NCBI RefSeq assembly: GCF_026625705.1
Contig: NZ_CP113059.1
Location: 186,001 to 250,000, forward strand
Length of the DNA: 64,000 nt
Source: Pedobacter sp. SL55
Lineage (GTDB): Bacteria; Bacteroidota; Bacteroidia; Sphingobacteriales; Sphingobacteriaceae
Direction: 5' to 3'
The translations under genes and the position numbers were made by a program. Under the pieces are notes generated by a model. The model was not told the DNA's origin and searched no databases. It saw only the letters and a program-made list of their open reading frames with translations. This document shows positions 1 to 64,000 of this stretch, in pieces (position 1 is the stretch's first letter; each line of letters starts with the position of its first letter).

Positions 1-1388
1 ATATTTAAGGCATGTTGCAAAAGGTTAAACTCTTCGTTTTCGTACACCACTTTTTTGGTTAGCTCGTAACAGTTTAAAGGCTTACCTTTTAAAGAAAATA
101 CCGCTTGCGTTTCTACATCTCTCGATTTTGTGATAGATCCCGATGCAGAATCTCCCTCGGTAATAAACAAGGTAGTTTCGTGCCTACGCTCATGGTTAGT
201 GTTAAAATGCACCTTACAATCGCGTAGTTTTTTATTATGCAAGGATGCTTTCTTGGCCCTATCGTTCGCTAGTTTTTTAATACCAGCAATATCTTTGCGC
301 TCACGCTCCGATTGTTTAATTCTGGCCTCAATCGCATCAGCTACTTCTTTGTGCTTGTGCAAATAATCGTCTAACTCTTTTTTCAAGAAATCGTTAACAA
401 AGGTACGTACCGTTTGCCCCTCTGGCGCAATACGTTCTGAACCCAATTTGGTTTTGGTTTGCGACTCAAAAACCGGCTCTTGCACACGTATGGCAATGGC
501 TGCAATAATAGAGGCCCTCACATCTGAAGCATCATAATCTTTGTTATAAAACTCTCTAATAGTTTTTACTACCGCCTCTCTAAATGCCGCTTGGTGTGTA
601 CCGCCCTGCGTAGTGTACTGCCCGTTTACAAACGAGTGGTAATCTTCGCCGTATTGCTGGCCGTGGGTCATGGCTACTTCAATGTCATGCCCTTTTAGGT
701 GGATAATTGGGTATCTAATTTCCTCAGGCTTATTCTGTTTCGAAAGTAAGTCGTACAAACCTCTTTCCGAGAAATATTTTTGATTATTGAAATTGATGGT
801 TAAACCCGTATTTAAGAACACATAGTTCCAAATCATGCTTTCTACAAAATCAGGAATGTAACGGTAATTCCTAAAAATAGTTTCATCTGGATAGAAAGTA
901 ATCGAAGTACCATTACGTTGTGTGGTATCAATCTCTGGATGTTCTGTAACAATCAATCCTTTACTAAACTCTACTCTTTTAGTTTTACCATCACGGTAAC
1001 TTTGCACTACAAAATTGGTAGAAAGCGCATTTACAGCCTTGGTACCTACCCCATTCATCCCTACCGATTTTTGGAAGGCGTTGCTATCGTACTTTCCACC
1101 AGTATTCATTTTAGAAACGCAATCTATCACTTTACCCAAAGGGATGCCCCTACCGTAATCTCGCACAATTACCCGATGATCGCTTAAACTAATGTCAATA
1201 GTTTTACCAGCGCCCATCATAAACTCATCAATAGAGTTATCTACAATTTCTTTCAGCAGTACATAAACCCCATCATCGGGTGCAGAACCATCGCCCAGCT
1301 TACCGATATACATGCCCGGCCTACGGCGAATATGTTCTTGCCAATCTAAGGATTTAATACTGTCTTCGTTATAAATTGGTTCTGCCAT
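1..1388 (-). CDS. parE: DNA topoisomerase IV subunit B (ParE), 5' part; 3' end outside window
   Basis: ATPase/TOPRIM subunit of a type IIA topoisomerase, which with ParC decatenates daughter chromosomes. Read on the minus strand from the ATG at 1388. The N-terminus shows the GHKL ATPase signature: RRRPGMYIG near residue 22, EIVDNSIDE with the catalytic Glu and the Mg-binding Asn near residue 47, and [15 protein letters not shown] near residue 105. The TOPRIM start [10 protein letters not shown] lies close to the window edge. The N-terminus ([16 protein letters not shown]) and the [11 protein letters not shown] form match the Bacteroidota ParE lineage rather than GyrB, which usually reads AVRKRPAMYIG. 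About 462 codons are present and the C-terminal third is missing. The preceding 300 bases hold a palindromic repeat. The family is certain; the ParE versus GyrB call is strong but based on recognition only. Confidence 0.9.
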
Positions 1389-1583
1389 AACTCTGTTGTG
1401 TGTAGATTCTTGATTGAGATGCCAATCAACATTACAAATTTAATCATTTACGGCCGCTTTTTCAGGCTAGATTTCCACATTTACACAAATCTAGCACCTT
1501 ACATTGTATTTTTTTGAGGATGAAATTGTTCAGCAGCTTTTTATTATTAAATTGGGCTTCTAAACAGCTAGACTGAGATATGC

Positions 1584-1644
1584 CGTCATGCTGAACTCGT
1601 TTCAGCATCAGCTTAACAGATCCTGAAATAAATTCAGGATGACG
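1584..1644. repeat. Small palindromic intergenic repeat (CGTCA...TGACG, twin hairpins)
   Basis: The element starts CGTCA and ends TGACG. It encloses two perfect 8-bp hairpins: ATGCTGAA/TTCAGCAT at 1588-1608 and ATCCTGAA/TTCAGGAT at 1620-1640. It fills the 309-base gap between the divergent parE and permease genes, where I see nothing else. It resembles the REP/MITE-like extragenic elements common in Bacteroidota, and shares its CGTCA ends with the repeat at 42248. Confidence 0.75.
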
Positions 1645-1697
1645 AAAACCAGAAAACTGGCCAACACAACCTAAACCACTAACAAACTAAAACTCAA

Positions 1698-3047
1698 ATG
1701 AACCCAGAGAAAAAGCAACTGTCCCTGTTCGATCTATCTATGATTGTAGTGAGCCTAGTGATAGGCATGGGAATTTTCCGTACCCCTGTAAACGTGGCGG
1801 CAAAAGCCCAAATCCCCGAATTGTTTTTCTTAGCGTGGATAGTGGGCGGCTTTGTAGCGCTCTGTGGCGCCCTCACTTATGCCGAAATTGGCTCTCGCTT
1901 CCCTGTAACTGGCGGTTATTACAAAATCTTCTCTGTTTGCTACCACCCCTCTATCGCATTTGCCATCAATTGCATTATTGTAGTTAGCAATGCAGCTTCT
2001 GTTGCTGGGGTTTCTTTAATTGGTGCCGAATACTTAAATAAAGCACTTTTCCCTGTAGAAATGCAAACTAACGACCATCGTATACTTATTGGTTTAGTAA
2101 GCATTATCATCTTCTATACCATTAACCTAATGGGGCTAAGAACCAGTTCCAGAACTCAGAACATCTTAACCATTATTAAACTAGCAATGGTTATTACGCT
2201 GATTTGTGCTGTATTTTTTGGCGGACAAACACCACAGCTACCTTCTGTTTTTAGTACAACAAGCGGTTTACCTGCTACCTGGAGCGATTACGGAAAAGCA
2301 CTGGGCATTTGCTTAATTGCCGTTTCATTTAGCTTTGGTGGCTACCAGCAAACCATCAATTTTGGTGGCGAAGCTAAAGATGCCAAAACCGTTATTCCTC
2401 GTTCTATTTTAGTCGGACTTGGAATTATCATCACTTTGTACATGGCTATTAATTACGCCTACGTAAAAGTAATTGGCTTCGAACAGCTAAAATCTGCACA
2501 GAGTATCGCTGCAATTTTAGCAGGACAGATATTTGGCCCTACTGGTTTTACCATTCTGTCGGTTCTCATATTTTTATCGGTTTTAGGCTATGTAAATGTG
2601 AATTTACTAAGCAATCCAAGAGCCATGTACGCCATGGGAGAAGAGGGTGCACTACCGAAAGTATTTACCCGAAAAACAAAGAAAAATGATGTAATGGTAG
2701 TGAGTTTAACGTTATTTACCATTCTCGCCATTATTACCCTGTTTTATGCGCAAACCTTCGATAAGATTTTAAACTATACCATTTTTATGGACGGTGCAGG
2801 TATGATTTTCTCTGCGGCAACCATCTTTTACCTGCGTAAAAAAACAGCGCACTTAGACAAAAGCACCATCTACACTATGAAATTGTATCCGCTGATGCCG
2901 CTCATTTTTATTGCAGCATATTTGTTTGTGGCCATTAGTATTTACAACGACGATTCGGAAGCTGCTTTAAATGGTATTTATATTTTCCTTGGCTTCGTAG
3001 CCATCTATTTCATCCAAAGATTTTTTAATAGAAAGAAAACTGTATAA
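1698..3047 (+). CDS. APC-superfamily amino acid permease
   Basis: Integral inner-membrane transporter of 449 residues with about twelve hydrophobic segments, the usual APC size. The first helix carries the unwound-helix motif GMGIFRTP (residues 23-30), corresponding to the G-x-G-I substrate-binding region of APC/LAT permeases. The segment SFSFGGYQQTINFGGE near residue 211 matches the TM6 region. It probably carries out secondary transport of an amino acid or polyamine; the substrate cannot be read from sequence. The gene begins with ATG and ends 48 bases before the PLP-enzyme gene on the same strand, so the two may be co-transcribed. That would suggest uptake of an amino acid used by the neighbour, which is an inference. 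Confidence 0.85.
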   Translation: MNPEKKQLSLFDLSMIVVSLVIGMGIFRTPVNVAAKAQIPELFFLAWIVGGFVALCGALTYAEIGSRFPVTGGYYKIFSVCYHPSIAFAINCIIVVSNAASVAGVSLIGAEYLNKALFPVEMQTNDHRILIGLVSIIIFYTINLMGLRTSSRTQNILTIIKLAMVITLICAVFFGGQTPQLPSVFSTTSGLPATWSDYGKALGICLIAVSFSFGGYQQTINFGGEAKDAKTVIPRSILVGLGIIITLYMAINYAYVKVIGFEQLKSAQSIAAILAGQIFGPTGFTILSVLIFLSVLGYVNVNLLSNPRAMYAMGEEGALPKVFTRKTKKNDVMVVSLTLFTILAIITLFYAQTFDKILNYTIFMDGAGMIFSAATIFYLRKKTAHLDKSTIYTMKLYPLMPLIFIAAYLFVAISIYNDDSEAALNGIYIFLGFVAIYFIQRFFNRKKTV

Positions 3048-3095
3048 CGCATCGCAAACTTTTAACTTTTGACTTTATACTTTTAACTTAACAAA

Positions 3096-4259
3096 GTGGA
3101 TATCTCCTATATACTTAATGAGCTTGGCGAAGACCGAGAAAACTACTTCAATGCCATTGCTCCGCCTATTATCCAAACCAGTAATTTTAAATTTGACACC
3201 GTTGAGGATTTTCGCAATGCTTTGGCAGACGAATACCGAGGCAATTTATATTCTCGTGGTTTTAACCCTACCATTGATATTTTAAGAAAGAAACTTGCTG
3301 CACTTGATGGAGCTGAAGACGCCTTAGTTTTTGGAAGTGGCATTGCGGCCGTTACTATCCCGGTTTTGGCTTTATTGCAGCAAGGCGATGAAGTGATCTG
3401 CGTAGAAAATCCCTACAGTTGGACGATCAAGCTCTTTAATGATTTGTTACCGAAGTTTGGCATCCGCACCACTTTTGTAGACGGCAGCCACACTGATGCA
3501 ATAGAAAATGCCATTACCTCTAAAACCAAATTAATTTACCTCGAATCGCCTAATACTTTTAGCTTCGATGTACAAGATTTAGAAGCCATAGCCAACATAG
3601 CAAAAGCCAAAAACATCATTACGATGATTGATAACAGCTATTGTTCGCCACTTTACCAGCAGCCTATTGCGTATGGAATTGATTTGGTAGCACAATCGGC
3701 AACTAAATACTTGGCAGGCCATAGCGATGTGATAGCTGGCGTAGTTACAGGGAAAAAAGAACTGCTCAAGCGCATATTTGAGAAAGAATACATGAACATT
3801 GGTGCCTCTGTAGCACCGCAAAATGCTTGGTTGCTGCTTAGAAGTTTGCGCACTTTACCTATCCGTTTAGAAAAGATAACAGCAAACGCCAACAAAGTAA
3901 TCGAATACCTAGAACAGCATCCTAAGGTTAAGAAAAGCTTACTTCATCCATTTAATAAGAACAGCAAGCAATTAGATTTAGCTAAAAAGCAGATGAAAGC
4001 TTGCGGTGGTCTTTTTAGCATTGTACTTAAAAATTCGAGTTTAGAAAAGATAGAAGCATTTTGCAATGGCTTAAAACATATTTTGATGGCTGTGTCCTGG
4101 GGTGGATACGAAAGTTTAATTATCCCTGCTTGTGCTGGCGTTAGCAAAGCTGATTTTGATCTTAATAACCCAAGGCACGTTTTAATTCGGGTTTACGTTG
4201 GCTTAGAAGAACCTGAATATTTGATTAGAGATTTGGAGGGAGCTTTGGAGAAAATCTAG
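3096..4259 (+). CDS. PLP-dependent trans-sulfuration enzyme (Cys/Met metabolism family)
   Basis: 387-residue fold-type I PLP enzyme of the cystathionine gamma-synthase / gamma-lyase / methionine gamma-lyase family. Visible motifs are APPIIQTS near residue 22, YSRGFNPT (residues 52-59; Tyr and Arg contact the neighbouring subunit's PLP phosphate), FGSGIAA near 79, the cofactor Asp179 in MIDNSY, and the Schiff-base Lys204 in SATKYLAGH. The start is GTG at 3096, chosen because the N-terminus before the PPIxQTS motif then has the normal short length; the first in-frame ATG would truncate the enzyme. It follows the permease by 48 bases. The exact reaction (synthase or lyase, and the substrate) cannot be decided. 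A strong inverted repeat follows the stop. Confidence 0.86.
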   Translation: MDISYILNELGEDRENYFNAIAPPIIQTSNFKFDTVEDFRNALADEYRGNLYSRGFNPTIDILRKKLAALDGAEDALVFGSGIAAVTIPVLALLQQGDEVICVENPYSWTIKLFNDLLPKFGIRTTFVDGSHTDAIENAITSKTKLIYLESPNTFSFDVQDLEAIANIAKAKNIITMIDNSYCSPLYQQPIAYGIDLVAQSATKYLAGHSDVIAGVVTGKKELLKRIFEKEYMNIGASVAPQNAWLLLRSLRTLPIRLEKITANANKVIEYLEQHPKVKKSLLHPFNKNSKQLDLAKKQMKACGGLFSIVLKNSSLEKIEAFCNGLKHILMAVSWGGYESLIIPACAGVSKADFDLNNPRHVLIRVYVGLEEPEYLIRDLEGALEKI

Positions 4260-4271
4260 GCCTAAGTTGCG

Positions 4272-4299
4272 CAAATCCAACCAAAATTGGTTGGATTTG
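4272..4299 (+). terminator. Inverted repeat after the PLP enzyme
   Basis: A perfect 13-bp stem, CAAATCCAACCAA against TTGGTTGGATTTG, with a two-base loop, 12 bases after the stop codon. Only a weak T-rich tail (GTAGTTTTATT) follows. It is probably a terminator and marks the left flank of the cassette block. Confidence 0.6.
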
Positions 4300-4313
4300 T
4301 GTAGTTTTATTAC

Positions 4314-4334
4314 GCATATATATAAGTTATATGC
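4314..4334. other. Left boundary of the cassette array (attachment-like core)
   Basis: GCATATA at 4314-4320 and TATATGC at 4328-4334 form a short inverted repeat around the core GTTATATGC (4326-4334). The same core, inverted, is found at the end of the first cassette (GCATATAAC, 5126-5134). No full 136-bp hairpin precedes it. It therefore sits where an attI-like primary site would lie in an integron. The function is inferred from position and pairing. Confidence 0.5.
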
Positions 4335-4367
4335 TATGGTAGGACAACACACAACAACGAAAGGACA

Positions 4368-5108
4368 ATGACGAAAATATTAGCATACTGCTTTGACAAA
4401 TGGTGGCGACCTGTTCTTGTGTTTGGGCTGACAGTTTTAATTATGGTTTTGTGTGAGTTGACAAATATCCACAAACTACAAGACTACTCTTTTCTGTTAT
4501 TTGTACTTGGATTTTTAGGACTAATCATTTCGACAATATATCAGTTAGTAAAAAGACGCTGGCGTTTTGCAATCTTGACCACAACAATTATTGGAGTTTC
4601 ATTGGTTGTATTTTTCTTTTATTCAATAGCCTTGTTTTGGAAAGACCAATCAATGCCGGATACATACGCTGACAATTTAAAAATTCCGACAAATCTAAAA
4701 ATTAACGAGCCACTTGACCAAACTGAACCAACCAACATTGCAGACATTGACTTTTACATTTACAACTCCTTTCAACCAGGACTTTATTCATATGCTGTTT
4801 GGACGAAAAAAATTGAGAGTGGTTATTGCTATTTAAAAGCATTTGAAGTTACACACAACGACCCTTTATCAGCAGACAGACTTAAAGAAAGAAGTAAAAT
4901 AAAAGTTTTTAATTCAAGTGATACGACAGCAAAGTTTGAGATGACTGCAAGAAAAGGTTATAGTGCAGAAGGTGATTTTACTATTTATGAAGGAGATTGG
5001 GGTAAACCTTATGCAGCAAGATTTGAAGTTTGGTTTGTTCCCGACAACGGTGGGAAAGAACGAAAACTAATTGAAAAATACTATAAAATTGAAGGATGGC
5101 AACGGTGA
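4368..5108 (+). CDS. Hypothetical membrane protein (cassette 1 cargo)
   Basis: 246 residues, not recognised. Three hydrophobic helices are visible in the first 90 residues (about 13-31, 42-60 and 68-92), followed by a soluble domain with aromatic-rich beta strands (FYIYNSFQPGLYSYAVW near 127, DFTIYEGDWGKPYAARFEVWF near 205). That domain probably faces the periplasm. It is the only gene of the first cassette, preceded by the GTTATATGC boundary by 33 bases and followed within 18 bases by the hairpin element. This compact layout is typical of cassette genes. No function is proposed. Confidence 0.65.
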   Translation: MTKILAYCFDKWWRPVLVFGLTVLIMVLCELTNIHKLQDYSFLLFVLGFLGLIISTIYQLVKRRWRFAILTTTIIGVSLVVFFFYSIALFWKDQSMPDTYADNLKIPTNLKINEPLDQTEPTNIADIDFYIYNSFQPGLYSYAVWTKKIESGYCYLKAFEVTHNDPLSADRLKERSKIKVFNSSDTTAKFEMTARKGYSAEGDFTIYEGDWGKPYAARFEVWFVPDNGGKERKLIEKYYKIEGWQR

Positions 5109-5125
5109 CGGATAAAAGAACCACA

Positions 5126-5261
5126 GCATATAACATCGGTTTGGCAATATGGCGGCTGAAGTGCTTCTATGAAACATTTGTGCAAGGTTCAACGGTTGTA
5201 ATTCTATTGAACTTTTGTGCTAAAAATCCGCCACATCGCCAAGCCGAAAAACGTTGTGTGC
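5126..5261. repeat. attC-like hairpin element 1 (136 bp)
   Basis: Left core GCATATAAC and right core GTTGTGTGC bracket 19-base arms (5137-5155 and its partner just before the right core). The arms match at 16 of 19 positions; the mismatches are at arm positions 4 (T/C), 10 (A/G) and 13 (A/G). An inner GTTCAA/TTGAAC hairpin and a GTGCT motif lie in the centre. Length, core layout and mismatch positions are the same as in the other two elements. Confidence 0.75.
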
Positions 5262-5304
5262 AATTTTACAGAGCCACTAACCAAAGACACAAACAAAGAA
5301 AAAA

Positions 5305-6240
5305 ATGGGAATATTCGACAAACTATTTGGAAGTAAAATAGAAAACCAAAAACCTATCGAAATTGACTTTACTAAAAACGGAATTGTTTTAAACGGACGA
5401 AATAACCAATTGCCAGTAAAAATTTCAATTTTAAACGAAATTTTTGGAGAACCAGAAGAGGTTAAAACCGAAACCAATTTTCTGTATATTTGGCAGGACA
5501 AGGGAATAAGAGGATTTTCAAAAGACAAAGAAAATATTTTCGAAGTAGATATTCAAATTATACAACTTGGTCAAAACCAATTTTTTCCACGACAACCCTT
5601 TTTAGGCAGTTTAAAAATTGAAGGAACCGATTACAAGAACTTCGTAAAAGTATCGCAAAATGATTATCTTTTTAAAGAGTATAAAATTGGAAATTCAGAA
5701 ATTCAAGTCAGATTGACTAAAGAAGAACCAAAATTAATTCGCTCAATTTCAATTGACATACAAGAAGAGGAAGAAGAATTAACTCAAAAAAAGGATTATA
5801 AACTCAAAAAAATATCTGGAGAAAAAATCGAATTTAAGGATTTCAATTTCAAACTTGCGATTATCGAAGAGCTGATGTATAATAAAGAGCTTTTAAAACC
5901 AAAATTCGATGTTTATGAATTTGCAGAAATAACAAAAATTAAAGGATTTAGCGCTACAGAAGGTGGATACGAGCCAATCCCCGAAGTTGTCGAATACTTC
6001 AAAGCATTAGAAATTGACAAAAAACTTGCTGAACAAGTAACTGAAATTTACCAAGATGGTGGAAATGAAATTTATGTGAATGTTACACCACAATGGGACG
6101 GAGAAGATGATGTATTCAATATTCAATCCTTTGACGACATTAAACACTTTCCTAATTTAAAGAAAATGACTTTATTTGAAACCGACAGTAAAGTTATCGA
6201 AGAACTTAAATCAAAAGGAATTGAGATAAAACCATTATAA
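5305..6240 (+). CDS. Hypothetical two-domain protein, C-terminus DUF6892-like (cassette 2 cargo)
   Basis: 311 residues, soluble, no signal peptide or membrane segment. The N-terminal half (residues 1-150) is beta-rich, with the start MGIFDKLFG often seen in small cytoplasmic proteins of this sort. An acidic linker (EEEEE near 152) follows. The C-terminal half (about 170-311) has DFNFKLAIIEELMY, a GGYEPIPEVVEYF segment and VTPQWDGEDDVFNI, which I recognise as resembling DUF6892 proteins that are often encoded in polymorphic-toxin or immunity contexts. That resemblance is from memory and not searched. It is the sole gene in cassette 2; its stop is 8 bases before the next hairpin element. The biochemical role is unknown. 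Confidence 0.65.
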   Translation: MGIFDKLFGSKIENQKPIEIDFTKNGIVLNGRNNQLPVKISILNEIFGEPEEVKTETNFLYIWQDKGIRGFSKDKENIFEVDIQIIQLGQNQFFPRQPFLGSLKIEGTDYKNFVKVSQNDYLFKEYKIGNSEIQVRLTKEEPKLIRSISIDIQEEEEELTQKKDYKLKKISGEKIEFKDFNFKLAIIEELMYNKELLKPKFDVYEFAEITKIKGFSATEGGYEPIPEVVEYFKALEIDKKLAEQVTEIYQDGGNEIYVNVTPQWDGEDDVFNIQSFDDIKHFPNLKKMTLFETDSKVIEELKSKGIEIKPL

Positions 6241-6247
6241 AAAAACT

Positions 6248-6383
6248 GCACACAACAAGGGTTTTGCAATAGTGGGGCGAAACTGCAAAGTTCAACGGTA
6301 TTTCTTCGATTGAACTTTTATGCAAAATTGAAGTTTTGTGCTTTGATTGCCCCACCATCGCAAAGCCCCGAAACGTTACCTGC
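6248..6383. repeat. attC-like hairpin element 2 (136 bp)
   Basis: Left core GCACACAAC and right core GTTACCTGC. The 20-base arms match at 17 positions, with the three mismatches at arm positions 4 (T/C), 10 (A/G) and 13 (A/G), as in elements 1 and 3. The inner hairpin is GTTCAA/TTGAAC with a TTTTGTGCT motif to its right. The arm sequence differs from element 1 but pairing is kept. Confidence 0.75.
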
Positions 6384-6499
6384 TATGTTAGAACGACCGC
6401 ACAGAACGACACGTTTTGACCGACTGAAAACCGACATTTGCAGAACTAACGGGGAAAGCTGAAAACCGACCAGAGTAAGCACAAAAAACCAAAATCTAT

Positions 6500-6802
6500 A
6501 TGAATATTTTACAAATCAAAAGCGGTAAAATTGAAATCCGCAAAGACAACGGTTCTTTAGTTAGGACAATCGGAAATGGTGATGCAATTTCCGCAGACTT
6601 TAATTCTGACCAGTCATTAGTTGCAATCACAACTGTAAAAGGAAAGGTTGAAATTCGTAAAGATAATGGCTCTTTAGTTCGAACAATTGGCAACGGAGAT
6701 GCAACGAATGCAAGATGGCACGGTTCAGACATTGCTATAACAACGACAAAAGGGAAAACCGAATTGAGAAAAGAAAACGGCTCACTAATACGAACTTTAT
6801 AA
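6500..6802 (+). CDS. Short repeat protein of three KGKxExRKENGSLxRT units (cassette 3 cargo)
   Basis: 100 residues built almost wholly from three tandem copies of a ~33-residue unit, at about 8-40, 47-77 and 84-100. Each unit contains (K/S)GK-x-E(I/L)RK(D/E)NGSL(V/I)RT followed in the first two by IGNGDA and a beta-like segment ending AITT. The pattern suggests beta-hairpin or blade-like repeats, as in a WD-type propeller fragment, but three blades cannot close a propeller, so oligomerisation or binding to a partner is likely (inference). There is no signal peptide. It lies upstream of the GmrSD-like gene in the same cassette, with a perfect hairpin between them. Function unknown. Confidence 0.6.
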   Translation: MNILQIKSGKIEIRKDNGSLVRTIGNGDAISADFNSDQSLVAITTVKGKVEIRKDNGSLVRTIGNGDATNARWHGSDIAITTTKGKTELRKENGSLIRTL

Positions 6803-6817
6803 GTAAAAATCATAATT

Positions 6818-6840
6818 CAAAGGTGGCTTCGCCACCTTTG
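6818..6840 (+). terminator. Perfect hairpin between the two genes of cassette 3
   Basis: A 10-bp stem CAAAGGTGGC / GCCACCTTTG with the loop TTC, 15 bases after the repeat-protein stop and 23 bases before the next ATG. There is no long T run, so it may attenuate or stabilise a transcript rather than fully terminate it. Confidence 0.5.
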
Positions 6841-6863
6841 ATATTTTCAAGCACATAGATTAT

Positions 6864-8708
6864 ATGGAGAAAAAGACATTATCGAATATTTTAGAGGGAA
6901 AAATTTTTCAAATTCCCGATTACCAAAGAGGATATGCTTGGGAAGCAAAACAATGGAAAGATTTTGTACAAGATATTGACGCATTAATTGATGACAAAAT
7001 AATTAGCCATTATACTGGAACTATTGTTATTTATCAGCCAATTGACAAACCGACAGAAAACTATGGCACAAAGAAACTTGAAATAGTTGATATTGTTGAT
7101 GGACAGCAACGACTAACAACTTGTAGTCTTTATTTATCAATTATTCTAAAAGAACTAATAAATGTTAGCGAGGAAGATTTTACAACGGAAATACCAATTT
7201 ACTTACATTCGGGAAGTAAAAGCAAACTTAGGCTAAACAATGATACTGCTGATTTTTATTTAGATTTAGTTTCTAAAGGGGTTAGTAATATTGAACCGAA
7301 CTCGGTTCATCAAAAGAGAATTTATGAAGCATATTGTTTTTTGAAAAAGCATATCGAAGAACAATTAGAAATAAGAGCAGAGAAAGGCGAAGAATATTTG
7401 AAAGATTTGTTTGACGCTATAATTCGAAAATTAAATTTTTCATTTTATCCAATTGAAGTAGAAAGTGAAATAGGGATGACTTTTGAGTTAATGAACTCAA
7501 GAGGAAAGGATTTATCATCTATGGAACTGCTCAAAAACTATTTGATGTATTGGGTTTACAGAAATATTCAAGATATTTCAGAAAAAGAAGATTTCACCAA
7601 AACAATTAACAAAACTTGGAAAGAAGTTTATGTAAACATTGCAAAATGTAATGGTAGTGAAAGTCAATGTTTACGAATTGCTTGGACTTTGTTCGTTAAT
7701 TATACACCAAAAAATTGGGATGGTTACAGCGGTTTTAAATCAGATGATGTAATTCCTTTACGAAATTTTTTAGTTAAAAGTAAAGAGGAAGTAAAGAGTT
7801 TTCTTTTACAATTTGTAGATGGACTTGCTTTAATTTCTAAACATTATTCGGCAATTCTTAAATCTAACAATAGTGCATTTGATGAAAACGAATTAAATCT
7901 ATTGACTAAAATCCGAAATGCAGGAAATATTGCCAATTATCTTCCATTAATGGTTGCTTCTAGAATTAAACGTGAAAATAACGAAACTTTAAATGAGGAA
8001 TATATTGGACTTTTAAAGTCACTTGAAATGTTTTCATACAGAGTATTTCTTTGGGAAGGAAAACGAAGTAATGCTGGATTATCAAAATTCTATCGTTGGG
8101 CTGATGATATTTTTGCTTCAAAACATTCTTTACAATCTGTTACGGAATGGATTTACGGCACAATCAATTGGTATTCGCCAGAAAATGGTTTCCGAAAATC
8201 TCTAACTGAAGATTTTTTCGAGTGGTATCATCACAGAAGATTATTAAAATACACACTTTTTGAGTTTGAACTTTTTCTATTGAAAGGCAAAAACAAACCA
8301 AAATTGAATTGGGAAGATTTAACCGACTCTACAATCGAGCATATTTTACCCCAAAATCCAGACGTAAATTCAAATTGGATTTCTAAATGGACAGACGAAG
8401 AACGAAAGAAATTTATACACGACATTTCAAATTTAGTACTGACAAAAGATAATTCACGATACAGCAATTTTGAATTTGAAAGAAAAAAAGGAATTGCAGG
8501 TTCAGGATACTCTTACTCAAATTCAGACATAAGACAAGAACGGAAAATTGCGGAATTTGACGATTGGACACCTGAAAACCGAAGTATAAGAAGAAAGGAA
8601 TTAACAAGTTGGATTATCGGAAATTGGGGTATTGACAGACATTTTCAAGCACCGACAGACGACATAATTGAGGACGAAGAAGAACCGATTTTTAATGACA
8701 TCGACTAA
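6864..8708 (+). CDS. GmrSD-like DUF262/DUF1524 protein, probable phage-defence nuclease (cassette 3 cargo)
   Basis: 614 residues. The N-terminal DUF262 (ParB/sulfiredoxin-like) domain shows IPDYQRGYAW (residues 17-26) and the diagnostic DGQQRLTT (79-86). The C-terminal DUF1524 (HNH-type) domain shows EHILPQNP near residue 491, then NLVLTKDNSRYSNFEF, the usual His and Asn/His pattern of this nuclease superfamily. Both halves of GmrS and GmrD are fused in one chain. The family includes type IV restriction enzymes that cleave modified phage DNA with NTP hydrolysis. It is the longest cassette cargo and ends 7 bases before the hairpin element. The domain call is good; actual restriction activity and specificity are inferred. 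Confidence 0.85.
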   Translation: MEKKTLSNILEGKIFQIPDYQRGYAWEAKQWKDFVQDIDALIDDKIISHYTGTIVIYQPIDKPTENYGTKKLEIVDIVDGQQRLTTCSLYLSIILKELINVSEEDFTTEIPIYLHSGSKSKLRLNNDTADFYLDLVSKGVSNIEPNSVHQKRIYEAYCFLKKHIEEQLEIRAEKGEEYLKDLFDAIIRKLNFSFYPIEVESEIGMTFELMNSRGKDLSSMELLKNYLMYWVYRNIQDISEKEDFTKTINKTWKEVYVNIAKCNGSESQCLRIAWTLFVNYTPKNWDGYSGFKSDDVIPLRNFLVKSKEEVKSFLLQFVDGLALISKHYSAILKSNNSAFDENELNLLTKIRNAGNIANYLPLMVASRIKRENNETLNEEYIGLLKSLEMFSYRVFLWEGKRSNAGLSKFYRWADDIFASKHSLQSVTEWIYGTINWYSPENGFRKSLTEDFFEWYHHRRLLKYTLFEFELFLLKGKNKPKLNWEDLTDSTIEHILPQNPDVNSNWISKWTDEERKKFIHDISNLVLTKDNSRYSNFEFERKKGIAGSGYSYSNSDIRQERKIAEFDDWTPENRSIRRKELTSWIIGNWGIDRHFQAPTDDIIEDEEEPIFNDID

Positions 8709-8715
8709 CAACACA

Positions 8716-8851
8716 GCAGGTAACAGGCGTTTGGCAAAAAAGCGGGTTCAGTGCATACTTGAAGCTTTGTGCTTCGTATCAAGTTCAGTGCTGGCAGACA
8801 GTTTAGTGCTTCGAAATCCGCTTCTTCGCCAAGCGCCAAAACGTTAGGCAA
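8716..8851. repeat. attC-like hairpin element 3 (136 bp)
   Basis: Left core GCAGGTAAC and right core GTTAGGCAA. The 19-base arms again pair at all positions but three, which are arm positions 4 (T/C), 10 (A/G) and 13 (A/G). The centre carries a different hairpin (CTTGA...TCAAG around AGC/GCT-rich bases) and a TTTAGTGCT motif. This is the last complete element of the array. Confidence 0.75.
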
Positions 8852-8860
8852 CATTTTAAA

Positions 8861-9145
8861 ATGAACATTTTCAACAGAAAGGCAAAAAAGAAACATATCG
8901 AACAATTCGAACACAATGTGGCTGAATTGTTAGAAACTGCAATGCCTCAAATTAACACAGCAATTGGACTTTCCAAAATTTATGGAATTAGTTTTATGCA
9001 CAAGCCGAATGGGATTTATATTTCTCGCGGATACAACACCCGCTCTTCCAGATTTGTAATCTGGAAGCCTATCGAAGGATTTGTAATCCTTAATACATTA
9101 CAACATATACTAATTCGCGATTACCAATTACGAACAGCAGATTAA
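8861..9145 (+). CDS. Small hypothetical protein (cassette 4 cargo)
   Basis: 94 residues, not recognised. It starts with a basic stretch (MNIFNRKAKKKH) followed by an amphipathic helix, then beta-like segments ending QLRTAD. No membrane segment is seen. It begins 9 bases after the hairpin element, as expected for a cassette gene, but its downstream side has no fourth hairpin element. This cassette may be truncated, or the array may end here by decay. The gene could itself be shortened. Confidence 0.5.
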   Translation: MNIFNRKAKKKHIEQFEHNVAELLETAMPQINTAIGLSKIYGISFMHKPNGIYISRGYNTRSSRFVIWKPIEGFVILNTLQHILIRDYQLRTAD

Positions 9146-9192
9146 AGCTTTGACAAACTTTTAGCCACTTTGCAAAAGTTTATCAAAGCTCC
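9146..9192. repeat. Hairpin closing the accessory block
   Basis: AGCTTTGA at 9147-9154 pairs with the TCAAAGCT-type sequence ending near 9190, and an inner AAACTTTT/AAAAGTTT stem adds to it. It lies directly after the last cassette gene. It may act as a terminator for that gene or be a degenerate element; it lacks the GTT-N4-GC core. Confidence 0.4.
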
Positions 9193-9220
9193 GTGTTGTA
9201 TTGCAATCGCTTCGTTTACC

Positions 9221-9290
9221 AAACCCGATTGCAACGGCAGCCCCGAGAGAGCGTTTGCGAACGCGGGCTACAGTGTAAAGCGGGACCGCA
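9221..9290. repeat. Interspersed palindromic repeat (CCCGATTG...GTAAAGCGGGAC family)
   Basis: It begins ACCCGATTGCAACGG, has nested inverted repeats (AGCCC/GGGCT and GCGTT/AACGC around 9238-9269), and ends TACAGTGTAAAGCGGGAC. The same flanks recur at 52138-52279 in this window. It fills the gap between the last cassette and rhlE. Confidence 0.6.
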
Positions 9291-9355
9291 ATTGCAATGA
9301 AACACTGCCAATCATTTCAAAAAAATCAACAAAACCGCTATCCAATAAATTTCTG

Positions 9356-9363
9356 TATATTTG
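9356..9363 (+). promoter_or_regulatory. Bacteroidota -7 element of rhlE
   Basis: TATATTTG fits the TAnnTTTG consensus exactly, about 137 bases before the rhlE ATG. No clear TTG at -33 is present. The long leader is the only other sequence before the gene. Confidence 0.5.
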
Positions 9364-9499
9364 CCACTCGAAGCTGAATTTCTTTAATCATTAAAGCAAC
9401 TCGCAAGTTAGTCCTTCTTAAAAAATGATTGTTCTAGCTTCTTCGAATTTTAAAGTGTGATACATGCACTTTTTAATTTTTACTTTAAACTTAGAAAAA

Positions 9500-10750
9500 A
9501 TGTTATTTTCAGAATTGAGGCTTATTGAGCCTATATTAAAAGCTGTTGAATCCGAAGGATATCAAAAGCCAACTCCCATACAGGAAAAAGCTATTCCTAG
9601 CATCTTAAAATTGAAAGATTTATTGGGTTGCGCACAAACTGGAACTGGTAAAACTGCCGCTTTTGCGATACCGATGTTGCAAATTTTGCACATGCGCCAT
9701 TTAAAAACCAATAAAAAAGCAATTAAAGCATTGGTGTTAACGCCAACAAGAGAGCTTGCTATCCAAATACAAGATAGCTTTAACGCTTACGGCAAAAATT
9801 TACCAGTAAAAAATTTAGTTATTTTTGGAGGTGTGGGCCAGCAACCACAAGTAGATGCACTTAGAAAAGGGGTAGATATTTTAGTGGCTACGCCAGGCAG
9901 GCTACTAGACTTGATGAACCAAGGCCATATTAGCCTTAGCGACATCGAAATTTTTGTGCTAGATGAAGCCGACCGTATGTTGGACATGGGTTTCATCCAC
10001 GATGTGAAGAAAATTGTAGCCAAACTTCCTGCTAAAAGACAAACGTTATTTTTCTCGGCAACTATGCCTCCAGAAATCGAAAAATTGGCTAATGCCATAT
10101 TGCAAGATCCTGTGAAAGTAGAGGTTACTCCGGTGTCTTCTACCGCAGAAACCATTAACCAATCGGTATATTTTGTAGATAAGCCCGACAAAAGAAAATT
10201 ACTAAAACACCTTTTAGACGACCTTAAAATAGACCACACGCTGGTTTTTACCCGCACAAAACACGGCGCAGACCGTATTGCTAGAGATTTAGCAAAAGAT
10301 GGGATTAAAGCGGCGGCTATACACGGCGACAAGTCGCAAGGGGCAAGACAAAGAGCTTTAACAGAATTTAAAGATAGAAAACTTAAAGTTTTGGTAGCTA
10401 CTGATATTGCTGCCCGTGGGATAGACATAGATGAGTTAAGTTATGTTTTCAACTACGATCTGCCAAACATCCCAGAAACTTATGTGCATAGAATTGGACG
10501 TACCGGCCGAGCTGGCGCTAACGGAACAGCGATTTCTTTTGTAGACGCCGAAGAAAATGAATACCTGCTTGACATTCATAAGCTGATTAAACGTACCATT
10601 CCAATTGTAGAAAACCATCCGTATCCGCTAAGCTGGAAAAGCATGTTGGCCAACAAGGAAGTACAACGCAAACCGCAAAAAGATTCGAAAGGGAATGCGG
10701 CTGGCAATAAGAAAAAGGTTTTTAAAGGTGGCGGCAATAAACGCCGATAA
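9500..10750 (+). CDS. rhlE: DEAD-box ATP-dependent RNA helicase, RhlE type
   Basis: 416-residue cytoplasmic RNA helicase acting in rRNA maturation or RNA decay. Conserved motifs in order are the Q motif (GYQKPTPIQ, near 20-28), motif I AQTGTGKT (45-52), PTRELA, motif II DEAD followed by RMLDMGF, motif III SAT, motif V ATDIAARGIDI and motif VI HRIGRTGRAG. The short basic Gly/Lys tail (KKKVFKGGGNKRR) is typical of RhlE and probably contacts RNA. The ATG at 9500 is chosen because the RhlE family begins just before F-x-x-L; an upstream in-frame start at 9464 would add twelve hydrophobic residues unlike the family. It is monocistronic, with a terminator shared with the convergent desaturase gene. 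Confidence 0.93.
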   Translation: MLFSELRLIEPILKAVESEGYQKPTPIQEKAIPSILKLKDLLGCAQTGTGKTAAFAIPMLQILHMRHLKTNKKAIKALVLTPTRELAIQIQDSFNAYGKNLPVKNLVIFGGVGQQPQVDALRKGVDILVATPGRLLDLMNQGHISLSDIEIFVLDEADRMLDMGFIHDVKKIVAKLPAKRQTLFFSATMPPEIEKLANAILQDPVKVEVTPVSSTAETINQSVYFVDKPDKRKLLKHLLDDLKIDHTLVFTRTKHGADRIARDLAKDGIKAAAIHGDKSQGARQRALTEFKDRKLKVLVATDIAARGIDIDELSYVFNYDLPNIPETYVHRIGRTGRAGANGTAISFVDAEENEYLLDIHKLIKRTIPIVENHPYPLSWKSMLANKEVQRKPQKDSKGNAAGNKKKVFKGGGNKRR

Positions 10751-10753
10751 AAT

Positions 10754-10786
10754 AAAAAGCTCCCAAAAATTTCGGGAGCTTTTTTT
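10754..10786. terminator. Bidirectional intrinsic terminator between rhlE and the desaturase gene
   Basis: The stem AAAGCTCCC/GGGAGCTTT is flanked by A and T runs on both sides, so it can terminate transcription from either direction. It lies between two convergent genes. Confidence 0.85.
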
Positions 10787-11513
10787 ATACTTTTCTAATT
10801 TTAATGATCCTTAACCAGTGCATTACTTTCATCATTGGATAAGTAGGATCAAACTCCCACCATTTGGTAGCAAAGTTTGGCGAATTAGGTTTCTTATGAT
10901 GGTTATTTTGAAACAATTCTCCCATCAATAAAAAATCCCAAGGCAAAGAGTTTTTACTATGGTCGTCATTATCATGATTTGAGTAACCATACTTATGCCC
11001 ACACCAGTTAACAATAGCACCATGAATTGGCCCCATTAAAAAGTGGATAGGCAGTAACAAAAACATCCACCATTGTGTAGCAAAGGTAATATAAAACCAA
11101 ATGTAAAATGCGGCACATGCCAATCTCCACAACCACGAATCTCCAATTCTATCAATAATTGGCCACTCGGGGTAATTACCTCTAAATGCTGGCTCTGGTT
11201 CTATTTTATGCAACAAATAAGCCAAATACATGTTCTTGGTGGCAATCATCATCCCAAAAACATCCTTAAAAAAATGAGGAGAGTGTGGGTCTTTTACCGT
11301 ATCGCTGTAAGCGTGGTGCATACGGTGCAAAATAGCGTAAGCTCTTGGGTTTAAAAACGAAGAGCCTTGCGAAATCAATAAAATAAGGTAAAAAAAACGC
11401 TCCCAAAATGTATTCATCTTAAACATTTTATGCGACGAATAGCGGTGGAGGAAAAAAGTTTGGCTAAACAATGATAAAAACCAATGTGCCAAAAAGAAAA
11501 ATAAAATGATCAT
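10785..11513 (-). CDS. Acyl-CoA/fatty acid desaturase, membrane di-iron type
   Basis: 242-residue membrane desaturase that introduces a double bond into an acyl chain using oxygen and electrons. The three His boxes of the family are present: HRYSSH (HX4H) near residue 23, HRMHHA (HXXHH) near residue 62, and [10 protein letters not shown] near residue 205, plus [14 protein letters not shown] near residue 170. Hydrophobic helices flank the His clusters. The size is smaller than eukaryotic Delta9 enzymes but normal for the short bacterial forms. Minus strand, apparently monocistronic. The position of the double bond it makes cannot be told from sequence; adjusting membrane fluidity is the likely role. 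Confidence 0.86.
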
Positions 11514-11590
11514 ACAAAAATAAAACGAAGTCTATTTCACAATAGTCTTCAAACAAGCTAAAATAGCGCTACTAAGTTACGGATTAAAAA

Positions 11591-12088
11591 TTATCTACCG
11601 AAATCGTCTTGAACACGTACAATATCATCTTCGTCTGAAGGGTTTTCTGCATCGGTATGTTGCCAAATCTCAGCCACTACACCCCAATCTTCTAGGCCTA
11701 TTAAACGGTGGCGCTCGCCTTGGTTTAATTTAATTTGATCATTTGGCTGGTAACGTTTCAATTCTCCCTCTTCATCAGTATGGCTAGTTTTAATGCCTAC
11801 GGTTCCGGTAACCACTTGCCAAATTTCTGCTCTACGATGATGGTATTGCCAAGAAAGGCGAGCATTTGGTGCCACAATTAAGATTTTCGGGCTTAGCTTT
11901 CCCCCTATTTTTAGCGTATCTACATCTAATCCTTCAAAATACGTATCAGCAAATTGCTGCGCCTGCCCTTCATCTATTACGAAAAAACCGCCCCAAGGCC
12001 TGGTTTCATCTCTATTTACTACGTTAAAGCCTTCTAGTTTTAAACGTTGCGCTATACTATCAAAAATATCTTTTTTCTGTGCTTCCAT
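11591..12088 (-). CDS. Cupin protein, type II mannose-6-phosphate isomerase-like domain
   Basis: 165-residue single-domain cupin corresponding to the C-terminal isomerase half of ManC-type bifunctional enzymes. RPWGGFF marks the N-terminal edge, SWQYHHRRAEIWQVVTG holds the metal-binding His/Glu cluster of cupin motif 1, and QGERHRLIG is motif 2. The end EDDIVRVQDDFGR is typical of this family. The nucleotidyltransferase domain is absent, so it may act as a stand-alone sugar-phosphate isomerase (inferred). The ATG at 12088 is preferred to a TTG nine bases upstream. It is separated by 77 bases from the desaturase stop and by 67 bases from the next membrane-protein gene on the same strand. Confidence 0.75.
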   Translation of the reverse strand: MEAQKKDIFDSIAQRLKLEGFNVVNRDETRPWGGFFVIDEGQAQQFADTYFEGLDVDTLKIGGKLSPKILIVAPNARLSWQYHHRRAEIWQVVTGTVGIKTSHTDEEGELKRYQPNDQIKLNQGERHRLIGLEDWGVVAEIWQHTDAENPSDEDDIVRVQDDFGR

Positions 12089-12155
12089 GATCCTCAAAAA
12101 TAGCAGTTACAAATTAAAAAACAACAAGTTGCAACTGCGGTTTTACCAACATACA

Positions 12156-12809
12156 TTAAATAAGTTTCCCCTCATTTACTTTTGCTTTTCGTTTACCAAT
12201 GGCCACAAATAGAGCAGATAATAAGGCGAACAACAAAGTAATTACCAAACAATTTATTAATACTTTATTTAATCCCAACTCATTAATATTTAGAAACGGA
12301 TAAGGATAAAAACCAGAAAAGTTACCTCTTACAAGAACAAACACAGTATACAGCAAGGGAAATACAAGCCACAGCCAAATGTTTTTCCATTGCAGTTGTT
12401 GTTTAGGTACGAAATAGATCCAGTAGATTAAAAACATAATCGGAACCACTACGTGTAATAATTCATTCAACACCATTGACCAACCCTCTAACACCCATAA
12501 AAACCTCAATACGACATTATAAACCAAAGCTACTACGATGATATATACAGCAATGGCTGAAATGACATGCAGTTTGGCAAAAAATGACGCAATTAGCGTA
12601 GAGCGAAAAAATAGAATTGACGTGCTACATAAAGCAACCAACAAATTACTGTCTATAGTAAAATAACTAAAAAATCTAATTAATAATTCGCTTTTCGTAG
12701 CTGCCCCACTGTTAATATGAAGGTAAAATTGAAAAATCAGTGTAAACCAAGCTATAAAAACTAGCATTGATAGATATACTTTTTGAGATAAACTTAGAGA
12801 TTTTTCCAT
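12156..12809 (-). CDS. Pr6Pr-family membrane protein
   Basis: 217 residues with six predicted hydrophobic helices. The pattern fits the Pr6Pr / FAR-17a-like family: FSYFTIDSNLL near residue 40, ELLHVVVPIMFLIYW near residue 115 and GFYPYPFLN near residue 168. The conserved His in the fourth helix and the GxxPYPFL loop are family hallmarks. Function is unknown in bacteria. The ATG at 12809 is chosen because the longer ORF would begin inside the terminator of the upstream DUF3467 gene. Minus strand and probably its own transcript. Confidence 0.7.
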   Translation of the reverse strand: MEKSLSLSQKVYLSMLVFIAWFTLIFQFYLHINSGAATKSELLIRFFSYFTIDSNLLVALCSTSILFFRSTLIASFFAKLHVISAIAVYIIVVALVYNVVLRFLWVLEGWSMVLNELLHVVVPIMFLIYWIYFVPKQQLQWKNIWLWLVFPLLYTVFVLVRGNFSGFYPYPFLNINELGLNKVLINCLVITLLFALLSALFVAIGKRKAKVNEGKLI

Positions 12810-12831
12810 AACCGTTACAATTGATAAATAC

Positions 12832-12863
12832 AAAAAAGCCATTCACTTTAGGCGAATGGCTTT
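12832..12863 (-). terminator. Intrinsic terminator of the DUF3467 gene
   Basis: The stem AAAGCCATTC/GAATGGCTTT is followed on the minus strand by a T6 run, eight bases after the stop codon. Confidence 0.85.
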
Positions 12864-12870
12864 CAAAAAA

Positions 12871-13182
12871 TTAAGCTTGTGCTGTTGGTCCGCCAAAGCC
12901 CATTGGAAATGGCGTTTCATCTTGTGTTTTGATACGCCCGTGAGCAGCTTCAAATTTATCGATGTTATCTTGCATGGCATGCATTAGCCTTTTGGCATGT
13001 TCTGGTGTTAAAATAATTCTCGATTTAACTTTTGCCTTTGGGATGCCTGGCATTACCCTAATAAAGTCTAAAACAAATTCTGTATTTGAATGAGTAATGA
13101 TGGCTAGGTTTGAAAAAATTCCTTCTGCAATTTCTTCAGATAATTCTATGTTCAGTTGGTTGTCGTTCTGTTGTTCTTCCAT
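12871..13182 (-). CDS. DUF3467 domain-containing protein
   Basis: 103-residue small cytoplasmic protein. The segment AEGIFSNLAIITHSNTEFVLDFIRVMPG and the following AKVKSRIILTPEHAKRLMHAMQDNI are the DUF3467 core, and the Gly/Phe-rich tail with PFPMGFGGP is normal for Bacteroidota members. Biochemical function is unknown. It has its own strong terminator. A TAGTTTTG sequence lies just before the ATG, which would give an almost leaderless transcript. Confidence 0.85.
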   Translation of the reverse strand: MEEQQNDNQLNIELSEEIAEGIFSNLAIITHSNTEFVLDFIRVMPGIPKAKVKSRIILTPEHAKRLMHAMQDNIDKFEAAHGRIKTQDETPFPMGFGGPTAQA

Positions 13183-13242
13183 ATTAACAAAACTAATATT
13201 TTAAATTAAAACTCTTAACCTGTTATAATTAAATTACGGTAA

Positions 13243-13983
13243 TTATTGATAGGTATATTCAAATATCAGATAATCATTCGAGATTCCATTATAAGACCTC
13301 TCTTGCTTAACGGGTCTATTTTGTCGATCGTACGAGTACTCAAATAGGCTCTTATCCTTACTTACGGCAGCTCCATTTGTATTGAAATGGGTAGTTTCCA
13401 GACCAATAATATTATTTTTTGAAAGAAAAAAGCAATCCCACACAGCTATTGGTTCTTCTAAATAAATTAAAGGAATTTGATAAAGTGGATTGACCTTATC
13501 GTCACAAGTGATGGAAGTTTCAGTTATTTTGATACCATTAGAATTCTTCACAGTAGCTTTACTTAAGTTTCTTCCATTATATTCATATTCAAAAATATAA
13601 TCTCTTTTAACAGAAACTAAACGACCCTCGATATCATAGTCATATTGTATGCTTTTACGTGAGTCAAAATTTGCTAGTGTAATTAAGCCGAGCATATTTG
13701 AGGTAAAATTTACAACGGTTTCTGAAAAATCGCCAGCTATTTTTGCTTTTTTCAAATATTTCCCTTCATAAATCAGCCTGTAATCCGCTCTTAGAATTCT
13801 ATCTGGATAGACATGATGGAAACTAAAATAGTTCTCATCATCTTTCGATATTTCAATTATAACTCTTTTTTCAAGTTGGGTTTCTTTTATTTCAACCAAT
13901 TTGGTTTCTTTTTCGGCTTCCGTCTTTTTACAGGAACCCATAATAAACACAATTAAAATTGAAACCAATAATGTTCTAATCAT
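13243..13983 (-). CDS. Hypothetical lipoprotein
   Basis: 246 residues beginning with a lipoprotein signal peptide: a hydrophobic stretch and then the lipobox MGSC, with Cys near residue 17, so it is anchored in the membrane. The mature part is beta-rich and has YxYD-type repeats (YDYDIEGRLVSVKRDY, EYEYNGRNLSKATV, EYSYDRQNRPVKQERSY) like the YD/RHS-repeat-like segments of Bacteroidota DUF4595-type lipoproteins. I cannot name the family with certainty. It sits between rpoC and the DUF3467 gene on the same strand, but a terminator separates it from rpoC. Confidence 0.65.
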   Translation of the reverse strand: MIRTLLVSILIVFIMGSCKKTEAEKETKLVEIKETQLEKRVIIEISKDDENYFSFHHVYPDRILRADYRLIYEGKYLKKAKIAGDFSETVVNFTSNMLGLITLANFDSRKSIQYDYDIEGRLVSVKRDYIFEYEYNGRNLSKATVKNSNGIKITETSITCDDKVNPLYQIPLIYLEEPIAVWDCFFLSKNNIIGLETTHFNTNGAAVSKDKSLFEYSYDRQNRPVKQERSYNGISNDYLIFEYTYQ

Positions 13984-14007
13984 ATGATAAAGATAACATT
14001 ATGCAAA

Positions 14008-14042
14008 CAAAAAAATCCCTAACGAATTAACGTTAGGGATTT
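14008..14042 (-). terminator. Intrinsic terminator of the rpoBC operon
   Basis: The stem AATCCCTAACG/CGTTAGGGATT with a six-base loop is followed by T7 on the minus strand, about 32 bases after the rpoC stop. Confidence 0.85.
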
Positions 14043-14073
14043 GATTTTAAGTCCCCTTTAAGGGATTTAGGGG

Positions 14074-17000
14074 TTAAGCTTCTACTTCTTCTTGTTTCGA
14101 AGCTAATAATTTATCGTACTCTTCTTGAGAACCTACAATGATACGCTCGTAGCCACGTACACCGGTACCTGAAGGGATCAAGTGACCAACAATTACGTTT
14201 TCTTTCAAGCCTAACATTCTGTCTTTCTTACCTGCAATTGCAGCTTCGTTTAACACTTTTGTAGTTTCTTGGAATGAAGCAGCTGAGATAAACGACTTCG
14301 TACCTAATGAAGCACGTGTGATACCTTGTAGTACTGAACTTGCAGTAGCTGGTTTAGCATCTCTTACTTCGATCTGTTTCAAATCTTGACGTTTCAATTG
14401 AGAATTTTCATCTCTTAATTTACGTAAAGAAAGAATTTGACCTGGTTTTACTGTAGTCGAGTCACCTGCGTCAACAACAACTTTCTTATCAAAGATTTCG
14501 TCGTTCTCGATCATAAAGTCCCAACGATCAACAGAATCATTTTCTAAGAAGCGAGTATCTCCCGGATCTTCGATGTGTACTTTCTGCATCATTTGGTGTA
14601 CAATAACCTCAAAGTGTTTATCGTTGATTTTCACACCTTGCAAACGGTAAACCTCTTGGATACCATTTACTAAATGCTCTTGTACTGCCGCTGGACCTTT
14701 AATAGCCAAGATATCTGCTGGAGAGATAGAACCATCTGACAATGGCATACCTGCTTTCACGAAGTCATTATCTTGTACCAAGATGTGTTTAGACAATGGA
14801 ACAAGGTATTTTTTAACCTCACCATCTCTAGACTCGATAGTAATTTCGCGGTTACCACGTTTGATACCACCTAAAGTTACCACACCATCAATTTCGGTAA
14901 CAACCGCTGGATTTGAAGGGTTACGAGCCTCGAATAACTCAGTTACACGAGGTAAACCACCTGTAATATCTCGGGTTTTACCAGTAGCACGAGGAATTTT
15001 TACCAACACCTGTCCTGTTTGTACAGCATCTCCGTCATCAACAGCAATGTGTGCACCCACTGGAATATTGTAAGTTCTAATTACTTCGCCTTTTTTATCT
15101 AATACTCTAATTGAAGGGTTTTTGGTTTTATCACGTGTATCGATAATTACTTTCTCACGGTGACCAGTTTGTTCATCAGATTCTTCACGGAAAGTTACAC
15201 CTTCAATGATGGCATCAAACTCGATTTTACCTCCAAATTCTGAGATAATAACCGCGTTGTATGGATCCCAAGAAACAATTTTATCGCCTTTAGCAACTTT
15301 ATCACCTTCTTTTACATATAAAAATGCACCGTAAGGAATATTGTTGTTTACAATTACTTTGTTAGTTCCTGGTTCAACAATTCTGAATTCGCCTGAACGA
15401 CCTAGAACGATATCAATCACACCATCTTCTGTGGTAGTTTGTACGGTACGCAAGTTTTCAAACTCAATTACACCATCAAACTTAGCATTGATTTGCGACT
15501 CGTTGGCAATGTTAGACGCCGTACCACCCACGTGGAAGGTACGAAGTGTTAACTGTGTACCCGGCTCACCGATAGACTGTGCAGCAATTACACCAACAGC
15601 TTCTCCTTTTTGAACACGTTTACCCGATGCCAAGTTACGTCCGTAACATAAAGCACAAACACCACGCTTGTTCTCACAAGTTAATACCGAACGAATTTCG
15701 ACACCCTCTAATGGAGACTCTTCGATTGCTTTTGCAATATCTTCGTCGATATCTTGGCCTGCACCTACCAATAACTTACCATCTAAAGGATTGAAAACAT
15801 CGTGTAGAGAAATACGGCCTAAAATACGTTCGTATAAAGGCTCTACAATATCTTCGTTATCTTTTAAAGCGGTAGTGTACATACCTCTTAGTGTACCACA
15901 ATCTACTGAATTCACAATCATATCTTGCGCTACGTCATGCAAACGACGAGTTAAGTAACCCGCATCCGCAGTTTTTAACGCCGTATCTGCCAAACCTTTA
16001 CGGGCACCGTGGGTAGAGATAAAGTACTCTAATACAGAAAGTCCTTCTTTAAAGTTTGATAAGATTGGGTTTTCGATAATCTCGCCACCAGAACCTGATT
16101 TTTGAGGTTTAGCCATCAAGCCCCTCATACCTGCTAACTGACGAATTTGCTCTTTAGAACCACGGGCTCCAGAGTCAAGCATCATGTAAACAGAGTTGAA
16201 ACCTTGGTTATCTGATGATAATTGGTTCATCACAAACGTAGTTAAACGGTTGTTGATACGTGTCCAGATATCGATGATTTGGTTGTAACGCTCGTTGTTG
16301 GTAATGAAACCCATGTTATAGTTGTTTCTTACTTCTTCAACTTCGTTAGCAGCTTGCTCTAATAAAGTATGTTTCTCTACAGGAATGTTTACGTCTTGTA
16401 AGTTAAACGATAAACCTCCTTGGAAAGCCATTTTAAATCCAAGTTCTTTGATGTCATCTAAGAATCTTGCAGAACGAGCCATACCAGTCATTTTTACTAC
16501 TTCACCAATGATATCTCTTAAAGATTTCTTAGTTAATAGTTCGTTGATGTAACCAACTTCTTCTGGTACCATTTGGTTAAATAACACACGACCAACAGTA
16601 GTTTCAATTAACTTGTTTACAATGGTTCCGTCTGCTTCTTTAACGTTAGCTTTAACTTTAATCCAAGCGTGTAAGTCTACCCTTTTCTCATTGTAGGCAA
16701 TAATTACCTCTTCTGCAGAGTAAAAATTCATATCCTGGCCTCTTACTACTCTTTGAGCATCAGTTCTGCGGCCTTTAGTAATGTAATAAAGACCCAAAAC
16801 CATATCCTGAGAAGGTACCGTAATTGGCGTACCGTTAGCAGGGTTAAGGATATTGTGAGCAGCCAACATCAATACTTGGGCTTCCAAAATTGCAGCATTA
16901 CCTAACGGTAAGTGAACTGCCATCTGGTCACCGTCAAAATCGGCGTTGAATGCGGTACACACTAATGGGTGTAACTGGATCGCTTTACCTTCTACTAATT

Positions 17001-18360
17001 TTGGTTGGAAAGACTGGATACCTAATCTGTGTAGCGTAGGTGCACGGTTTAACAACACTGGGTGTCCTTTCAATACGTTTTCAAGGATGTCCCAAACTAG
17101 TGGATCTTTTCTATCAACAATTTTTTTAGCTGATTTTACTGTTTTTACCACACCACGCTCAATCATCTTACGAATAATGAACGGTTTGTAAAGCTCTGCA
17201 GCCATATCTTTTGGTAAACCGCATTCGTGTAATTTAAGATTAGGACCTACAACAATTACCGAACGAGCAGAATAATCTACACGTTTACCTAATAAGTTTT
17301 GACGGAAACGACCTTGCTTACCTTTCAAAATATCTGAAAGTGATTTTAAGGCACGGTTACCTTCAGTTTTAACAGCGTTTACTTTACGTGAGTTATCGAA
17401 TAACGAATCTACAGCTTCCTGTAACATACGTTTCTCGTTACGTAAAATAACCTCTGGTGCTTTAATCTCGATCAAACGTTTTAAACGGTTGTTACGGATA
17501 ATTACACGACGATATAAATCGTTCAAATCTGAAGTTGCGAAACGACCACCCTCTAAAGGAACTAATGGACGTAATTCTGGTGGAATAACTGGAACAATCT
17601 TGATGATCATCCATTCCGGGTTATTCTCGATATTTGCTCTTGAACCACGGAAAGCCTCTACTACTTGTAAACGTTTCAAAGCTTCGTTTTTACGTTGCTG
17701 AGAAGTTTCGTTAGCTGCTTGGTGACGTAGGTTATAAGATAAACTATCTAAATCGATACGTTTCAATAAATCTTCTAATGCCTCTGCACCCATTTTGGCA
17801 ACAAATTTATTAGGATCTTTATCGTCTAAATATTGATTTTCTTTAGGTAATTTATCTAAAATATCAAGATACTCTTCTTCGGTTAAGAAATCCATGAACT
17901 GGATACCTTGCTCGCCCATTAAACCAGCCTGAATTACTACATAACGTTCGTAGTAAATGATCAAATCTAATTTTTTGGTTGGCAAACCTAAAAGATAACC
18001 GATTTTGTTAGGTAAAGAACGGAAATACCAGATGTGCGCCACAGGAACCACCAAGTTGATGTGTCCCATACGCTCTCTACGTACTTTCTTTTCTGTTACT
18101 TCAACACCACAACGGTCGCAAACAATACCTTTATAACGGATACGTTTGTATTTACCGCAATGACATTCGTAATCTTTTACCGGGCCGAAAATACGCTCGC
18201 AAAACAAACCATCACGTTCTGGTTTGTAAGTACGATAGTTGATCGTCTCTGGTTTTAACACCTCGCCACTAGAACGCTCTAGAATAATTTCTGGAGACGA
18301 TAAGCTAATGGTTATCGACGTGAAATTGCTTTTTAATTTATTATCCTTTTTGTAAGACAT
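14074..18360 (-). CDS. rpoC: RNA polymerase beta' subunit
   Basis: 1428 residues, full length for Bacteroidota. It forms the catalytic core of RNA polymerase with RpoB. Diagnostic features are the N-terminal zinc-binding cysteines (CHCGKYKR and CDRCGVEV, residues about 66-84), the catalytic Mg-binding motif NADFDGDQM in the middle of the first half, the second zinc site ([19 protein letters not shown]) and the bridge/trigger region [18 protein letters not shown]. It starts with ATG and lies 87 bases downstream of rpoB, same operon. Codon use and length show no disruption. Confidence 0.98.
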
Positions 18361-18447
18361 ACTCTTTAAGGTTAAAGGTCGAAGGCTTAAGGCCTAAGGC
18401 GTAGGATTTGGAACCTAACACCTTAAACCTTATACCTTCTACCTCAA

Positions 18448-21400
18448 TTAGTCTAATGTAATATCTAAACCTAAGCCGCGTAACTCGTGTACCAATACGT
18501 TGAACGATTCTGGTACGCCTGGAGTTGGTAGGTTTTCGCCTTTAACAATGGCTTCGTAAGTTTTGGCTCTTCCAATAACATCATCAGACTTCACAGTCAA
18601 GATCTCTTGTAAAATATTAGCTGCACCGAATGCCTCTAATGCCCAAACCTCCATCTCACCAAAACGCTGACCACCAAATTGAGCTTTACCACCCAATGGT
18701 TGTTGTGTGATTAATGAGTATGGTCCGATAGAACGAGCGTGCATCTTATCATCAACCATGTGACCTAATTTCAGCATATAAATAATACCTACAGTAGTTG
18801 GTTGGTCAAATTTATCACCCGTTAAGCCATTGTTTAAGTAAGTTCTACCAGAAGCTGGCAAACCTGCTTTAGCAATCCACTCTTCTACCTCATCAGATTT
18901 AGCACCGTCAAAAATTGGAGTAGCGAATTTCACACCCAATTCTTTACCAGCCCAAGCCAATACGGTTTCGTAGATTTGGCCCAAGTTCATACGTGAAGGT
19001 ACACCTAGTGGGTTCAACACAATATCAACTGGAGTTCCGTCGTCTAAGAAAGGCATGTCTTCATCACGTACAATACGAGCAACAATACCCTTATTACCGT
19101 GACGACCCGCCATCTTATCACCTACTTTTAGTTTACGTTTTTTAGCTACATAAACTTTAGCCATCTGAACAATTCCTGATGGAAGCTCATCTCCAACGCT
19201 AATGGCAAATTTATCACGTTTGTAAGCACCTAGTTCTTCGTTTACACGGATACCGTAGTTGTGCAACAACATTTTAATTTGCTCATTTTTGTCTTCGTCT
19301 GTAGTCCATTTGTATGGATTGATGTGAGCATACTCTAAATCAGCTAATATTTTTTGAGTAAACTTAGCACCTTTAGCAATTAAAAGCTCTTTGTAAACAT
19401 TGTAAACACCTTGAGAGGTTTTACCATTCACAATTTGGAACAATTTATCTACTAACTCGTTTTTAAGATTCTCAGTAGCAATATTATATTTCTTGTCTAA
19501 CTTCTCAATTGCCGATTTTTCTTCAGCTTTTGTAGTTTTCTTAGCTCTAGAGAATAATTTAGTATCGATAACTACACCTTTAATTGACGGTGGAGTTTTC
19601 AACGAAGCATCCTTAACATCGCCCGCTTTGTCACCAAAGATTGCACGAAGTAATTTCTCTTCTGGTGAAGGATCAGACTCTCCTTTTGGTGTAATTTTAC
19701 CAATTAAGATATCGCCTTCTTTTACCTCTGCACCAATACGGATGATACCGTTTTCATCTAAGTCTTTAGTAGCCTCTTCAGAAACGTTAGGAATATCTGG
19801 AGTTAACTCCTCTTCACCACGTTTAGTATCACGTACTTCTAGTTCAAACTCCTCGATGTGTAATGAAGTAAAGATATCTTCTCTAACAATACGCTCGTTA
19901 ATTACAATCGCATCCTCAAAGTTATATCCTTGCCAAGGCATGAAAGCTACTTTTAAGTTTCTTCCTAATGCCAATTCGCCATCTTCAGTTGCATAACCTT
20001 CGCAAAGCACTTGTCCTTTGGTAACTTTTTGACCTTTCTTAACGATAGGTTTTAAGTTGATACAAGTATTTTGGTTGGTTTTTTTGAACTTAGTTAATCT
20101 ATATGTTTTGCTATCTCCTTCAAAAGAAACTAGACGATCATCGTCATTTCTTTCATATTTAATTACAATTTGATCTGCATCTACATACTCAACTACACCG
20201 TTTCCTTCTGCATTGATCAAAGTTCTTGAGTCACGAGCAACGCGACCTTCTAAACCTGTACCTACAATTGGCGCCTCAGGACGTAACAATGGTACGGCCT
20301 GACGTTGCATGTTCGATCCCATCAAGGCCCTGTTCGCATCATCATGTTCTAAGAACGGAATTAACGAAGCAGCGATTGAAGTAATCTGGTTAGGTGCAAT
20401 ATCCATCAAGTCTAATTTCTCAGGCTCGATAATCGGGAAGTCACCCTCGTAACGTGCTTTAACACGTGGAGTAGAGAAGTTACCTTTATCATCGTACTGC
20501 GCATTAGCTTGAGCAATAGTTTTACCATCCTCATCTTCTGCAGAAAGGTAGATTACATCTTCATTAACAGAAACTTTACCGTCTACAACCTTTTTGTAAG
20601 GAGTTTCGATAAAACCTAAACTGTTGATCTTTGCATGAACACAAAGAGATGAAATCAAACCAATATTTGGCCCCTCTGGCGTTTCGATAGTACACAAACG
20701 ACCGTAGTGGGTGTAGTGAACGTCACGAACCTCGAAACCTGCACGCTCACGAGATAAACCACCTGGACCTAAAGCTGAAAGACGACGCTTGTGCGTAATC
20801 TCTGCCAAAGGATTGGTTTGGTCCATGAACTGCGAAAGTTGGTTGGTTCCAAAGAAAGAGTTGATTACAGATGACAATGTACGAGCATTGATCAAATCTG
20901 TTGGTGTAAACACCTCATTATCGCGAATGTTCATACGCTCACGGATAGTTCTAGCCATACGAGCTAAACCTACACCAAATTGTGCGTACAACTGCTCACC
21001 TACCGTACGTACACGACGGTTTGATAAGTGATCGATATCATCCACCTCTTCTTTAGAGTTGATTAATTTGATCAAATATTTAACAATCGCAATGATATCT
21101 GCTTTCGTTAAAACTTTAACCTCATCAGGAGTATCCATTTTCAACTTACGGTTGATACGGTATCTACCCACATCACCTAAGTCGTAACGTTTATCCGAGA
21201 AGAACAAACGATCAATGATACCTCTTGCAGTTTCCTCATCAGGCGGTTCTGCGTTACGCAAAGCACGATAGATGTTCTCCACAGCCTCTTTCTCAGAGTT
21301 AGAAGTATCTTTTTGTAAAGTATTATATATAATGGTATAATCAGCTTGAGATGCACCATCATCTTTAGATAAAATGATAGTTTTAACACCTGCATCGATG

Positions 21401-22251
21401 ATTAAATCAATATGGTCGTCTTCTAAAACAGTATCCCTGTCTAAGATAACTTCGTTACGGTCAATAGAAACTACCTCACCGGTATCCTCATCCACAAAAT
21501 CTTCTACCCATTTTCTAAGAACTCTTGCAGCCAGTTTACGTCCGATATATTTCTTTAAACCTGATTTGCTAACTTTTACTTCGTCAGCAAGATCAAAAAG
21601 CTCTAAGATATCTTTATCAGAATCGTAACCTATAGCACGCAATAACGTAGTTACAGGGAATTTTTTCTTACGATCGATATAAGCATACATTACGTTATTA
21701 ACGTCTGTAGCAAACTCGATCCAAGAACCTTTAAACGGAATTACACGGGCAGAATATAACTTAGTTCCATTAGTGTGACGGCTTTGGCCGAAGAACACAC
21801 CTGGAGACCTGTGCAATTGAGATACAATTACACGTTCTGCACCGTTAATTACGAATGTACCTTTAGGAGTCATATAAGGAATAGTTCCTAAGTATACATC
21901 TTGAATAATGGTTTCAAAATCTTCGTGCTCAGCATCGTTACAAGAAAGCTTCAATTTAGCTTTCAACGGAACGCTGTAAGTTAGTCCACGGTCAATACAT
22001 TCAGGAATGTCGTAACGAGGTGGATCAATAAAATAATCTAAAAATTCTAAAACAAAGATGTTTCTAGAATCAGTGATTGGGAAATTTTCAGCGAACACCT
22101 TAAACAAACCTTCGGTATGACGGTTGTCTGAAGTGGTTTCGATCTGGAAAAATTCTCTAAATGATTGCAACTGCACATCCAGAAAATCTGGATAATCGAT
22201 AATGTGCTTACTACGTGCAAAATTTACTCTTTGGTCGACTTTATTTGCCAA
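18448..22251 (-). CDS. rpoB: RNA polymerase beta subunit
   Basis: 1267 residues, intact. Visible signatures include the rifampicin-region sequence [25 protein letters not shown], where rifampicin-contacting Gln, Asp, His and Arg residues look wild type, plus [11 protein letters not shown] and the C-terminal [12 protein letters not shown] and [18 protein letters not shown]. It is read with rpoC after the ribosomal stalk genes. A GC-rich hairpin in the rplL-rpoB gap may set relative expression. Confidence 0.98.
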
Positions 22252-22351
22252 GGGACTAAATTTAATTTAGTTTAAGAATAAACTATTTTTTGGTTTTAAA
22301 GGGAAACATTTCATCAACCAAACAAAATGAAATGTTTATAAACGGGAATGA

Positions 22352-22373
22352 ACTCCGACTTTGCAGTCGGAGT
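22352..22373 (-). promoter_or_regulatory. Hairpin in the rplL-rpoB gap (attenuator or processing site)
   Basis: A perfect 9-bp stem, ACTCCGACT/AGTCGGAGT, with a four-base loop. On the minus transcript it is not followed by a T run, so it is more like a partial attenuator or RNase cleavage site between ribosomal and polymerase cistrons, as is known in other bacteria at this place. The role is inferred. Confidence 0.5.
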
Positions 22374-22404
22374 CTTTTCTTCTGAGTTTCGTTATATTAA
22401 GTGA

Positions 22405-22782
22405 TTACTTAATCTCAACTACTGCTCCAGCTTCTTCTAATTGTTTTTTCAAAGCTTCTGCTTCGTCTTTAGCAACACCAGCTTTTAATTCTTTAGGTGC
22501 ACCATCAACTAAGTCTTTAGCTTCTTTCAAACCTAGACCAGTTAAATCTTTTACCAATTTAACTACTGCTAGTTTTTGACCACCAGCATCTTTCAAGATT
22601 ACATCAAAAGATGTTTTCTCTTCAGCTGCAGCAGCTTCGCCACCAGCAGCAGGAGCAGCTACAGCTACTGCAGCAGCAGCAGGCTCAATACCATACTCGT
22701 CTTTTAAGATTTGAGCTAATTCATTAACTTCTTTAACTGTTAAGTTTACCAATTGCTCAGCAAACGCTTTTAAATCTGCCAT
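22405..22782 (-). CDS. rplL: 50S ribosomal protein L7/L12
   Basis: 125 residues, full length. An N-terminal dimerisation domain ([16 protein letters not shown]), an Ala-rich flexible hinge (residues about 37-55), and the C-terminal factor-binding domain with [13 protein letters not shown] and [22 protein letters not shown]. It forms the ribosomal stalk with L10 and recruits translational GTPases. It follows rplJ by 65 bases. Confidence 0.97.
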
Positions 22783-22847
22783 TTTATTAAGATTTTAAAA
22801 TTTTACGTGATTGTTGTTTGTTTAATTACGAACTTATCAGGTGTTCG

Positions 22848-23372
22848 TTAACCTCTTTCTTGTAGTGTTTTAACAATACCTGCGATTTTGCCTCCGCCTG
22901 ATTGTAACGCAGACACAACGTTCTTAGCTGGTGATTGTAATAATCCAACGATTTCGCCAATAAGTTCTTCTCTTGATTTAAGACTTACTAATGCGTCTAA
23001 TTGGTTATCGCCAACGAAAATTGCTGTATCAACATAAGCGCCTTTCAATTGAGGTTTATCTTCGCCTTTACCTTTTCTTAAAGATTTGATCAGCTTAGCT
23101 GGACCATTTCCTACTTTAGAAAATAATAAGGCAGATTGACCTTTTAATGCTGGGAATATCTCTGATGCATCGCCTTCCAAACCTTCGATCGCTTTTTTGA
23201 TCAAAGTGTTTTTAGCAACTTGCATCTCGATACCGCTCTCGAAACATTTACGACGGATGTTATTTACTTTTTCAACAGATAAGCCTGAAGTATCAGCAAT
23301 ATAAAAATTACCGAACTCCTGCATTTTCTCTTGTAGAGCTAAAACTACTTCTTGTTTTTCTTCTCTGTTCAT
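22848..23372 (-). CDS. rplJ: 50S ribosomal protein L10
   Basis: 174 residues, intact. It is the base of the L7/L12 stalk. The N-terminal region EEKQEVVLALQEKM and YIADTSGLSVEKVNNIRRKCFESGI is typical, and the C-terminal helix IAGIVKTLQERG binds L12 dimers. The ATG is two bases after the predicted rplA stop, so the two are translationally close; there is no room for a separate L10 leader between them. Confidence 0.96.
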   Translation of the reverse strand: MNREEKQEVVLALQEKMQEFGNFYIADTSGLSVEKVNNIRRKCFESGIEMQVAKNTLIKKAIEGLEGDASEIFPALKGQSALLFSKVGNGPAKLIKSLRKGKGEDKPQLKGAYVDTAIFVGDNQLDALVSLKSREELIGEIVGLLQSPAKNVVSALQSGGGKIAGIVKTLQERG

Positions 23373-23374
23373 AA

Positions 23375-24075
23375 TTAGATCCCCGCTACTGATTTAGTTT
23401 CTACCGAAATTCCAGGACTCATTGTTGAAGACACGTGAATGCTTTTAAAATAAGTTCCTTTTGCTGCAGAAGGTTTTAATTTTGATAACGTTTGAAGTAA
23501 CTTCTAACGCGTTCTCGTATAATTTCTCCGGAGCGAATGATACCTTTCCGATTGAAGCGTGGATAATACCAGTTTTGTCTACCTTAAAATCAATCTTACC
23601 GCCTTTTACATCAGTTACAGCTTTACCAACTTCGTTAGTTACTGTACCTGATTTAGGGTTTGGCATTAAGTTTCTTGGACCTAAAACACGGCCCAATTTA
23701 CCCACCTTTGCCATACACGCAGGAGTAGTGATAATAATGTCTACATCTGTCCAACCACCTTCAATTTTAGCTACATACTCGTCTAAACCTACAAAATCTG
23801 CTCCTGCTGCTTTAGCCTCTTCTTCCTTATCAGGAGTACAAAGCTACTAAAACGCGAACAGTTTTACCGGTACCGTGAGGTAAAGTAGCGATACCACGTA
23901 CCATTTGATTAGCTTTACGAGGATCAACCCCTAAAGCTACATCGATATCAACCGATGCATCAAATTTAGTAGTCGTGATTTCCTTTACCAAAGCAGATGC
24001 TTCTTTTAAAGAATACGATTTACCGGCTTCTAGTTTAGCGTGTGCTATTTTTTGATTTTTTGTTAACTTAGCCAC
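23375..24075 (-). pseudogene. rplA: 50S ribosomal protein L1, reading frame broken by two single-base insertions
   Basis: The sequence encodes a complete 232-residue L1 if two extra bases are skipped. Frame 1 gives [19 protein letters not shown] to KTVRVLV. After an extra base near 23844 the next frame gives [19 protein letters not shown] through [16 protein letters not shown] to YENALE. After another extra base near 23501 the last frame gives [19 protein letters not shown] to SVAGI and stop at 23375. The total is 701 bases, exactly 233 codons plus two. L1 is a conserved protein of the ribosome stalk region and its gene is in its normal place between rplK and rplJ. A real double knock-out here is improbable, so I favour sequencing or assembly error over decay. 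Confidence 0.85.
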
Positions 24076-24101
24076 TAGTGTAAACTGTTAATGTTAAATA
24101 A

Positions 24102-24542
24102 TTAGTTAAAAGGCGCATCACCTGAAACAGTGATACCCATGCTACGTGCTGTACCAGCAACCATACTCATTGCTGATTCGATAGTAAATGCATTTAAATC
24201 AGGCATTTTATCTTCAGCAATTGCCTTAACTTGATCCCAAGTCACCGATCCAACTTTTTTACGGTTTGGCTCAGCAGAACCACTCTGTAATTTAGTAGCA
24301 TCCAATAATTGGATAGCAACTGGAGGGGTTTTGATGATGAAATCGAAAGACTTGTCAGCATATACAGTAATTACAACTGGTAAAACTTTACCTGGCTTAT
24401 CTTGGGTACGAGCATTGAATTGTTTACAAAACTCCATGATGTTCACACCTTTAGCACCTAATGCAGGTCCTACTGGTGGCGATGGGTTTGCAGCTCCGCC
24501 CTTGATCTGTAATTTGATCATTGCACTGACTTCTTTTGCCAT
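24102..24542 (-). CDS. rplK: 50S ribosomal protein L11
   Basis: 146 residues, intact. The N-terminal motif [24 protein letters not shown] holds the prolines that face the factor-binding site, and the C-terminal RNA-binding domain has [22 protein letters not shown] and GTARSMGI. It opens the ribosomal protein-polymerase part of the operon, 27 bases ahead of rplA, and has its own promoter after the nusG terminator. Confidence 0.97.
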
Positions 24543-24627
24543 TTTTTGTTTTTGTTTAATTAAAACTCAATGTTAAATTTTGGAAGCAATGTAACATTTA
24601 GATTTTCCTTTTGAACGCATTGAATGC

Positions 24628-24668
24628 AAAAAGGACTGCAAAGATATAAATTATCTTGCAGTCCTCAA
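24628..24668 (-). promoter_or_regulatory. rplK promoter embedded in the nusG terminator hairpin
   Basis: On the minus strand TTG (24668-24666), exactly 19 bases, then TATCTTTG (24646-24639) gives a full-consensus Bacteroidota -33/-7 promoter. The same bases form a hairpin: AGGACTGCAAGATA pairs with TATCTTTGCAGTCCT with one bulged base, followed by T5. So the nusG terminator stem contains the -7 element of the next transcript. Confidence 0.75.
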
Positions 24669-24690
24669 ATACTTTTATGAAAATATTTTA

Positions 24691-25233
24691 TTATTCTTTT
24701 TCTACTTGCATATAGTTAAGCTCAAGCGGAGTTTTACGTCCAAAAATCTTAACCATTACTTTTAGTTTTTTCTTCTCTTCATTTACTTCTTCGATAATAC
24801 CTGAGAAGCCGTTGAAAGGGCCGTCCATTACTTTAACGTTTTCACCGACGTAATAAGCAACATTCATCGTTTCGCTTTGTTGGCTCATCTCATCAACCTT
24901 ACCTAAAATACGGTTAACTTCTGCCTGTCTCATCGGAATGGCATTACCAGCTTTATCACCTAAGAAACCAATTACACTATTAATCCCTTTAATTACGTGC
25001 TCTAACTCTCCATCTAAAGCTGCTTCAATCATCACATATCCTGGGTAGTAGTTACGTTCTTTAGCAATCTTCTTACCATCCTTCATTTGATAGTATTTCT
25101 CCGTTGGGATCAATACTTGAGGAACTAGATGCGATAATCCTAAACGGCTAATTTCCGAATCAAGGTATTGTTTTACTTTCTTCTCTTTACCACTTACCGC
25201 TCTAACAACGTACCATTTTAGCTGATCGTTCAT
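24691..25233 (-). CDS. nusG: Transcription termination/antitermination protein NusG
   Basis: 180 residues. The NGN domain starts [20 protein letters not shown] and contains [10 protein letters not shown]; the C-terminal KOW domain reads [27 protein letters not shown]. It binds RNA polymerase to increase processivity and couples it to Rho or ribosomal S10. It lies 14 bases after secE and is followed by the terminator/promoter hairpin. Confidence 0.96.
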
Positions 25234-25247
25234 CTAATAAATCTATT

Positions 25248-25439
25248 TTAAAGTGAATTGTAAAAAGTTTCAAGAATGTAGTTAGCTCCTTTATCCATTG
25301 CCATAATAACAAGAGAGATAATTGCTGAAGCCACTAAAACCAACACTGCTGAATTTTGTAGGTCACCCCAAGTAGGCCAAGTTACCTTTTGGGTCATTTC
25401 TTCGTACGATTCTTTTATAAATTGAACTACCTTAGCCAT
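25248..25439 (-). CDS. secE: Preprotein translocase subunit SecE
   Basis: 63 residues, the short single-helix bacterial form. The sequence VVQFIKESYEEMTQKVTWPTW carries the amphipathic helix and the conserved K-V-T-W-P motif, followed by one transmembrane helix (about 30-50). It stabilises SecY in the translocon. It is placed between tRNA-Trp and nusG, the universal position. Confidence 0.95.
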   Translation of the reverse strand: MAKVVQFIKESYEEMTQKVTWPTWGDLQNSAVLVLVASAIISLVIMAMDKGANYILETFYNSL

Positions 25440-25525
25440 ATTTGAGAATTTTGAATGAGAAAATTTAGAATGATTGAATTGGCAACTTACTCATTTCATC
25501 ATTTCAAATTCAATCATTTTATTTG

Positions 25526-25597
25526 CACGGGAACAAGGATTCGAACCCTGATCAAAGGTTTTGGAGACCTCTATTCTACCATTGAACTATTCCCGTG
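25526..25597 (-). tRNA. tRNA-Trp (anticodon CCA)
   Basis: A 72-base cloverleaf. The acceptor CACGGGA pairs with TCCCGTG, discriminator G, anticodon loop CTCCAAA. It lies between tuf and secE, as is usual in Bacteroidota. Confidence 0.95.
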
Positions 25598-25658
25598 GAC
25601 AAAATTAGCTAATCAGCGAATTTGCTAATTAGCTAATTTATGTATGTTATAGCTATAA

Positions 25659-26846
25659 TTAAGCTAAGATTTCAGTTACCTGACCAGCACCTACTGTTCT
25701 ACCACCTTCACGGATAGCGAAACGTAGACCTTTTTCCATTGCAATCGCGTTAATTAATTTAACTGTGATTGTAACGTTATCACCTGGCATTACCATTTCA
25801 GTACCTTCAGCTAATGAAATTTCACCAGTTACGTCTGTAGTACGGAAATAGAATTGAGGACGGTATTTGTTGAAGAATGGAGTGTGACGACCACCTTCTG
25901 CTTTTGATAATACATAGATCTCAGCTTTGAAATCTGTGTGAGGAGTTACTGAACCTGGTTTACAGATAACCATACCACGACGGATATCAGTTTTCTCAAT
26001 ACCACGTAACAATAAACCTACGTTATCACCAGCTTCACCGTAATCTAAGATTTTACGGAACATCTCAACACCAGTTACTGTAGATTTTAAGTTCTCAGCA
26101 CCCATACCTAAGATTTCTACTGGATCACCAGAGTTGATTACACCACGCTCAATACGACCTGTAGCAACAGTACCACGACCAGTAATTGAGAATACGTCTT
26201 CAACAGGCATCAAGAAAGGAAGATCTGTTAAACGTGGAGGGATTGGTACGTAGTTATCTACAGCATCCATTAACTCCATGATTTTAGCAACCCATTTTGG
26301 ATCACCGTTTAATCCACCTAGTGCAGAACCTTGGATTACTGGAATATCATCACCTGGGAATTCGTAGAAAGATAATAATTCACGAACTTCCATTTCAACT
26401 AGTTCTAATAACTCAGGATCATCAACCATATCCACTTTGTTCATGAATACAACTAATGAAGGTACACCTACCTGACGAGCCAAAAGAATGTGCTCACGAG
26501 TTTGTGGCATTGGACCATCAGTTGCAGCTACTACGATGATAGCACCGTCCATTTGAGCAGCACCAGTAACCATGTTTTTCACGTAATCCGCGTGACCTGG
26601 ACAGTCAACGTGTGCATAGTGACGGTTAGCTGTTGAATACTCAACGTGAGCAGTATTGATAGTGATACCTCTTTCTTTTTCCTCTGGAGCAGAGTCAATT
26701 GAATCGAATGAACGTGCCTCAGACAAACCTGCGTCAGACAATACTTTAGTAATTGCTGCTGTTAAGGTTGTTTTACCGTGGTCAACGTGACCGATTGTAC
26801 CGATGTTTAAGTGCGGCTTACTGCGGTCAAACTTTTCTTTTGCCAT
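25659..26846 (-). CDS. tuf: Elongation factor Tu
   Basis: 395-residue translational GTPase that delivers aminoacyl-tRNA. G motifs are GHVDHGKTT (residues 18-26), the switch-I region [20 protein letters not shown] and NKVD; domains 2 and 3 follow with [13 protein letters not shown] and the C-terminal [14 protein letters not shown]. It is full length. The gene sits in a tRNA-tuf-tRNA cluster, so the primary transcript is probably processed by tRNA-maturing RNases. Confidence 0.98.
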
Positions 26847-26966
26847 TTTTTTATACTTATTAGTAGGTTAAAATTTTTTATTTAATTATTGTTTTGATAC
26901 AATTTCAATACAAAAAACCTTGTTCTTTCTGCCTTTGCTAGCAGAATAACAAAGTTATTCACTTGT

Positions 26967-27040
<74 letters not shown>

Positions 27041-27128
27041 TTTACCTTTCAGCTCACTAGTTCATTCGTTCTTTTGTTCATTAGGCTACTAGTGAACCAT
27101 TGAACAATTTCCCCAATGAACTTCTAGG

Positions 27129-27201
27129 AGCGGAAGACGAGGTTCGAACTCGCGACCTATAGCTTGGAAGGCTATCGCTCTACCAACTGAGCTACTTCCG
27201 C
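27129..27201 (-). tRNA. tRNA-Gly (anticodon TCC)
   Basis: The acceptor GCGGAAG pairs with CTTCCGC, the anticodon loop is CTTCCAA, and a TTCGAAC T loop is present. Confidence 0.93.
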
Positions 27202-27278
27202 TTTTCAATCTTCAGTTTTCAATTTCTAGTTAGCAATCTGTAACTGCAAACTAAAAACTGATTATTGTCAACTGATGG

Positions 27279-27361
27279 TGGGGAGAGAAGGATTCGAACC
27301 TTCGAAGTCTTGCGACAACAGAGTTACAGTCTGTCCCATTTGGCCACTCTGGTATCTCCCC
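27279..27361 (-). tRNA. tRNA-Tyr (anticodon GTA)
   Basis: 83 bases, with a long variable arm as expected for bacterial tRNA-Tyr. The acceptor GGGGAGA pairs with TCTCCCC, discriminator A, anticodon loop CTGTAAC. Confidence 0.94.
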
Positions 27362-27398
27362 CCTTTTACTCCAAAACTTAAAGTTTCAAAATAAAAAG

Positions 27399-27471
<73 letters not shown>

Positions 27472-27494
27472 TTTTTACTTTTAAAAACGTGGTG

Positions 27495-27502
27495 CAAAGA
27501 TA
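27495..27502 (-). promoter_or_regulatory. -7 element of the tRNA-tuf operon
   Basis: On the minus strand TATCTTTG fits TAnnTTTG, 24 bases before the first tRNA-Thr. No consensus -33 TTG is evident, but AT-rich sequence precedes it. Confidence 0.55.
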
Positions 27503-27647
27503 TAAAATTTTGTCTTTTTACCTATAGCTACACGCTTTTTTTTTATTTTTTATCTCTTCACAGAACAACCCATTTTTTCTGAGCTGCTGTAGCCGTTTCC
27601 GAAATGGAATGCAAATATACACGCATTATTCTTAGCTGCAAATATTT

Positions 27648-27684
27648 TTTAAAAAAAAATTGACGAACCTAAGCTCGTCAATTT
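27648..27684 (-). terminator. Intrinsic terminator of hpf
   Basis: The stem AAATTGACGA/TCGTCAATTT is followed by a long T run on the minus strand, 30 bases after the hpf stop codon. Confidence 0.85.
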
Positions 27685-27713
27685 CTAACTATTCTTTTAT
27701 CGAAAATATCAAT

Positions 27714-28061
27714 CTAGTAATCAGACAGTTCATCTGCATTACTTAGTGCCTTATGCTCACTTAATTTTGCTCTAGTTTTATCTTTGTGCTTGGTAATTTG
27801 TTTCCTTAACGACTCTATTGCCAAATCGGTAGCCTCTTCGAAAGACTTACATTGCTCTTTCGCAAACAAAGTACCGCCGGGTACAATTAGCTTAATTTCG
27901 CTTATTTTGTTAGCTTCGTCTTCTACATTTTCAAGTTTCAGGTAAACTTCTCCACTTATAATCTGATCAAAAAACTGATCTAACTTATCTACTTTCTTTT
28001 GAATAAACTCCAATAACTTCTTGTCTGCATTGAAATGGATAGACTGAACTCTGATTTTCAT
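27714..28061 (-). CDS. hpf: Ribosome hibernation-promoting factor, short HPF/YfiA family
   Basis: 115 residues. The sigma54-modulation/S30AE fold is visible: MKIRVQSIHFNADKKLLEFIQKKVDKLDQFFD, then VYLKLENVED and LFAKEQCKSFEEATDLAIESLRKQITKHKDK. It binds the 30S decoding region in stationary phase. It lacks the long C-terminal dimerisation domain of long HPF. It follows xerC by 15 bases and is terminated by a strong hairpin, so xerC-hpf is probably one transcript. Confidence 0.92.
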   Translation of the reverse strand: MKIRVQSIHFNADKKLLEFIQKKVDKLDQFFDQIISGEVYLKLENVEDEANKISEIKLIVPGGTLFAKEQCKSFEEATDLAIESLRKQITKHKDKTRAKLSEHKALSNADELSDY

Positions 28062-28076
28062 ATTTTCCTCCTTTTT

Positions 28077-28964
28077 TTACGCCCTAGGATGGGCTTGTTT
28101 ATAAATGGACTTTAATCTTTCTACTGAATTGTGTGTATACACTTGTGTTGCAGCCAAACTGGCGTGCCCCAAAAGTTCTTTAATTGCATTCAAATCTGCA
28201 CCCCTGTTTAACAAACTACTTGCAAAAGAGTGCCGCAGCACATGCGGGCTTTTCTTTTCGTGGGTTGATACCAATTTCAAACAACTGTGTACGATACGGT
28301 AAATGAGATTGGGATAAGCCCTTTCTCCGCTATTGGTAACGATTAGATAAGAACTTTTGTTATCGAAATTTTGCGTTTTTTTTAATGCCGTAAATTCTAT
28401 TACTTCCTTTTGCAAAGCTTTGTGTAAAGGAATAATACGCTCTTTGCTTCTTTTACCAAGCACCTTAATAGTGCCCTCATAGGCATTAAAATCTTCTTCT
28501 TTAAGCCCCAAGAGCTCGGCCAAACGTATACCTGTGCCAAACAACAACTCTACCACCAACCGATCTCTTTTGCCAGAGAAACTATCATCAAAACTATGCT
28601 CACTATCTAACACAGCATCCATTTTTACCTCCTCTATAAATACAGGAAGTTTTTTGGCTGTTTTTAGTGTTTTAATTAAAACAGTTGGGTTTGTGGTTAG
28701 CTTACCTTGCCGTTGTAGAAACTTATAAAAGCTTTTTAAAGAAGACAACTTTCTATTGACAGCCTTTTCTGCAAGCCCTTTTTCTTGAAATAAGTACACC
28801 ATGAAATTTTTAACATCTGAGGCTTTGACTAACTGAACACTGGTTGAAGAATCTGATTTCAGAAAATTTTCGAACTGCAACAAATCTGTACTGTACGCTA
28901 ACAAAGTATGTGGCGAGTAACGCTTTTCATACTTTAGATAGGCGAGAAAATCGTTGATCAGCAT
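28077..28964 (-). CDS. xerC: Tyrosine recombinase XerC
   Basis: 295 residues. N-terminal SAM-like core-binding domain (FLAYLKYEKRYSPHTLLAYSTDL) and C-terminal catalytic domain with the first Arg in GTGIRLAELLGL, HVLRHSFASSLL for the H-x-x-R pair, LLGHASLAATQ and the nucleophilic Tyr in QVYTHNS. It resolves chromosome dimers at dif with XerD. The ATG at 28964 (MLINDFLAYLK) is preferred to an 18-residue longer start because it matches the family N-terminus. Its neighbours rpsU and hpf are the normal Bacteroidota context, so this is the housekeeping Xer and not a cassette integrase. Confidence 0.93.
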   Translation of the reverse strand: MLINDFLAYLKYEKRYSPHTLLAYSTDLLQFENFLKSDSSTSVQLVKASDVKNFMVYLFQEKGLAEKAVNRKLSSLKSFYKFLQRQGKLTTNPTVLIKTLKTAKKLPVFIEEVKMDAVLDSEHSFDDSFSGKRDRLVVELLFGTGIRLAELLGLKEEDFNAYEGTIKVLGKRSKERIIPLHKALQKEVIEFTALKKTQNFDNKSSYLIVTNSGERAYPNLIYRIVHSCLKLVSTHEKKSPHVLRHSFASSLLNRGADLNAIKELLGHASLAATQVYTHNSVERLKSIYKQAHPRA

Positions 28965-29170
28965 ATTACACTTAGATTGGTTGACGAGTGAATTTACAAA
29001 AGAAAAAGACATTGCCAAAGGATTTTTTCAAATAGTGTCTAAAATCTTTTCCAATAGTGAATGATATCGATTTGGGCCAGTTTTAACTTTTAAGTTTAGC
29101 ATATTACAAAGAAAAAATGCTAAAACTAAGTCAAATACATACAGGCAAACACAGCCAATTTACAACAAAA

Positions 29171-29202
29171 AAAAGAGGATACCTGCTCAGGCATCCTCTT
29201 TT
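29171..29202 (-). terminator. Intrinsic terminator of rpsU
   Basis: The stem AAAAGAGGAT/ATCCTCTTTT is followed by T-rich sequence on the minus strand, about 22 bases after the rpsU stop. Confidence 0.85.
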
Positions 29203-29224
29203 ATATCTTAATTCGAAAAAGGAA

Positions 29225-29419
29225 TTAAAGTGTTCCTTCTTGATTTAATCCTTGAATGTAAACCGCTTTCTTAACTTCGGTACGGCGAGTTACAGATTTT
29301 TTCTCGTATGCTTGACGGCTACGTAGTTCTCTTAAAACACCAGTTTTTTCGAATTTCTTTTTAAAACGCTTTAACGCTTTATCTAACGATTCACCATCTT
29401 TAATATTGATCATGATCAT
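29225..29419 (-). CDS. rpsU: 30S ribosomal protein S21
   Basis: 64 residues. MIMINIKDGESLDKALKRF and KKFEKTGVLRELRSRQAYEKKS are the S21 core, and the basic C-terminus contacts 16S rRNA near the anti-Shine-Dalgarno region. The start at 29419 is used because the longer in-frame extension (to 29479) is not conserved in the family and overlaps the promoter. An M-I-N-I start six bases later is also possible. Confidence 0.93.
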   Translation of the reverse strand: MIMINIKDGESLDKALKRFKKKFEKTGVLRELRSRQAYEKKSVTRRTEVKKAVYIQGLNQEGTL

Positions 29420-29476
29420 AACGCTGAAAATACCTCCTCTCGTTTTTTTTAACCCTAGCTTTTCTGCTTGGGGCTG

Positions 29477-29484
29477 CAAATGTA
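29477..29484 (-). promoter_or_regulatory. -7 element of rpsU
   Basis: TACATTTG on the minus strand matches TAnnTTTG, 57 bases before the ATG. No TTG at the ideal -33 spacing is seen. Confidence 0.55.
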
Positions 29485-29545
29485 GGTAATTTATTGAACA
29501 TGAGAAAGTTTTTTACTTTTTATTTATCAGCAAACTAGGTTAAAA

Positions 29546-29576
29546 CAAAAAGGATGCCTTACGAACATCCTTTTTG
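29546..29576 (-). terminator. Intrinsic terminator of the downstream lipoprotein gene
   Basis: The stem AAAAAGGATG/CATCCTTTTT is followed by TTG-T on the minus strand, about 33 bases after the stop of the lipoprotein gene. Confidence 0.75.
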
Positions 29577-29608
29577 TTAGGTCAAAAACTATAAAACAAT
29601 AAATGATA

Positions 29609-30520
29609 CTAGTTTATTGTATTTAAAAAGGCGTCTATTTGTCCTGCCGTGGTAGGTGCTACATTCAAATTCAAATGCAAATTTGCACTTACTGTGAAGT
29701 TGGTTTGCCCAAAATAGATTACATCATTTACATCTGTAGATAAAATAACCAACTTGCCTGTTAAACCAATTGGCATAGAATTTAGATAAGACTGATGTTT
29801 GTTAATTGCCATTACAAATGGCAGGCCGGCTACAGACTTGATATCATCGAAAACCATATAAGCTCGTTGGTCTTTAATGCTTGGAGCCGCCCCAGCATAA
29901 ACCGGGCTGGCAGTAATGGTTGTTTTTGGGTTAGGGTTATTATAGAAATAGTCGCAATTGATCCAACCAAAATTAGGCAAGTTAAATTGATAAAAATCTG
30001 CATTGGTAGCTACTCTAGCTTTTTGATCCAATACCCAAGCACTATCTGAAGCTGCAGTTGGGGCCCAAACAAACAAATCCATTGGTGCTGTATTAAATGT
30101 TGTAGGTACTTTTACGGCTACAGCAACTGCTGGGTTTAACCTAAGCGCCTGCCCGTTTTGACTAGCTAAAATTTGGAACTCTCCTCCAGAAATCAACAAT
30201 TGTCCGTTAGATTGGGTTACTTTTCCTGAAAGGATAATATCTCTTTTGCTGAGCACTTCTTTTAAGCTCACTACTACAGCACCTGTAACGGGGTTTCCGT
30301 TCGCATCAATAAATGAGTTTGCGGGGAAATCGAATTTCATACCCTTGGCGCCTGTAATGCTAAATGCAGCTCCACCGGTACCATTAAACTTTTGTGTAGG
30401 CACACTAAATTTGGCGTTAAATTCTGCTAGGCTCAATTTGTTTTCATCATTTGCTCTATCTTTTTTGCAGGCAAACAATGTAGTTATTACAACTAATGCG
30501 ATTAAGGTTAAATTTTTCAT
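29609..30520 (-). CDS. Hypothetical surface lipoprotein
   Basis: 303 residues. A signal peptide ends in the lipobox LFAC with Cys at about residue 18. The mature part is beta-rich: KGMKFDFPANSFIDANGNPVTGAVVVSLKEVLSKRDIIL, followed by GGEFQILASQNGQ. This resembles Bacteroidota outer-membrane lipoproteins with ZU5- or carboxypeptidase-regulatory-like folds. The family is not identified. It is a single gene with its own terminator and is preceded by about 200 bases with no other gene. Confidence 0.65.
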   Translation of the reverse strand: MKNLTLIALVVITTLFACKKDRANDENKLSLAEFNAKFSVPTQKFNGTGGAAFSITGAKGMKFDFPANSFIDANGNPVTGAVVVSLKEVLSKRDIILSGKVTQSNGQLLISGGEFQILASQNGQALRLNPAVAVAVKVPTTFNTAPMDLFVWAPTAASDSAWVLDQKARVATNADFYQFNLPNFGWINCDYFYNNPNPKTTITASPVYAGAAPSIKDQRAYMVFDDIKSVAGLPFVMAINKHQSYLNSMPIGLTGKLVILSTDVNDVIYFGQTNFTVSANLHLNLNVAPTTAGQIDAFLNTIN

Positions 30521-30723
30521 GACGTTTAAATTTGATATGCTTAATTAATAAAGGCTTCTTTGCCCTGTTTGTAAGTATATCAACCTATTGAAAAATTTGT
30601 TACCCCTAAATTGGCCGAAAAATTTTTCGCCCTTACCATAACGGCAAAAAAAGCCACAGACATACAAACATTTGATTAAAACATCTGTGCATCTGTGGCT
30701 AAAGATCTATTTACTGAGCCTAT

Positions 30724-31878
30724 CTATTTCATAATTTCTCTGGCAATTACAATTTTTTGAATTTCGGAAGTACCTTCTCCAATAGTGCAAAGCTTGCTAT
30801 CGCGATAAAACTTCTCTACCGGGAAATCTTTGGTATAGCCGTAACCTCCGAAAATTTGTACCGCTTCAGTAGCACATCTAACTGCTACCTCAGAAGAATA
30901 ATATTTAGCCATTGCAGATTCTTTACTAACCTATTGATGCCTGTTTTTTAAATCTGCTGCCTGACGAATCAGCAAATCTGCAGCTTCTATTTCGGTAGCC
31001 ATATCCGCTAGTTTAAAGCTAATACCTTGAAAACTGGAAATACTTTGACCAAATTGCTGCCTTTCTTTTGAATAAGCCAAAGCTGCTTCGTAAGCTCCCT
31101 TAGCAATACCCAAACCTAAAGCTGCAATAGAAATACGCCCACCATCGAGTATTTTCATGGCCTGCTTAAATCCATCCCCTTCGGCACCTAACAAGTTTTC
31201 TTTTGGCACACGGCAGTTATCAAAAATCATTTCTGTAGTTTCAGATGCACGCATGCCCAGTTTGTTCTCCTTTTTACCAGCGCTAAAGCCAGGCGTACCT
31301 CTCTCTACTACAATTGCCGAAATACCTTTAGAACTTCCGGCCTCGCCTGTACGTACCATTACCACTGCTACATTGCCAGATTTACCGTGGGTAATCCAGT
31401 TTTTGGCACCATTTATTACATATTCATCGCCATCTAAAACTGCTGTAGTTTGCATACGTAAAGCATCAGATCCTGTGTTGGCTTCGGTTAAGCCCCAAGC
31501 GCCAATCCACTCGGCAGTTGCCAACTTAGGCAACCACTTTGCCTTTTGCTCATCGTTACCAAAAGCAAGAATATGGCCGGTACACAACGAATTATGTGCA
31601 GCCAAAGACAGACCAATAGAGCCACAAACTTTGGCAACTTCTACAATTACATCTACATACTCTTGGTAGCCAAAGCCCGAACCGCCGTACTCTTCGGGCA
31701 CTAAAACGCCCATTAAGCCAATCTGGCCAAGTTCTTTAAATAACTCGATGGGAAAATGTTGTGCTTCATCCCATTCCATTACATTTTTACGAATGTTTTT
31801 TTCTGCAAAATCACGTACCATATTTTTGATCATTGTACGATTTTCGCTCTCTTGAAAATTAATTCCCGTTTGAATCAT
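30724..31878 (-). pseudogene. Acyl-CoA dehydrogenase with one in-frame TAG
   Basis: The whole frame from the ATG at 31878 to the stop at 30724 encodes a normal ~385-residue FAD-dependent acyl-CoA dehydrogenase, except for a TAG at 30931-30933 (codon 316). Before it are the N-terminal helices, WGLTEANTGSDALRMQTTA, NGAKNWITHGKSGNVAVVMVRTG and GGRISIAALGLGIAKGAYEAALAYSKERQQFGQ. After it, still in frame, come [42 protein letters not shown] and [16 protein letters not shown]. The TAG takes the place of a residue usually Lys or Arg. Either a sequencing error, a real nonsense mutation, or readthrough; the conserved sequence on both sides favours error or a very recent mutation. Confidence 0.85.
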
Positions 31879-32192
31879 AAGTTGCTGTTAAAAGAAAAAA
31901 CTGCTTAAACACTTTGCTTTTTTAGCTTTTGCATTTAAACAGTTTAGTAAGATTTATATTTGGTTAAGGACAATGTTAAACAAATTAAATTATACTTTCA
32001 AGGCAATAATATTCTTTTATTAGTGGAATGATTTGGTATGTAGTTCAAATATTTTGTAAACGATACCAAAAACCTATTAAAATAGCATGGCCTAAGCAGC
32101 AATTTTTTTTCAAATTTTATTTAACAAATCACTGATCAGTTCAAATTGAATAGCAATCCATTTAAAGACTTGGCGAAAAAGCCCAGTATCTT
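31879..32192. other. Intergenic region, no gene seen
   Basis: 314 bases of AT-rich sequence between the acyl-CoA dehydrogenase start and the apt stop, both on the minus strand. I see no ORF of note, tRNA, strong hairpin or repeat. It probably holds the dehydrogenase promoter, but no clear TAnnTTTG element stands out. Confidence 0.5.
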
Positions 32193-32721
32193 CTAATAAT
32201 CAGCCAATGAAAATAATTTATCGCTATACACTTTTAACCTCTCTTTACCATTTAAAAAATCTAAGTTGATTAAAAAAGAGTAGCCCACTACCTCTGCCCC
32301 CAGTTTCTGCACCAACGCCGAAGCGGCAACCACCGTGCCTCCAGTTGCCAATAAATCGTCGTGGATGAGCACCTTTTGGCCAACATCAAAGGCATCTTCA
32401 TGAACTTCTAAGGTTGCGCTTCCATACTCTAGATCATAAGATTGCTGTATGGTTTTATAAGGAAGTTTACCCGCTTTTTCTGATGGGCACAAAAGGAACA
32501 TTTAGCTTTTGTGCCAAGGCCAAACCAAACAAAAAGCCTCTACTTTCTATCCCTGCAACCACATCTATTTCTATAGCTATAAGTTGATTAGCTAAAGCCT
32601 CGGCAATTTCGTTGCACAGCTCGGGGTTCTTTAATATAGGGGTTATGTCTTTAAAAATAATTCCCGGCTTCGGAAAATCGGGAACATCCCTGATGATTTG
32701 TTTGATTTTATTGGATACCAT
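32193..32721 (-). pseudogene. apt: Adenine phosphoribosyltransferase with a one-base frameshift
   Basis: Two overlapping frames together give one complete 175-residue enzyme. The first gives VSNKIKQIIRDVPDFPKPGIIFKDITP to NVPFVPIRK; the second gives AGKLPYKTIQQSYDLEYG to the PRPP-binding loop VLIHDDLLATGGT and the normal C-terminus. The break is in an A-run (T5 on the plus strand at 32475-32479), which needs one base fewer. Apt salvages adenine to AMP. A homopolymer length error is the simplest explanation; true loss is possible since the purine pathway genes purN and purH are nearby and intact. Confidence 0.85.
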
Positions 32722-32792
32722 TATAACTGTAAAGTGATAAGTTGAAAGTCAAAAGTAAGTTATTTTAGTTAATGGTTGGATAGTTAACACTT

Positions 32793-33689
32793 TTAGAAGC
32801 TGAGATATGGAGCAATTTTCTGGATATTTTCTGGTTTTAGAATGAGCACTTTACTTAAATCAGCTATGCTTTGGTAAGCTCCGTGCTGTTTCCTGTACTG
32901 GATAATAGCATTCATTTGCTTAAAACTGAGGTATGGATGTCGTTTCAAATCGTCAAATTCGGCGGTATTAATGTTAATTTTCTTTATTCCTTCTAGATCA
33001 ATCTTAATTTGGTCTTTAATCTCATTAAACTTTGGCGTATCTACACCATACACTTCAAACAGCTGCTCCTTGTTATAGAAACCTCCCAAACGTTCTCGAT
33101 ATTTTACAATTCTTCGGGCAAAAGCAGCGCCCACGCCTTTAATTTTATCGAGTTCTAGGGTATCGGCAGTATTAATTTCTATCATAACAGCCTCTTTCTT
33201 TGCATAAGTAAATGCGTCTTTTTTATCTAATTGCACTGTTTTGGGAATAGATACGTAGGGTAGCAAGGCTTCGTATTTTTCTGGCGAAATGGTGTACATC
33301 TTTTTCAAATCTTCTGGTTTGTAAAACTTCCCTCCTTTTTTTACATAATTTACGATAGACATGGCCTGCTTATAAGACAGTCCAAATTGTTGCCACTCTT
33401 TCTCGGTAATGGTATTTGGGTTAAACGTGAAATATTTTACCGAACGTGTAGGAGACTCATCGTCAATTTGTGTACGAGCAGTACCAAATCGCTTCTTATT
33501 GTACCGATCTACTAAAACCAATTTCTCTAACGCCAGCTTTTCGTTAGCCGATGGTGGAACATTGTGATCTAAATGATATTGGTACAAGTAAGGAAATAAG
33601 GTAACAGCAACAATGATGATAACCAAGAACAAAAGTCCGTTGTATTCTCGTTTACTAAACCCAAAAGTATTGATTAACCAGTTTTTCAT
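32793..33689 (-). CDS. Helix-hairpin-helix (ComEA-like) protein
   Basis: 298 residues. An N-terminal transmembrane helix (NGLLFLVIIIVAVTLFPYLY, near 18-37) is followed by repeated helix-hairpin-helix motifs: INTADTLELDKIKGVGAAFARRIVKYRERLGGF is the clearest, with further copies around NINTAEFDDLKRHPYLSFKQMNAII and KVLILKPENIQKIAPYLS. HhH repeats bind DNA backbone non-specifically; with a membrane anchor they resemble competence protein ComEA, but many Bacteroidota have such proteins without known competence. The ATG at 33689 (MKNWLINTFGF) is preferred to a longer start at 33749. Confidence 0.78.
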   Translation of the reverse strand: MKNWLINTFGFSKREYNGLLFLVIIIVAVTLFPYLYQYHLDHNVPPSANEKLALEKLVLVDRYNKKRFGTARTQIDDESPTRSVKYFTFNPNTITEKEWQQFGLSYKQAMSIVNYVKKGGKFYKPEDLKKMYTISPEKYEALLPYVSIPKTVQLDKKDAFTYAKKEAVMIEINTADTLELDKIKGVGAAFARRIVKYRERLGGFYNKEQLFEVYGVDTPKFNEIKDQIKIDLEGIKKININTAEFDDLKRHPYLSFKQMNAIIQYRKQHGAYQSIADLSKVLILKPENIQKIAPYLSF

Positions 33690-33862
33690 CGTTATTATTA
33701 TTTTAATGAATGATGAAGCCACCTTAATTTGTTCCTGAAAAAGAAACAAAGGAAAATCAAGATGTTTTCACAGATTAGATAGTTAACTAAAATAAATCTT
33801 ATTTTTGACATTGCTTTATACTTATTTTAAAAAGCTACTATACTTAACCTTATTATTTGTAC

Positions 33863-35614
33863 ATGAAGATTATTACTAAACAAGAGTTTGCACATGCAAC
33901 CAAGATAGATAAGTTGGGGGTTCCGGGATTGGCAACACTGTTAATGGAAGTAATGAAACTAAATGACATTAACAAAGTGTTTTCGATGAACCAACATTTT
34001 GAAGGTTTAGAGTTTGTAGACAAAATATTGGAAACCATTGGTGTTTCTATAGATTTTGATGAAGATGACCTAAAGCACATTCCAAAAACTGGTGGCTTTA
34101 TTGCCATTGCCAACCACCCTTATGGCGGTGTAGAAGGTTTAGCTTTGGTAAAGCTGCTTTGTACGGTTAGGCCAGAAGCCAAGGTAATGGTAAACTTCAT
34201 TCTCAAAAAAATACCCAACCTTAGTGAGTTTTTTGTGGCGGTAAATCCATTTGAGAATGTACAGCACTCTTCGAGCATAAGTGGCCTAAAATCAACGTTT
34301 GACCTACTTAAAAGTGGTACGCCTATTGGTATTTTTCCAGCCGGAGAAGTATCTACCTTTAACCTAGAGAAACAGGAAATTACCGACAGACTTTGGCACC
34401 CGGTAGTAGGTAAATTGGTTGCCAAAGCGAAACTTCCCGTAGTGCCAATTTACTTTCATGGCAACAATGGCGTGCTGTTTAACATCTTAAGTTTTATCCA
34501 TCCTACTTTAAGGACGGCTAAATTACCTTCGGAGTTTTTAAACAAACAAGGTTTAAAAATTAAAGTGCGCATTGGCAAGCCCATCAAAATTGAAGACATT
34601 AATTACAATAAAGACACCAATAAATTACTAGACTTTTTAAGGGCTAGAACTTACGCATTGGGCACCAACTTAGAACAAGAAAAGAAACTTTTTAATCCAA
34701 TTAATCTTTTTAAGATAAAGAAAAAACCTGAAGAAATTGTTGCAGAAACCAACAAGGAGCTGATGGTTAAGGAAGTTACCGGCCTAACTGATTACCGTGT
34801 TTGGGAAGAGAAAAATTACGAGGTATATATTGTTCCAACAACAACCATTCCGAACATTTTAAGAGAAATTGGCCGTTTAAGAGAAATTACTTTTAGGCAG
34901 GTTGGCGAGGGTTCTAATAAGAAGATAGATCTAGATAACTACGATATTTATTATAACCACCTTTTTATTTGGGACAAAGAAGCACAGATGATTGTAGGCG
35001 CTTACCGTATTGGCAAGGGCGATGAGATTTTGGACACCATGGGTAAACGTGGATTTTATATCTCGGAGCTGTTTAAAATTAAAGAACCGTTTTATCCAAT
35101 TTTAAGACAAGGCATTGAATTGGGCAGATCGTGGATTAGAAAAGAATATCAGTTGAAACCACTGCCTCTTTTCTTATTGTGGAAAGGCATTTTGAAATAC
35201 TTGATATTGAACCCCCAGTACCGCTATATGATTGGGCCGGTAAGTATCAGTAACAGTTTTTCTAAGTTCAGTAAATCTTTGATTGTAGATTTTATTACCA
35301 AAAACCATTTCGACTACGAATTGGCACACTACGTAAAACCAAGAAATAAATTTAAGGCAGATCTTAGTCCGATAGATACCGATTTATTGATTGAGCAGAG
35401 CGAAAGTTTAAAGGATTTAGATGGCTTGATTGGCGATATTGAAAACAACCACATTAAAATACCAGTATTGTTGCGCCAGTACATGAACCTAAATGCAAAA
35501 ATCATTTGTTTCAATATAGATCCTAAATTTTCTGATTGCTTGGATGGATTTTTAGTAGTGGATACGCACAAAATACCAGCAGATATATTAGAAAAGGTTG
35601 GGAAGAACCTGTAA
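33863..35614 (+). CDS. Bifunctional PlsC-like/GNAT acyltransferase, OlsF/GlsAB-type aminolipid synthase
   Basis: 583 residues with two fused acyltransferase halves. The N-terminal half is a PlsC-like O-acyltransferase: NHPYGGVEGLALV near residue 93 is the acceptor-binding His box and FPAGEVSTF near residue 164 the second block. The C-terminal half (about 330-560) is an OlsB-like GNAT N-acyltransferase with EIGRLREITFRQVGEG, LFIWDKEAQMIVGAYRIG and a GPVSISNSF block. Known OlsF proteins acylate ornithine at nitrogen and then oxygen, and in Bacteroidota related Gls enzymes make glycine lipids; the amino acid used here cannot be told. The ATG at 33863 is used rather than a TTG two codons upstream. 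A large inverted repeat starts five bases after the stop. Confidence 0.78.
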   Translation: MKIITKQEFAHATKIDKLGVPGLATLLMEVMKLNDINKVFSMNQHFEGLEFVDKILETIGVSIDFDEDDLKHIPKTGGFIAIANHPYGGVEGLALVKLLCTVRPEAKVMVNFILKKIPNLSEFFVAVNPFENVQHSSSISGLKSTFDLLKSGTPIGIFPAGEVSTFNLEKQEITDRLWHPVVGKLVAKAKLPVVPIYFHGNNGVLFNILSFIHPTLRTAKLPSEFLNKQGLKIKVRIGKPIKIEDINYNKDTNKLLDFLRARTYALGTNLEQEKKLFNPINLFKIKKKPEEIVAETNKELMVKEVTGLTDYRVWEEKNYEVYIVPTTTIPNILREIGRLREITFRQVGEGSNKKIDLDNYDIYYNHLFIWDKEAQMIVGAYRIGKGDEILDTMGKRGFYISELFKIKEPFYPILRQGIELGRSWIRKEYQLKPLPLFLLWKGILKYLILNPQYRYMIGPVSISNSFSKFSKSLIVDFITKNHFDYELAHYVKPRNKFKADLSPIDTDLLIEQSESLKDLDGLIGDIENNHIKIPVLLRQYMNLNAKIICFNIDPKFSDCLDGFLVVDTHKIPADILEKVGKNL

Positions 35615-35619
35615 CCCTG

Positions 35620-35698
35620 CCCCACCCAACCTCCCCAAAGGGGAGGAGTAACCTATTGTATAGACAGCTTTGCTTCCCTTTGGGGAGGCTGGGTGGGG
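35620..35698. repeat. Large inverted repeat, CCCCACCCA...TGGGTGGGG type
   Basis: Left arm 35620-35642 and right arm 35676-35698 match inverted at 22 of 23 positions, with a 33-base centre. It begins immediately after the acyltransferase stop. The sequence looks like a mobile extragenic palindrome of Bacteroidota rather than a terminator, since it is GC-rich throughout and lacks a T run. Confidence 0.75.
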
Positions 35699-35707
35699 AC
35701 AAAAAGC

Positions 35708-35734
35708 AAAAGCCTCGACATCCATCGGGGCTTT
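35708..35734 (+). terminator. Probable terminator of the PlsC-GNAT gene
   Basis: The stem AAAGCCTCGA/TCGGGGCTTT with one wobble pair and a six-base loop. It lies just past the inverted repeat; the remaining 200 bases before the next gene are AT-rich with no further gene. Confidence 0.55.
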
Positions 35735-35951
35735 GTGCTATCAACTAACCTAAACTGTATGATAAATACTAACCAAATATTTAACATTACAAATGTAGGT
35801 TACCCATGTTAAGCCCTTGTAAAACCTGCGTTATTTTATATTTACTTAACAGGAAAAATCAATTTCTAGTAAAAACGTATTTTTTCTGAAGATTTCTCTT
35901 GCATTAGTAAGTTAACTTTAGTTAAATTTAATATTAACTGAATGTTAATAG

Positions 35952-37157
35952 ATGTATTTCATAAAACGATATGGCCTTTGGTGTTTATCGGCATTGCTGA
36001 TAAATATTTGTGCTTTTGCTACGGCAAAGGGGCAGCTGTATAGTTTTGAGTTTTATGGGCATACTTTTAATATCAACATAGATTCAAATATTATACTGAA
36101 AGAAAAAGTTGAGCTGGATACTCGACACATCGCTGCTGCCTACCACACATTGGAAGCCAGTAACTATCAACCAATTGTAGATACACTATTGAATTTTCAG
36201 AAAAAAAAGCAACTTAACGACTGGCTGTTTTATCAGCTTATTAGAAAAACTGCGGAAACGATTTGTGCCAAGAAAAAGAACTTTGAGCAATACACCTTAT
36301 ACAAATGGTTTTTACTAGGAAAAAGTGGTTACGATGCACGTTTGATTTTGGCAGATAATAGGATCATTATGTACGTTTATAATAACGAAAAAATATTTGA
36401 TGTTCCTTATTTGATATTGAACGGCAAAAAGTATATGTGTCTCAATTATCATGATTACATTCATACTAATTTCACTGCTATACCTGATACGGAAATGATA
36501 GGAATTGCCGAAGCGACCAAAGCTTTCTCTTACCAGATTACCACAATGCCCGATTTCAATTCATCAAACTATGATAAAAAGCAAATTTCATTTAAATATG
36601 GTGCGCAAGATTATCATTTTGAAATTAAAGTAAGTACAGAGGTAGAAAATGTTTTTAAAAATTATCCTGGGGTAGATTTTTCGTATTATTTCAATATTCC
36701 TTTAACAAAGGAAACCTACAGCTCGTTAATACCTACGCTGAAAAAGAATATAAGTGGCATGTCAGTAAAAAATGGGGTTAATTACTTAATGAAGTTTACC
36801 CGATATGCTTTCTTATATGAGAACGACCATGAAAACTTTGGCAAAGAAAAGAGGTTATCGCCAGAGCAGACTTTATTAAACCCTTACAGCGATTGCGACG
36901 ACAGAGCAGCGTTATTCTTTTACTTGGTAAAGGAGATTTACGATTTGCCAATGATTGTTTTGCTCTATCCTACCCATGTAACCATGGCCGTACAATTTGA
37001 CAAACCCATTGGCAAAACCGTTAATTACAACAATAGAGCTTATTCTATTTGCGAACCTACTCCTCAAATCAATGATTTACCGATAGGGAAACTTCCACCA
37101 AAACTAAAAAAAGAAGCCTATGAAGTGGTTTATGCCTATGAGCCTAGCGCTAAATAA
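35952..37157 (+). CDS. Transglutaminase-like exported protein of unknown function
   Basis: 401 residues. A signal peptide (hydrophobic residues 8-25, end near AKGQ) suggests export. The N-terminal two-thirds is not recognised. The C-terminal part carries a transglutaminase-like catalytic arrangement: NPYSDCDDRAALFFYLV with Cys at 315, and YPTHVTMAVQF with His at 342. This Cys-Asp-Asp-Arg form is common in Bacteroidota transglutaminase-domain proteins. It may act as a peptidase or amidase on envelope substrates (inference). It is convergent with the beta-helix lipoprotein gene and shares a bidirectional terminator with it. Confidence 0.65.
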   Translation: MYFIKRYGLWCLSALLINICAFATAKGQLYSFEFYGHTFNINIDSNIILKEKVELDTRHIAAAYHTLEASNYQPIVDTLLNFQKKKQLNDWLFYQLIRKTAETICAKKKNFEQYTLYKWFLLGKSGYDARLILADNRIIMYVYNNEKIFDVPYLILNGKKYMCLNYHDYIHTNFTAIPDTEMIGIAEATKAFSYQITTMPDFNSSNYDKKQISFKYGAQDYHFEIKVSTEVENVFKNYPGVDFSYYFNIPLTKETYSSLIPTLKKNISGMSVKNGVNYLMKFTRYAFLYENDHENFGKEKRLSPEQTLLNPYSDCDDRAALFFYLVKEIYDLPMIVLLYPTHVTMAVQFDKPIGKTVNYNNRAYSICEPTPQINDLPIGKLPPKLKKEAYEVVYAYEPSAK

Positions 37158-37189
37158 AAAAGGTGCATTGTTTTCACAACGCACCTTTT
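37157..37189. terminator. Bidirectional terminator between convergent genes
   Basis: The stem AAAAGGTGC/GCACCTTTT with a short inner ATTG/CAAC-type extension; A and T runs on both sides. Confidence 0.8.
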
Positions 37190-37207
37190 AAAGCTATTTA
37201 AAGCTAA

Positions 37208-38545
37208 TTATCTTTTATCTGTTCTAACCCATGCAGCGTTAGTCCAATCTGAACCTGCTTGTACTGCACCTTTGTAGTTAGCGGCAGTAAAGAATGGATC
37301 TAAAGTAGTTGGATCCACCGAACCTGTGTTAGAAGTACCAACAAAAACACCGGTAATGTACGCAGGTTTAGTGCTGGTTTCTGTAATGGTGTTGCTATAC
37401 GGACCAGTAATGAACGGGTTTGCACCTGAAAAAGCTGGGCTTCCACTTGACACTTTGAAAGCCCAAGTTTTGATGTTTGAAATATCTGAATTTTTAATGG
37501 TTAAAGAACCGTCTGTCATATTGGCTAAAGTACCATTGTGCTCTACATCAACACCATTGTTAAAGTTATACACTACAAAGTTATGCAGCTTACCTTTAGT
37601 ACCTTGACGTAATTTCAAACCTGTTGTTTTACCAACATCAGTATCTTTAACGGCGGTAGGATCGTCACCAGTTTTTGCAATTAATGAACCTACTAAAGTT
37701 ACGTTAGATAATGTTGGATTAGAAAAAGGATTGGCAGCATTGTTTTTGTCGCTATTATCTGCTTCAATACCTCTATCACCTACGTTATCAGACTGTACAC
37801 CTACTAAAAACTGAGCTTTGCCCGACCAACCATAAGTCCAATCGAACATATCATCTTGCGCTCCGTAAGCGAAAAGATATTTTACGTTAACCGTACCGCC
37901 AAACCATTCAAAAGCATCATCTCCACCTCTATAAACCGATAAGTTCTCTACCAAAGTACCGCTTCCAACACCTTCAAAAGTAAAACCGTTATGCTCTTTA
38001 TCTGCAGTCTGTTTTCTACCAGTAAACTCTACACGCATAAATTTTAAAACACCAGAGTTATCATTTTCAATAGTACCACCATAAGTAACTCCAGCACCCA
38101 TTTCAGAAGAAATACGACCACCTTCACCATTAACAGGCGCTTTACCACATACAATAATTCCTCCCCAATCTTGTTCTTTTGGAGCAGCTGCGCCAGAAGT
38201 AAACACGATAGGGCTAGTAGCCGTACCTTGTGCCATAATTTTCGCACCTGGTTCTACTAGCAAATAGGCAACTGCAGGCTCATTAGGATCATGTTTAACA
38301 GTAACACCTTCTTGGATTGTGATTGTTTTGCCCTCTTTAACATGCACACCGCCTCTTAAAACATAGGTATTGCCTTTCACTAAGGTTACATCATTTACCA
38401 AATCGCCAGTAAGTACAGTACCATTGGCTAAAGAACCTGATAATACAATCTCCTCGTCTGTTGGATTGTCTTTTTTACAAGCTGTAAAAGATGCACCAGC
38501 CAAAGCCACTACGAAAAAGATTTTTGAAAACTTAAACTTATTCAT
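37208..38545 (-). CDS. Outer-membrane lipoprotein with beta-helix fold, partner of the TonB receptor
   Basis: 445 residues. Signal peptide and lipobox SFTACKKD give a lipid-anchored protein with the Cys near residue 23. The mature part has repeated short beta strands with G, D and N turns (TITIQEGVTVKHDP, GGIIVCGKAPVNGEGG, GFTFEGVGSGTLVENLSVYRGGDDAFEWFGG), consistent with a right-handed parallel beta helix. The run GGDDAFEWFGG and AYGAQDDMFDWTYG could bind metal or ligand (inference). It lies 121 bases downstream of the TonB receptor on the same strand, with an AT-rich gap holding TTAACAA repeats. The ATG at 38545 is preferred to a TTG eight codons upstream. Confidence 0.7.
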   Translation of the reverse strand: MNKFKFSKIFFVVALAGASFTACKKDNPTDEEIVLSGSLANGTVLTGDLVNDVTLVKGNTYVLRGGVHVKEGKTITIQEGVTVKHDPNEPAVAYLLVEPGAKIMAQGTATSPIVFTSGAAAPKEQDWGGIIVCGKAPVNGEGGRISSEMGAGVTYGGTIENDNSGVLKFMRVEFTGRKQTADKEHNGFTFEGVGSGTLVENLSVYRGGDDAFEWFGGTVNVKYLFAYGAQDDMFDWTYGWSGKAQFLVGVQSDNVGDRGIEADNSDKNNAANPFSNPTLSNVTLVGSLIAKTGDDPTAVKDTDVGKTTGLKLRQGTKGKLHNFVVYNFNNGVDVEHNGTLANMTDGSLTIKNSDISNIKTWAFKVSSGSPAFSGANPFITGPYSNTITETSTKPAYITGVFVGTSNTGSVDPTTLDPFFTAANYKGAVQAGSDWTNAAWVRTDKR

Positions 38546-38666
38546 TTTTTTTAATTTGTTTATATTCAACTATTTGATAACACAAAACAACAATACTAGT
38601 ATTAACAATAGATTAGCTCATGGTTACTAGTCCATCAACAAAACATTAACTAATTGTTAATCACAA

Positions 38667-41468
38667 CTAGAATGTGTAGTTAAGGTTAACACCGATATTC
38701 ATTCCTCTTTTATATTGATTGTAAGGAAGATTGTTGTCTTTGTATTCTTGCTGGAATTTGATGTCTGGATTTAGGATGTTGCCGAAGTTAAAGTCTAATC
38801 CTATTTTGTTATTCAACTTTGTATTGATAATAAAATCTAAGGTATTTACAGGCATTTCATAAATGTCTCCCGCTTGTTGTGCTCCAGCTACAAATAGACG
38901 TTTACCAAACACATTGTAAGCTAAAGTAAATGTGGTGTTAGATTTCGTAGACCAATTGTGCTTGTAGCTATAATCGAAATTGATTAAGTATGGAGAGGCA
39001 CCAAACAAAGGCCTAGAGCGGTTGGTAGGGGCTATTGGCTTAGCAGAGTTGTTTATGGTTTCTTGACTGATATCAATTTTACTGTAGATATATGAACCAT
39101 TAAAACCTAAAGACATATTTTGTAAAGCTTTTGAAGAAGAAGAAAATAAAGCACCAATATTTCTATTGTACTCTAACTCAACTCCAGCTAACATGGCATT
39201 ATCGGTATTAATATAAGTGAATAGCGGATCTGCCGAATTTACTTGGCTCAACTCAATAGGTTTATTGATATATTTTCCAAAAGCACTAATGGCTAAAATT
39301 TCGCCACTAGATGGGTAAAATTCATATTTCAAATCAACATTGTAATTATCACTATTTACCAAATCTGGATTACCTTCACCTTCGGCTATACCAAAACCAA
39401 CATTGTATCTAAATGGTGCAGCCTCTACAAATTGTGGGCGTGAAATTGTTTTGCTTGCCGCAAACAACACGTTAGATTTATCATCAAGCGCATACTTCAA
39501 AGTTAATGCAGGTAATAGATCTAACCCGTCAATTGTTTTTACCCTAAAAGGAGAATCGTAAGTTTGGCTACCTAATTTGTAGTAAGTATTTTGTTCAGAA
39601 TATTCTGCTCTTACACCAGCAATTAATTTTAACTTCTTATTAAATTCGAAATTAAAGTTTACAAATGAAGCGGCAATGGTTAAGTCTGCTTCGTAGTTAT
39701 TTGGCGCATAGTAAGACTCGTCATACCTAAAGGTGTTAGCATCGTCGCCGCTACCTAAATTATTATCATTTAAATAAAGATCTACTTGATCTAACTTAAG
39801 CACAGGGTTTAAACCAATTTTTGTTTCAAACTGTCTAGAATTGAAAACTCTAGCTTTGTACCTACCTTGAAAACCAAATTGTAAGGTTTTAAAAGCTGAT
39901 TCTACATTTTTCGATCTCAGCTCGGCGGTAATGTTTCCCGAGAAATCGTCTTCATTTAAATCTGCAAAAAATCTGTGGTTATCACTACTATTAAGCTTTA
40001 AGAAAGAGTAAGTCGCATTCATATTGTCTATAAATGTGTTCTGAACCCTATCTGGTGTACTTCCCGTGATGTTGGTGTAACCTAAAGTATATTTCAAATT
40101 AAAACGCTCGCTAAAGCTATTCGTTCCAGAAAATTGACCCGTTAATAATGAATTTTGTACATAAGCATTCCTTCTCGCATAAATATCTCCACTTAAATCT
40201 GCTTTAAAACCTTGCTGGTTGAAGATATCATTGCTCGAATCGTTAACAAACATACCAGTTACACTATAGCTACTCTTGCTCCCTGGTTTGTAGTATAAAT
40301 TTAGCAAAGCAGAAGTATTGGTAGTATAGCTAAAACGTTCTGTTTGGTACAAATAATCTGGAGCTTGCTGTGCGTTGTAAATTGCACTTATACCATCATT
40401 AAAACGCAAATCATTTTTATAACCTAAACTAGCTAAGTAGCCAAACTTTCTGCTGTTACCTAAATCGTACGAATTACCTCCAGATAATGAGAAACCTGTA
40501 GCCACTGGTGCGGTAATAGTTTCTGGCGACCATTGAGTTGCGAAATTTGGTTTTAGGTTAGGGCGCTCCGTAGATCTGTAAATGCGCATATTATCAATCG
40601 CTGGCGGCAATGCCCTTTCGCCTCTATCAAAACCCGCGAAATTTAAAAAGCTTCTTTGGGTAGTATAAAAATCTTTACCTGTGGTAATTGAATTATATCC
40701 GCTAGACAAGCCAACTTTAAAGAAACCTTGCTCCGGATAATCTTTAGTTACGATATCAATTGATCCACCAGAAAAATCCCCGTACAATTCTGGAGAATAA
40801 GATTTAGTTACACCAATATTTTTAACCACCGAAGTAGGGAAAATATCTAAAGGAATTAATTTTAAATCTGGATTTGTGGAAGGAATTGGCAGTCCGTTTA
40901 ACGTGGTGTTATTATATCGATCTCCTAAGCCTCTAACAAAAACATTTTTGTTGCCAACCATAGATACGCCAGCAATTTTGCTTACGCCTTCGGCAACGTT
41001 AGACAAACCTTTACGGCTTAGCTCTTGTGCACCAATTTTTTGAACCACTAAGGTAGAGTTTTTACGTTCGGCAAGTAGAGCGGTATTCGATTCCTTATTT
41101 GCTTTTCCAGAAACTACTACCTGATTTAAGGTAGAACTTGCTTCTTCTAAAGCAATATTTAAGGTAGTTGTGGTATTCTCTTTTACCTCAATTAATTTGA
41201 TGGTCTTCGGAAGAAAACTAACGTAAGAAACTTCAAGCGTATACTTCCCGGCTGCTAAACCGCCAATTGCATATTTTCCGTTAGCATCAGTACCTGCAAC
41301 TTTATTTGTGCCCACTACCTTAACCGCAGCACTAATTAGTGTCTCTCCAGTAGCTTTATCCGTTACAGTTCCTGCAATTTTTCCTGTTCCCTGTGCGAAA
41401 ACAAGTACACTGCCTAACACGAATAGGATGGTTAGTAGTGCTTTTTTTAGAGTTAATTGTGATTTCAA
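38667..41468 (-). CDS. TonB-dependent outer-membrane receptor with carboxypeptidase-like regulatory domain
   Basis: 933 residues. A signal peptide (LLTILFVLGSVLVFAQG) is followed by a CarboxypepD_reg-like domain (GKIAGTVTDKATGETLISAAVKVVGT), then the plug domain (EGVSKIAGVSMVGNKNVFVRGLGDRYNNTTLNGLP) and a 22-strand barrel ending in an aromatic residue (NLNYTF). It takes up a ligand using TonB energy; the ligand is not readable. The downstream lipoprotein is the likely surface partner, but it is not a SusD homologue. A Pho-box-like repeat precedes the gene, which suggests control by phosphate. Confidence 0.85.
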   Translation of the reverse strand: MKSQLTLKKALLTILFVLGSVLVFAQGTGKIAGTVTDKATGETLISAAVKVVGTNKVAGTDANGKYAIGGLAAGKYTLEVSYVSFLPKTIKLIEVKENTTTTLNIALEEASSTLNQVVVSGKANKESNTALLAERKNSTLVVQKIGAQELSRKGLSNVAEGVSKIAGVSMVGNKNVFVRGLGDRYNNTTLNGLPIPSTNPDLKLIPLDIFPTSVVKNIGVTKSYSPELYGDFSGGSIDIVTKDYPEQGFFKVGLSSGYNSITTGKDFYTTQRSFLNFAGFDRGERALPPAIDNMRIYRSTERPNLKPNFATQWSPETITAPVATGFSLSGGNSYDLGNSRKFGYLASLGYKNDLRFNDGISAIYNAQQAPDYLYQTERFSYTTNTSALLNLYYKPGSKSSYSVTGMFVNDSSNDIFNQQGFKADLSGDIYARRNAYVQNSLLTGQFSGTNSFSERFNLKYTLGYTNITGSTPDRVQNTFIDNMNATYSFLKLNSSDNHRFFADLNEDDFSGNITAELRSKNVESAFKTLQFGFQGRYKARVFNSRQFETKIGLNPVLKLDQVDLYLNDNNLGSGDDANTFRYDESYYAPNNYEADLTIAASFVNFNFEFNKKLKLIAGVRAEYSEQNTYYKLGSQTYDSPFRVKTIDGLDLLPALTLKYALDDKSNVLFAASKTISRPQFVEAAPFRYNVGFGIAEGEGNPDLVNSDNYNVDLKYEFYPSSGEILAISAFGKYINKPIELSQVNSADPLFTYINTDNAMLAGVELEYNRNIGALFSSSSKALQNMSLGFNGSYIYSKIDISQETINNSAKPIAPTNRSRPLFGASPYLINFDYSYKHNWSTKSNTTFTLAYNVFGKRLFVAGAQQAGDIYEMPVNTLDFIINTKLNNKIGLDFNFGNILNPDIKFQQEYKDNNLPYNQYKRGMNIGVNLNYTF

Positions 41469-41490
41469 TTTGCCTTATTTTTAATTAGGG

Positions 41491-41524
41491 CAAAACTATT
41501 ATCACAATGTTAGCTTCATGTTAG
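41491..41524 (-). promoter_or_regulatory. TonB receptor promoter with Pho-box-like direct repeats
   Basis: On the minus strand two perfect 7-base repeats CTAACAT (41524-41518 and 41513-41507) are separated by four bases, giving the 11-base period of PhoB boxes. Eight bases later comes TAGTTTTG (41498-41491), a TAnnTTTG -7 element. No -33 TTG is at the proper distance, as expected for an activator-dependent promoter. The repeat and spacing are seen; the regulator is inferred. Confidence 0.55.
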
Positions 41525-41602
41525 CTTGCAATTACCATTTGTTTACCCAAAGGTTAACAAATTGTTAAAGCGCTTCAGCATTGCTTTTGGAGAGCGTTTA
41601 AA

Positions 41603-42103
41603 TTAATATTTTAAGCCGATTTTTTTACAGATAAAGTGTAATAACCAAATTGGGCCAATTAACAAAAACTTAACATCTTCTAAAAATGACGGCTTTTTAC
41701 CTTCTATCTTATGACCAATGAATTGACCAATCCAAGCCAGCACAAAAATTAAGGCGTAGACACCATAAGCTGTGCCACTACCTAAGCCCACCGCTTGTTC
41801 TATTCTTACGATTACAAAGCTCATCGCTCCCACTACCCAAATCATCAAGAAGAATAAAACTGGCGATAAGGTAAAATAATAGTACAATGAAAAAGCTAGC
41901 AGGAAAGATGCCCAATTAAAGAAGGTTTGGTACTGACCTAGAAATGCCAATTGCGGAAAAGGAATTTGCCAAACTAAGCCTAACAGACTAAAAACAATCA
42001 GTGGCACGCAAATCCAATGGATAAGTTTGTTAGTTCCATCTTGATGGCTTTCTGCATATTTATCAAATAAGATATCTACTGGCTTTCTTTCAGTTTGTTC
42101 CAT
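41603..42103 (-). CDS. Mpo1-like (DUF962) membrane protein
   Basis: 166 residues with four hydrophobic helices. The N-terminal segment DILFDKYAESHQDGTNKLIHWICVPLIVFSLLGLVW and the later FIGHKIEGKKPSFLEDVKFLLIGPIWLL hold the His residues of the Mpo1/YGL010w family, whose yeast member is an Fe-dependent dioxygenase acting on 2-hydroxy fatty acids. Bacterial function is not settled. The ATG at 42103 (MEQTERKPVD) is used; an ATG nine bases upstream is equally in frame. Minus strand, single gene. Confidence 0.78.
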   Translation of the reverse strand: MEQTERKPVDILFDKYAESHQDGTNKLIHWICVPLIVFSLLGLVWQIPFPQLAFLGQYQTFFNWASFLLAFSLYYYFTLSPVLFFLMIWVVGAMSFVIVRIEQAVGLGSGTAYGVYALIFVLAWIGQFIGHKIEGKKPSFLEDVKFLLIGPIWLLHFICKKIGLKY

Positions 42104-42247
42104 ATTAGTCATTTTAATTAACCACAAAGACACCAAGAACACAAAGATATTTTCTCTGTGACCTTAAGGCTTTGTCACTTTCTTATATTGTAAAAATAAG
42201 AAAAGCGATAGAAATCTACCGCTTTTAGTTTTAGTATGTTTAGAAGT

Positions 42248-42326
42248 CGTCATTGCGAGGTAAGAATCAATCTCTAGAATGAAATTAGAACATCGCTTTA
42301 AGATTGCTTCGTACCCCGCAATGACG
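42248..42326. repeat. Palindromic repeat with CGTCATTGCG ends
   Basis: CGTCATTGCGAGG at the left and CCCCGCAATGACG at the right form terminal inverted repeats of at least ten bases around a centre with AATCTCTAGA and AAGATTGCTTCG. A truncated copy with the same left end is found at 52054. This is a widespread Bacteroidota type of extragenic repeat. It lies between the DUF962 gene and rny. Confidence 0.75.
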
Positions 42327-42371
42327 CAGTTATTAATCAGTGTAATCTCTAAATCCGTGTAATCACAAAAA

Positions 42372-43934
42372 TTACTTCGCAAAGGCTACCGAACGAGTTT
42401 CTCTAATTACCGTTACTTTGATTTGACCAGGGTAAGTCATTTCAGTTTGGATACGGTTAGAGATATCTGCCGCTAGCAATTCTGCCTGCTGATCGGTTAC
42501 TCTTTCGCTTTCTACCACTACACGCAATTCTCTACCTGCTTGTATCGCGAAAGTTTTCTCTACGCCTGGGTAAGATAATGCTAATTCTTCCAATTCTTTC
42601 AAACGTTTGATGTAGCTTTCTACCACTTCTCTACGAGCACCTGGACGGGCACCAGAAATCGAATCGCAAGCTTGAATAATTGGCGAAATCATCGAAGTCA
42701 TCTCAATTTCGTCGTGGTGGGCACCAATGGCATTACAAACTTCTGGATGCTCTTTATATTTTTCTGCCAACTGCATACCCAAAATTGCGTGTGGTAATTC
42801 AGGGTTATCATCAGGCACTTTACCTATATCATGTAATAGACCAGCACGTTTTGCCAACTTTGCGTTTAAGCCCAGCTCTGCCGCCATGGTAGCACAGAAA
42901 TTAGCTACCTCACGAGAGTGGTGCAACAAGTTTTGCCCGTAAGAGGAACGGTAACGCATACGGCCAACCATTCTAATTAATTCTGGGTGTAAACCGTGGA
43001 TACCTAAATCGATTACCGTACGTTCACCAATTTCGATGATCTCATCTTCGATTTGTTTCTTCGTTTTGGCTACAATTTCTTCGATACGAGCTGGGTGGAT
43101 ACGACCATCGGTTACCAAACGGTGTAAAGCCAAGCGAGCAATCTCTCTTCTTACCGGATCGAAACCTGAAAGGATAATCGCCTCAGGCGTATCATCAACA
43201 ATAATTTCGATACCCGTAGCTGCCTCTAAAGCACGAATGTTACGACCTTCCCTACCAATTACACGGCCTTTAATTTCGTCATTATCAATGTGGAAAATAG
43301 AAACCGAATTTTCAATTGCTGCTTCTGCTGCCGTACGCTGAATAGTTTGGATTACTACTTTTTTAGCCTCTTTACTAGCAGTTAATTTCGCTTCGTCAAC
43401 AATATCTTTTACTTGCATTAAAGCTTGCGAACGAGCTTCGGCTTTCATGTTTTCTACCAATTGGTTTTTAGCTTCTTCAGCACTTAAACCTGCAATAGTT
43501 TCTAATTGTTGTACGTGTTGATTTTTAATTGCATCTACTTCTTCCTGTTTTTTAACAGCCAAAGCAGTTTGCTTTTCTAAAATATCTTTTTGCTTATCTA
43601 ATTCTTGCTCTTTTCTGTTGGCATTCTCTAACTTCGAGTTTAAAGATTGCTCTTTTTGTTTAATACTGTTTTCGCGTTGCGCAACCTCACTATTTCTAGT
43701 TTGAACTTGCTGTTCGTGTTCTGCTTTTAATTGTAAAAACTTCTCTTTAGCCTCTAACAATTTATTTTTCTTTAAAATTTCAGCATTGTTCTCTGCCTCT
43801 TTTAATATTTTCTTCGCTTTTGTCTGCGCTGCAATTTCCTGCTGTTTCAACAGATTACGCAGCAGGTACCTGCCAACTACTACACCAACAATTAAGCTGG
43901 CGAGCATGCATCCTACTATTCCTAATATTTCCAT
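42372..43934 (-). CDS. rny: Ribonuclease Y
   Basis: 520 residues, full length. An N-terminal transmembrane helix ([23 protein letters not shown]) is followed by a long coiled coil (about 30-180, rich in E, K and Q), a KH domain ([46 protein letters not shown]), then an HD domain with [34 protein letters not shown] holding the metal-binding HD pair. It is a membrane-bound endoribonuclease that starts mRNA decay. It lies downstream of zapA on the same strand, an order conserved in Bacteroidota. Confidence 0.96.
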
Positions 43935-44141
43935 TTATTTATTGTTTGTTTTAATTGTAATAGAGCTATCGTAAACGATGGTTCCATTTATTTATTATTT
44001 GTATATGTCGATGGCGCTCTGCACCATCTGGTTTGTATATAAAAAAAGCCGTTACTAAATTATTATGTTCCAAGCACGCCATTGCAGCAATTAAAAGAAA
44101 CATAAAAATTTAGCCACGGCCAAATTTATAGCTATAGAAAA
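43935..44141 (-). other. Structured gap between zapA and rny, possible small RNA
   Basis: The gap contains short palindromes, read on the minus strand: AAATTTGGCC/GGCTAAATTT, GATGGTGC/GCGCCATC and ATCGT/ACGAT, plus a TAACGGC followed by T7 that looks like a terminator near 44040. No ORF is visible. A small RNA or 6S-type RNA at this position is a guess. Confidence 0.25.
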
Positions 44142-44162
44142 CCCTTTAAAATATCAAAAGGG
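44142..44162 (-). terminator. Weak hairpin terminator after zapA
   Basis: The stem CCCTTT/AAAGGG with a nine-base loop is followed by TTTTC on the minus strand, 13 bases after the zapA stop. Confidence 0.5.
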
Positions 44163-44175
44163 CATAAAGAACATT

Positions 44176-44466
44176 TTATTTCGAGAAAAACCCGTTCAAT
44201 AAACTATCTAACTCCTCAACTTTATCAGCAACTGTTGTGTCTTGGTGCTGTACCTTATGCTCTGCTTTTAAAACAGCTGTAGCATAATGCAACACCGCCA
44301 TAGACAACAAATCTTGCTTATCTCTAACCGCATAATTTTCTTGGTAGTCTTTTATGCGCTCGTTGATAATTTTTGCCGCCCTTCTCACAATTTCTTCTTC
44401 TTCCATGCTTACCTTTAGAGGGTAAATACGGTCGGCGATAGTTATTTTAATCGAGATTTCTCCCAT
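44176..44466 (-). CDS. zapA: Cell division protein ZapA
   Basis: 96 residues. EISIKITIADRIYPLKVSMEEEEIVRRAAKIINERIKDYQ is the ZapA globular domain, followed by a C-terminal coiled-coil helix ending LNGFFSK. ZapA bundles FtsZ filaments at the Z-ring. It follows a coiled-coil gene and pheT on the same strand and probably forms one transcript with them. Confidence 0.9.
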   Translation of the reverse strand: MGEISIKITIADRIYPLKVSMEEEEIVRRAAKIINERIKDYQENYAVRDKQDLLSMAVLHYATAVLKAEHKVQHQDTTVADKVEELDSLLNGFFSK

Positions 44467-44498
44467 TTTTTTAGCTTTGTTTCAATTAATCTGCTTGC

Positions 44499-44789
44499 TT
44501 ATTTTTTAAGCAATGTCACACACTTATCAATTTCACGCACAAATTCGTTAATTTTTTGCTTTATATCAAGTGTCTTTTCACTTGTTCCTTCAATGCTCTT
44601 TGCCAATTTGAGCACTCTAATCTTTTCATCTAGCTCTAAATGAGCATTTTTAGCCCTATCTAATGCTTGTTTTTGTTGCTGATTTTCGGCTTTCAATAAT
44701 TGATTTTCTTCCTGTAAAGCATTGCAAAGCTCAATTAATCGAGCCGTTTTTTGCATTACGTTATTAAGTTGATCAGCTACAGCAGCCAT
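44499..44789 (-). CDS. Coiled-coil protein next to zapA, possible ZapB analogue
   Basis: 96 residues, almost entirely helical. The heptad pattern LIELCNALQEENQLLKAENQQQKQALDRAKNAHLELDEKI with Gln and Glu stretches is a long coiled coil. ZapB in gammaproteobacteria is likewise a short coiled coil that binds ZapA, so a similar role is plausible but rests only on size, shape and adjacency (32 bases before zapA). It lies 99 bases downstream of pheT. Confidence 0.7.
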   Translation of the reverse strand: MAAVADQLNNVMQKTARLIELCNALQEENQLLKAENQQQKQALDRAKNAHLELDEKIRVLKLAKSIEGTSEKTLDIKQKINEFVREIDKCVTLLKK

Positions 44790-44888
44790 CTTTTATTTAA
44801 TTTTTAATTAGTAAATGTTAAATGAGAGAATGTTTTCGGTATATCGCCCTAAAACTTTCAACTCTAAACTTTCTACTTTAAACTTAAT

Positions 44889-47285
44889 TTATCTTATTTC
44901 TGCTTTTGCAGTTTGCGCTAAGTTAGCAATAATCTTTTGCATAATGCTATCTATCTGTTTATCAGTCAAAGTTTGCTCTTCATCTTGTAAAGTGAAGTTT
45001 AAAGCATAAGATTTTTTACCTTCCGGCAATTTATCGCCTTGATAAACGTCAAACACTTGCACATTTTTAACCAATTTCTTTTCAGATTTGAAAGCAATAG
45101 TCTTTAATTCATCAAAAGTTACCGCCTGATCCACTAATAATGACAAATCTCTTCTTACCGCAGGATATTTTGGCACTTCTTTATTAATGATTTTGTTTTT
45201 TTTCAAGGCATCCAATACAAAAGCCCAATCAAAATCGGCGTAGAACACATCTTGTTTTAAACCAGCAGCTTTTTTATCAGCATTAGTTGTTGCACCAAAA
45301 CTTACCAAAGTTTTATCGCCTCTAAAATATTTTAAGCCATAGGCAAAGTTATCGTCTTTCACTTCCCCCGTTTGGAAACTCGAAAGACCCAAGCGTTTTA
45401 CTACCGCATCTACGGCAGCTTTTAAGTTATAAAAAGTTGATGATGTAGATTGGTGGTTCCATTGCTCACTTTGTTTGGCACCACTCAAAACAATCAGTAA
45501 ACGAGGTCGCTCTACATATTTACCCTCAATTAAGTGGTAAGTCTTACCGAACTCGTAAAATTTAATATCAGAGTTTTTACGGTTGATGTTGTAAGCCACA
45601 CTTTCTAAAGCTGGCTGCAACAAACTTTGGCGCATGGCATTCAAATCAGAACTCAATGGGTTTAAAATCTGAACTGCTTCTTCCTCATTTTTAGAGTTAG
45701 CCAAACGAGTTAACGAGTTGCACCAGATTTCTACAAAACCATTTGCTGTGAGCATGTCAGCTACCAAATTTTGGATATTTTCTTTATTTGGCTTAACTGT
45801 ATAGGCCAACGAAGCATTTACTTTCGATGGAATTTCAATGTTATCGTAACCATAGATACGTAAAACCTCTTCAGTGATATCACACTCACGAGTTACATCT
45901 ACTTTATAAGCAGGCACTAATAAATCCAACCCTTCGGCATTTTCTTTAGCAATGCTGATGCCAAGGGAAGTAATGATTTCTTTAATTTCTGTAGCCGGAA
46001 TGTCCTTACCAATTAAATCAACAATGTTCTGATATTTAACTGGAACTTCAAATGGTTGCGCCTTTGTTGGATAAATATCAGAAACTGATGAAGAGATTTT
46101 GCCACCGGCAACTTCTTTGATTAACAGAGCAGCTCTTTGCAAGGCCAAAATGGTAATTTCTGGATCTGTACCACGTTCAAAACGGAAAGACGCATCTGTT
46201 TTTAAACCGTGTCTCTTCGATGTTTTACGCACAGAAACTGCATTAAAATAAGCACTTTCTAAAAATACGTTGGTGGTTTGCTCGGTTACTCCCGAACCAA
46301 TTCCGCCGAAAACACCTGCAATACACAGCGGTTTTTCCGCATCACAAATCATTAAATCTTCGGCAGAAAGTTTACGTTCTACCTCATCTAAAGTTACAAA
46401 TGGCGTACCTTCAGCACATGTCTTAACAATGATTTTATTTCCTGCAATTTGATCTGCATCAAAAGCATGTAAAGGTTGCCCTAACTCGTGCAGCACGTAA
46501 TTGGTTACATCTACTATATTATTAATTGGACGAACGCCAATTACTTTCAATTTATCTTTTAGCCAATCCGGAGATGGCTTTACGGTAACACCGCTAATGC
46601 TCACACTACTATAACGAGGACAAGCAGCTGTAGCTTCTACCTCTACTGCGATGTTTAAGTTTTGGTTCTCGGTCTTGAAAGCACTTACATCTGGCAATTC
46701 GTAACTGGTGCGCAAATAAGCTGCTAAATCTCTAGCTACCCCCAAGTGAGAAGCTGCATCGGCACGGTTTGGTGTCAACCCAATTTCGAATAGATAATCA
46801 TCATCTACATTGAAATATCTTTTAGCTTCTAAGCCTACGGGTGCATCTTCTGGCAATACCATGATACCAGCATGTGAATTGCCTAAACCAATTTCATCTT
46901 CGGCACAAATCATTCCTTCAGAAACTTCGCCTCTAATCTTCGATTTGTTGATTTTAAAAGGTTTGCCTTCGTTTGGATGAACCGTAGTACCTACCACAGC
47001 AACTACAACTTTTTGTCGGGCAGCTACGTTTGGGGCGCCACAAACAATTTGCAGCAATTCCGGCCCACCAACATTTACTTTGGTAACGCTCAATCTATCT
47101 GCATTTGGGTGCTGCACTCGCTCTTCCACATATCCAATTACCAAACCTTCCAATCCACCAGGAATGGTTTGCACTTTCTCCAAGCTTTCTACTTCTAAAC
47201 CGATATTGGTTAAGATTAGCGACAATTCTTGAGGAGTTTTATCCGTTTTTAATATTTGTTTAAGCCAGCTGTATGATATTTTCAT
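44889..47285 (-). CDS. pheT: Phenylalanyl-tRNA synthetase beta chain
   Basis: 798 residues, full length. An N-terminal tRNA-binding EMAP/OB domain (VIGYVEERVQHPNADRLSVTKVNVG), the B1/B3 editing region (DDDYLFEIGLTPNRADAASHLGVARDLAAYL), the B5 domain and the C-terminal ferredoxin-fold anticodon-binding domain (KYPAVRRDLSLLVDQAVTFDELK, ending YALNFTLQDEEQTLTDKQIDSIMQKI). It partners PheS, which is not in this window. It begins with ATG on the minus strand and heads the pheT-coiled coil-zapA group. Confidence 0.97.
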   Translation of the reverse strand: MKISYSWLKQILKTDKTPQELSLILTNIGLEVESLEKVQTIPGGLEGLVIGYVEERVQHPNADRLSVTKVNVGGPELLQIVCGAPNVAARQKVVVAVVGTTVHPNEGKPFKINKSKIRGEVSEGMICAEDEIGLGNSHAGIMVLPEDAPVGLEAKRYFNVDDDYLFEIGLTPNRADAASHLGVARDLAAYLRTSYELPDVSAFKTENQNLNIAVEVEATAACPRYSSVSISGVTVKPSPDWLKDKLKVIGVRPINNIVDVTNYVLHELGQPLHAFDADQIAGNKIIVKTCAEGTPFVTLDEVERKLSAEDLMICDAEKPLCIAGVFGGIGSGVTEQTTNVFLESAYFNAVSVRKTSKRHGLKTDASFRFERGTDPEITILALQRAALLIKEVAGGKISSSVSDIYPTKAQPFEVPVKYQNIVDLIGKDIPATEIKEIITSLGISIAKENAEGLDLLVPAYKVDVTRECDITEEVLRIYGYDNIEIPSKVNASLAYTVKPNKENIQNLVADMLTANGFVEIWCNSLTRLANSKNEEEAVQILNPLSSDLNAMRQSLLQPALESVAYNINRKNSDIKFYEFGKTYHLIEGKYVERPRLLIVLSGAKQSEQWNHQSTSSTFYNLKAAVDAVVKRLGLSSFQTGEVKDDNFAYGLKYFRGDKTLVSFGATTNADKKAAGLKQDVFYADFDWAFVLDALKKNKIINKEVPKYPAVRRDLSLLVDQAVTFDELKTIAFKSEKKLVKNVQVFDVYQGDKLPEGKKSYALNFTLQDEEQTLTDKQIDSIMQKIIANLAQTAKAEIR

Positions 47286-47486
47286 CTATTTAGATTTGAG
47301 ATATGAGATATGAGATATGCGACTATTGTCCAAATCCTACCTCAAGCACAATAAAGCGCAAAGATATTATTTATAAAGGTAAAGGAGAAGAATTAAGACT
47401 TACGAAGTTGATTAAACTTCGCAAGTCTTACCGAATAAAATTATATCTCCCTTTCTTAAGCTAGAGAAAGCTTACGTTAAGGAAGA

Positions 47487-48326
47487 TTAGAGCCTAAAAA
47501 AACAATTTCGCAAAAACAGGCAAATGATCTGAAAATACTTTTGATCTTTGCTATCTGAAAGCACTGCATATTTGCGAACATTAAAACCTTTATTCACAAA
47601 GATATAATCGATCCTATTCTTAAGTGGGCTATTAAAATCGAAGCCGTTAAAAGTCCCCTCTGGGCCATAAGGAGGCTCTACTGAAATTTCCTTACTATCG
47701 CTCAAGAAAGATTTAATGGTAGCAATAGCTTCAGTTTCTGGAGTCACGTTTAAATCGCCAGTGTAAATTACTGGAAGTTCAGGGGCAATCTCTTGAATTT
47801 TCTGCTTAATTAACTTTGCAGATTCTATTCTTGCCTGCACACCAACATGGTCGTAGTGTGTGTTAAAAACCAAAAATTCTTTTTTGTTCAATTTATCGTG
47901 TAATCTTACCCAAGTACAAACACGGTTAAATTGGGCATCCCAACCTTTACTTGGTACACCTGGCGTTTGCGACAACCAAAAAACGCCACCATCTTTCTTG
48001 GTAAATCTATTTTTGTTGTAGTAAATTGGCGAAAATTCTCCTTTACGTTTGCCATCATCTCTACCTGCGCCTACCGCTTCGAAATCAGAATTTTCTAAGA
48101 GAAAATCGTATTGTTCTGCCAAAGCTTCCTGCGTACACAAAATATCAGTATCGTGAAAATTCACTAATGCTTTCACATTATCTTTTCTTTTAGACCAAGC
48201 ATTAACTCCATCTTTCTCGGTGGCGTACCTTATGTTGTAGGTCATTACATTAATAGCTTGATTTTTTTGGGCCTGAACTTGAAAGCCCATAACCATTAGC
48301 AACAGCGCTACGATAATTCTTTTCAT
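47487..48326 (-). CDS. Endonuclease/exonuclease/phosphatase family protein, exported, C-terminus frameshifted
   Basis: 279 residues as read. A signal peptide (IIVALLLMVMGFQVQAQ) is followed by the EEP fold: NVMTYNIRYAT, TDILCTQEAL with the metal-binding Glu, GVFWLSQTPG, NTHYDHVG, YTGDLNVTPETEA and NRIDYIFV. The catalytic SDHLPVF should follow; it appears only if one base is added to an A4 run at 47532-47535 on the plus strand, after which the frame reads SDHLPVFAKLFF and stops at 47494. The current end (QIICLFLRNCFFRL) is therefore probably an artefact. Substrate is unknown; family members include DNases and phosphoesterases. Confidence 0.8.
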   Translation of the reverse strand: MKRIIVALLLMVMGFQVQAQKNQAINVMTYNIRYATEKDGVNAWSKRKDNVKALVNFHDTDILCTQEALAEQYDFLLENSDFEAVGAGRDDGKRKGEFSPIYYNKNRFTKKDGGVFWLSQTPGVPSKGWDAQFNRVCTWVRLHDKLNKKEFLVFNTHYDHVGVQARIESAKLIKQKIQEIAPELPVIYTGDLNVTPETEAIATIKSFLSDSKEISVEPPYGPEGTFNGFDFNSPLKNRIDYIFVNKGFNVRKYAVLSDSKDQKYFQIICLFLRNCFFRL

Positions 48327-48389
48327 ATCATTTAATTTTACCTCAAATGTAAAGAATAGAAATTAAGCGAAAGTAAAATCTATCATACT

Positions 48390-49088
48390 TTAAACATAAC
48401 TTTCATCCGCTAGACTTAAGAAAGTATCGTTGTAAACAATCAAATGATCGTACACTTCAATCTCCATCATTTTGCCAAGCTCCATCAATTTTTTGGTAAT
48501 ACTCACATCGGCATCGCTTGGTTTTAAACTACCAGAGGGATGGTTATGCACCAAAACCACCGAAGCGGCACCATGTTCTAGTGCAATTTTAAAAATTATT
48601 TTTGGGTCTACTACCGTACCTGCTTGGCCACCTTTACTCACAAAATACTTTCCAATTAAGGCATTTGCTCGGTTCAATAACAACAGCCAAAATTCTTCAT
48701 GTGGCAAATCTGCCAAATCAGCTTTTATAGCTCTATGAGCATCTATAGAAGATTTTATTTTTTGAACTTCTGTTGGTTCGGCGTCTTTTCTTCTCCGGCC
48801 TAATTCTAAAGCAGCAACAATGGTAATAGCTTTAGCTTCGCCAATACCTTTAAATTTAGATAGTTCTTTAACGCCCAGCTGCGCTAGCTTGTGGAGATCA
48901 TTTTGGCACGAGCCTAAAATACGCTTACTTAAATCAACAGCAGTTTCGTTTCTGCTGCCAGAACCAATTAGTATGGCAATAAGTTCGGCATCGGTAAGCT
49001 GCCGCCTACCTTGTTGTAGGAGTTTTTCTCTAGGACGATCGGCTTCCGCCCAAGCTTTAATGCCGAGTTTATTTTCGTAGATAGACAT
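48390..49088 (-). CDS. radC: RadC family JAB/MPN protein
   Basis: 232 residues. An N-terminal HhH-containing region (LTDAELIAILIGSGS, LSKFKGIGEAKAITIVAALELGRR) and a C-terminal JAMM/MPN metalloprotease-like fold with HNHPSGSLKPSDAD. RadC's cellular role is not settled despite its name. The start at 49088 (MSIYENKLGIKAW) is preferred over an 11-residue upstream start, which would run into the rpsT terminator. Confidence 0.9.
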   Translation of the reverse strand: MSIYENKLGIKAWAEADRPREKLLQQGRRQLTDAELIAILIGSGSRNETAVDLSKRILGSCQNDLHKLAQLGVKELSKFKGIGEAKAITIVAALELGRRRKDAEPTEVQKIKSSIDAHRAIKADLADLPHEEFWLLLLNRANALIGKYFVSKGGQAGTVVDPKIIFKIALEHGAASVVLVHNHPSGSLKPSDADVSITKKLMELGKMMEIEVYDHLIVYNDTFLSLADESYV

Positions 49089-49105
49089 AGGTGTAGAATT
49101 TAAAC

Positions 49106-49138
49106 AAAAAAACGGCATCATCTTACGATGATACCGTT
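49106..49138 (-). terminator. Intrinsic terminator of rpsT
   Basis: The stem AACGGTATCAT/ATGATGCCGTT with one wobble and a short loop is followed by T7 on the minus strand, 24 bases after rpsT. Confidence 0.85.
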
Positions 49139-49161
49139 CTAAATATCGTTTAAAAATGCGA

Positions 49162-49416
49162 CTATTTCAAAGTGTTAACGAACTTCGTTAATTTTGCTTT
49201 ATTGTTAGAAGCTTTGTTTTTGTGAATTACGTTTTTCTTAGCTAAACGATCTAACATAGAAATTACTTTAGGAAGCAATTCTAATCCTGTTTTTTTATCT
49301 TCAGCAGCACGCAATCTTTTGATAAATGTACGTGTAGTTTTAGCTTGATACCTGTTACGTAGACGTTTTGCAGCGTTTGCTCTAATTCTTTTTAATGCTG
49401 ATTTATGATTTGCCAT
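49162..49416 (-). CDS. rpsT: 30S ribosomal protein S20
   Basis: 84 residues. ANHKSALKRIRANAAKRLRNRYQAKTTRTFIKRL is the conserved basic helical core; the protein contacts the 16S 5' domain and helix 44. Monocistronic with promoter and terminator both visible. Confidence 0.95.
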   Translation of the reverse strand: MANHKSALKRIRANAAKRLRNRYQAKTTRTFIKRLRAAEDKKTGLELLPKVISMLDRLAKKNVIHKNKASNNKAKLTKFVNTLK

Positions 49417-49458
49417 TGTTTAGCCTTTTAATATCTTCTGTGTTTTATTTTCGGACTG

Positions 49459-49488
49459 CAAATATAGAGGTAATATTTTTAAATGCAA
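49459..49488 (-). promoter_or_regulatory. rpsT promoter, full Bacteroidota consensus
   Basis: TTG at 49488-49486, exactly 19 bases, then TATATTTG at 49466-49459 on the minus strand, 42 bases before the ATG. Confidence 0.8.
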
Positions 49489-49649
49489 AATGGATTTAAA
49501 AATATTTTTTCATCTAACGATTTAAGCACGAAGCTTTTGAAGCACAACATTGATAGCTAGGCATTATTTTTCGATTAAATTAGGTTTTTTGGCTCAAAAT
49601 TAGCTCGAAAAGCCTTAAAATATTATTTTTGAAAAAAACACAAAACGCA

Positions 49650-50228
49650 GTGAAGAAACGTATAGCCATTTTTGCTTCAGGATCAGGATCAAACGCTCAA
49701 AAGATAATGGAGCATTTTAAACGTAGTACAGAGGCAGAAATTGCCCTCGTGTTAACCAACAATCCAGAATCTTACGTACTACAAAGAGCTGATAGTTTCG
49801 AAATCCCCTCGCATATTTTTGATAGAAATGAGTTTTATCAAACTGATGAGGTTTTAGACTTGCTGAAAAATCTAGATATTGATCTAATTGTATTGGCTGG
49901 TTTTCTTTGGCTCATCCCCCAAAATTTATTAAAAGAATATCCTGGCCGCATCATTAATATCCATCCATCTCTTTTACCTAAACATGGCGGCAAGGGAATG
50001 TATGGCGACCGTGTGCACCAAGCGGTAATGGCGGCTGGCGACACAGAAGGCGGTATTACTATCCACTATGTGAACGAAAATTATGATGAAGGCGAATTCA
50101 TTTATCAAGCTAAATATAGGATAGAAAAAGACGACAATTTAGAAATGATTAAATTTAAAGGCCAACAGCTAGAGCATTTGCACTATCCAAAAATTGTTGA
50201 AACGCTGATTAAGAAAATTAAGAAATAG
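49650..50228 (+). CDS. purN: Phosphoribosylglycinamide formyltransferase
   Basis: 192 residues. KKRIAIFASGSGSNAQKIMEHF, then VLAGFLWLIPQNLLKEYPGRIINIHPSLLPKHGGKGMYG with the catalytic Asn-His-Asp region and GGITIHYVNENYDEG. It transfers a formyl group from 10-formyl-THF to GAR in purine synthesis. The GTG at 49650 is chosen because the family begins MKKIAIFASGSGSN; a TTG at 49629 would add seven residues. It lies upstream of purH on the same strand, 237 bases away. Confidence 0.93.
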   Translation: MKKRIAIFASGSGSNAQKIMEHFKRSTEAEIALVLTNNPESYVLQRADSFEIPSHIFDRNEFYQTDEVLDLLKNLDIDLIVLAGFLWLIPQNLLKEYPGRIINIHPSLLPKHGGKGMYGDRVHQAVMAAGDTEGGITIHYVNENYDEGEFIYQAKYRIEKDDNLEMIKFKGQQLEHLHYPKIVETLIKKIKK

Positions 50229-50434
50229 GGATTAGTAGGCAGTTTTCAGTTCTCGGTTTTCAAAAGTATAGACAGCCACTAATCTTGGCAGACCCTAACT
50301 TTTCGGACTTGCGGTCTCAAAACTCTCCGACTTAATAACTTCAAAAAAACTAAACATCTAAAAATCCAAACAACCTGTTTGCATAAACTCTAATTTTATT
50401 TAAAAAACCTCCTCTAAAAATCGTCTCATTTTCA

Positions 50435-50442
50435 TACCTTTG
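50435..50442 (+). promoter_or_regulatory. -7 element of purH
   Basis: TACCTTTG matches TAnnTTTG, 23 bases before the purH ATG, so the leader is very short. A consensus -33 TTG is not clear. Confidence 0.6.
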
Positions 50443-50465
50443 CGGCTCAAAACAATACCCTCAAA

Positions 50466-51992
50466 ATGAGCCAATCAGTAAAGATCAAAAACGCCTTAAT
50501 TTCAGTTTATTATAAAGATGGTTTAGCACCATTAGTTGAGTACCTTGGCAAACAAGGTGTAGCCTTATATTCTACCGGTGGAACCGAGCAATTTATCAAA
50601 GACTTAAATGTTCCTGTTACCGCTGTAGAAGACTTAACTAGCTATCCTTCTATTTTAGGTGGACGTGTAAAAACTTTACACCCAAAAGTTTTCGGAGGCA
50701 TTTTAAACCGCAGAAATTTAGCTGGCGATCAAGAGCAGATTGCTCAGTACGAAATCCCTGAAATTGATTTGGTAATTGTTGATCTTTATCCTTTTGAGGA
50801 AACCGTTAAGGGCGGTGGAACCGACGAAGAAATTATTGAGAAAATCGACATCGGCGGGATCTCTTTAATTAGAGCTGCTGCAAAGAACTTTAACGATGTA
50901 GTAATTATTGCATCGAAGGATGACTACTCAACTTTATTAGAACAACTACAAGAACAAAATGGCGCTACCACTTTAGCACAACGTAAGGCTTTCGCTAAAA
51001 AAGCTTTCCATACTTCTTCTCACTATGATACGGCTATCTTCAACTATTTCAACAGCGACGAGCCCTTAAATGTATTCAAAGAAAGCATTGCCAGTGCGCA
51101 AACTTTACGTTACGGAGAAAACCCTCATCAAAAAGGGACTTTCTACGGTAATTTAGATGAGATGTTCACGAAATTGAACGGAAAAGAGTTAAGCTACAAT
51201 AATTTGGTTGACGTAGATGCAGCTGTAAGTCTAATCGACGAGTTCGAAGAACCTACTTTTGCAATTTTGAAACACACCAATGCTTGCGGTGTAGCTTCTA
51301 GAAGTACAGTTAAGCAAGCTTGGATTGATGCTTTGGCTTGCGATCCTGTTTCTGCTTTTGGTGGTGTTTTAATTACCAACAGAGAAGTTGATTTGGCAAC
51401 TGCTGAAGAAATCAACAATTTATTTTTCGAGGTTTTGATTGCACCAAGCTATGAACAAGCTGCTGTAGATTTGTTCAAAGCGAAGAAAAACAGAGTAATC
51501 TTGAAACGTAATTACGTTGAATTGAACAAAAAACAATTCAAAACTTTATTGAACGGTGTAATTGAGCAGGACAAAGATTTAATTATCGAAGGTCCTGAGC
51601 AAATGACTGCTGTTACGGAAAAATTACCAACAGCACAAGAATTAAAAGACTTACACTTCGCTAATAAAATTGTAAAACACACTAAATCTAATACTATTGT
51701 TTTGGTTAAGGATGATGTTTTAATTGCAAGTGGTGTTGGTCAAACTTCGAGAGTTGATGCTTTGAGACAAGCGATTGAAAAAGCAGCTTCTTTTGGTTTC
51801 AGCACACAAGGTGCTGCTATGGCTTCTGATGCTTTCTTCCCTTTCCCTGATTGTGTGGAGATTGCTGCTGATGCTGGTATCACTTCAGTTTTACAACCAG
51901 GCGGTTCTATTAAGGATGCTGATTCTGTAGCAAAAGCTAACGAAAAAGGTATCGCAATGGTAACTACTGGCGTGAGACACTTTAAGCACTAG
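50466..51992 (+). CDS. purH: Bifunctional AICAR formyltransferase/IMP cyclohydrolase
   Basis: 508 residues, full length. The N-terminal IMP cyclohydrolase (MGS-like) domain has ALISVYYKDGLAPLVEYLGKQG, STGGTEQF and GGRVKTLHPKVFGGIL. The C-terminal AICAR transformylase domain has LRYGENPHQKGTFYG, the KHTNACGVA catalytic Lys-His, and the end SDAFFPFPDCVEIAADAGITSVLQPGGSIKDAD. It catalyses the last two steps to IMP. It appears intact. Confidence 0.97.
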   Translation: MSQSVKIKNALISVYYKDGLAPLVEYLGKQGVALYSTGGTEQFIKDLNVPVTAVEDLTSYPSILGGRVKTLHPKVFGGILNRRNLAGDQEQIAQYEIPEIDLVIVDLYPFEETVKGGGTDEEIIEKIDIGGISLIRAAAKNFNDVVIIASKDDYSTLLEQLQEQNGATTLAQRKAFAKKAFHTSSHYDTAIFNYFNSDEPLNVFKESIASAQTLRYGENPHQKGTFYGNLDEMFTKLNGKELSYNNLVDVDAAVSLIDEFEEPTFAILKHTNACGVASRSTVKQAWIDALACDPVSAFGGVLITNREVDLATAEEINNLFFEVLIAPSYEQAAVDLFKAKKNRVILKRNYVELNKKQFKTLLNGVIEQDKDLIIEGPEQMTAVTEKLPTAQELKDLHFANKIVKHTKSNTIVLVKDDVLIASGVGQTSRVDALRQAIEKAASFGFSTQGAAMASDAFFPFPDCVEIAADAGITSVLQPGGSIKDADSVAKANEKGIAMVTTGVRHFKH

Positions 51993-52053
51993 TTTAGGGG
52001 TCAGGGATTAGGAGTTAGGGATCAGTTTTGAAATTGCAGAAACTTAAACGTAT

Positions 52054-52095
52054 CGTCATTGCGAGGAGGCACGACGAAGCAATCTCTAAACGAGC
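52054..52095 (+). repeat. Partial copy of the CGTCATTGCG repeat
   Basis: CGTCATTGCGAGG followed by GACGAAGCAATCTCTAAA matches the left half of the element at 42248, but no inverted right end follows. This is part of the 416-base repeat-filled gap between purH and mreB. Confidence 0.6.
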
Positions 52096-52137
52096 TACAA
52101 GGTTGTGAGTTTTTAGCGAAGACCTGGTTTATTAAAC

Positions 52138-52279
52138 CCGATTGAAGCGGAAATACTTTTGGTTGAAGTTGATTTACGTGTCAGGCTGAGTTTATCGAAG
52201 CATTGTATGCGATGAAACAAATCCTTCGACAAGCTTAGGATGACAGAGGTTGTCAAAAAGATTACAGCGTAAAGCGGGA
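52138..52279. repeat. Nested repeats: CCCGATTG...GTAAAGCGGGAC element interrupted by a TGTCA...TGACA palindrome
   Basis: The outer flanks AACCCGATTGAAGCGGAAA (52136-52154) and TACAGCGTAAAGCGGGAC (around 52263-52280) match the repeat at 9221-9290. Between them lies a palindrome of another family, TGTCAGGCTGAG at 52179 to GGATGACA ending 52245, with inner TCGAAG/CTTCGA pairing. The arrangement suggests one repeat landed inside another. Confidence 0.55.
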
Positions 52280-52408
52280 CTGTCCTTAAAAAGCATTACT
52301 GGTTTTGATTTTCAAACAGAAAAAAGAAACTTAATATAATATTTTGTCTAATTTTACATTTAAGATATTAGACATTTTTGTTAATACATACAATAACATA
52401 CCTTTTAC

Positions 52409-53431
52409 ATGGGATTATTTAACTGGTTTACGCAGGAAGTTGCCATTGACCTTGGCACTGCGAATACCCTTATTATACATAACGATAAAGTAGTTGTTGA
52501 TGAGCCTTCTATTGTGGCTTTCGACAGATCGACAAATAAAATTATTGCTATTGGCCGCCAGGCGATGCAAATGGAGGGTAAAACCCACGATAACATTAGA
52601 ACGGTTAGACCTTTGAAAGATGGTGTAATTGCAGATTTTAACGCTGCTGAAGCCATGATCAAAGGTATGATCCGTATGCTGAATGGCGGTAAAGGATGGA
52701 TGTTCCCTTCTTTAAGGATGGTAATCTGTATTCCTTCTGGTATTACCGAGGTAGAGAAACGTGCGGTTAGAGACAGTGCCGAAATTGCCGGGGCAAAAGA
52801 GGTTTACTTGATCCACGAGCCAATGGCTGCTGCTGTAGGTATTGGTATTGATGTGGAAGAACCGATGGGAAACATGATTATCGATATTGGTGGTGGTACT
52901 ACTGAAATTGCGGTGATTGCACTTTCGGGTATTGTTTGCGATCAATCTATCCGTGTGGCTGGAGATAACTTCGACTCGGATATCGTAAACTACATCCGTC
53001 GTCAGCATAACATTATGATTGGTGACCGTACTGCGGAGAAAATTAAAATTGAAGTTGGTGCTGCTTTGCCAGAATTGAGCGATCCACCTGCTGATTTTGC
53101 TGTACAAGGTAGAGATTTAATGACTGGCGTACCTAAACAAATTACTGTTTCATACACTGAAATTGCACACTGTTTAGATAAATCGATCTCTAAAATTGAG
53201 GAAGCGATTTTGAAAGCTTTGGAGATTACTCCTCCAGAACTTTCTGCTGATATTTACCAAACTGGTATTTATTTAACTGGCGGTGGTGCTTTGTTAAGAG
53301 GCTTGGATAAACGTGTAGCTGCAAAAACTAAATTGCCTGTTCACGTTGCCGAAGATCCATTACGTGCGGTAGTACGCGGTACTGGTATCGCCTTGAAAAA
53401 CATTGGAAATTATAAATTCTTAATGCAATAA
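52409..53431 (+). CDS. mreB: Rod shape-determining protein MreB
   Basis: 340-residue bacterial actin. VAIDLGTANTLI is phosphate-1, IDIGGGTTEIAVI phosphate-2, and TGGGALLRGLD the adenosine motif. It organises lateral cell-wall synthesis on the membrane with the downstream MreC, MreD, PBP2 and RodA. It opens the operon and is separated from mreC by an inserted four-helix-bundle gene. Confidence 0.97.
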   Translation: MGLFNWFTQEVAIDLGTANTLIIHNDKVVVDEPSIVAFDRSTNKIIAIGRQAMQMEGKTHDNIRTVRPLKDGVIADFNAAEAMIKGMIRMLNGGKGWMFPSLRMVICIPSGITEVEKRAVRDSAEIAGAKEVYLIHEPMAAAVGIGIDVEEPMGNMIIDIGGGTTEIAVIALSGIVCDQSIRVAGDNFDSDIVNYIRRQHNIMIGDRTAEKIKIEVGAALPELSDPPADFAVQGRDLMTGVPKQITVSYTEIAHCLDKSISKIEEAILKALEITPPELSADIYQTGIYLTGGGALLRGLDKRVAAKTKLPVHVAEDPLRAVVRGTGIALKNIGNYKFLMQ

Positions 53432-53467
53432 GGGGATTTACGAGTGTAGATTTTAGATTTACGATTG

Positions 53468-53830
53468 ATGAATAGCGAAACCTTAAAAGCAAGAACTAAA
53501 GCATATTCGATATCAATTGCCAAATTAATAATCGAGCTTCCCCATAATGTGATAAATAAGAATTATTCAAATCAGTTGATTAGGTGCTCAAGCTCTGTTG
53601 GAGCAAACTATAGAGCCGCCTGCAGAGCTAAATCGACAGCTGATTTTTTGAATAAACTTAAAATTGTTGAAGAAGAACTAGATGAGACGATGTTCTTTCT
53701 TGAATTATTAGCAGAATTTAACACGGACAAAAAACAAGTTATCCAAGAAAATTGGCGAGAGGCAAACGAATTACTGTCCATTGTGGTATCTTCGATAGTT
53801 ACTATTCGCAAGAAAGGTCAAAAGTTGTAA
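53468..53830 (+). CDS. Four-helix-bundle protein (23S rRNA intervening-sequence / S23 family)
   Basis: 120 residues, all helical. LKARTKAYSISIAKLIIELP, then QLIRCSSSVGANYRAACRAKSTADFLNKLKIVEEELDETMFFLELL and the end LLSIVVSSIVTIRKK match the four-helix-bundle family first seen in 23S rRNA intervening sequences. It lies between mreB and mreC, inside an operon otherwise conserved. Its flanks carry an 11-bp inverted repeat: GATTTACGATT (53456-53466) and AATCGTAAATC (53834-53844), with a further ATCGTAAATC close by. This suggests a mobile or inserted unit. Function is unknown; members form pentamers and may bind nucleic acid. Confidence 0.85.
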   Translation: MNSETLKARTKAYSISIAKLIIELPHNVINKNYSNQLIRCSSSVGANYRAACRAKSTADFLNKLKIVEEELDETMFFLELLAEFNTDKKQVIQENWREANELLSIVVSSIVTIRKKGQKL

Positions 53831-53868
53831 ATTAATCGTAAATCGTAACTCTAAAATCGTAAATCAAA

Positions 53869-54708
53869 ATGCGTAACCTTTGGATTTTTCTTAGCAGATA
53901 CAACGCATTTTTCTTTTTTATCATCTTTTTTACCGTTGGAATTATTTTAACGATTAGAAATAATGTGTACCAACGAAGCGTTACTTTTAGCTCTACCAAT
54001 GAAGTTGTAGGCACTGCCTATAAGCGACTAAACGTAATTAAGCGCTACTTAAACTTGGTGCAAGTGAATGATAGCTTAGCGGCAGAAAACGCAGCTTTAA
54101 AAACACAATTGCTTGCCTTAAATGAGATTGATAGTACCCAAGTTACCAAAGTAAAAGATAGCATTAACCACCAACAATACACCTTAATTGCAGCTAAGGT
54201 TTTCAAAAACTCAGTTACCTTAACCAACAACATCATCACTATCAACAAAGGTGCTAAAGATGGCATCTTGAAAGACATGGCAGTAATTTCTCCAAATAAA
54301 GGTGTAGTTGGTTTTGTGCAAAATGTGTCTGAAAATTTTGCGACTATACGCCCGCTGTTAAATCAAGAAACAGCAATTAGTGTGGTGCTTAAAAAAGACA
54401 ATGCTTTTGGTAGTTTGGTTTGGGGCGATGATAATTTCGATTATCGCAAAGCCTACGTTAAAGAAATCCCTAATCATTACAAAGTTAAAGTGGGCGATAC
54501 AATTATTACCTCTGGCTCGGGTGGTTTCCCAAGAGGAATAGAGGTGGGCAAAGTAACAAACACAAGTGTAAGTACAGGCGATAGTTTTATGACTTTGGAA
54601 GTTACTTTGTTCAACAATTTTAGTACGTTACAATTTGTTTATGTAGTTAAAGATAAATTTGCAGAAGAAGTAAAATCTTTACAACCAGAAGTGAAAAATG
54701 AACAGTAG
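53869..54708 (+). CDS. mreC: Rod shape-determining protein MreC
   Basis: 279 residues. One N-terminal transmembrane helix (FFFIIFFTVGIILTI), a coiled coil (LNLVQVNDSLAAENAALKTQLLAL) and the periplasmic beta domain with NNIITINKGAKDGILKDMAVISPNKGVVGFV and VGDTIITSGSGGFPRGIEVGKV. It links MreB to PBP2. It overlaps mreD by 11 bases. Confidence 0.93.
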   Translation: MRNLWIFLSRYNAFFFFIIFFTVGIILTIRNNVYQRSVTFSSTNEVVGTAYKRLNVIKRYLNLVQVNDSLAAENAALKTQLLALNEIDSTQVTKVKDSINHQQYTLIAAKVFKNSVTLTNNIITINKGAKDGILKDMAVISPNKGVVGFVQNVSENFATIRPLLNQETAISVVLKKDNAFGSLVWGDDNFDYRKAYVKEIPNHYKVKVGDTIITSGSGGFPRGIEVGKVTNTSVSTGDSFMTLEVTLFNNFSTLQFVYVVKDKFAEEVKSLQPEVKNEQ

Positions 54709-55213
54709 AGCTATATTGATAAATATTTTTAGGTGGATTGTGCTCTTGTTTGTACAGATTTTTCTGTTGCGTAACATGGCATTCTATAACCTCTCTACCC
54801 CGTTCATTTATGTACTATTTATTTTAGTGCTACCTTTTCATATCCCAAACCTTTTACTCTATGTAATTGCATTTATTACAGGCCTAACCCTAGATACTTT
54901 TTACGATACTTTGGGCGTACATACGAGTGCCTGTATCGCTTTAGCTTTTGTGAGAATTCTTTTCATCTCTGTGAGTTTAAACAGAGAAGCTATTGATGAG
55001 CCAGAGCCTTCTTTAGGAAATATGGGCTTTAGGTGGTTTTCTTTATATGCAGTATTGTGTATTTTTGTTCATCATGTTGTATTGTTTTTTCTAGAAGCTT
55101 TTAAACTTACATCAATAACTTATACCTTAGGAAGAACTTTATTGAGCGTGGTATTTACATTATTTACTGTGTTATTGGTAGAGTTTATCTTCCATAACAG
55201 AAAATCGGCTTAA
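54698..55213 (+). CDS. mreD: Rod shape-determining protein MreD
   Basis: 171 residues with about five hydrophobic helices; FLLRNMAFYNLSTPFIYVLFILVLPFHIPN and TGLTLDTFYDTLGVHTSACI are typical of Bacteroidota MreD. It is a membrane partner of MreC. It overlaps mreC by 11 bases and shares one base with mrdA, so translation is probably coupled. Confidence 0.9.
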   Translation: MNSRAILINIFRWIVLLFVQIFLLRNMAFYNLSTPFIYVLFILVLPFHIPNLLLYVIAFITGLTLDTFYDTLGVHTSACIALAFVRILFISVSLNREAIDEPEPSLGNMGFRWFSLYAVLCIFVHHVVLFFLEAFKLTSITYTLGRTLLSVVFTLFTVLLVEFIFHNRKSA

Positions 55214-57189
55214 TGAACCAACTGTTTAATAGAAAATATATTATACAAGGCTTATTTGTATTACTTGCACTAATTTTGTTAGGCAGGCTTTTCTATATAC
55301 AGGTGGCTAGCGATAAATATTTCTTAGACGCAAACAACAACGCACTTCGTAAAAAATTCATCTATCCAGCCCGTGGCGTAATTACCGACAGAAATGGCAA
55401 GGTACTGGCCCAAAACCAACCTACATACGATTTAATGGTAACGCCAAACGAAGTTGTACCTTTTGATACGCTATCTTTGTGCAATATCATAGGCATTACG
55501 ATGGAAGATTTCCGCAAGAAATTCCACAAAGCGGTTGTGCAATCAAAATATCAGGCTTCCATATTTCAAAAATTACTTTCGATACAAACCTATGCCACCC
55601 TGCAAGAGCGTATGGCAAATTACAAAGGGTTTGAAGTACAGAAAAGAACTATCCGTTATTATCCAGATAGTATAGGCGGACAGCTTTTAGGCTACATCAA
55701 AGAAGTAAACCAAACAGAAATTGAAAGACACCGAGGCTATTACAAACCTGGTGATTACATTGGAAAATCTGGTATAGAAAGACAATATGAAACCGACTTA
55801 CGCGGAACAAAAGGTGTAAGAAACATGCTTTATAATGTTCGTAATGTAGCTCAAGGAAGTTACGCCGACGGGAAGTTCGATTCTCTAGCTATCGCAGGCG
55901 AACAGCTTACCACCACTATCGATGTAGAAATACAAAAATTAGGAGAACAGCTGTTAAACAACAAAGTAGGAAGTATTGTGGCTATAGAACCTGCAACAGG
56001 AGAAATATTAGCATTTGTGAGCAGTCCGGGTTACGATCCAAATTTGATGGTAGGTAGCGAAAGTGGCAACAATTACATGAAGATTTTTTCCAATCCTTAT
56101 CGTCCTTTTTTTATCAGACCAATTAAGGGTAGATATTCTCCAGGCTCTGCGTTTAAACCACTTAGTGCTTTAATAGCGCTACAGGAAGGAGTCATTAATG
56201 AGAATACTACATTTAACTGCCCAGGCTATTATCAGGTTGGAAGAACAAGGTTTAAGTGTGAGCACATTGATGGGAATGTGGCTTTAAGACGAGGTATTGC
56301 TAGGTCTTGCAACACGTATTTTTGGAGTCTTTTCGTAAAAGAAATGACTAAAAAGGGCAGGAAAAATCAGCATAAGGCCTATGATGAATGGCAAGAAAAA
56401 GTACGTAAGTTCGGGATTGGCGATACTTTAGGTATAGACTATCCTGGTGAAAGAGGTTATAAATTATTTTCTTCGGAAGATTATACTAAACGCTATAGTA
56501 AATACTGGAGTTACGGTACTATTTTGTCAGTCGGCATTGGCCAGGGAGAGATTACGACCACCCCATTGCAAATGGCCAACATCATGGCTATTATTGCCAA
56601 TAGAGGCTATTATATCAAACCGCATTTAGTAAAAGGAATTGGAAGCGATAAACATATCGATCCAAAATATAAAGAAAAACACTATGTAGGTGTAGACGCC
56701 AAACATTTCGGACCAGTAATCGACGGAATGCAAGATGCGGTAAATAGTCAAATTGGAACTGCAAAAGAATCTATGATACCAAATATCTTGATGTGTGGTA
56801 AAACTGGTACTGTACAAAACTCACATGGTAAAAACCACTCGGTTTTCATTGGCTTTGCTCCTCGCGACAATCCAAAAATTGCTATTGCAGTAATCGTAGA
56901 AAACGGTGGCTATGGGGGTGCTTATGCTGCTCCGATCGCCAGTTTCATTACCGAAAAGTATTTAACCGATAGCTTGAAAGGTAGAAGAATTAATGGTGCA
57001 ACCATTGAGCAGTACAAGGCTGACAATTTACTTCCAGTTTTAAAAGATAAAATTCCTAAACAGAAACCTAAGGTAGACACCAGCAAAGTAGATACTACTA
57101 AAAAAACTGTTCCTTTAAAAACTGCCGCAATCAAAAATCCATTTAATAAAACAGCAGTAGCACCAAAGAACAATGCAACAACAGAATAA
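55213..57189 (+). CDS. mrdA: Penicillin-binding protein 2 (elongasome transpeptidase)
   Basis: 658-residue class B PBP. N-terminal membrane helix (GLFVLLALILLGRLFYIQV), the PBP dimerisation domain (RGVITDRNGKVLAQNQPTYDL), then the transpeptidase with the catalytic Ser312 in SAFKPLSAL, the SCN motif in ARSCNTYF, and KTGT with Lys530. A Lys/Pro-rich C-terminal tail (KQKPKVDTSKVDTTKK) is probably unstructured. It crosslinks peptidoglycan with RodA, whose gene overlaps its end by 17 bases. Confidence 0.95.
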   Translation: MNQLFNRKYIIQGLFVLLALILLGRLFYIQVASDKYFLDANNNALRKKFIYPARGVITDRNGKVLAQNQPTYDLMVTPNEVVPFDTLSLCNIIGITMEDFRKKFHKAVVQSKYQASIFQKLLSIQTYATLQERMANYKGFEVQKRTIRYYPDSIGGQLLGYIKEVNQTEIERHRGYYKPGDYIGKSGIERQYETDLRGTKGVRNMLYNVRNVAQGSYADGKFDSLAIAGEQLTTTIDVEIQKLGEQLLNNKVGSIVAIEPATGEILAFVSSPGYDPNLMVGSESGNNYMKIFSNPYRPFFIRPIKGRYSPGSAFKPLSALIALQEGVINENTTFNCPGYYQVGRTRFKCEHIDGNVALRRGIARSCNTYFWSLFVKEMTKKGRKNQHKAYDEWQEKVRKFGIGDTLGIDYPGERGYKLFSSEDYTKRYSKYWSYGTILSVGIGQGEITTTPLQMANIMAIIANRGYYIKPHLVKGIGSDKHIDPKYKEKHYVGVDAKHFGPVIDGMQDAVNSQIGTAKESMIPNILMCGKTGTVQNSHGKNHSVFIGFAPRDNPKIAIAVIVENGGYGGAYAAPIASFITEKYLTDSLKGRRINGATIEQYKADNLLPVLKDKIPKQKPKVDTSKVDTTKKTVPLKTAAIKNPFNKTAVAPKNNATTE

Positions 57190-58435
57190 TAGATTTTTCT
57201 TTAATGTTGATTGGGTCACTATATTGATTTATGTGGCTTTGTGCGCTGTTGGTTTCATCAATATTTTTTCTGTACAATACAAACCAGACATCAGCAGTGC
57301 TTTTAGCTTCTCTGCAGAGTATGGTAAGCAATTGATTTTCATTATTACAGGTTTAATTTTAGGCTTATCCATCCTTTTACTAGATTCTAAATTTTTCAGC
57401 GTATTTGCGCCAATAGTTTATGGTATAACTATCATTTTATTAATGGCAGTTTTGGTGGTTGGTAGAAATGTTGGTGGTAACCAAGCATGGATTCCTCTCG
57501 GCTCTTTCCGCTTACAACCTTCCGAATTTGCTAAATTTGGCACAGCCTTATTATTAGCTAGGTATATCAGTTCTTTTAATCCTAAGCTAAACACTTTCAA
57601 GCCAATTTTAATTTCTTTAGCAATCGTTGGATTGCCAATGGCTTTAATTATGCTTCAACCAGATGCTGGTTCTATGCTAGTGTTTTTATCATTCATGTTT
57701 CCTTTATACCGAGAAGGTTTGCCTGGAAACCTGTTGATTATCTTTTGGGGTGCCGTATTGTTATTTATCCTCAATTTATTCATTACACCTACAGTACTCA
57801 TCATTTCCATCTTAATTGTTGGAGGATTGTTTGCCTACAACGTTAGAAAGAAGCTTCAAAAAGTAATTAATGTAGGTATCATTACAATAATTGCAATTTG
57901 CTATTTGTTTGTTGCCAAGTATTTGTTTGAAAATGTTTTAAAGCCCCACCAGCGTACACGTATTGAGCTAATTTTAGGTTTAACTAGTGATAACAGAGGG
58001 GCTGGCTACAACGTAATACAATCTAAAATTGCGATAGGGGCGGGACAGCTTACCGGGCGAGGTTACTTAGAAGGCACACAAACCAAATACGATTATGTAC
58101 CAGCACAAAGTACAGATTTCATTTTCTCAACTATTGGCGAAGAATGGGGCTTTATTGGCTGTTTTGTAGTGATTGGACTTTATTGTTTCCTTTTGTTACG
58201 CATTATAAACATGGCCGAACGACAGCGATCTGTTTTTTCGAGAGTTTACGGCTACAGCATTGCCTGTATCCTATTTTTCCACGTATTTATTAATATTGGA
58301 ATGACGATAGGAATTATGCCTGTAATTGGTATTCCGCTGCCATTTATTAGTTATGGAGGCTCTTCTTTGTGGAGCTTTACGATATTGCTATTTATCTTTT
58401 TGAAATTGGATTCTAATAGGATGGGTTTTATTTAA
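57173..58435 (+). CDS. rodA: SEDS glycosyltransferase RodA
   Basis: 420 residues with about ten transmembrane helices. WIPLGSFRLQPSEFAKFG contains the SEDS W-x-x-x-G-x-x-x-x-P-S-E motif, GGYLEGTQTKYDYVPAQSTDFIFSTIGEEWGF (written here as two blocks, GYLEGTQTKYDYVPAQSTDF then IFSTIGEEWGF) is the periplasmic loop with the catalytic Asp, and GIPLPFISYGGSSL is the last signature. It polymerises lipid II with PBP2. It starts inside the end of mrdA. Confidence 0.95.
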   Translation: MQQQNNRFFFNVDWVTILIYVALCAVGFINIFSVQYKPDISSAFSFSAEYGKQLIFIITGLILGLSILLLDSKFFSVFAPIVYGITIILLMAVLVVGRNVGGNQAWIPLGSFRLQPSEFAKFGTALLLARYISSFNPKLNTFKPILISLAIVGLPMALIMLQPDAGSMLVFLSFMFPLYREGLPGNLLIIFWGAVLLFILNLFITPTVLIISILIVGGLFAYNVRKKLQKVINVGIITIIAICYLFVAKYLFENVLKPHQRTRIELILGLTSDNRGAGYNVIQSKIAIGAGQLTGRGYLEGTQTKYDYVPAQSTDFIFSTIGEEWGFIGCFVVIGLYCFLLLRIINMAERQRSVFSRVYGYSIACILFFHVFINIGMTIGIMPVIGIPLPFISYGGSSLWSFTILLFIFLKLDSNRMGFI

Positions 58436-58506
58436 AACGTTGTAGGTTATAAGTTTTACGTAGCATATTTCAAAACTTATAACGTACTACTTAAAACCTA
58501 AAACCC

Positions 58507-59580
58507 TTAGTCTCTAAACCTTTTATTCAGCAACAAATAAAACTTATCTACAGTTGCTTGTTTATCGGCCCAGTTATTTTTCACAGCGTAATTTTTTTGA
58601 AAGAAATTATCTGCGGCATCGAAGTTTGGCATTTTGTTAGCGATGTCGATTGCTTCTGCATAAGCTAAATTATAACCATTAAACAAGTCTTTTATATAAA
58701 GTAATTTATCATTAAGATTAATGGCAGCTTTTAAATCTGTAACAACAGCGCCAGAAGTTTCATTTAACCTCGAACTCGTGTTTTTACCAGCTAACAAATC
58801 ATTTAATGTAGGCTGATATTTAGTAGTTTCTACCACTATCTTATTCAATTCTACCGTGGGGGCAACCTTATCCTCTGCTACAGGCTCAATAACTTTTGGC
58901 ACCTCTATTTTCTCGGTTGCCTCTTCGTGCTGCACCAAGAAAGGCTCTGGCCCAACTTCATCTTCTTCTAGCTCTTCGGGATCGCGAATTAAATTTTCTT
59001 TTACTTTTTTCTTTTGTTCTAAAATAAGTTCTTCCTCTTTACTCAAAGGTCTATCAAACAATTGTTCGGTAGTTTTTTCTTCAAAATCAAATTTATCATC
59101 TTCATTAAAATCGTCTTTATTAAGGATAAACTCGAAAGTTTGAGTAGGCTCAGAATCTAACCTAAAAATTTCTTTTTCTACTTCTTTAACTACAGGCGTC
59201 TCAAAATCAAAAACAGTTTCTGGCGCTTCTTCTTCGGGTAATATTATTGAAACAGGGTCTATAATTTCTTCTTCTTCTGCCAGATTAGCAAAAGTAATGG
59301 CTTCTACCTGTTGTATATCTTTAAGCTCGTCGCTTATTTCTTCGTCAACTATAGGCTCATTTATGGTTTCGTTAACTACTGCAGGTATAGCAGCTACTTG
59401 TAAAGGCAAGTTTAATTTTTTAATAATCTGGATATGATCTGTTAAGAAACTGGCATTTGCCAAAAACAGTTCCAATTCTAGTTCGGTTAACTGCTCGGGA
59501 TTTTGAGATAAAAATTGGTACTGTTCGTTTAGTTCGCTAAGTATATTTCCTAATTTCTTGAAAAGAGCTTCTTGCTTCAT
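58507..59580 (-). CDS. Acidic hypothetical protein, Sphingobacteria-type
   Basis: 357 residues, not recognised. The N-terminus (about 1-60) is helical with ALFKKLGNILSELNEQYQFL. The middle (70-250) is low-complexity, rich in Glu, Asp, Val and Pro (for example EEEIIDPVSIILPEEE, EELEEDEVGPEP) and is likely disordered. A conserved-looking C-terminal helical domain follows (LNDLLAGKNTSSRLNE, LNDKLLYIKDLFNGYNLAYAEAIDIANKMPNF, FFQKNYAVKNNWADKQATVDKFYLLLNKRF). The two-helical-ends-and-acidic-linker layout could make it a scaffold or regulator. It is convergent with rodA, with the gap holding only weak inverted TTATAA-type sequence. Confidence 0.65.
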   Translation of the reverse strand: MKQEALFKKLGNILSELNEQYQFLSQNPEQLTELELELFLANASFLTDHIQIIKKLNLPLQVAAIPAVVNETINEPIVDEEISDELKDIQQVEAITFANLAEEEEIIDPVSIILPEEEAPETVFDFETPVVKEVEKEIFRLDSEPTQTFEFILNKDDFNEDDKFDFEEKTTEQLFDRPLSKEEELILEQKKKVKENLIRDPEELEEDEVGPEPFLVQHEEATEKIEVPKVIEPVAEDKVAPTVELNKIVVETTKYQPTLNDLLAGKNTSSRLNETSGAVVTDLKAAINLNDKLLYIKDLFNGYNLAYAEAIDIANKMPNFDAADNFFQKNYAVKNNWADKQATVDKFYLLLNKRFRD

Positions 59581-59843
59581 CTGCTGTGTTATTTTTAATA
59601 TTTATACCGAGGAAAAGCCCAAAATGCTTCAACAATTATTAAACGCTATTGTTGTAACGAAAGTTTTGGCTTTTTATGTTAGTAAAAACAATCAAAAATA
59701 CTATAAAAATCTGTTAGTATTTATTTTAGATGAATATATCTTGGTGTGGTTGAGGCTAGAACGACAGTTTGCTTTGATATACCTAGTGATGATATTGTAT
59801 ATCAAATCAAATTTATCTAAGTTTGGTTAAAAATACCTTTACC

Positions 59844-60413
59844 ATGTTATTTAGCGAGCAAAATTTTAGACGGGGAGAATTTAGTGGCAGTATAGAAGTA
59901 ATTTGCGGTTCTATGTTTTCTGGAAAAACCGAAGAACTCATTAGAAGGCTAAAAAGAGCGCAGATTGCTAAGCTAAATGTAGAGATTTTTAAACCTAAAA
60001 CAGATACTCGCTATGATGAAATGGCGGTGGTATCTCATGATAAAAACACCATCCCATCAACCCCTGTAGATCACTCTTCTGCTATTCTGTTGCTTGGCAC
60101 AAATACACAAGTAGTGGGCATTGATGAAGCACAGTTTTTTGACGAAGGCCTAGCTGAGGTTTGCAATGTTTTGGCCAGTAAAGGCATTAGGGTTATTGTT
60201 GCAGGTTTAGACATGGATTTTTTGGGCAAACCTTTTGGGCCAATGCCTGCGTTAATGGCTATTGCCGAACACGTAACCAAAGTAAACGCGGTTTGTATGC
60301 AATGTGGCAGCCCAGCGGTATATTCTTACCGTACCGCAGCAAGCGAAAACAGAGTGCTTTTAGGAGAAAAAGATAGTTACGAACCTCGCTGCAGGGCTTG
60401 TTTTAACCACTAG
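59844..60413 (+). CDS. tdk: Thymidine kinase
   Basis: 189 residues. The P-loop [14 protein letters not shown] (near 22-35), GIDEAQFFD with the catalytic Asp-Glu, [13 protein letters not shown] and the zinc cysteines (CMQCGSP and CRAC near the C-terminus) define the type II thymidine kinase family. It phosphorylates thymidine in salvage. The ATG at 59844 ([11 protein letters not shown]) is chosen over an upstream TTG at 59823. The 240 bases upstream contain no gene. Confidence 0.95.
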
Positions 60414-60590
60414 GATTAGTTAATTAGCAAATGTGATGATTTGATGATGACCTACATTATCGATTAACCAGTTTAATAACTAAAAGTCCGGCAAGTCAGA
60501 TGTCCGAAGGCATTACCTTTAACAAATAGCCAAAAGTTATTTCGACAATTCGATAGCTATGAACCAATAACTAATGAACTAGTGAACGAA

Positions 60591-63431
60591 TTATCTCGCC
60601 ACCACCATTTTCTTAGCTTGCTTAAAGTTGGGCGTAGTTAGCTTGTAAGTATATACGCCGCTGGCAAATGTACTTACATCTACATAAAATCGATAGCTGC
60701 CCGCTTCTAAAACACCTTTTGTTACCTTACTGATTTTTCTGCCCGTTATATCGTAAATATTGATATCTACTTCCGTTTTTTCGGGCAAATCTAAAGGTAT
60801 ATAAGTAAAGGTTTTAGCCTGATTTGGATAGTTCTGCTTTAAGGCATAAGTTACCGGAATACTACTTAGCCTATTGGCCAGTATTTCCTTATACTTCAGC
60901 TCTGCTGCACTGCCCATGGCAACTAACTCATTCAGATTATCGCCTGCTAAAAAAGCATAGGCTACTTTAATTGTTCCAGTTTTAGGGATATTATAAGGGC
61001 CGCTACCAAGGGTAAACATCACATCGTAACCGTTGGCGGTATCATAGCCTAAACCTTGGGCCTGTATGCCAGAAGTTAATGTTTTATATTTTTCGGCGAC
61101 CGTAAAATTATTATCAGCCAAAAAACTATTGGCTATTTGATACGACATTGGATAATAAGCAGGTGCACCCGTTAAGTTCAACAAACGCACACCAGCATAA
61201 GGATATGATGCATTTTGCTTGGCATAAACATAAGCAATTTTGGCCACTGCATCGTATTGCGTGGCATTGGCAGAAGCTTCGTCTAAATCCCAATCGGTAA
61301 ACAAACCCGTGTAAATATTTTGCAAATCGGTGTTGTTAGTGTTAGCAATCTCGTATTCTATAATTACATATTTATTATCGTTAGTAGAATTAAATGCCAA
61401 AGCCCTAGAAAGTATTTTTAGTCCTATCGGATTGGCACTTCCTGCATCGGTAAAAACACTGGTACCTTCAAAAGCAGCTACCGATGAAACAGACATTGCT
61501 GCCGTTTGCTGTCTTTTAAAATCTTCGCTAGCCTCAGTTTCTGCTCTGGCGTTGTTCATTACCTGTGTTTCGGATTTGCCAATAAGCAAGGCCGCTTCAA
61601 ATAACATACTTTCCCCTTTGTAAAGAAAACCTAAACCTGCGGTAGCATTGGCTTTGCTGTAGCCTACCCTACCGTTTGAGGTAAGCGAAGTGCTAATTTG
61701 ATTAACGGCAACATTTAAGTAATCTAAAGCTACTACGGTAGTAAAGCGTTCTGTGCTGGTATAAGTTCCATTATTTGCGGTATATCTTAAGGTAAAAACT
61801 ACTTCGTGATTTTCTGGTGCATTAGCCAATACCCTAACTCTAACCGCAGCCAAACCAGTTTTAGTTTCTAGACTAGCTAAATTTCCTGCGCTGATATTTT
61901 GATCTAACACCTGTACAAAAGCACTATTGCTAGAGATATTTACAGTTAGTCCGGTTACCGGAATGAGGAAATTTTTTAGCGCAAACTGCAAGGCAATTTC
62001 TGTATTGGGTGCCCTATTACCCAAACTTTGATCGGTAATGGTCATATTCTGATAACGTACCGATGCAGCGTTTTCAGTAAGGGCTCGGTACACATTTAAT
62101 CGCCCGCTGCCCAACAAGCCTGCATAATTGGTATTTTGGGCATCAACATCATCGGCAGCTGCCCTTAGTATTTCGCCTATTTGCAAACCGGTATAGTTTG
62201 GATATTTTGCTTTTAGTAAAGCTGCTGCGCTAGCTACCAAAGGTGCAGCCATAGAAGTGCCAGATTTAAAGCCATAGGTATTTCCGTAAATTGTATTATA
62301 AATTCCTTGTCCGGGAGCAGAAATATCTACATAAGTACCATAATTAGAGCCAGAAGCTTTGGTATCATTTGAGTTTAAATTAGCCACAGCAAGTACCCCA
62401 TCAAAAGCGGCCGGGTAAATAGGAATGTCATCTCCCGAATTGCCAGCAGCAGCTACCACTAAGCAGCCTTTGCTAACGGCATAATCAATCATCTCTTGGC
62501 CAAACTGACCGCCGCCAACACCACCCCAAGAACAATTGATGATATGGGCACCTTTATCTGCAGCATACTTGATACCTTCGTAACCTTTGTAAATAGATCT
62601 CGGTGCATCATCAGCGCCAGCTTTTACAATTAATAACTTGGCATTTTGGGCAATAGAGGCTACCCCTAATCCATTATCTGTAACGGCACTGGCAATACCA
62701 CTTACGTGCACACCGTGATCCGCTTCACTACTTTTTACATTAGGGTCGTTATCGCCAATCATGGTACTGGCAGAAGCACCACAGAAATCCCAACCGGCAT
62801 AATTATCTACATACCCATCGCCATCGTCATCAATTCCATTTACTGGATCTGCTGTATTGTAATAAATATTTCCAGCTAAATCTTGGTGTGTAATTTCCGA
62901 ACCAGAATCTACAATGGCAATTACCACTCCCGAAGAGTTTTTAAGTACATCCCACGCTTGTGGCGCTTTTAACTGTGTAAGATACGCCTGTGACCCGTAA
63001 GCTGCATCATTTGGGGTATACCAAGTGCTATGAATGTAACTAGGCTCTGCATATTCAATATTATCGGTCTGTAAAAGTGTATTAATTACCGTTTCTATAT
63101 TGGCATTACCTTGATATTTTGCATGATAGTAGCGTTCGAAATGATAATTAACCCCATTATTAGCAAAGGTCTGATCTGATTTTGCATTTTGGTTGAAAAC
63201 TGGTTCTAAAATGCTTAAAGAAATACCATTGGCACTTAGCTGTGCCGTTGTACTTTGTGTAGCTACATCTAACCTAGCACCACTTTTAAATTTGATAATT
63301 AGCGAATTGGGCAGATAGTCTTTTGTAGTTACGCCAGCTGGAAGTTTAAACTTAATTTTATTAGCCGGTGTTTGATCTGTAAATCCAAACAGGATGAATA
63401 AAAAGACAACTAAAAGGTATATTTTTCTCAT
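60591..63431 (-). CDS. Secreted subtilisin-family (S8) serine protease with T9SS sorting domain
   Basis: 946 residues. Signal peptide (LLVVFLFILFGFTDQ), a fungalysin/inhibitor-I9-like N-terminal propeptide (NSLIIKFKSGARLD to NIEYAEPSYIH), then the S8 domain with the catalytic triad: Asp in IVDSGSEITHQD, His in DHGVHVSGIASA, and Ser in GTSMAAPLVASA. A long C-terminal beta region follows, ending in a type A T9SS domain (YDITGRKISKV, SGVYTYKLTTPNFKQAKKMVVAR). It should cross the outer membrane by the type IX system and be cleaved or anchored. The start at 63431 (MRKIYLLVVFL) is used because the 22-residue longer form would bury the signal peptide. Confidence 0.92.
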   Translation of the reverse strand: MRKIYLLVVFLFILFGFTDQTPANKIKFKLPAGVTTKDYLPNSLIIKFKSGARLDVATQSTTAQLSANGISLSILEPVFNQNAKSDQTFANNGVNYHFERYYHAKYQGNANIETVINTLLQTDNIEYAEPSYIHSTWYTPNDAAYGSQAYLTQLKAPQAWDVLKNSSGVVIAIVDSGSEITHQDLAGNIYYNTADPVNGIDDDGDGYVDNYAGWDFCGASASTMIGDNDPNVKSSEADHGVHVSGIASAVTDNGLGVASIAQNAKLLIVKAGADDAPRSIYKGYEGIKYAADKGAHIINCSWGGVGGGQFGQEMIDYAVSKGCLVVAAAGNSGDDIPIYPAAFDGVLAVANLNSNDTKASGSNYGTYVDISAPGQGIYNTIYGNTYGFKSGTSMAAPLVASAAALLKAKYPNYTGLQIGEILRAAADDVDAQNTNYAGLLGSGRLNVYRALTENAASVRYQNMTITDQSLGNRAPNTEIALQFALKNFLIPVTGLTVNISSNSAFVQVLDQNISAGNLASLETKTGLAAVRVRVLANAPENHEVVFTLRYTANNGTYTSTERFTTVVALDYLNVAVNQISTSLTSNGRVGYSKANATAGLGFLYKGESMLFEAALLIGKSETQVMNNARAETEASEDFKRQQTAAMSVSSVAAFEGTSVFTDAGSANPIGLKILSRALAFNSTNDNKYVIIEYEIANTNNTDLQNIYTGLFTDWDLDEASANATQYDAVAKIAYVYAKQNASYPYAGVRLLNLTGAPAYYPMSYQIANSFLADNNFTVAEKYKTLTSGIQAQGLGYDTANGYDVMFTLGSGPYNIPKTGTIKVAYAFLAGDNLNELVAMGSAAELKYKEILANRLSSIPVTYALKQNYPNQAKTFTYIPLDLPEKTEVDINIYDITGRKISKVTKGVLEAGSYRFYVDVSTFASGVYTYKLTTPNFKQAKKMVVAR

Positions 63432-63582
63432 GAAATTATAGCGTAAGGCTAAGTTACATAATATTTGATACCAAACCATAAGTTGCTTATGCGCCATTTG
63501 GCAAAGCCGATTTAAAAAACAAGTTAGAATGCTTAATTTTCAGAAACAAACTGGCGCTATAGCTTATGTCAGAGGTGGCTAA

Positions 63583-63675
63583 AAAGATGGCTGGATGTAT
63601 GGTGGTGGTTTTACTGATTTAGATGGACATAAATGGAACGTTTTGTTCATGGATTTTAGTAAATTGAATTTTTAA
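63583..63675 (+). pseudogene. C-terminal remnant of a VOC/glyoxalase-family gene
   Basis: The 30-codon stretch reads KDGWMYGGGFTDLDGHKWNVLFMD and ends with a stop. G-x-x-D-x-D-G-H-x-W-x-V-x-x-x-D is the characteristic C-terminal motif of VOC-superfamily proteins. An in-frame TAA stands just upstream (63580) and no N-terminal domain is found before it, so only the 3' end of the gene survives. Confidence 0.65.
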
Positions 63676-63758
63676 TTCGCCACAGATGCACAGATTTTTT
63701 TGATGAAAACCAACAACATCTTAAAAGATTGGTGTATCTGCAGCTAAAAACCAAAACC

Positions 63759-64000
63759 ATGGTAAGAATATATTTTAAAATCGAAATTGATGCGCCAAAG
63801 GAAAAAGTATGTAACGTTCTTTTAGGCGAAACCACCTATCCACAGTGGACTGCTCCTTTTGCTGAAGGTTCTAGGGCAATAACCGATTGGCAAGTAGGTA
63901 GCAAAACTTTATTTGTAAATGCAGACGGCGACGGTATGATCTCGAAAATTGCAGAGCATATTCCAAATGAGTACATTTCTATACATCATTTAGGGATGTA
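63759..64000 (+). CDS. SRPBCC (AHSA1-like) domain protein, 3' part outside window
   Basis: The ATG at 63759 opens a frame that continues to the window end, with 80 codons seen. MVRIYFKIEIDAPKEKVCNVLLGETTYPQWTAPFAEGS and DWQVGSKTLFVNADGDGMISKIAEHIPNEYISIHHLGM fit the START-like SRPBCC/AHSA1 fold (ligand-binding cavity, D-A-P-x-E-K-V start). In this family it usually follows or accompanies VOC-type genes, and the adjacent VOC remnant fits that. Function is unknown. Confidence 0.8.
   Translation, partial: MVRIYFKIEIDAPKEKVCNVLLGETTYPQWTAPFAEGSRAITDWQVGSKTLFVNADGDGMISKIAEHIPNEYISIHHLGM

What the first reader, a model, noticed from the sequence alone, without database searches (positions are those of the whole stretch)
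4326..9145. Integron-like cassette array with non-classical cores and self-complementary cassette ends
Three cassettes each start with GTT-N4-GC and end in the exact reverse complement: GTTATATGC with GCATATAAC, GTTGTGTGC with GCACACAAC, GTTACCTGC with GCAGGTAAC. The N4 differs between cassettes but matches within each one. That is what is expected if a cassette is excised as a circle whose two ends form one site. Extended by five bases, the match continues in all three with one conserved T/C mismatch at the same place. Classical integrons use GTTRRRY, and ATAT, GTGT and ACCT do not fit, so this may be an undescribed variant or a different recombination system.
Basis: partly seen in the sequence, partly recalled or inferred. 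Interest (0 to 1): 0.92.

Follow-up and report, generated by a model that had tools for sequence, protein, structure and literature searches.

The report
Integron-like gene cassette system of Bacteroidia
The window holds a run of movable gene cassettes belonging to an apparently undescribed integron-like gene-capture system that is widespread in Bacteroidia and uses its own integrase, target site and hairpin-forming cassette ends.

Summary
In the window only 3 of 101,395 GTT..AAC pairs match at 14 or more of 15 positions: the three reported cassettes. The 136-bp elements are hairpin sites with strong covariation. Elsewhere in the genome a 352-aa tyrosine recombinase is followed by an attI-like site and the same kind of cassettes. 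In 80 named loci with this integrase plus the own one, 178 of 180 elements lie downstream of it, in its direction. Of 123 cassettes, 98 match their own end at all six variable bases; random pairing gives 1.9. Near-identical attI sites switch to different cassettes at GTT. Elements occur in 220 of 296 sampled Bacteroidia genomes. The window array is a cluster without integrase, behind an attI-like TATA..A|GTT site. The integrase lacks the 41-residue IntI insert, few cores fit GTTRRRY, and integrase and array are parallel: it works like an integron but fails defining features of an IntI integron. The blaVEB-1 cassette of class 1 integrons has this system's kind of ends and site. Nothing was tested by experiment, and the literature searched is partial.

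The parts
4313..4328 (+). attI/attG-like insertion site of the array: TATA at -9..-6, A at -1, then GTT
   Evidence: same spacing in 38 of 40 attI sites next to an integrase
4326..5252 (+). cassette 1 (GTT to next GTT)
   Evidence: 14 of 15 self-complementary ends
4368..5108 (+). ORF of cassette 1, 246 aa, no Pfam match
5126..5261 (-). attC-like hairpin site 1 (R'' GCATATAAC to R' GTTGTGTGC); - is the strand modelled
   Evidence: 115.8 bits
5253..6374 (+). cassette 2
   Evidence: 14 of 15 self-complementary ends
5305..6240 (+). ORF of cassette 2, 311 aa, DUF7738 + DUF6892
6248..6383 (-). attC-like hairpin site 2
   Evidence: 121.4 bits
6375..8842 (+). cassette 3, two ORFs
   Evidence: 14 of 15 self-complementary ends
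6500..6802 (+). ORF of cassette 3, 100 aa, IceA2-like
6864..8708 (+). ORF of cassette 3, 614 aa, GmrSD type restriction endonuclease
8716..8851 (-). attC-like hairpin site 3
   Evidence: 126.1 bits
8843..9035 (+). cassette 4 remnant without a site at its end; right border approximate
8861..9145 (+). ORF 94 aa, probably chimeric: cassette 4 start plus sequence native to the place
3096..4259 (+). left flank gene (PLP-dependent Cys/Met enzyme), neighbour of the right flank gene in relatives without the array
9464..10750 (+). right flank gene (DEAD-box helicase-like, named by eye from its sequence)

Best explanation
The block is a cassette array without its own integrase (a CALIN-like cluster) of an integron-like system of Bacteroidia. 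SHOWN by comparison: a 352-aa tyrosine recombinase (G000:C1:4300632-4301690) is followed, in the same direction, by an attI-like stretch of about 100 bp ending TATA-N4-A|GTT and by cassettes; a cassette is one unit from GTT to GTT, mostly one ORF in the same direction, ending in a hairpin site of about 136 bp; its first 15 bases are complementary to the 15 bases that end at its own AAC, with a fixed mismatch at position 11; cassettes differ between near-identical attI sites from the GTT on; outside attI, some first cassettes sit behind the same TATA..A|GTT motif. INFERRED: the integrase cuts at or next to G^TT, excises a cassette as a circle whose joined ends make one long hairpin (outer 15-bp arm, AAC/GTT, spacer, inner stem of about 19 positions), recognises it mainly by its fold, probably on the bottom strand, and inserts it at attI or, less often, at attI-like places in the chromosome. 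The window array arose by such an off-site insertion and further additions; its right end was later lost by deletion.
For: Own integron. Architecture: 178 of 180 elements downstream of the integrase and in its direction (80 named loci plus L009; 46 of the 80 have an element; of the other 34, 22 end within 350 bp of the integrase match). Structure: 93.8% of cells paired, 730 cells with double changes against 229 in shuffles (0 of 500 as high) and 54-138 in slid versions. Unit: 98 of 123 cassettes have all six variable bases matching their own end, random pairing mean 1.85 and at most 8 in 1000 runs, neighbouring cassettes 9 of 160; the match stops after position 15. ORFs: longest ORF on the + strand in 128, on the - strand in 7, none of 50 aa in 16 of 151. 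attI: TATA at -9..-6 in 38 of 40, against 3 of 587 GTTs in the integrase genes. Swap at GTT: L009/L070 96 of 100 before, 36 of 100 after; L111/L129 93 and 34. Shared cassettes bounded near GTT: L090/L108, L123/L142. Elements in 17 of 17 genomes with an integrase match of 194 bits or more (my threshold, own genome included) and in 22 of 42 others, Fisher p 0.0002. Fold energy: bottom strand more stable than top in 131 of 141 modelled circles, 105 of 141 in array form.
Against: No recombination, circle or single strand was observed. The integrase is about 330 kb away if the contig is circular (arithmetic; not tested). 25 of 123 cassettes do not match at all six bases, several at three or more. 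22 of 42 genomes without such an integrase match still have elements. A Chryseobacterium plasmid (L236) has the integrase and an attI-like end but no element within the 7 kb fetched, and L094 has 5.1 kb downstream without one. In array form element 1 folds little better than shuffles (z -1.03 top, -1.97 bottom). 3 of 500 shuffles reach the observed number of pairs with a double change. No base-exact empty site for the window array. 7 minus-strand and 16 ORF-less cassettes of 151 do not fit the simple picture. Starts of two dispersed single cassettes of the own genome (L165, L167) were not found and one site reads TATT, not TATA (L164).
Confidence: 0.86

Rival explanations
1. A canonical cluster of attC sites (CALIN) of an IntI integrase, merely with unusual cores.
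For: Palindrome, AAC/GTT cores and a boundary at GTT as in classical sites; a core outside GTTRRRY exists in a class 1 cassette too (arr-2); canonical IntI is over the cut-off in 85 of 296 genomes of the phylum and 7 of 25 such genomes also have these elements.
Against: No IntI over the cut-off in the own genome and no match in the own genus or family; the elements stand next to another integrase with 59-60 residues where 22 of 22 IntI have 101; 9 of 170 cores fit GTTRRRY; the model of these elements hits only the blaVEB-1 site in two class 1 stretches at E up to 10.
Confidence: 0.05
2. A dispersed structured repeat (RNA terminator, cis-regulatory RNA or REP-like element) after genes, not a recombination site.
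For: The element lies just after stop codons; covariation alone would also fit an RNA.
Against: Does not explain the 15-bp link between a unit's start and its own end, the position behind one integrase in 178 of 180 cases or the sequence change at GTT. No Rfam match at the three elements at E up to 1.
Confidence: 0.03
3. The cassettes are moved by another enzyme (XerC/XerD, an IS91-type HUH transposase or another), and the integrase is only a hitch-hiker.
For: Xer-like recombinases are in the genomes too; related recombinases stand beside IS91-family transposases on plasmids.
Against: Elements follow this integrase with a conserved attI-like stretch in between and occur in 17 of 17 genomes that have it. 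Whether any transposase is regularly near the arrays was not tested.
Confidence: 0.06

Closest known systems
Integrons with IntI (class 1 and chromosomal integrons)
   Same: Integrase + attI + array of mostly single-ORF cassettes, each ending in an imperfect palindrome bounded by AAC and GTT; cassette start complementary to its own end; clusters without integrase; off-site insertions.
   Different: Integrase lacks the 41-residue IntI insert; cores rarely GTTRRRY (9 of 170); complementarity 15 bp with a fixed mismatch at 11, against 8 bp in arr-2, cmlA5 and dfrA14 and 12 bp in aadB (aac(6')-Ib was not paired reliably); asymmetry by mismatches rather than clear extrahelical bases; integrase parallel to the array.
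'Reverse' integron of Treponema
   Same: intI transcribed toward attI and in the direction of the cassettes (PMC3607928 and PMC4909258, passages read).
   Different: Described there with intI; host phylum differs. Not compared here by sequence.
attG sites (Loot et al. 2024, as cited in PMC12901181; passages of the latter read)
   Same: Cassettes inserted into the chromosome outside attI.
   Different: Here the off-site targets resemble the system's own attI (TATA..A|GTT); I have not read the attG paper.
Archaeal XerA and bacterial XerC/XerD recombinases
   Same: Same fold and no IntI insert; XerA (5hxy, 4a8e) and IntI4 (2a3v) are the best matches among solved structures by sequence and fold. 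NCBIfam's nearest model is XerA-like NF040815, named 'site-specific tyrosine recombinase/integron integrase', 219.5 bits against a cut-off of 220.
   Different: Own-genome and relatives' Xer-like matches are at 130 bits or less; 65-67 residues in the compared segment in the 8 Xer used; separate branch. No array was sought beside Xer genes.

Membership tests
IntI integron | Integrase with the IntI-specific additional domain | tested here: not met
   KDR-to-H segment 59-60 residues in 34 of 34 new integrases, 101 in 22 of 22 IntI; TIGR02249 194 bits, cut-off 265; gap opposite 2A3V
IntI integron | Integrase within the IntI clade | tested here: not met
   22 IntI rows form one clade (SH-aLRT 100); new integrases and relatives on another branch (93, not starred); quick tree with Xer as the only other group, so a sister relation to IntI is open
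IntI integron | R' core GTTRRRY | tested here: not met
   9 of 170; arr-2 in a class 1 integron also departs
IntI integron | attC as imperfect palindrome conserved in structure rather than sequence | tested here: met
IntI integron | Extrahelical bases that set strand choice | tested here: inconclusive
   Conserved mismatch (C in 104 of 122 facing A in 85 of 122) in the inner stem and a fixed mismatch at position 11 of the outer arm; no bulge model was tested
IntI integron | attI next to the integrase, cassettes inserted at GTT | tested here: met
   by comparison only:
IntI integron | Cassettes with one ORF in array direction, start complementary to own end | tested here: met
   128 + / 7 - / 16 none of 151; 98 of 123
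IntI integron | Divergent intI and array | tested here: not met
   parallel for 178 of 180 elements; not universal in integrons (Treponema)
IntI integron | Integrase-dependent excision and integration of folded single strands | not testable with these tools
   needs an experiment
IntI integron | Pc promoter driving the array | not tested
   -
CALIN (cluster of sites lacking an integrase) | Two or more sites less than 4 kb apart without an integrase gene nearby | tested here: met
   three sites in window 5126-8851; integrase elsewhere; definition as in PMC9668308, passage read. The sites are not classical attC

The most novel reading that the evidence does not exclude
Bacteroidia run a separate, class-wide kind of integron whose integrase recognises hairpins without the IntI insert (perhaps helped by its own N-terminal beta-beta-alpha-beta-beta-alpha domain, faintly HARP-like), and this system is the native home of resistance cassettes such as blaVEB, which IntI1 later captured because both systems exchange at the same GTT.
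Probability: 0.5. Interest if true: 0.95.

Novelty: new variant of a known kind. Interest (0 to 1): 0.87.

Why it matters
Integrons are on record for Bacteroidota in general (PMC8618304, PMC9668308, PMC2426708; passages), but IntegronFinder 2.0 names one complete integron in Bacteroidetes proper, in Salinibacter ruber (PMC9024848, passage read). Here sites of one kind are in 220 of 296 sampled Bacteroidia genomes, so a main route of gene exchange in this class may have been overlooked. The integrase lacks the domain that the title of Messier and Roy 2001 calls necessary for activity (seen in a reference list), so recognition of hairpin sites becomes testable with a second solution. The blaVEB-1 cassette in class 1 integrons carries this system's kind of site and ends, and a blaVEB-3 copy stands behind a fragment of such an integrase and an attI-like end with the boundary at GTT: a possible source of resistance cassettes; the direction of transfer is inferred.
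Full report
Setting. The window is G000:C1:186001-250000 of a 4.44-Mb genome in one contig, probably a Pedobacter: Pedobacter ureilyticus THG-T11 has an integrase 97% identical to the genome's own, and G033, labelled same genus, has on a contig of 167,646 bases the same integrase as record L132, titled Pedobacter sp. UBA4863, whose contig has that length too.

Observation. The three cassettes are as described, and unique in the window: 3 of 101,395 GTT..AAC pairs have 14 of 15 matches. The elements are 136 bp each and align along their length. As single-stranded DNA they fold into one long hairpin; z is -1.97, -3.24 and -3.51 on the bottom strand and -1.03, -2.59 and -2.26 on the top strand.

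What drives it. A search with TIGR02249 found a 352-aa tyrosine recombinase at G000:C1:4300632-4301690, below the IntI cut-off. Behind it, in the same direction, come GTATAAATAA|GTTGTGTGC, a 312-aa ORF, GCACACAAC and an element; then a cassette with a helicase-like ORF and an IS3-like insertion (both named by eye), ending GCTGATAAC and an element; then a short DUF262-like ORF. So the genome holds a whole system, and the window array is a cluster without integrase. Fourteen elements are in the genome at E up to 0.01, the two weakest at 1.5e-6 and 0.001.

Generality. A model of the three elements hits 39 of 59 genomes at E up to 0.01, the own included. Over these loci and L009, 178 of 180 elements are downstream of the integrase in its direction, one is upstream (L148) and one opposite at a contig end (L089); 46 of the 80 loci have an element, and 33 of the other 34 have under 2 kb downstream, L094 having 5.1 kb. 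The second model, from 122 elements, hits 220 of 296 Bacteroidia genomes, 129 of 165 genera, at E up to 1e-5, and 7 of 25 genomes with canonical IntI picked, 24 of these 25 from other classes. Canonical IntI is over the cut-off in 85 of 296 genomes of the phylum; of the 86 with a match at E up to 1e-60 one is labelled same class and 85 same phylum.

The site. 24 pairs over 122 sequences: 93.8% of cells paired; 730 cells with double changes against 229 (sd 10) in shuffles and 54-138 when slid; 22 pairs with a double change, reached by 3 of 500 shuffles. The alignment was fitted to this structure, which favours it. In the inner stem lies a conserved mismatch, C in 104 and A in 85 of 122.

The unit. 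In 123 neighbouring-site cassettes the start and the complement of the own end agree at positions 1-15 with frequencies 1, 1, 1.96.94.93.93.92.91.59.03.83.86.78.79; across one element, that is between two different cassettes, they are .36-.68 at positions 4-9. With first cassettes added, 153 of 164 have at least 5 of 6 core matches; in these the agreement falls from .81 at position 15 to .12 at 16 and stays at .12-.38 to position 60. So the arm is 15 bp with a fixed mismatch at 11. Median length is 682 bp; where a + strand ORF is longest it covers a median 91% of the cassette, starts a median 43 bases after GTT and stops a median 17 before the end of AAC; direction + in 128, - in 7, none in 16 of 151. 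Functions are mixed: in 51 ORFs (47 of 119 found, and four of the window) there are 57 Pfam families, of which 25 were shown, three in two members and 22 in one, among them beta-lactamase-like, streptomycin adenylyltransferase-like, PIN, OGG-like, SduA and GmrSD; defence-like matches, each of the 25 shown in one member, in PADLOC.

attI and insertion places. In 43 loci a first-cassette start was found by complementarity; in 40 it lies within 130 bp of the integrase match end, median 103.5; TATA stands at -9..-6 in 38 and A at -1 in 40 of these 40; in the last kilobase of the integrase side 3 of 587 GTTs have the pattern. In the own genome the first cassettes at the window place, L163 and L168 have TATA and that at L164 TATT at this spacing; L166 carries a second attI-like copy without a detected integrase; the starts at L165 and L167 were not found.

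Movement. L009 and L070: 96 of 100 identical before GTT, 36 of 100 after. L111 and L129: 93 and 34. Two cassettes near-identical between hosts (99.0% over 731 nt in L090 and L108, 96.1% over 613 in L123 and L142) are bounded within 16 bases of the two GTTs; three further pairs are 70-81% alike over 325-635 nt. The flanking genes of the window array are neighbours in eight relatives read (G066 247 bp apart by BLAST ends, and G162, G163, G086, G131, G167, G094, G078), without these cassettes and without an element; other sequence lies between the genes in most of them.

The integrase. R209, K234, H299, R302, H325 and Y334, the residues that I take for the catalytic set (recalled), are invariant or nearly so. 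It lacks the IntI insert (60 against 101 residues). In a quick tree IntI is one clade (100), the new integrases and relatives lie on one branch (93) and Xer on another (99); long branches and the lack of other outgroups leave a sister relation to IntI open. The AlphaFold2 model (pLDDT 80.1, pTM 0.52) is nearest to XerA 5hxy and IntI 2a3v. The wider family, down to 43% identity, can also stand before elements: G005:C14.

Plasmids and resistance genes. One Chryseobacterium plasmid carries an integrase (58.6% identity) with three elements behind it; a second (57.9%) has an attI-like end and a first cassette but no element within 7 kb. Of 68 plasmid records with a family member at E up to 1e-50, 49 are Acinetobacter. 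In the one read first, a shortened integrase stands before tet(X3), and the gene is followed by the start of an element cut by other sequence (E 0.0004). In Klebsiella an integrase fragment ending KSPFDDL is followed by GGATATTAGGGA|GTTAGCGGTAATTT and blaVEB-3, with no element found behind. blaVEB-1 in a class 1 integron is 928 of 930 identical from that GTT and 20 of 60 before it, has ends matching at 13 of 15 with mismatches at 11 and 15, and its site is hit by the model at E 8.7e-9 in both stretches read, while nothing else there is hit at E up to 10. In class 1 neighbours the matching end is 8 bp in arr-2, cmlA5 and dfrA14 and 12 bp in aadB. That the cassette went from Bacteroidia to class 1 integrons is inferred.

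Verdict. It works like an integron; by the tested features it is not an IntI integron. I rate it a new variant of a known kind, with the proviso that the literature I could search is partial.

Noticed in passing
window 6449-6481: Weak match to the DUF805b RNA family (18.4 bits, gathering 35.6) in the 5' part of cassette 3; might hint that some listed cis-regulatory RNAs are parts of cassette leaders.
   Followed up: no
window 9217-9291: Flavo-1 RNA-like match (35 bits, gathering 42) just right of the array.
   Followed up: no
L166, oriented position 5754 (G000:C1 about 3322247): Second attI-like copy, nearly identical to the one behind the integrase, followed by cassettes but no detected integrase.
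   Followed up: partly
L231 (G172:C1:1197000-1216000): A canonical IntI with an altered C-terminus lies next to elements of the new type, whose cassette direction points toward it.
   Followed up: partly
L009 7633-7857 (integrase residues 1-75): Conserved N-terminal domain with WS and WHLP motifs, beta-beta-alpha-beta-beta-alpha in the model; faint likeness to HARP and DUF5710.
   Followed up: partly
L238 5720-5855 and L240 2502-3578: blaVEB-3 behind an integrase fragment and attI-like end; blaVEB-1 cassette in a class 1 integron with this system's kind of site.
   Followed up: yes
L237 2826-5085: tet(X3) behind a shortened relative of the integrase and followed by the start of an element.
   Followed up: partly
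L148 2613-2748: The single element found upstream of an integrase in the 80 loci.
   Followed up: no
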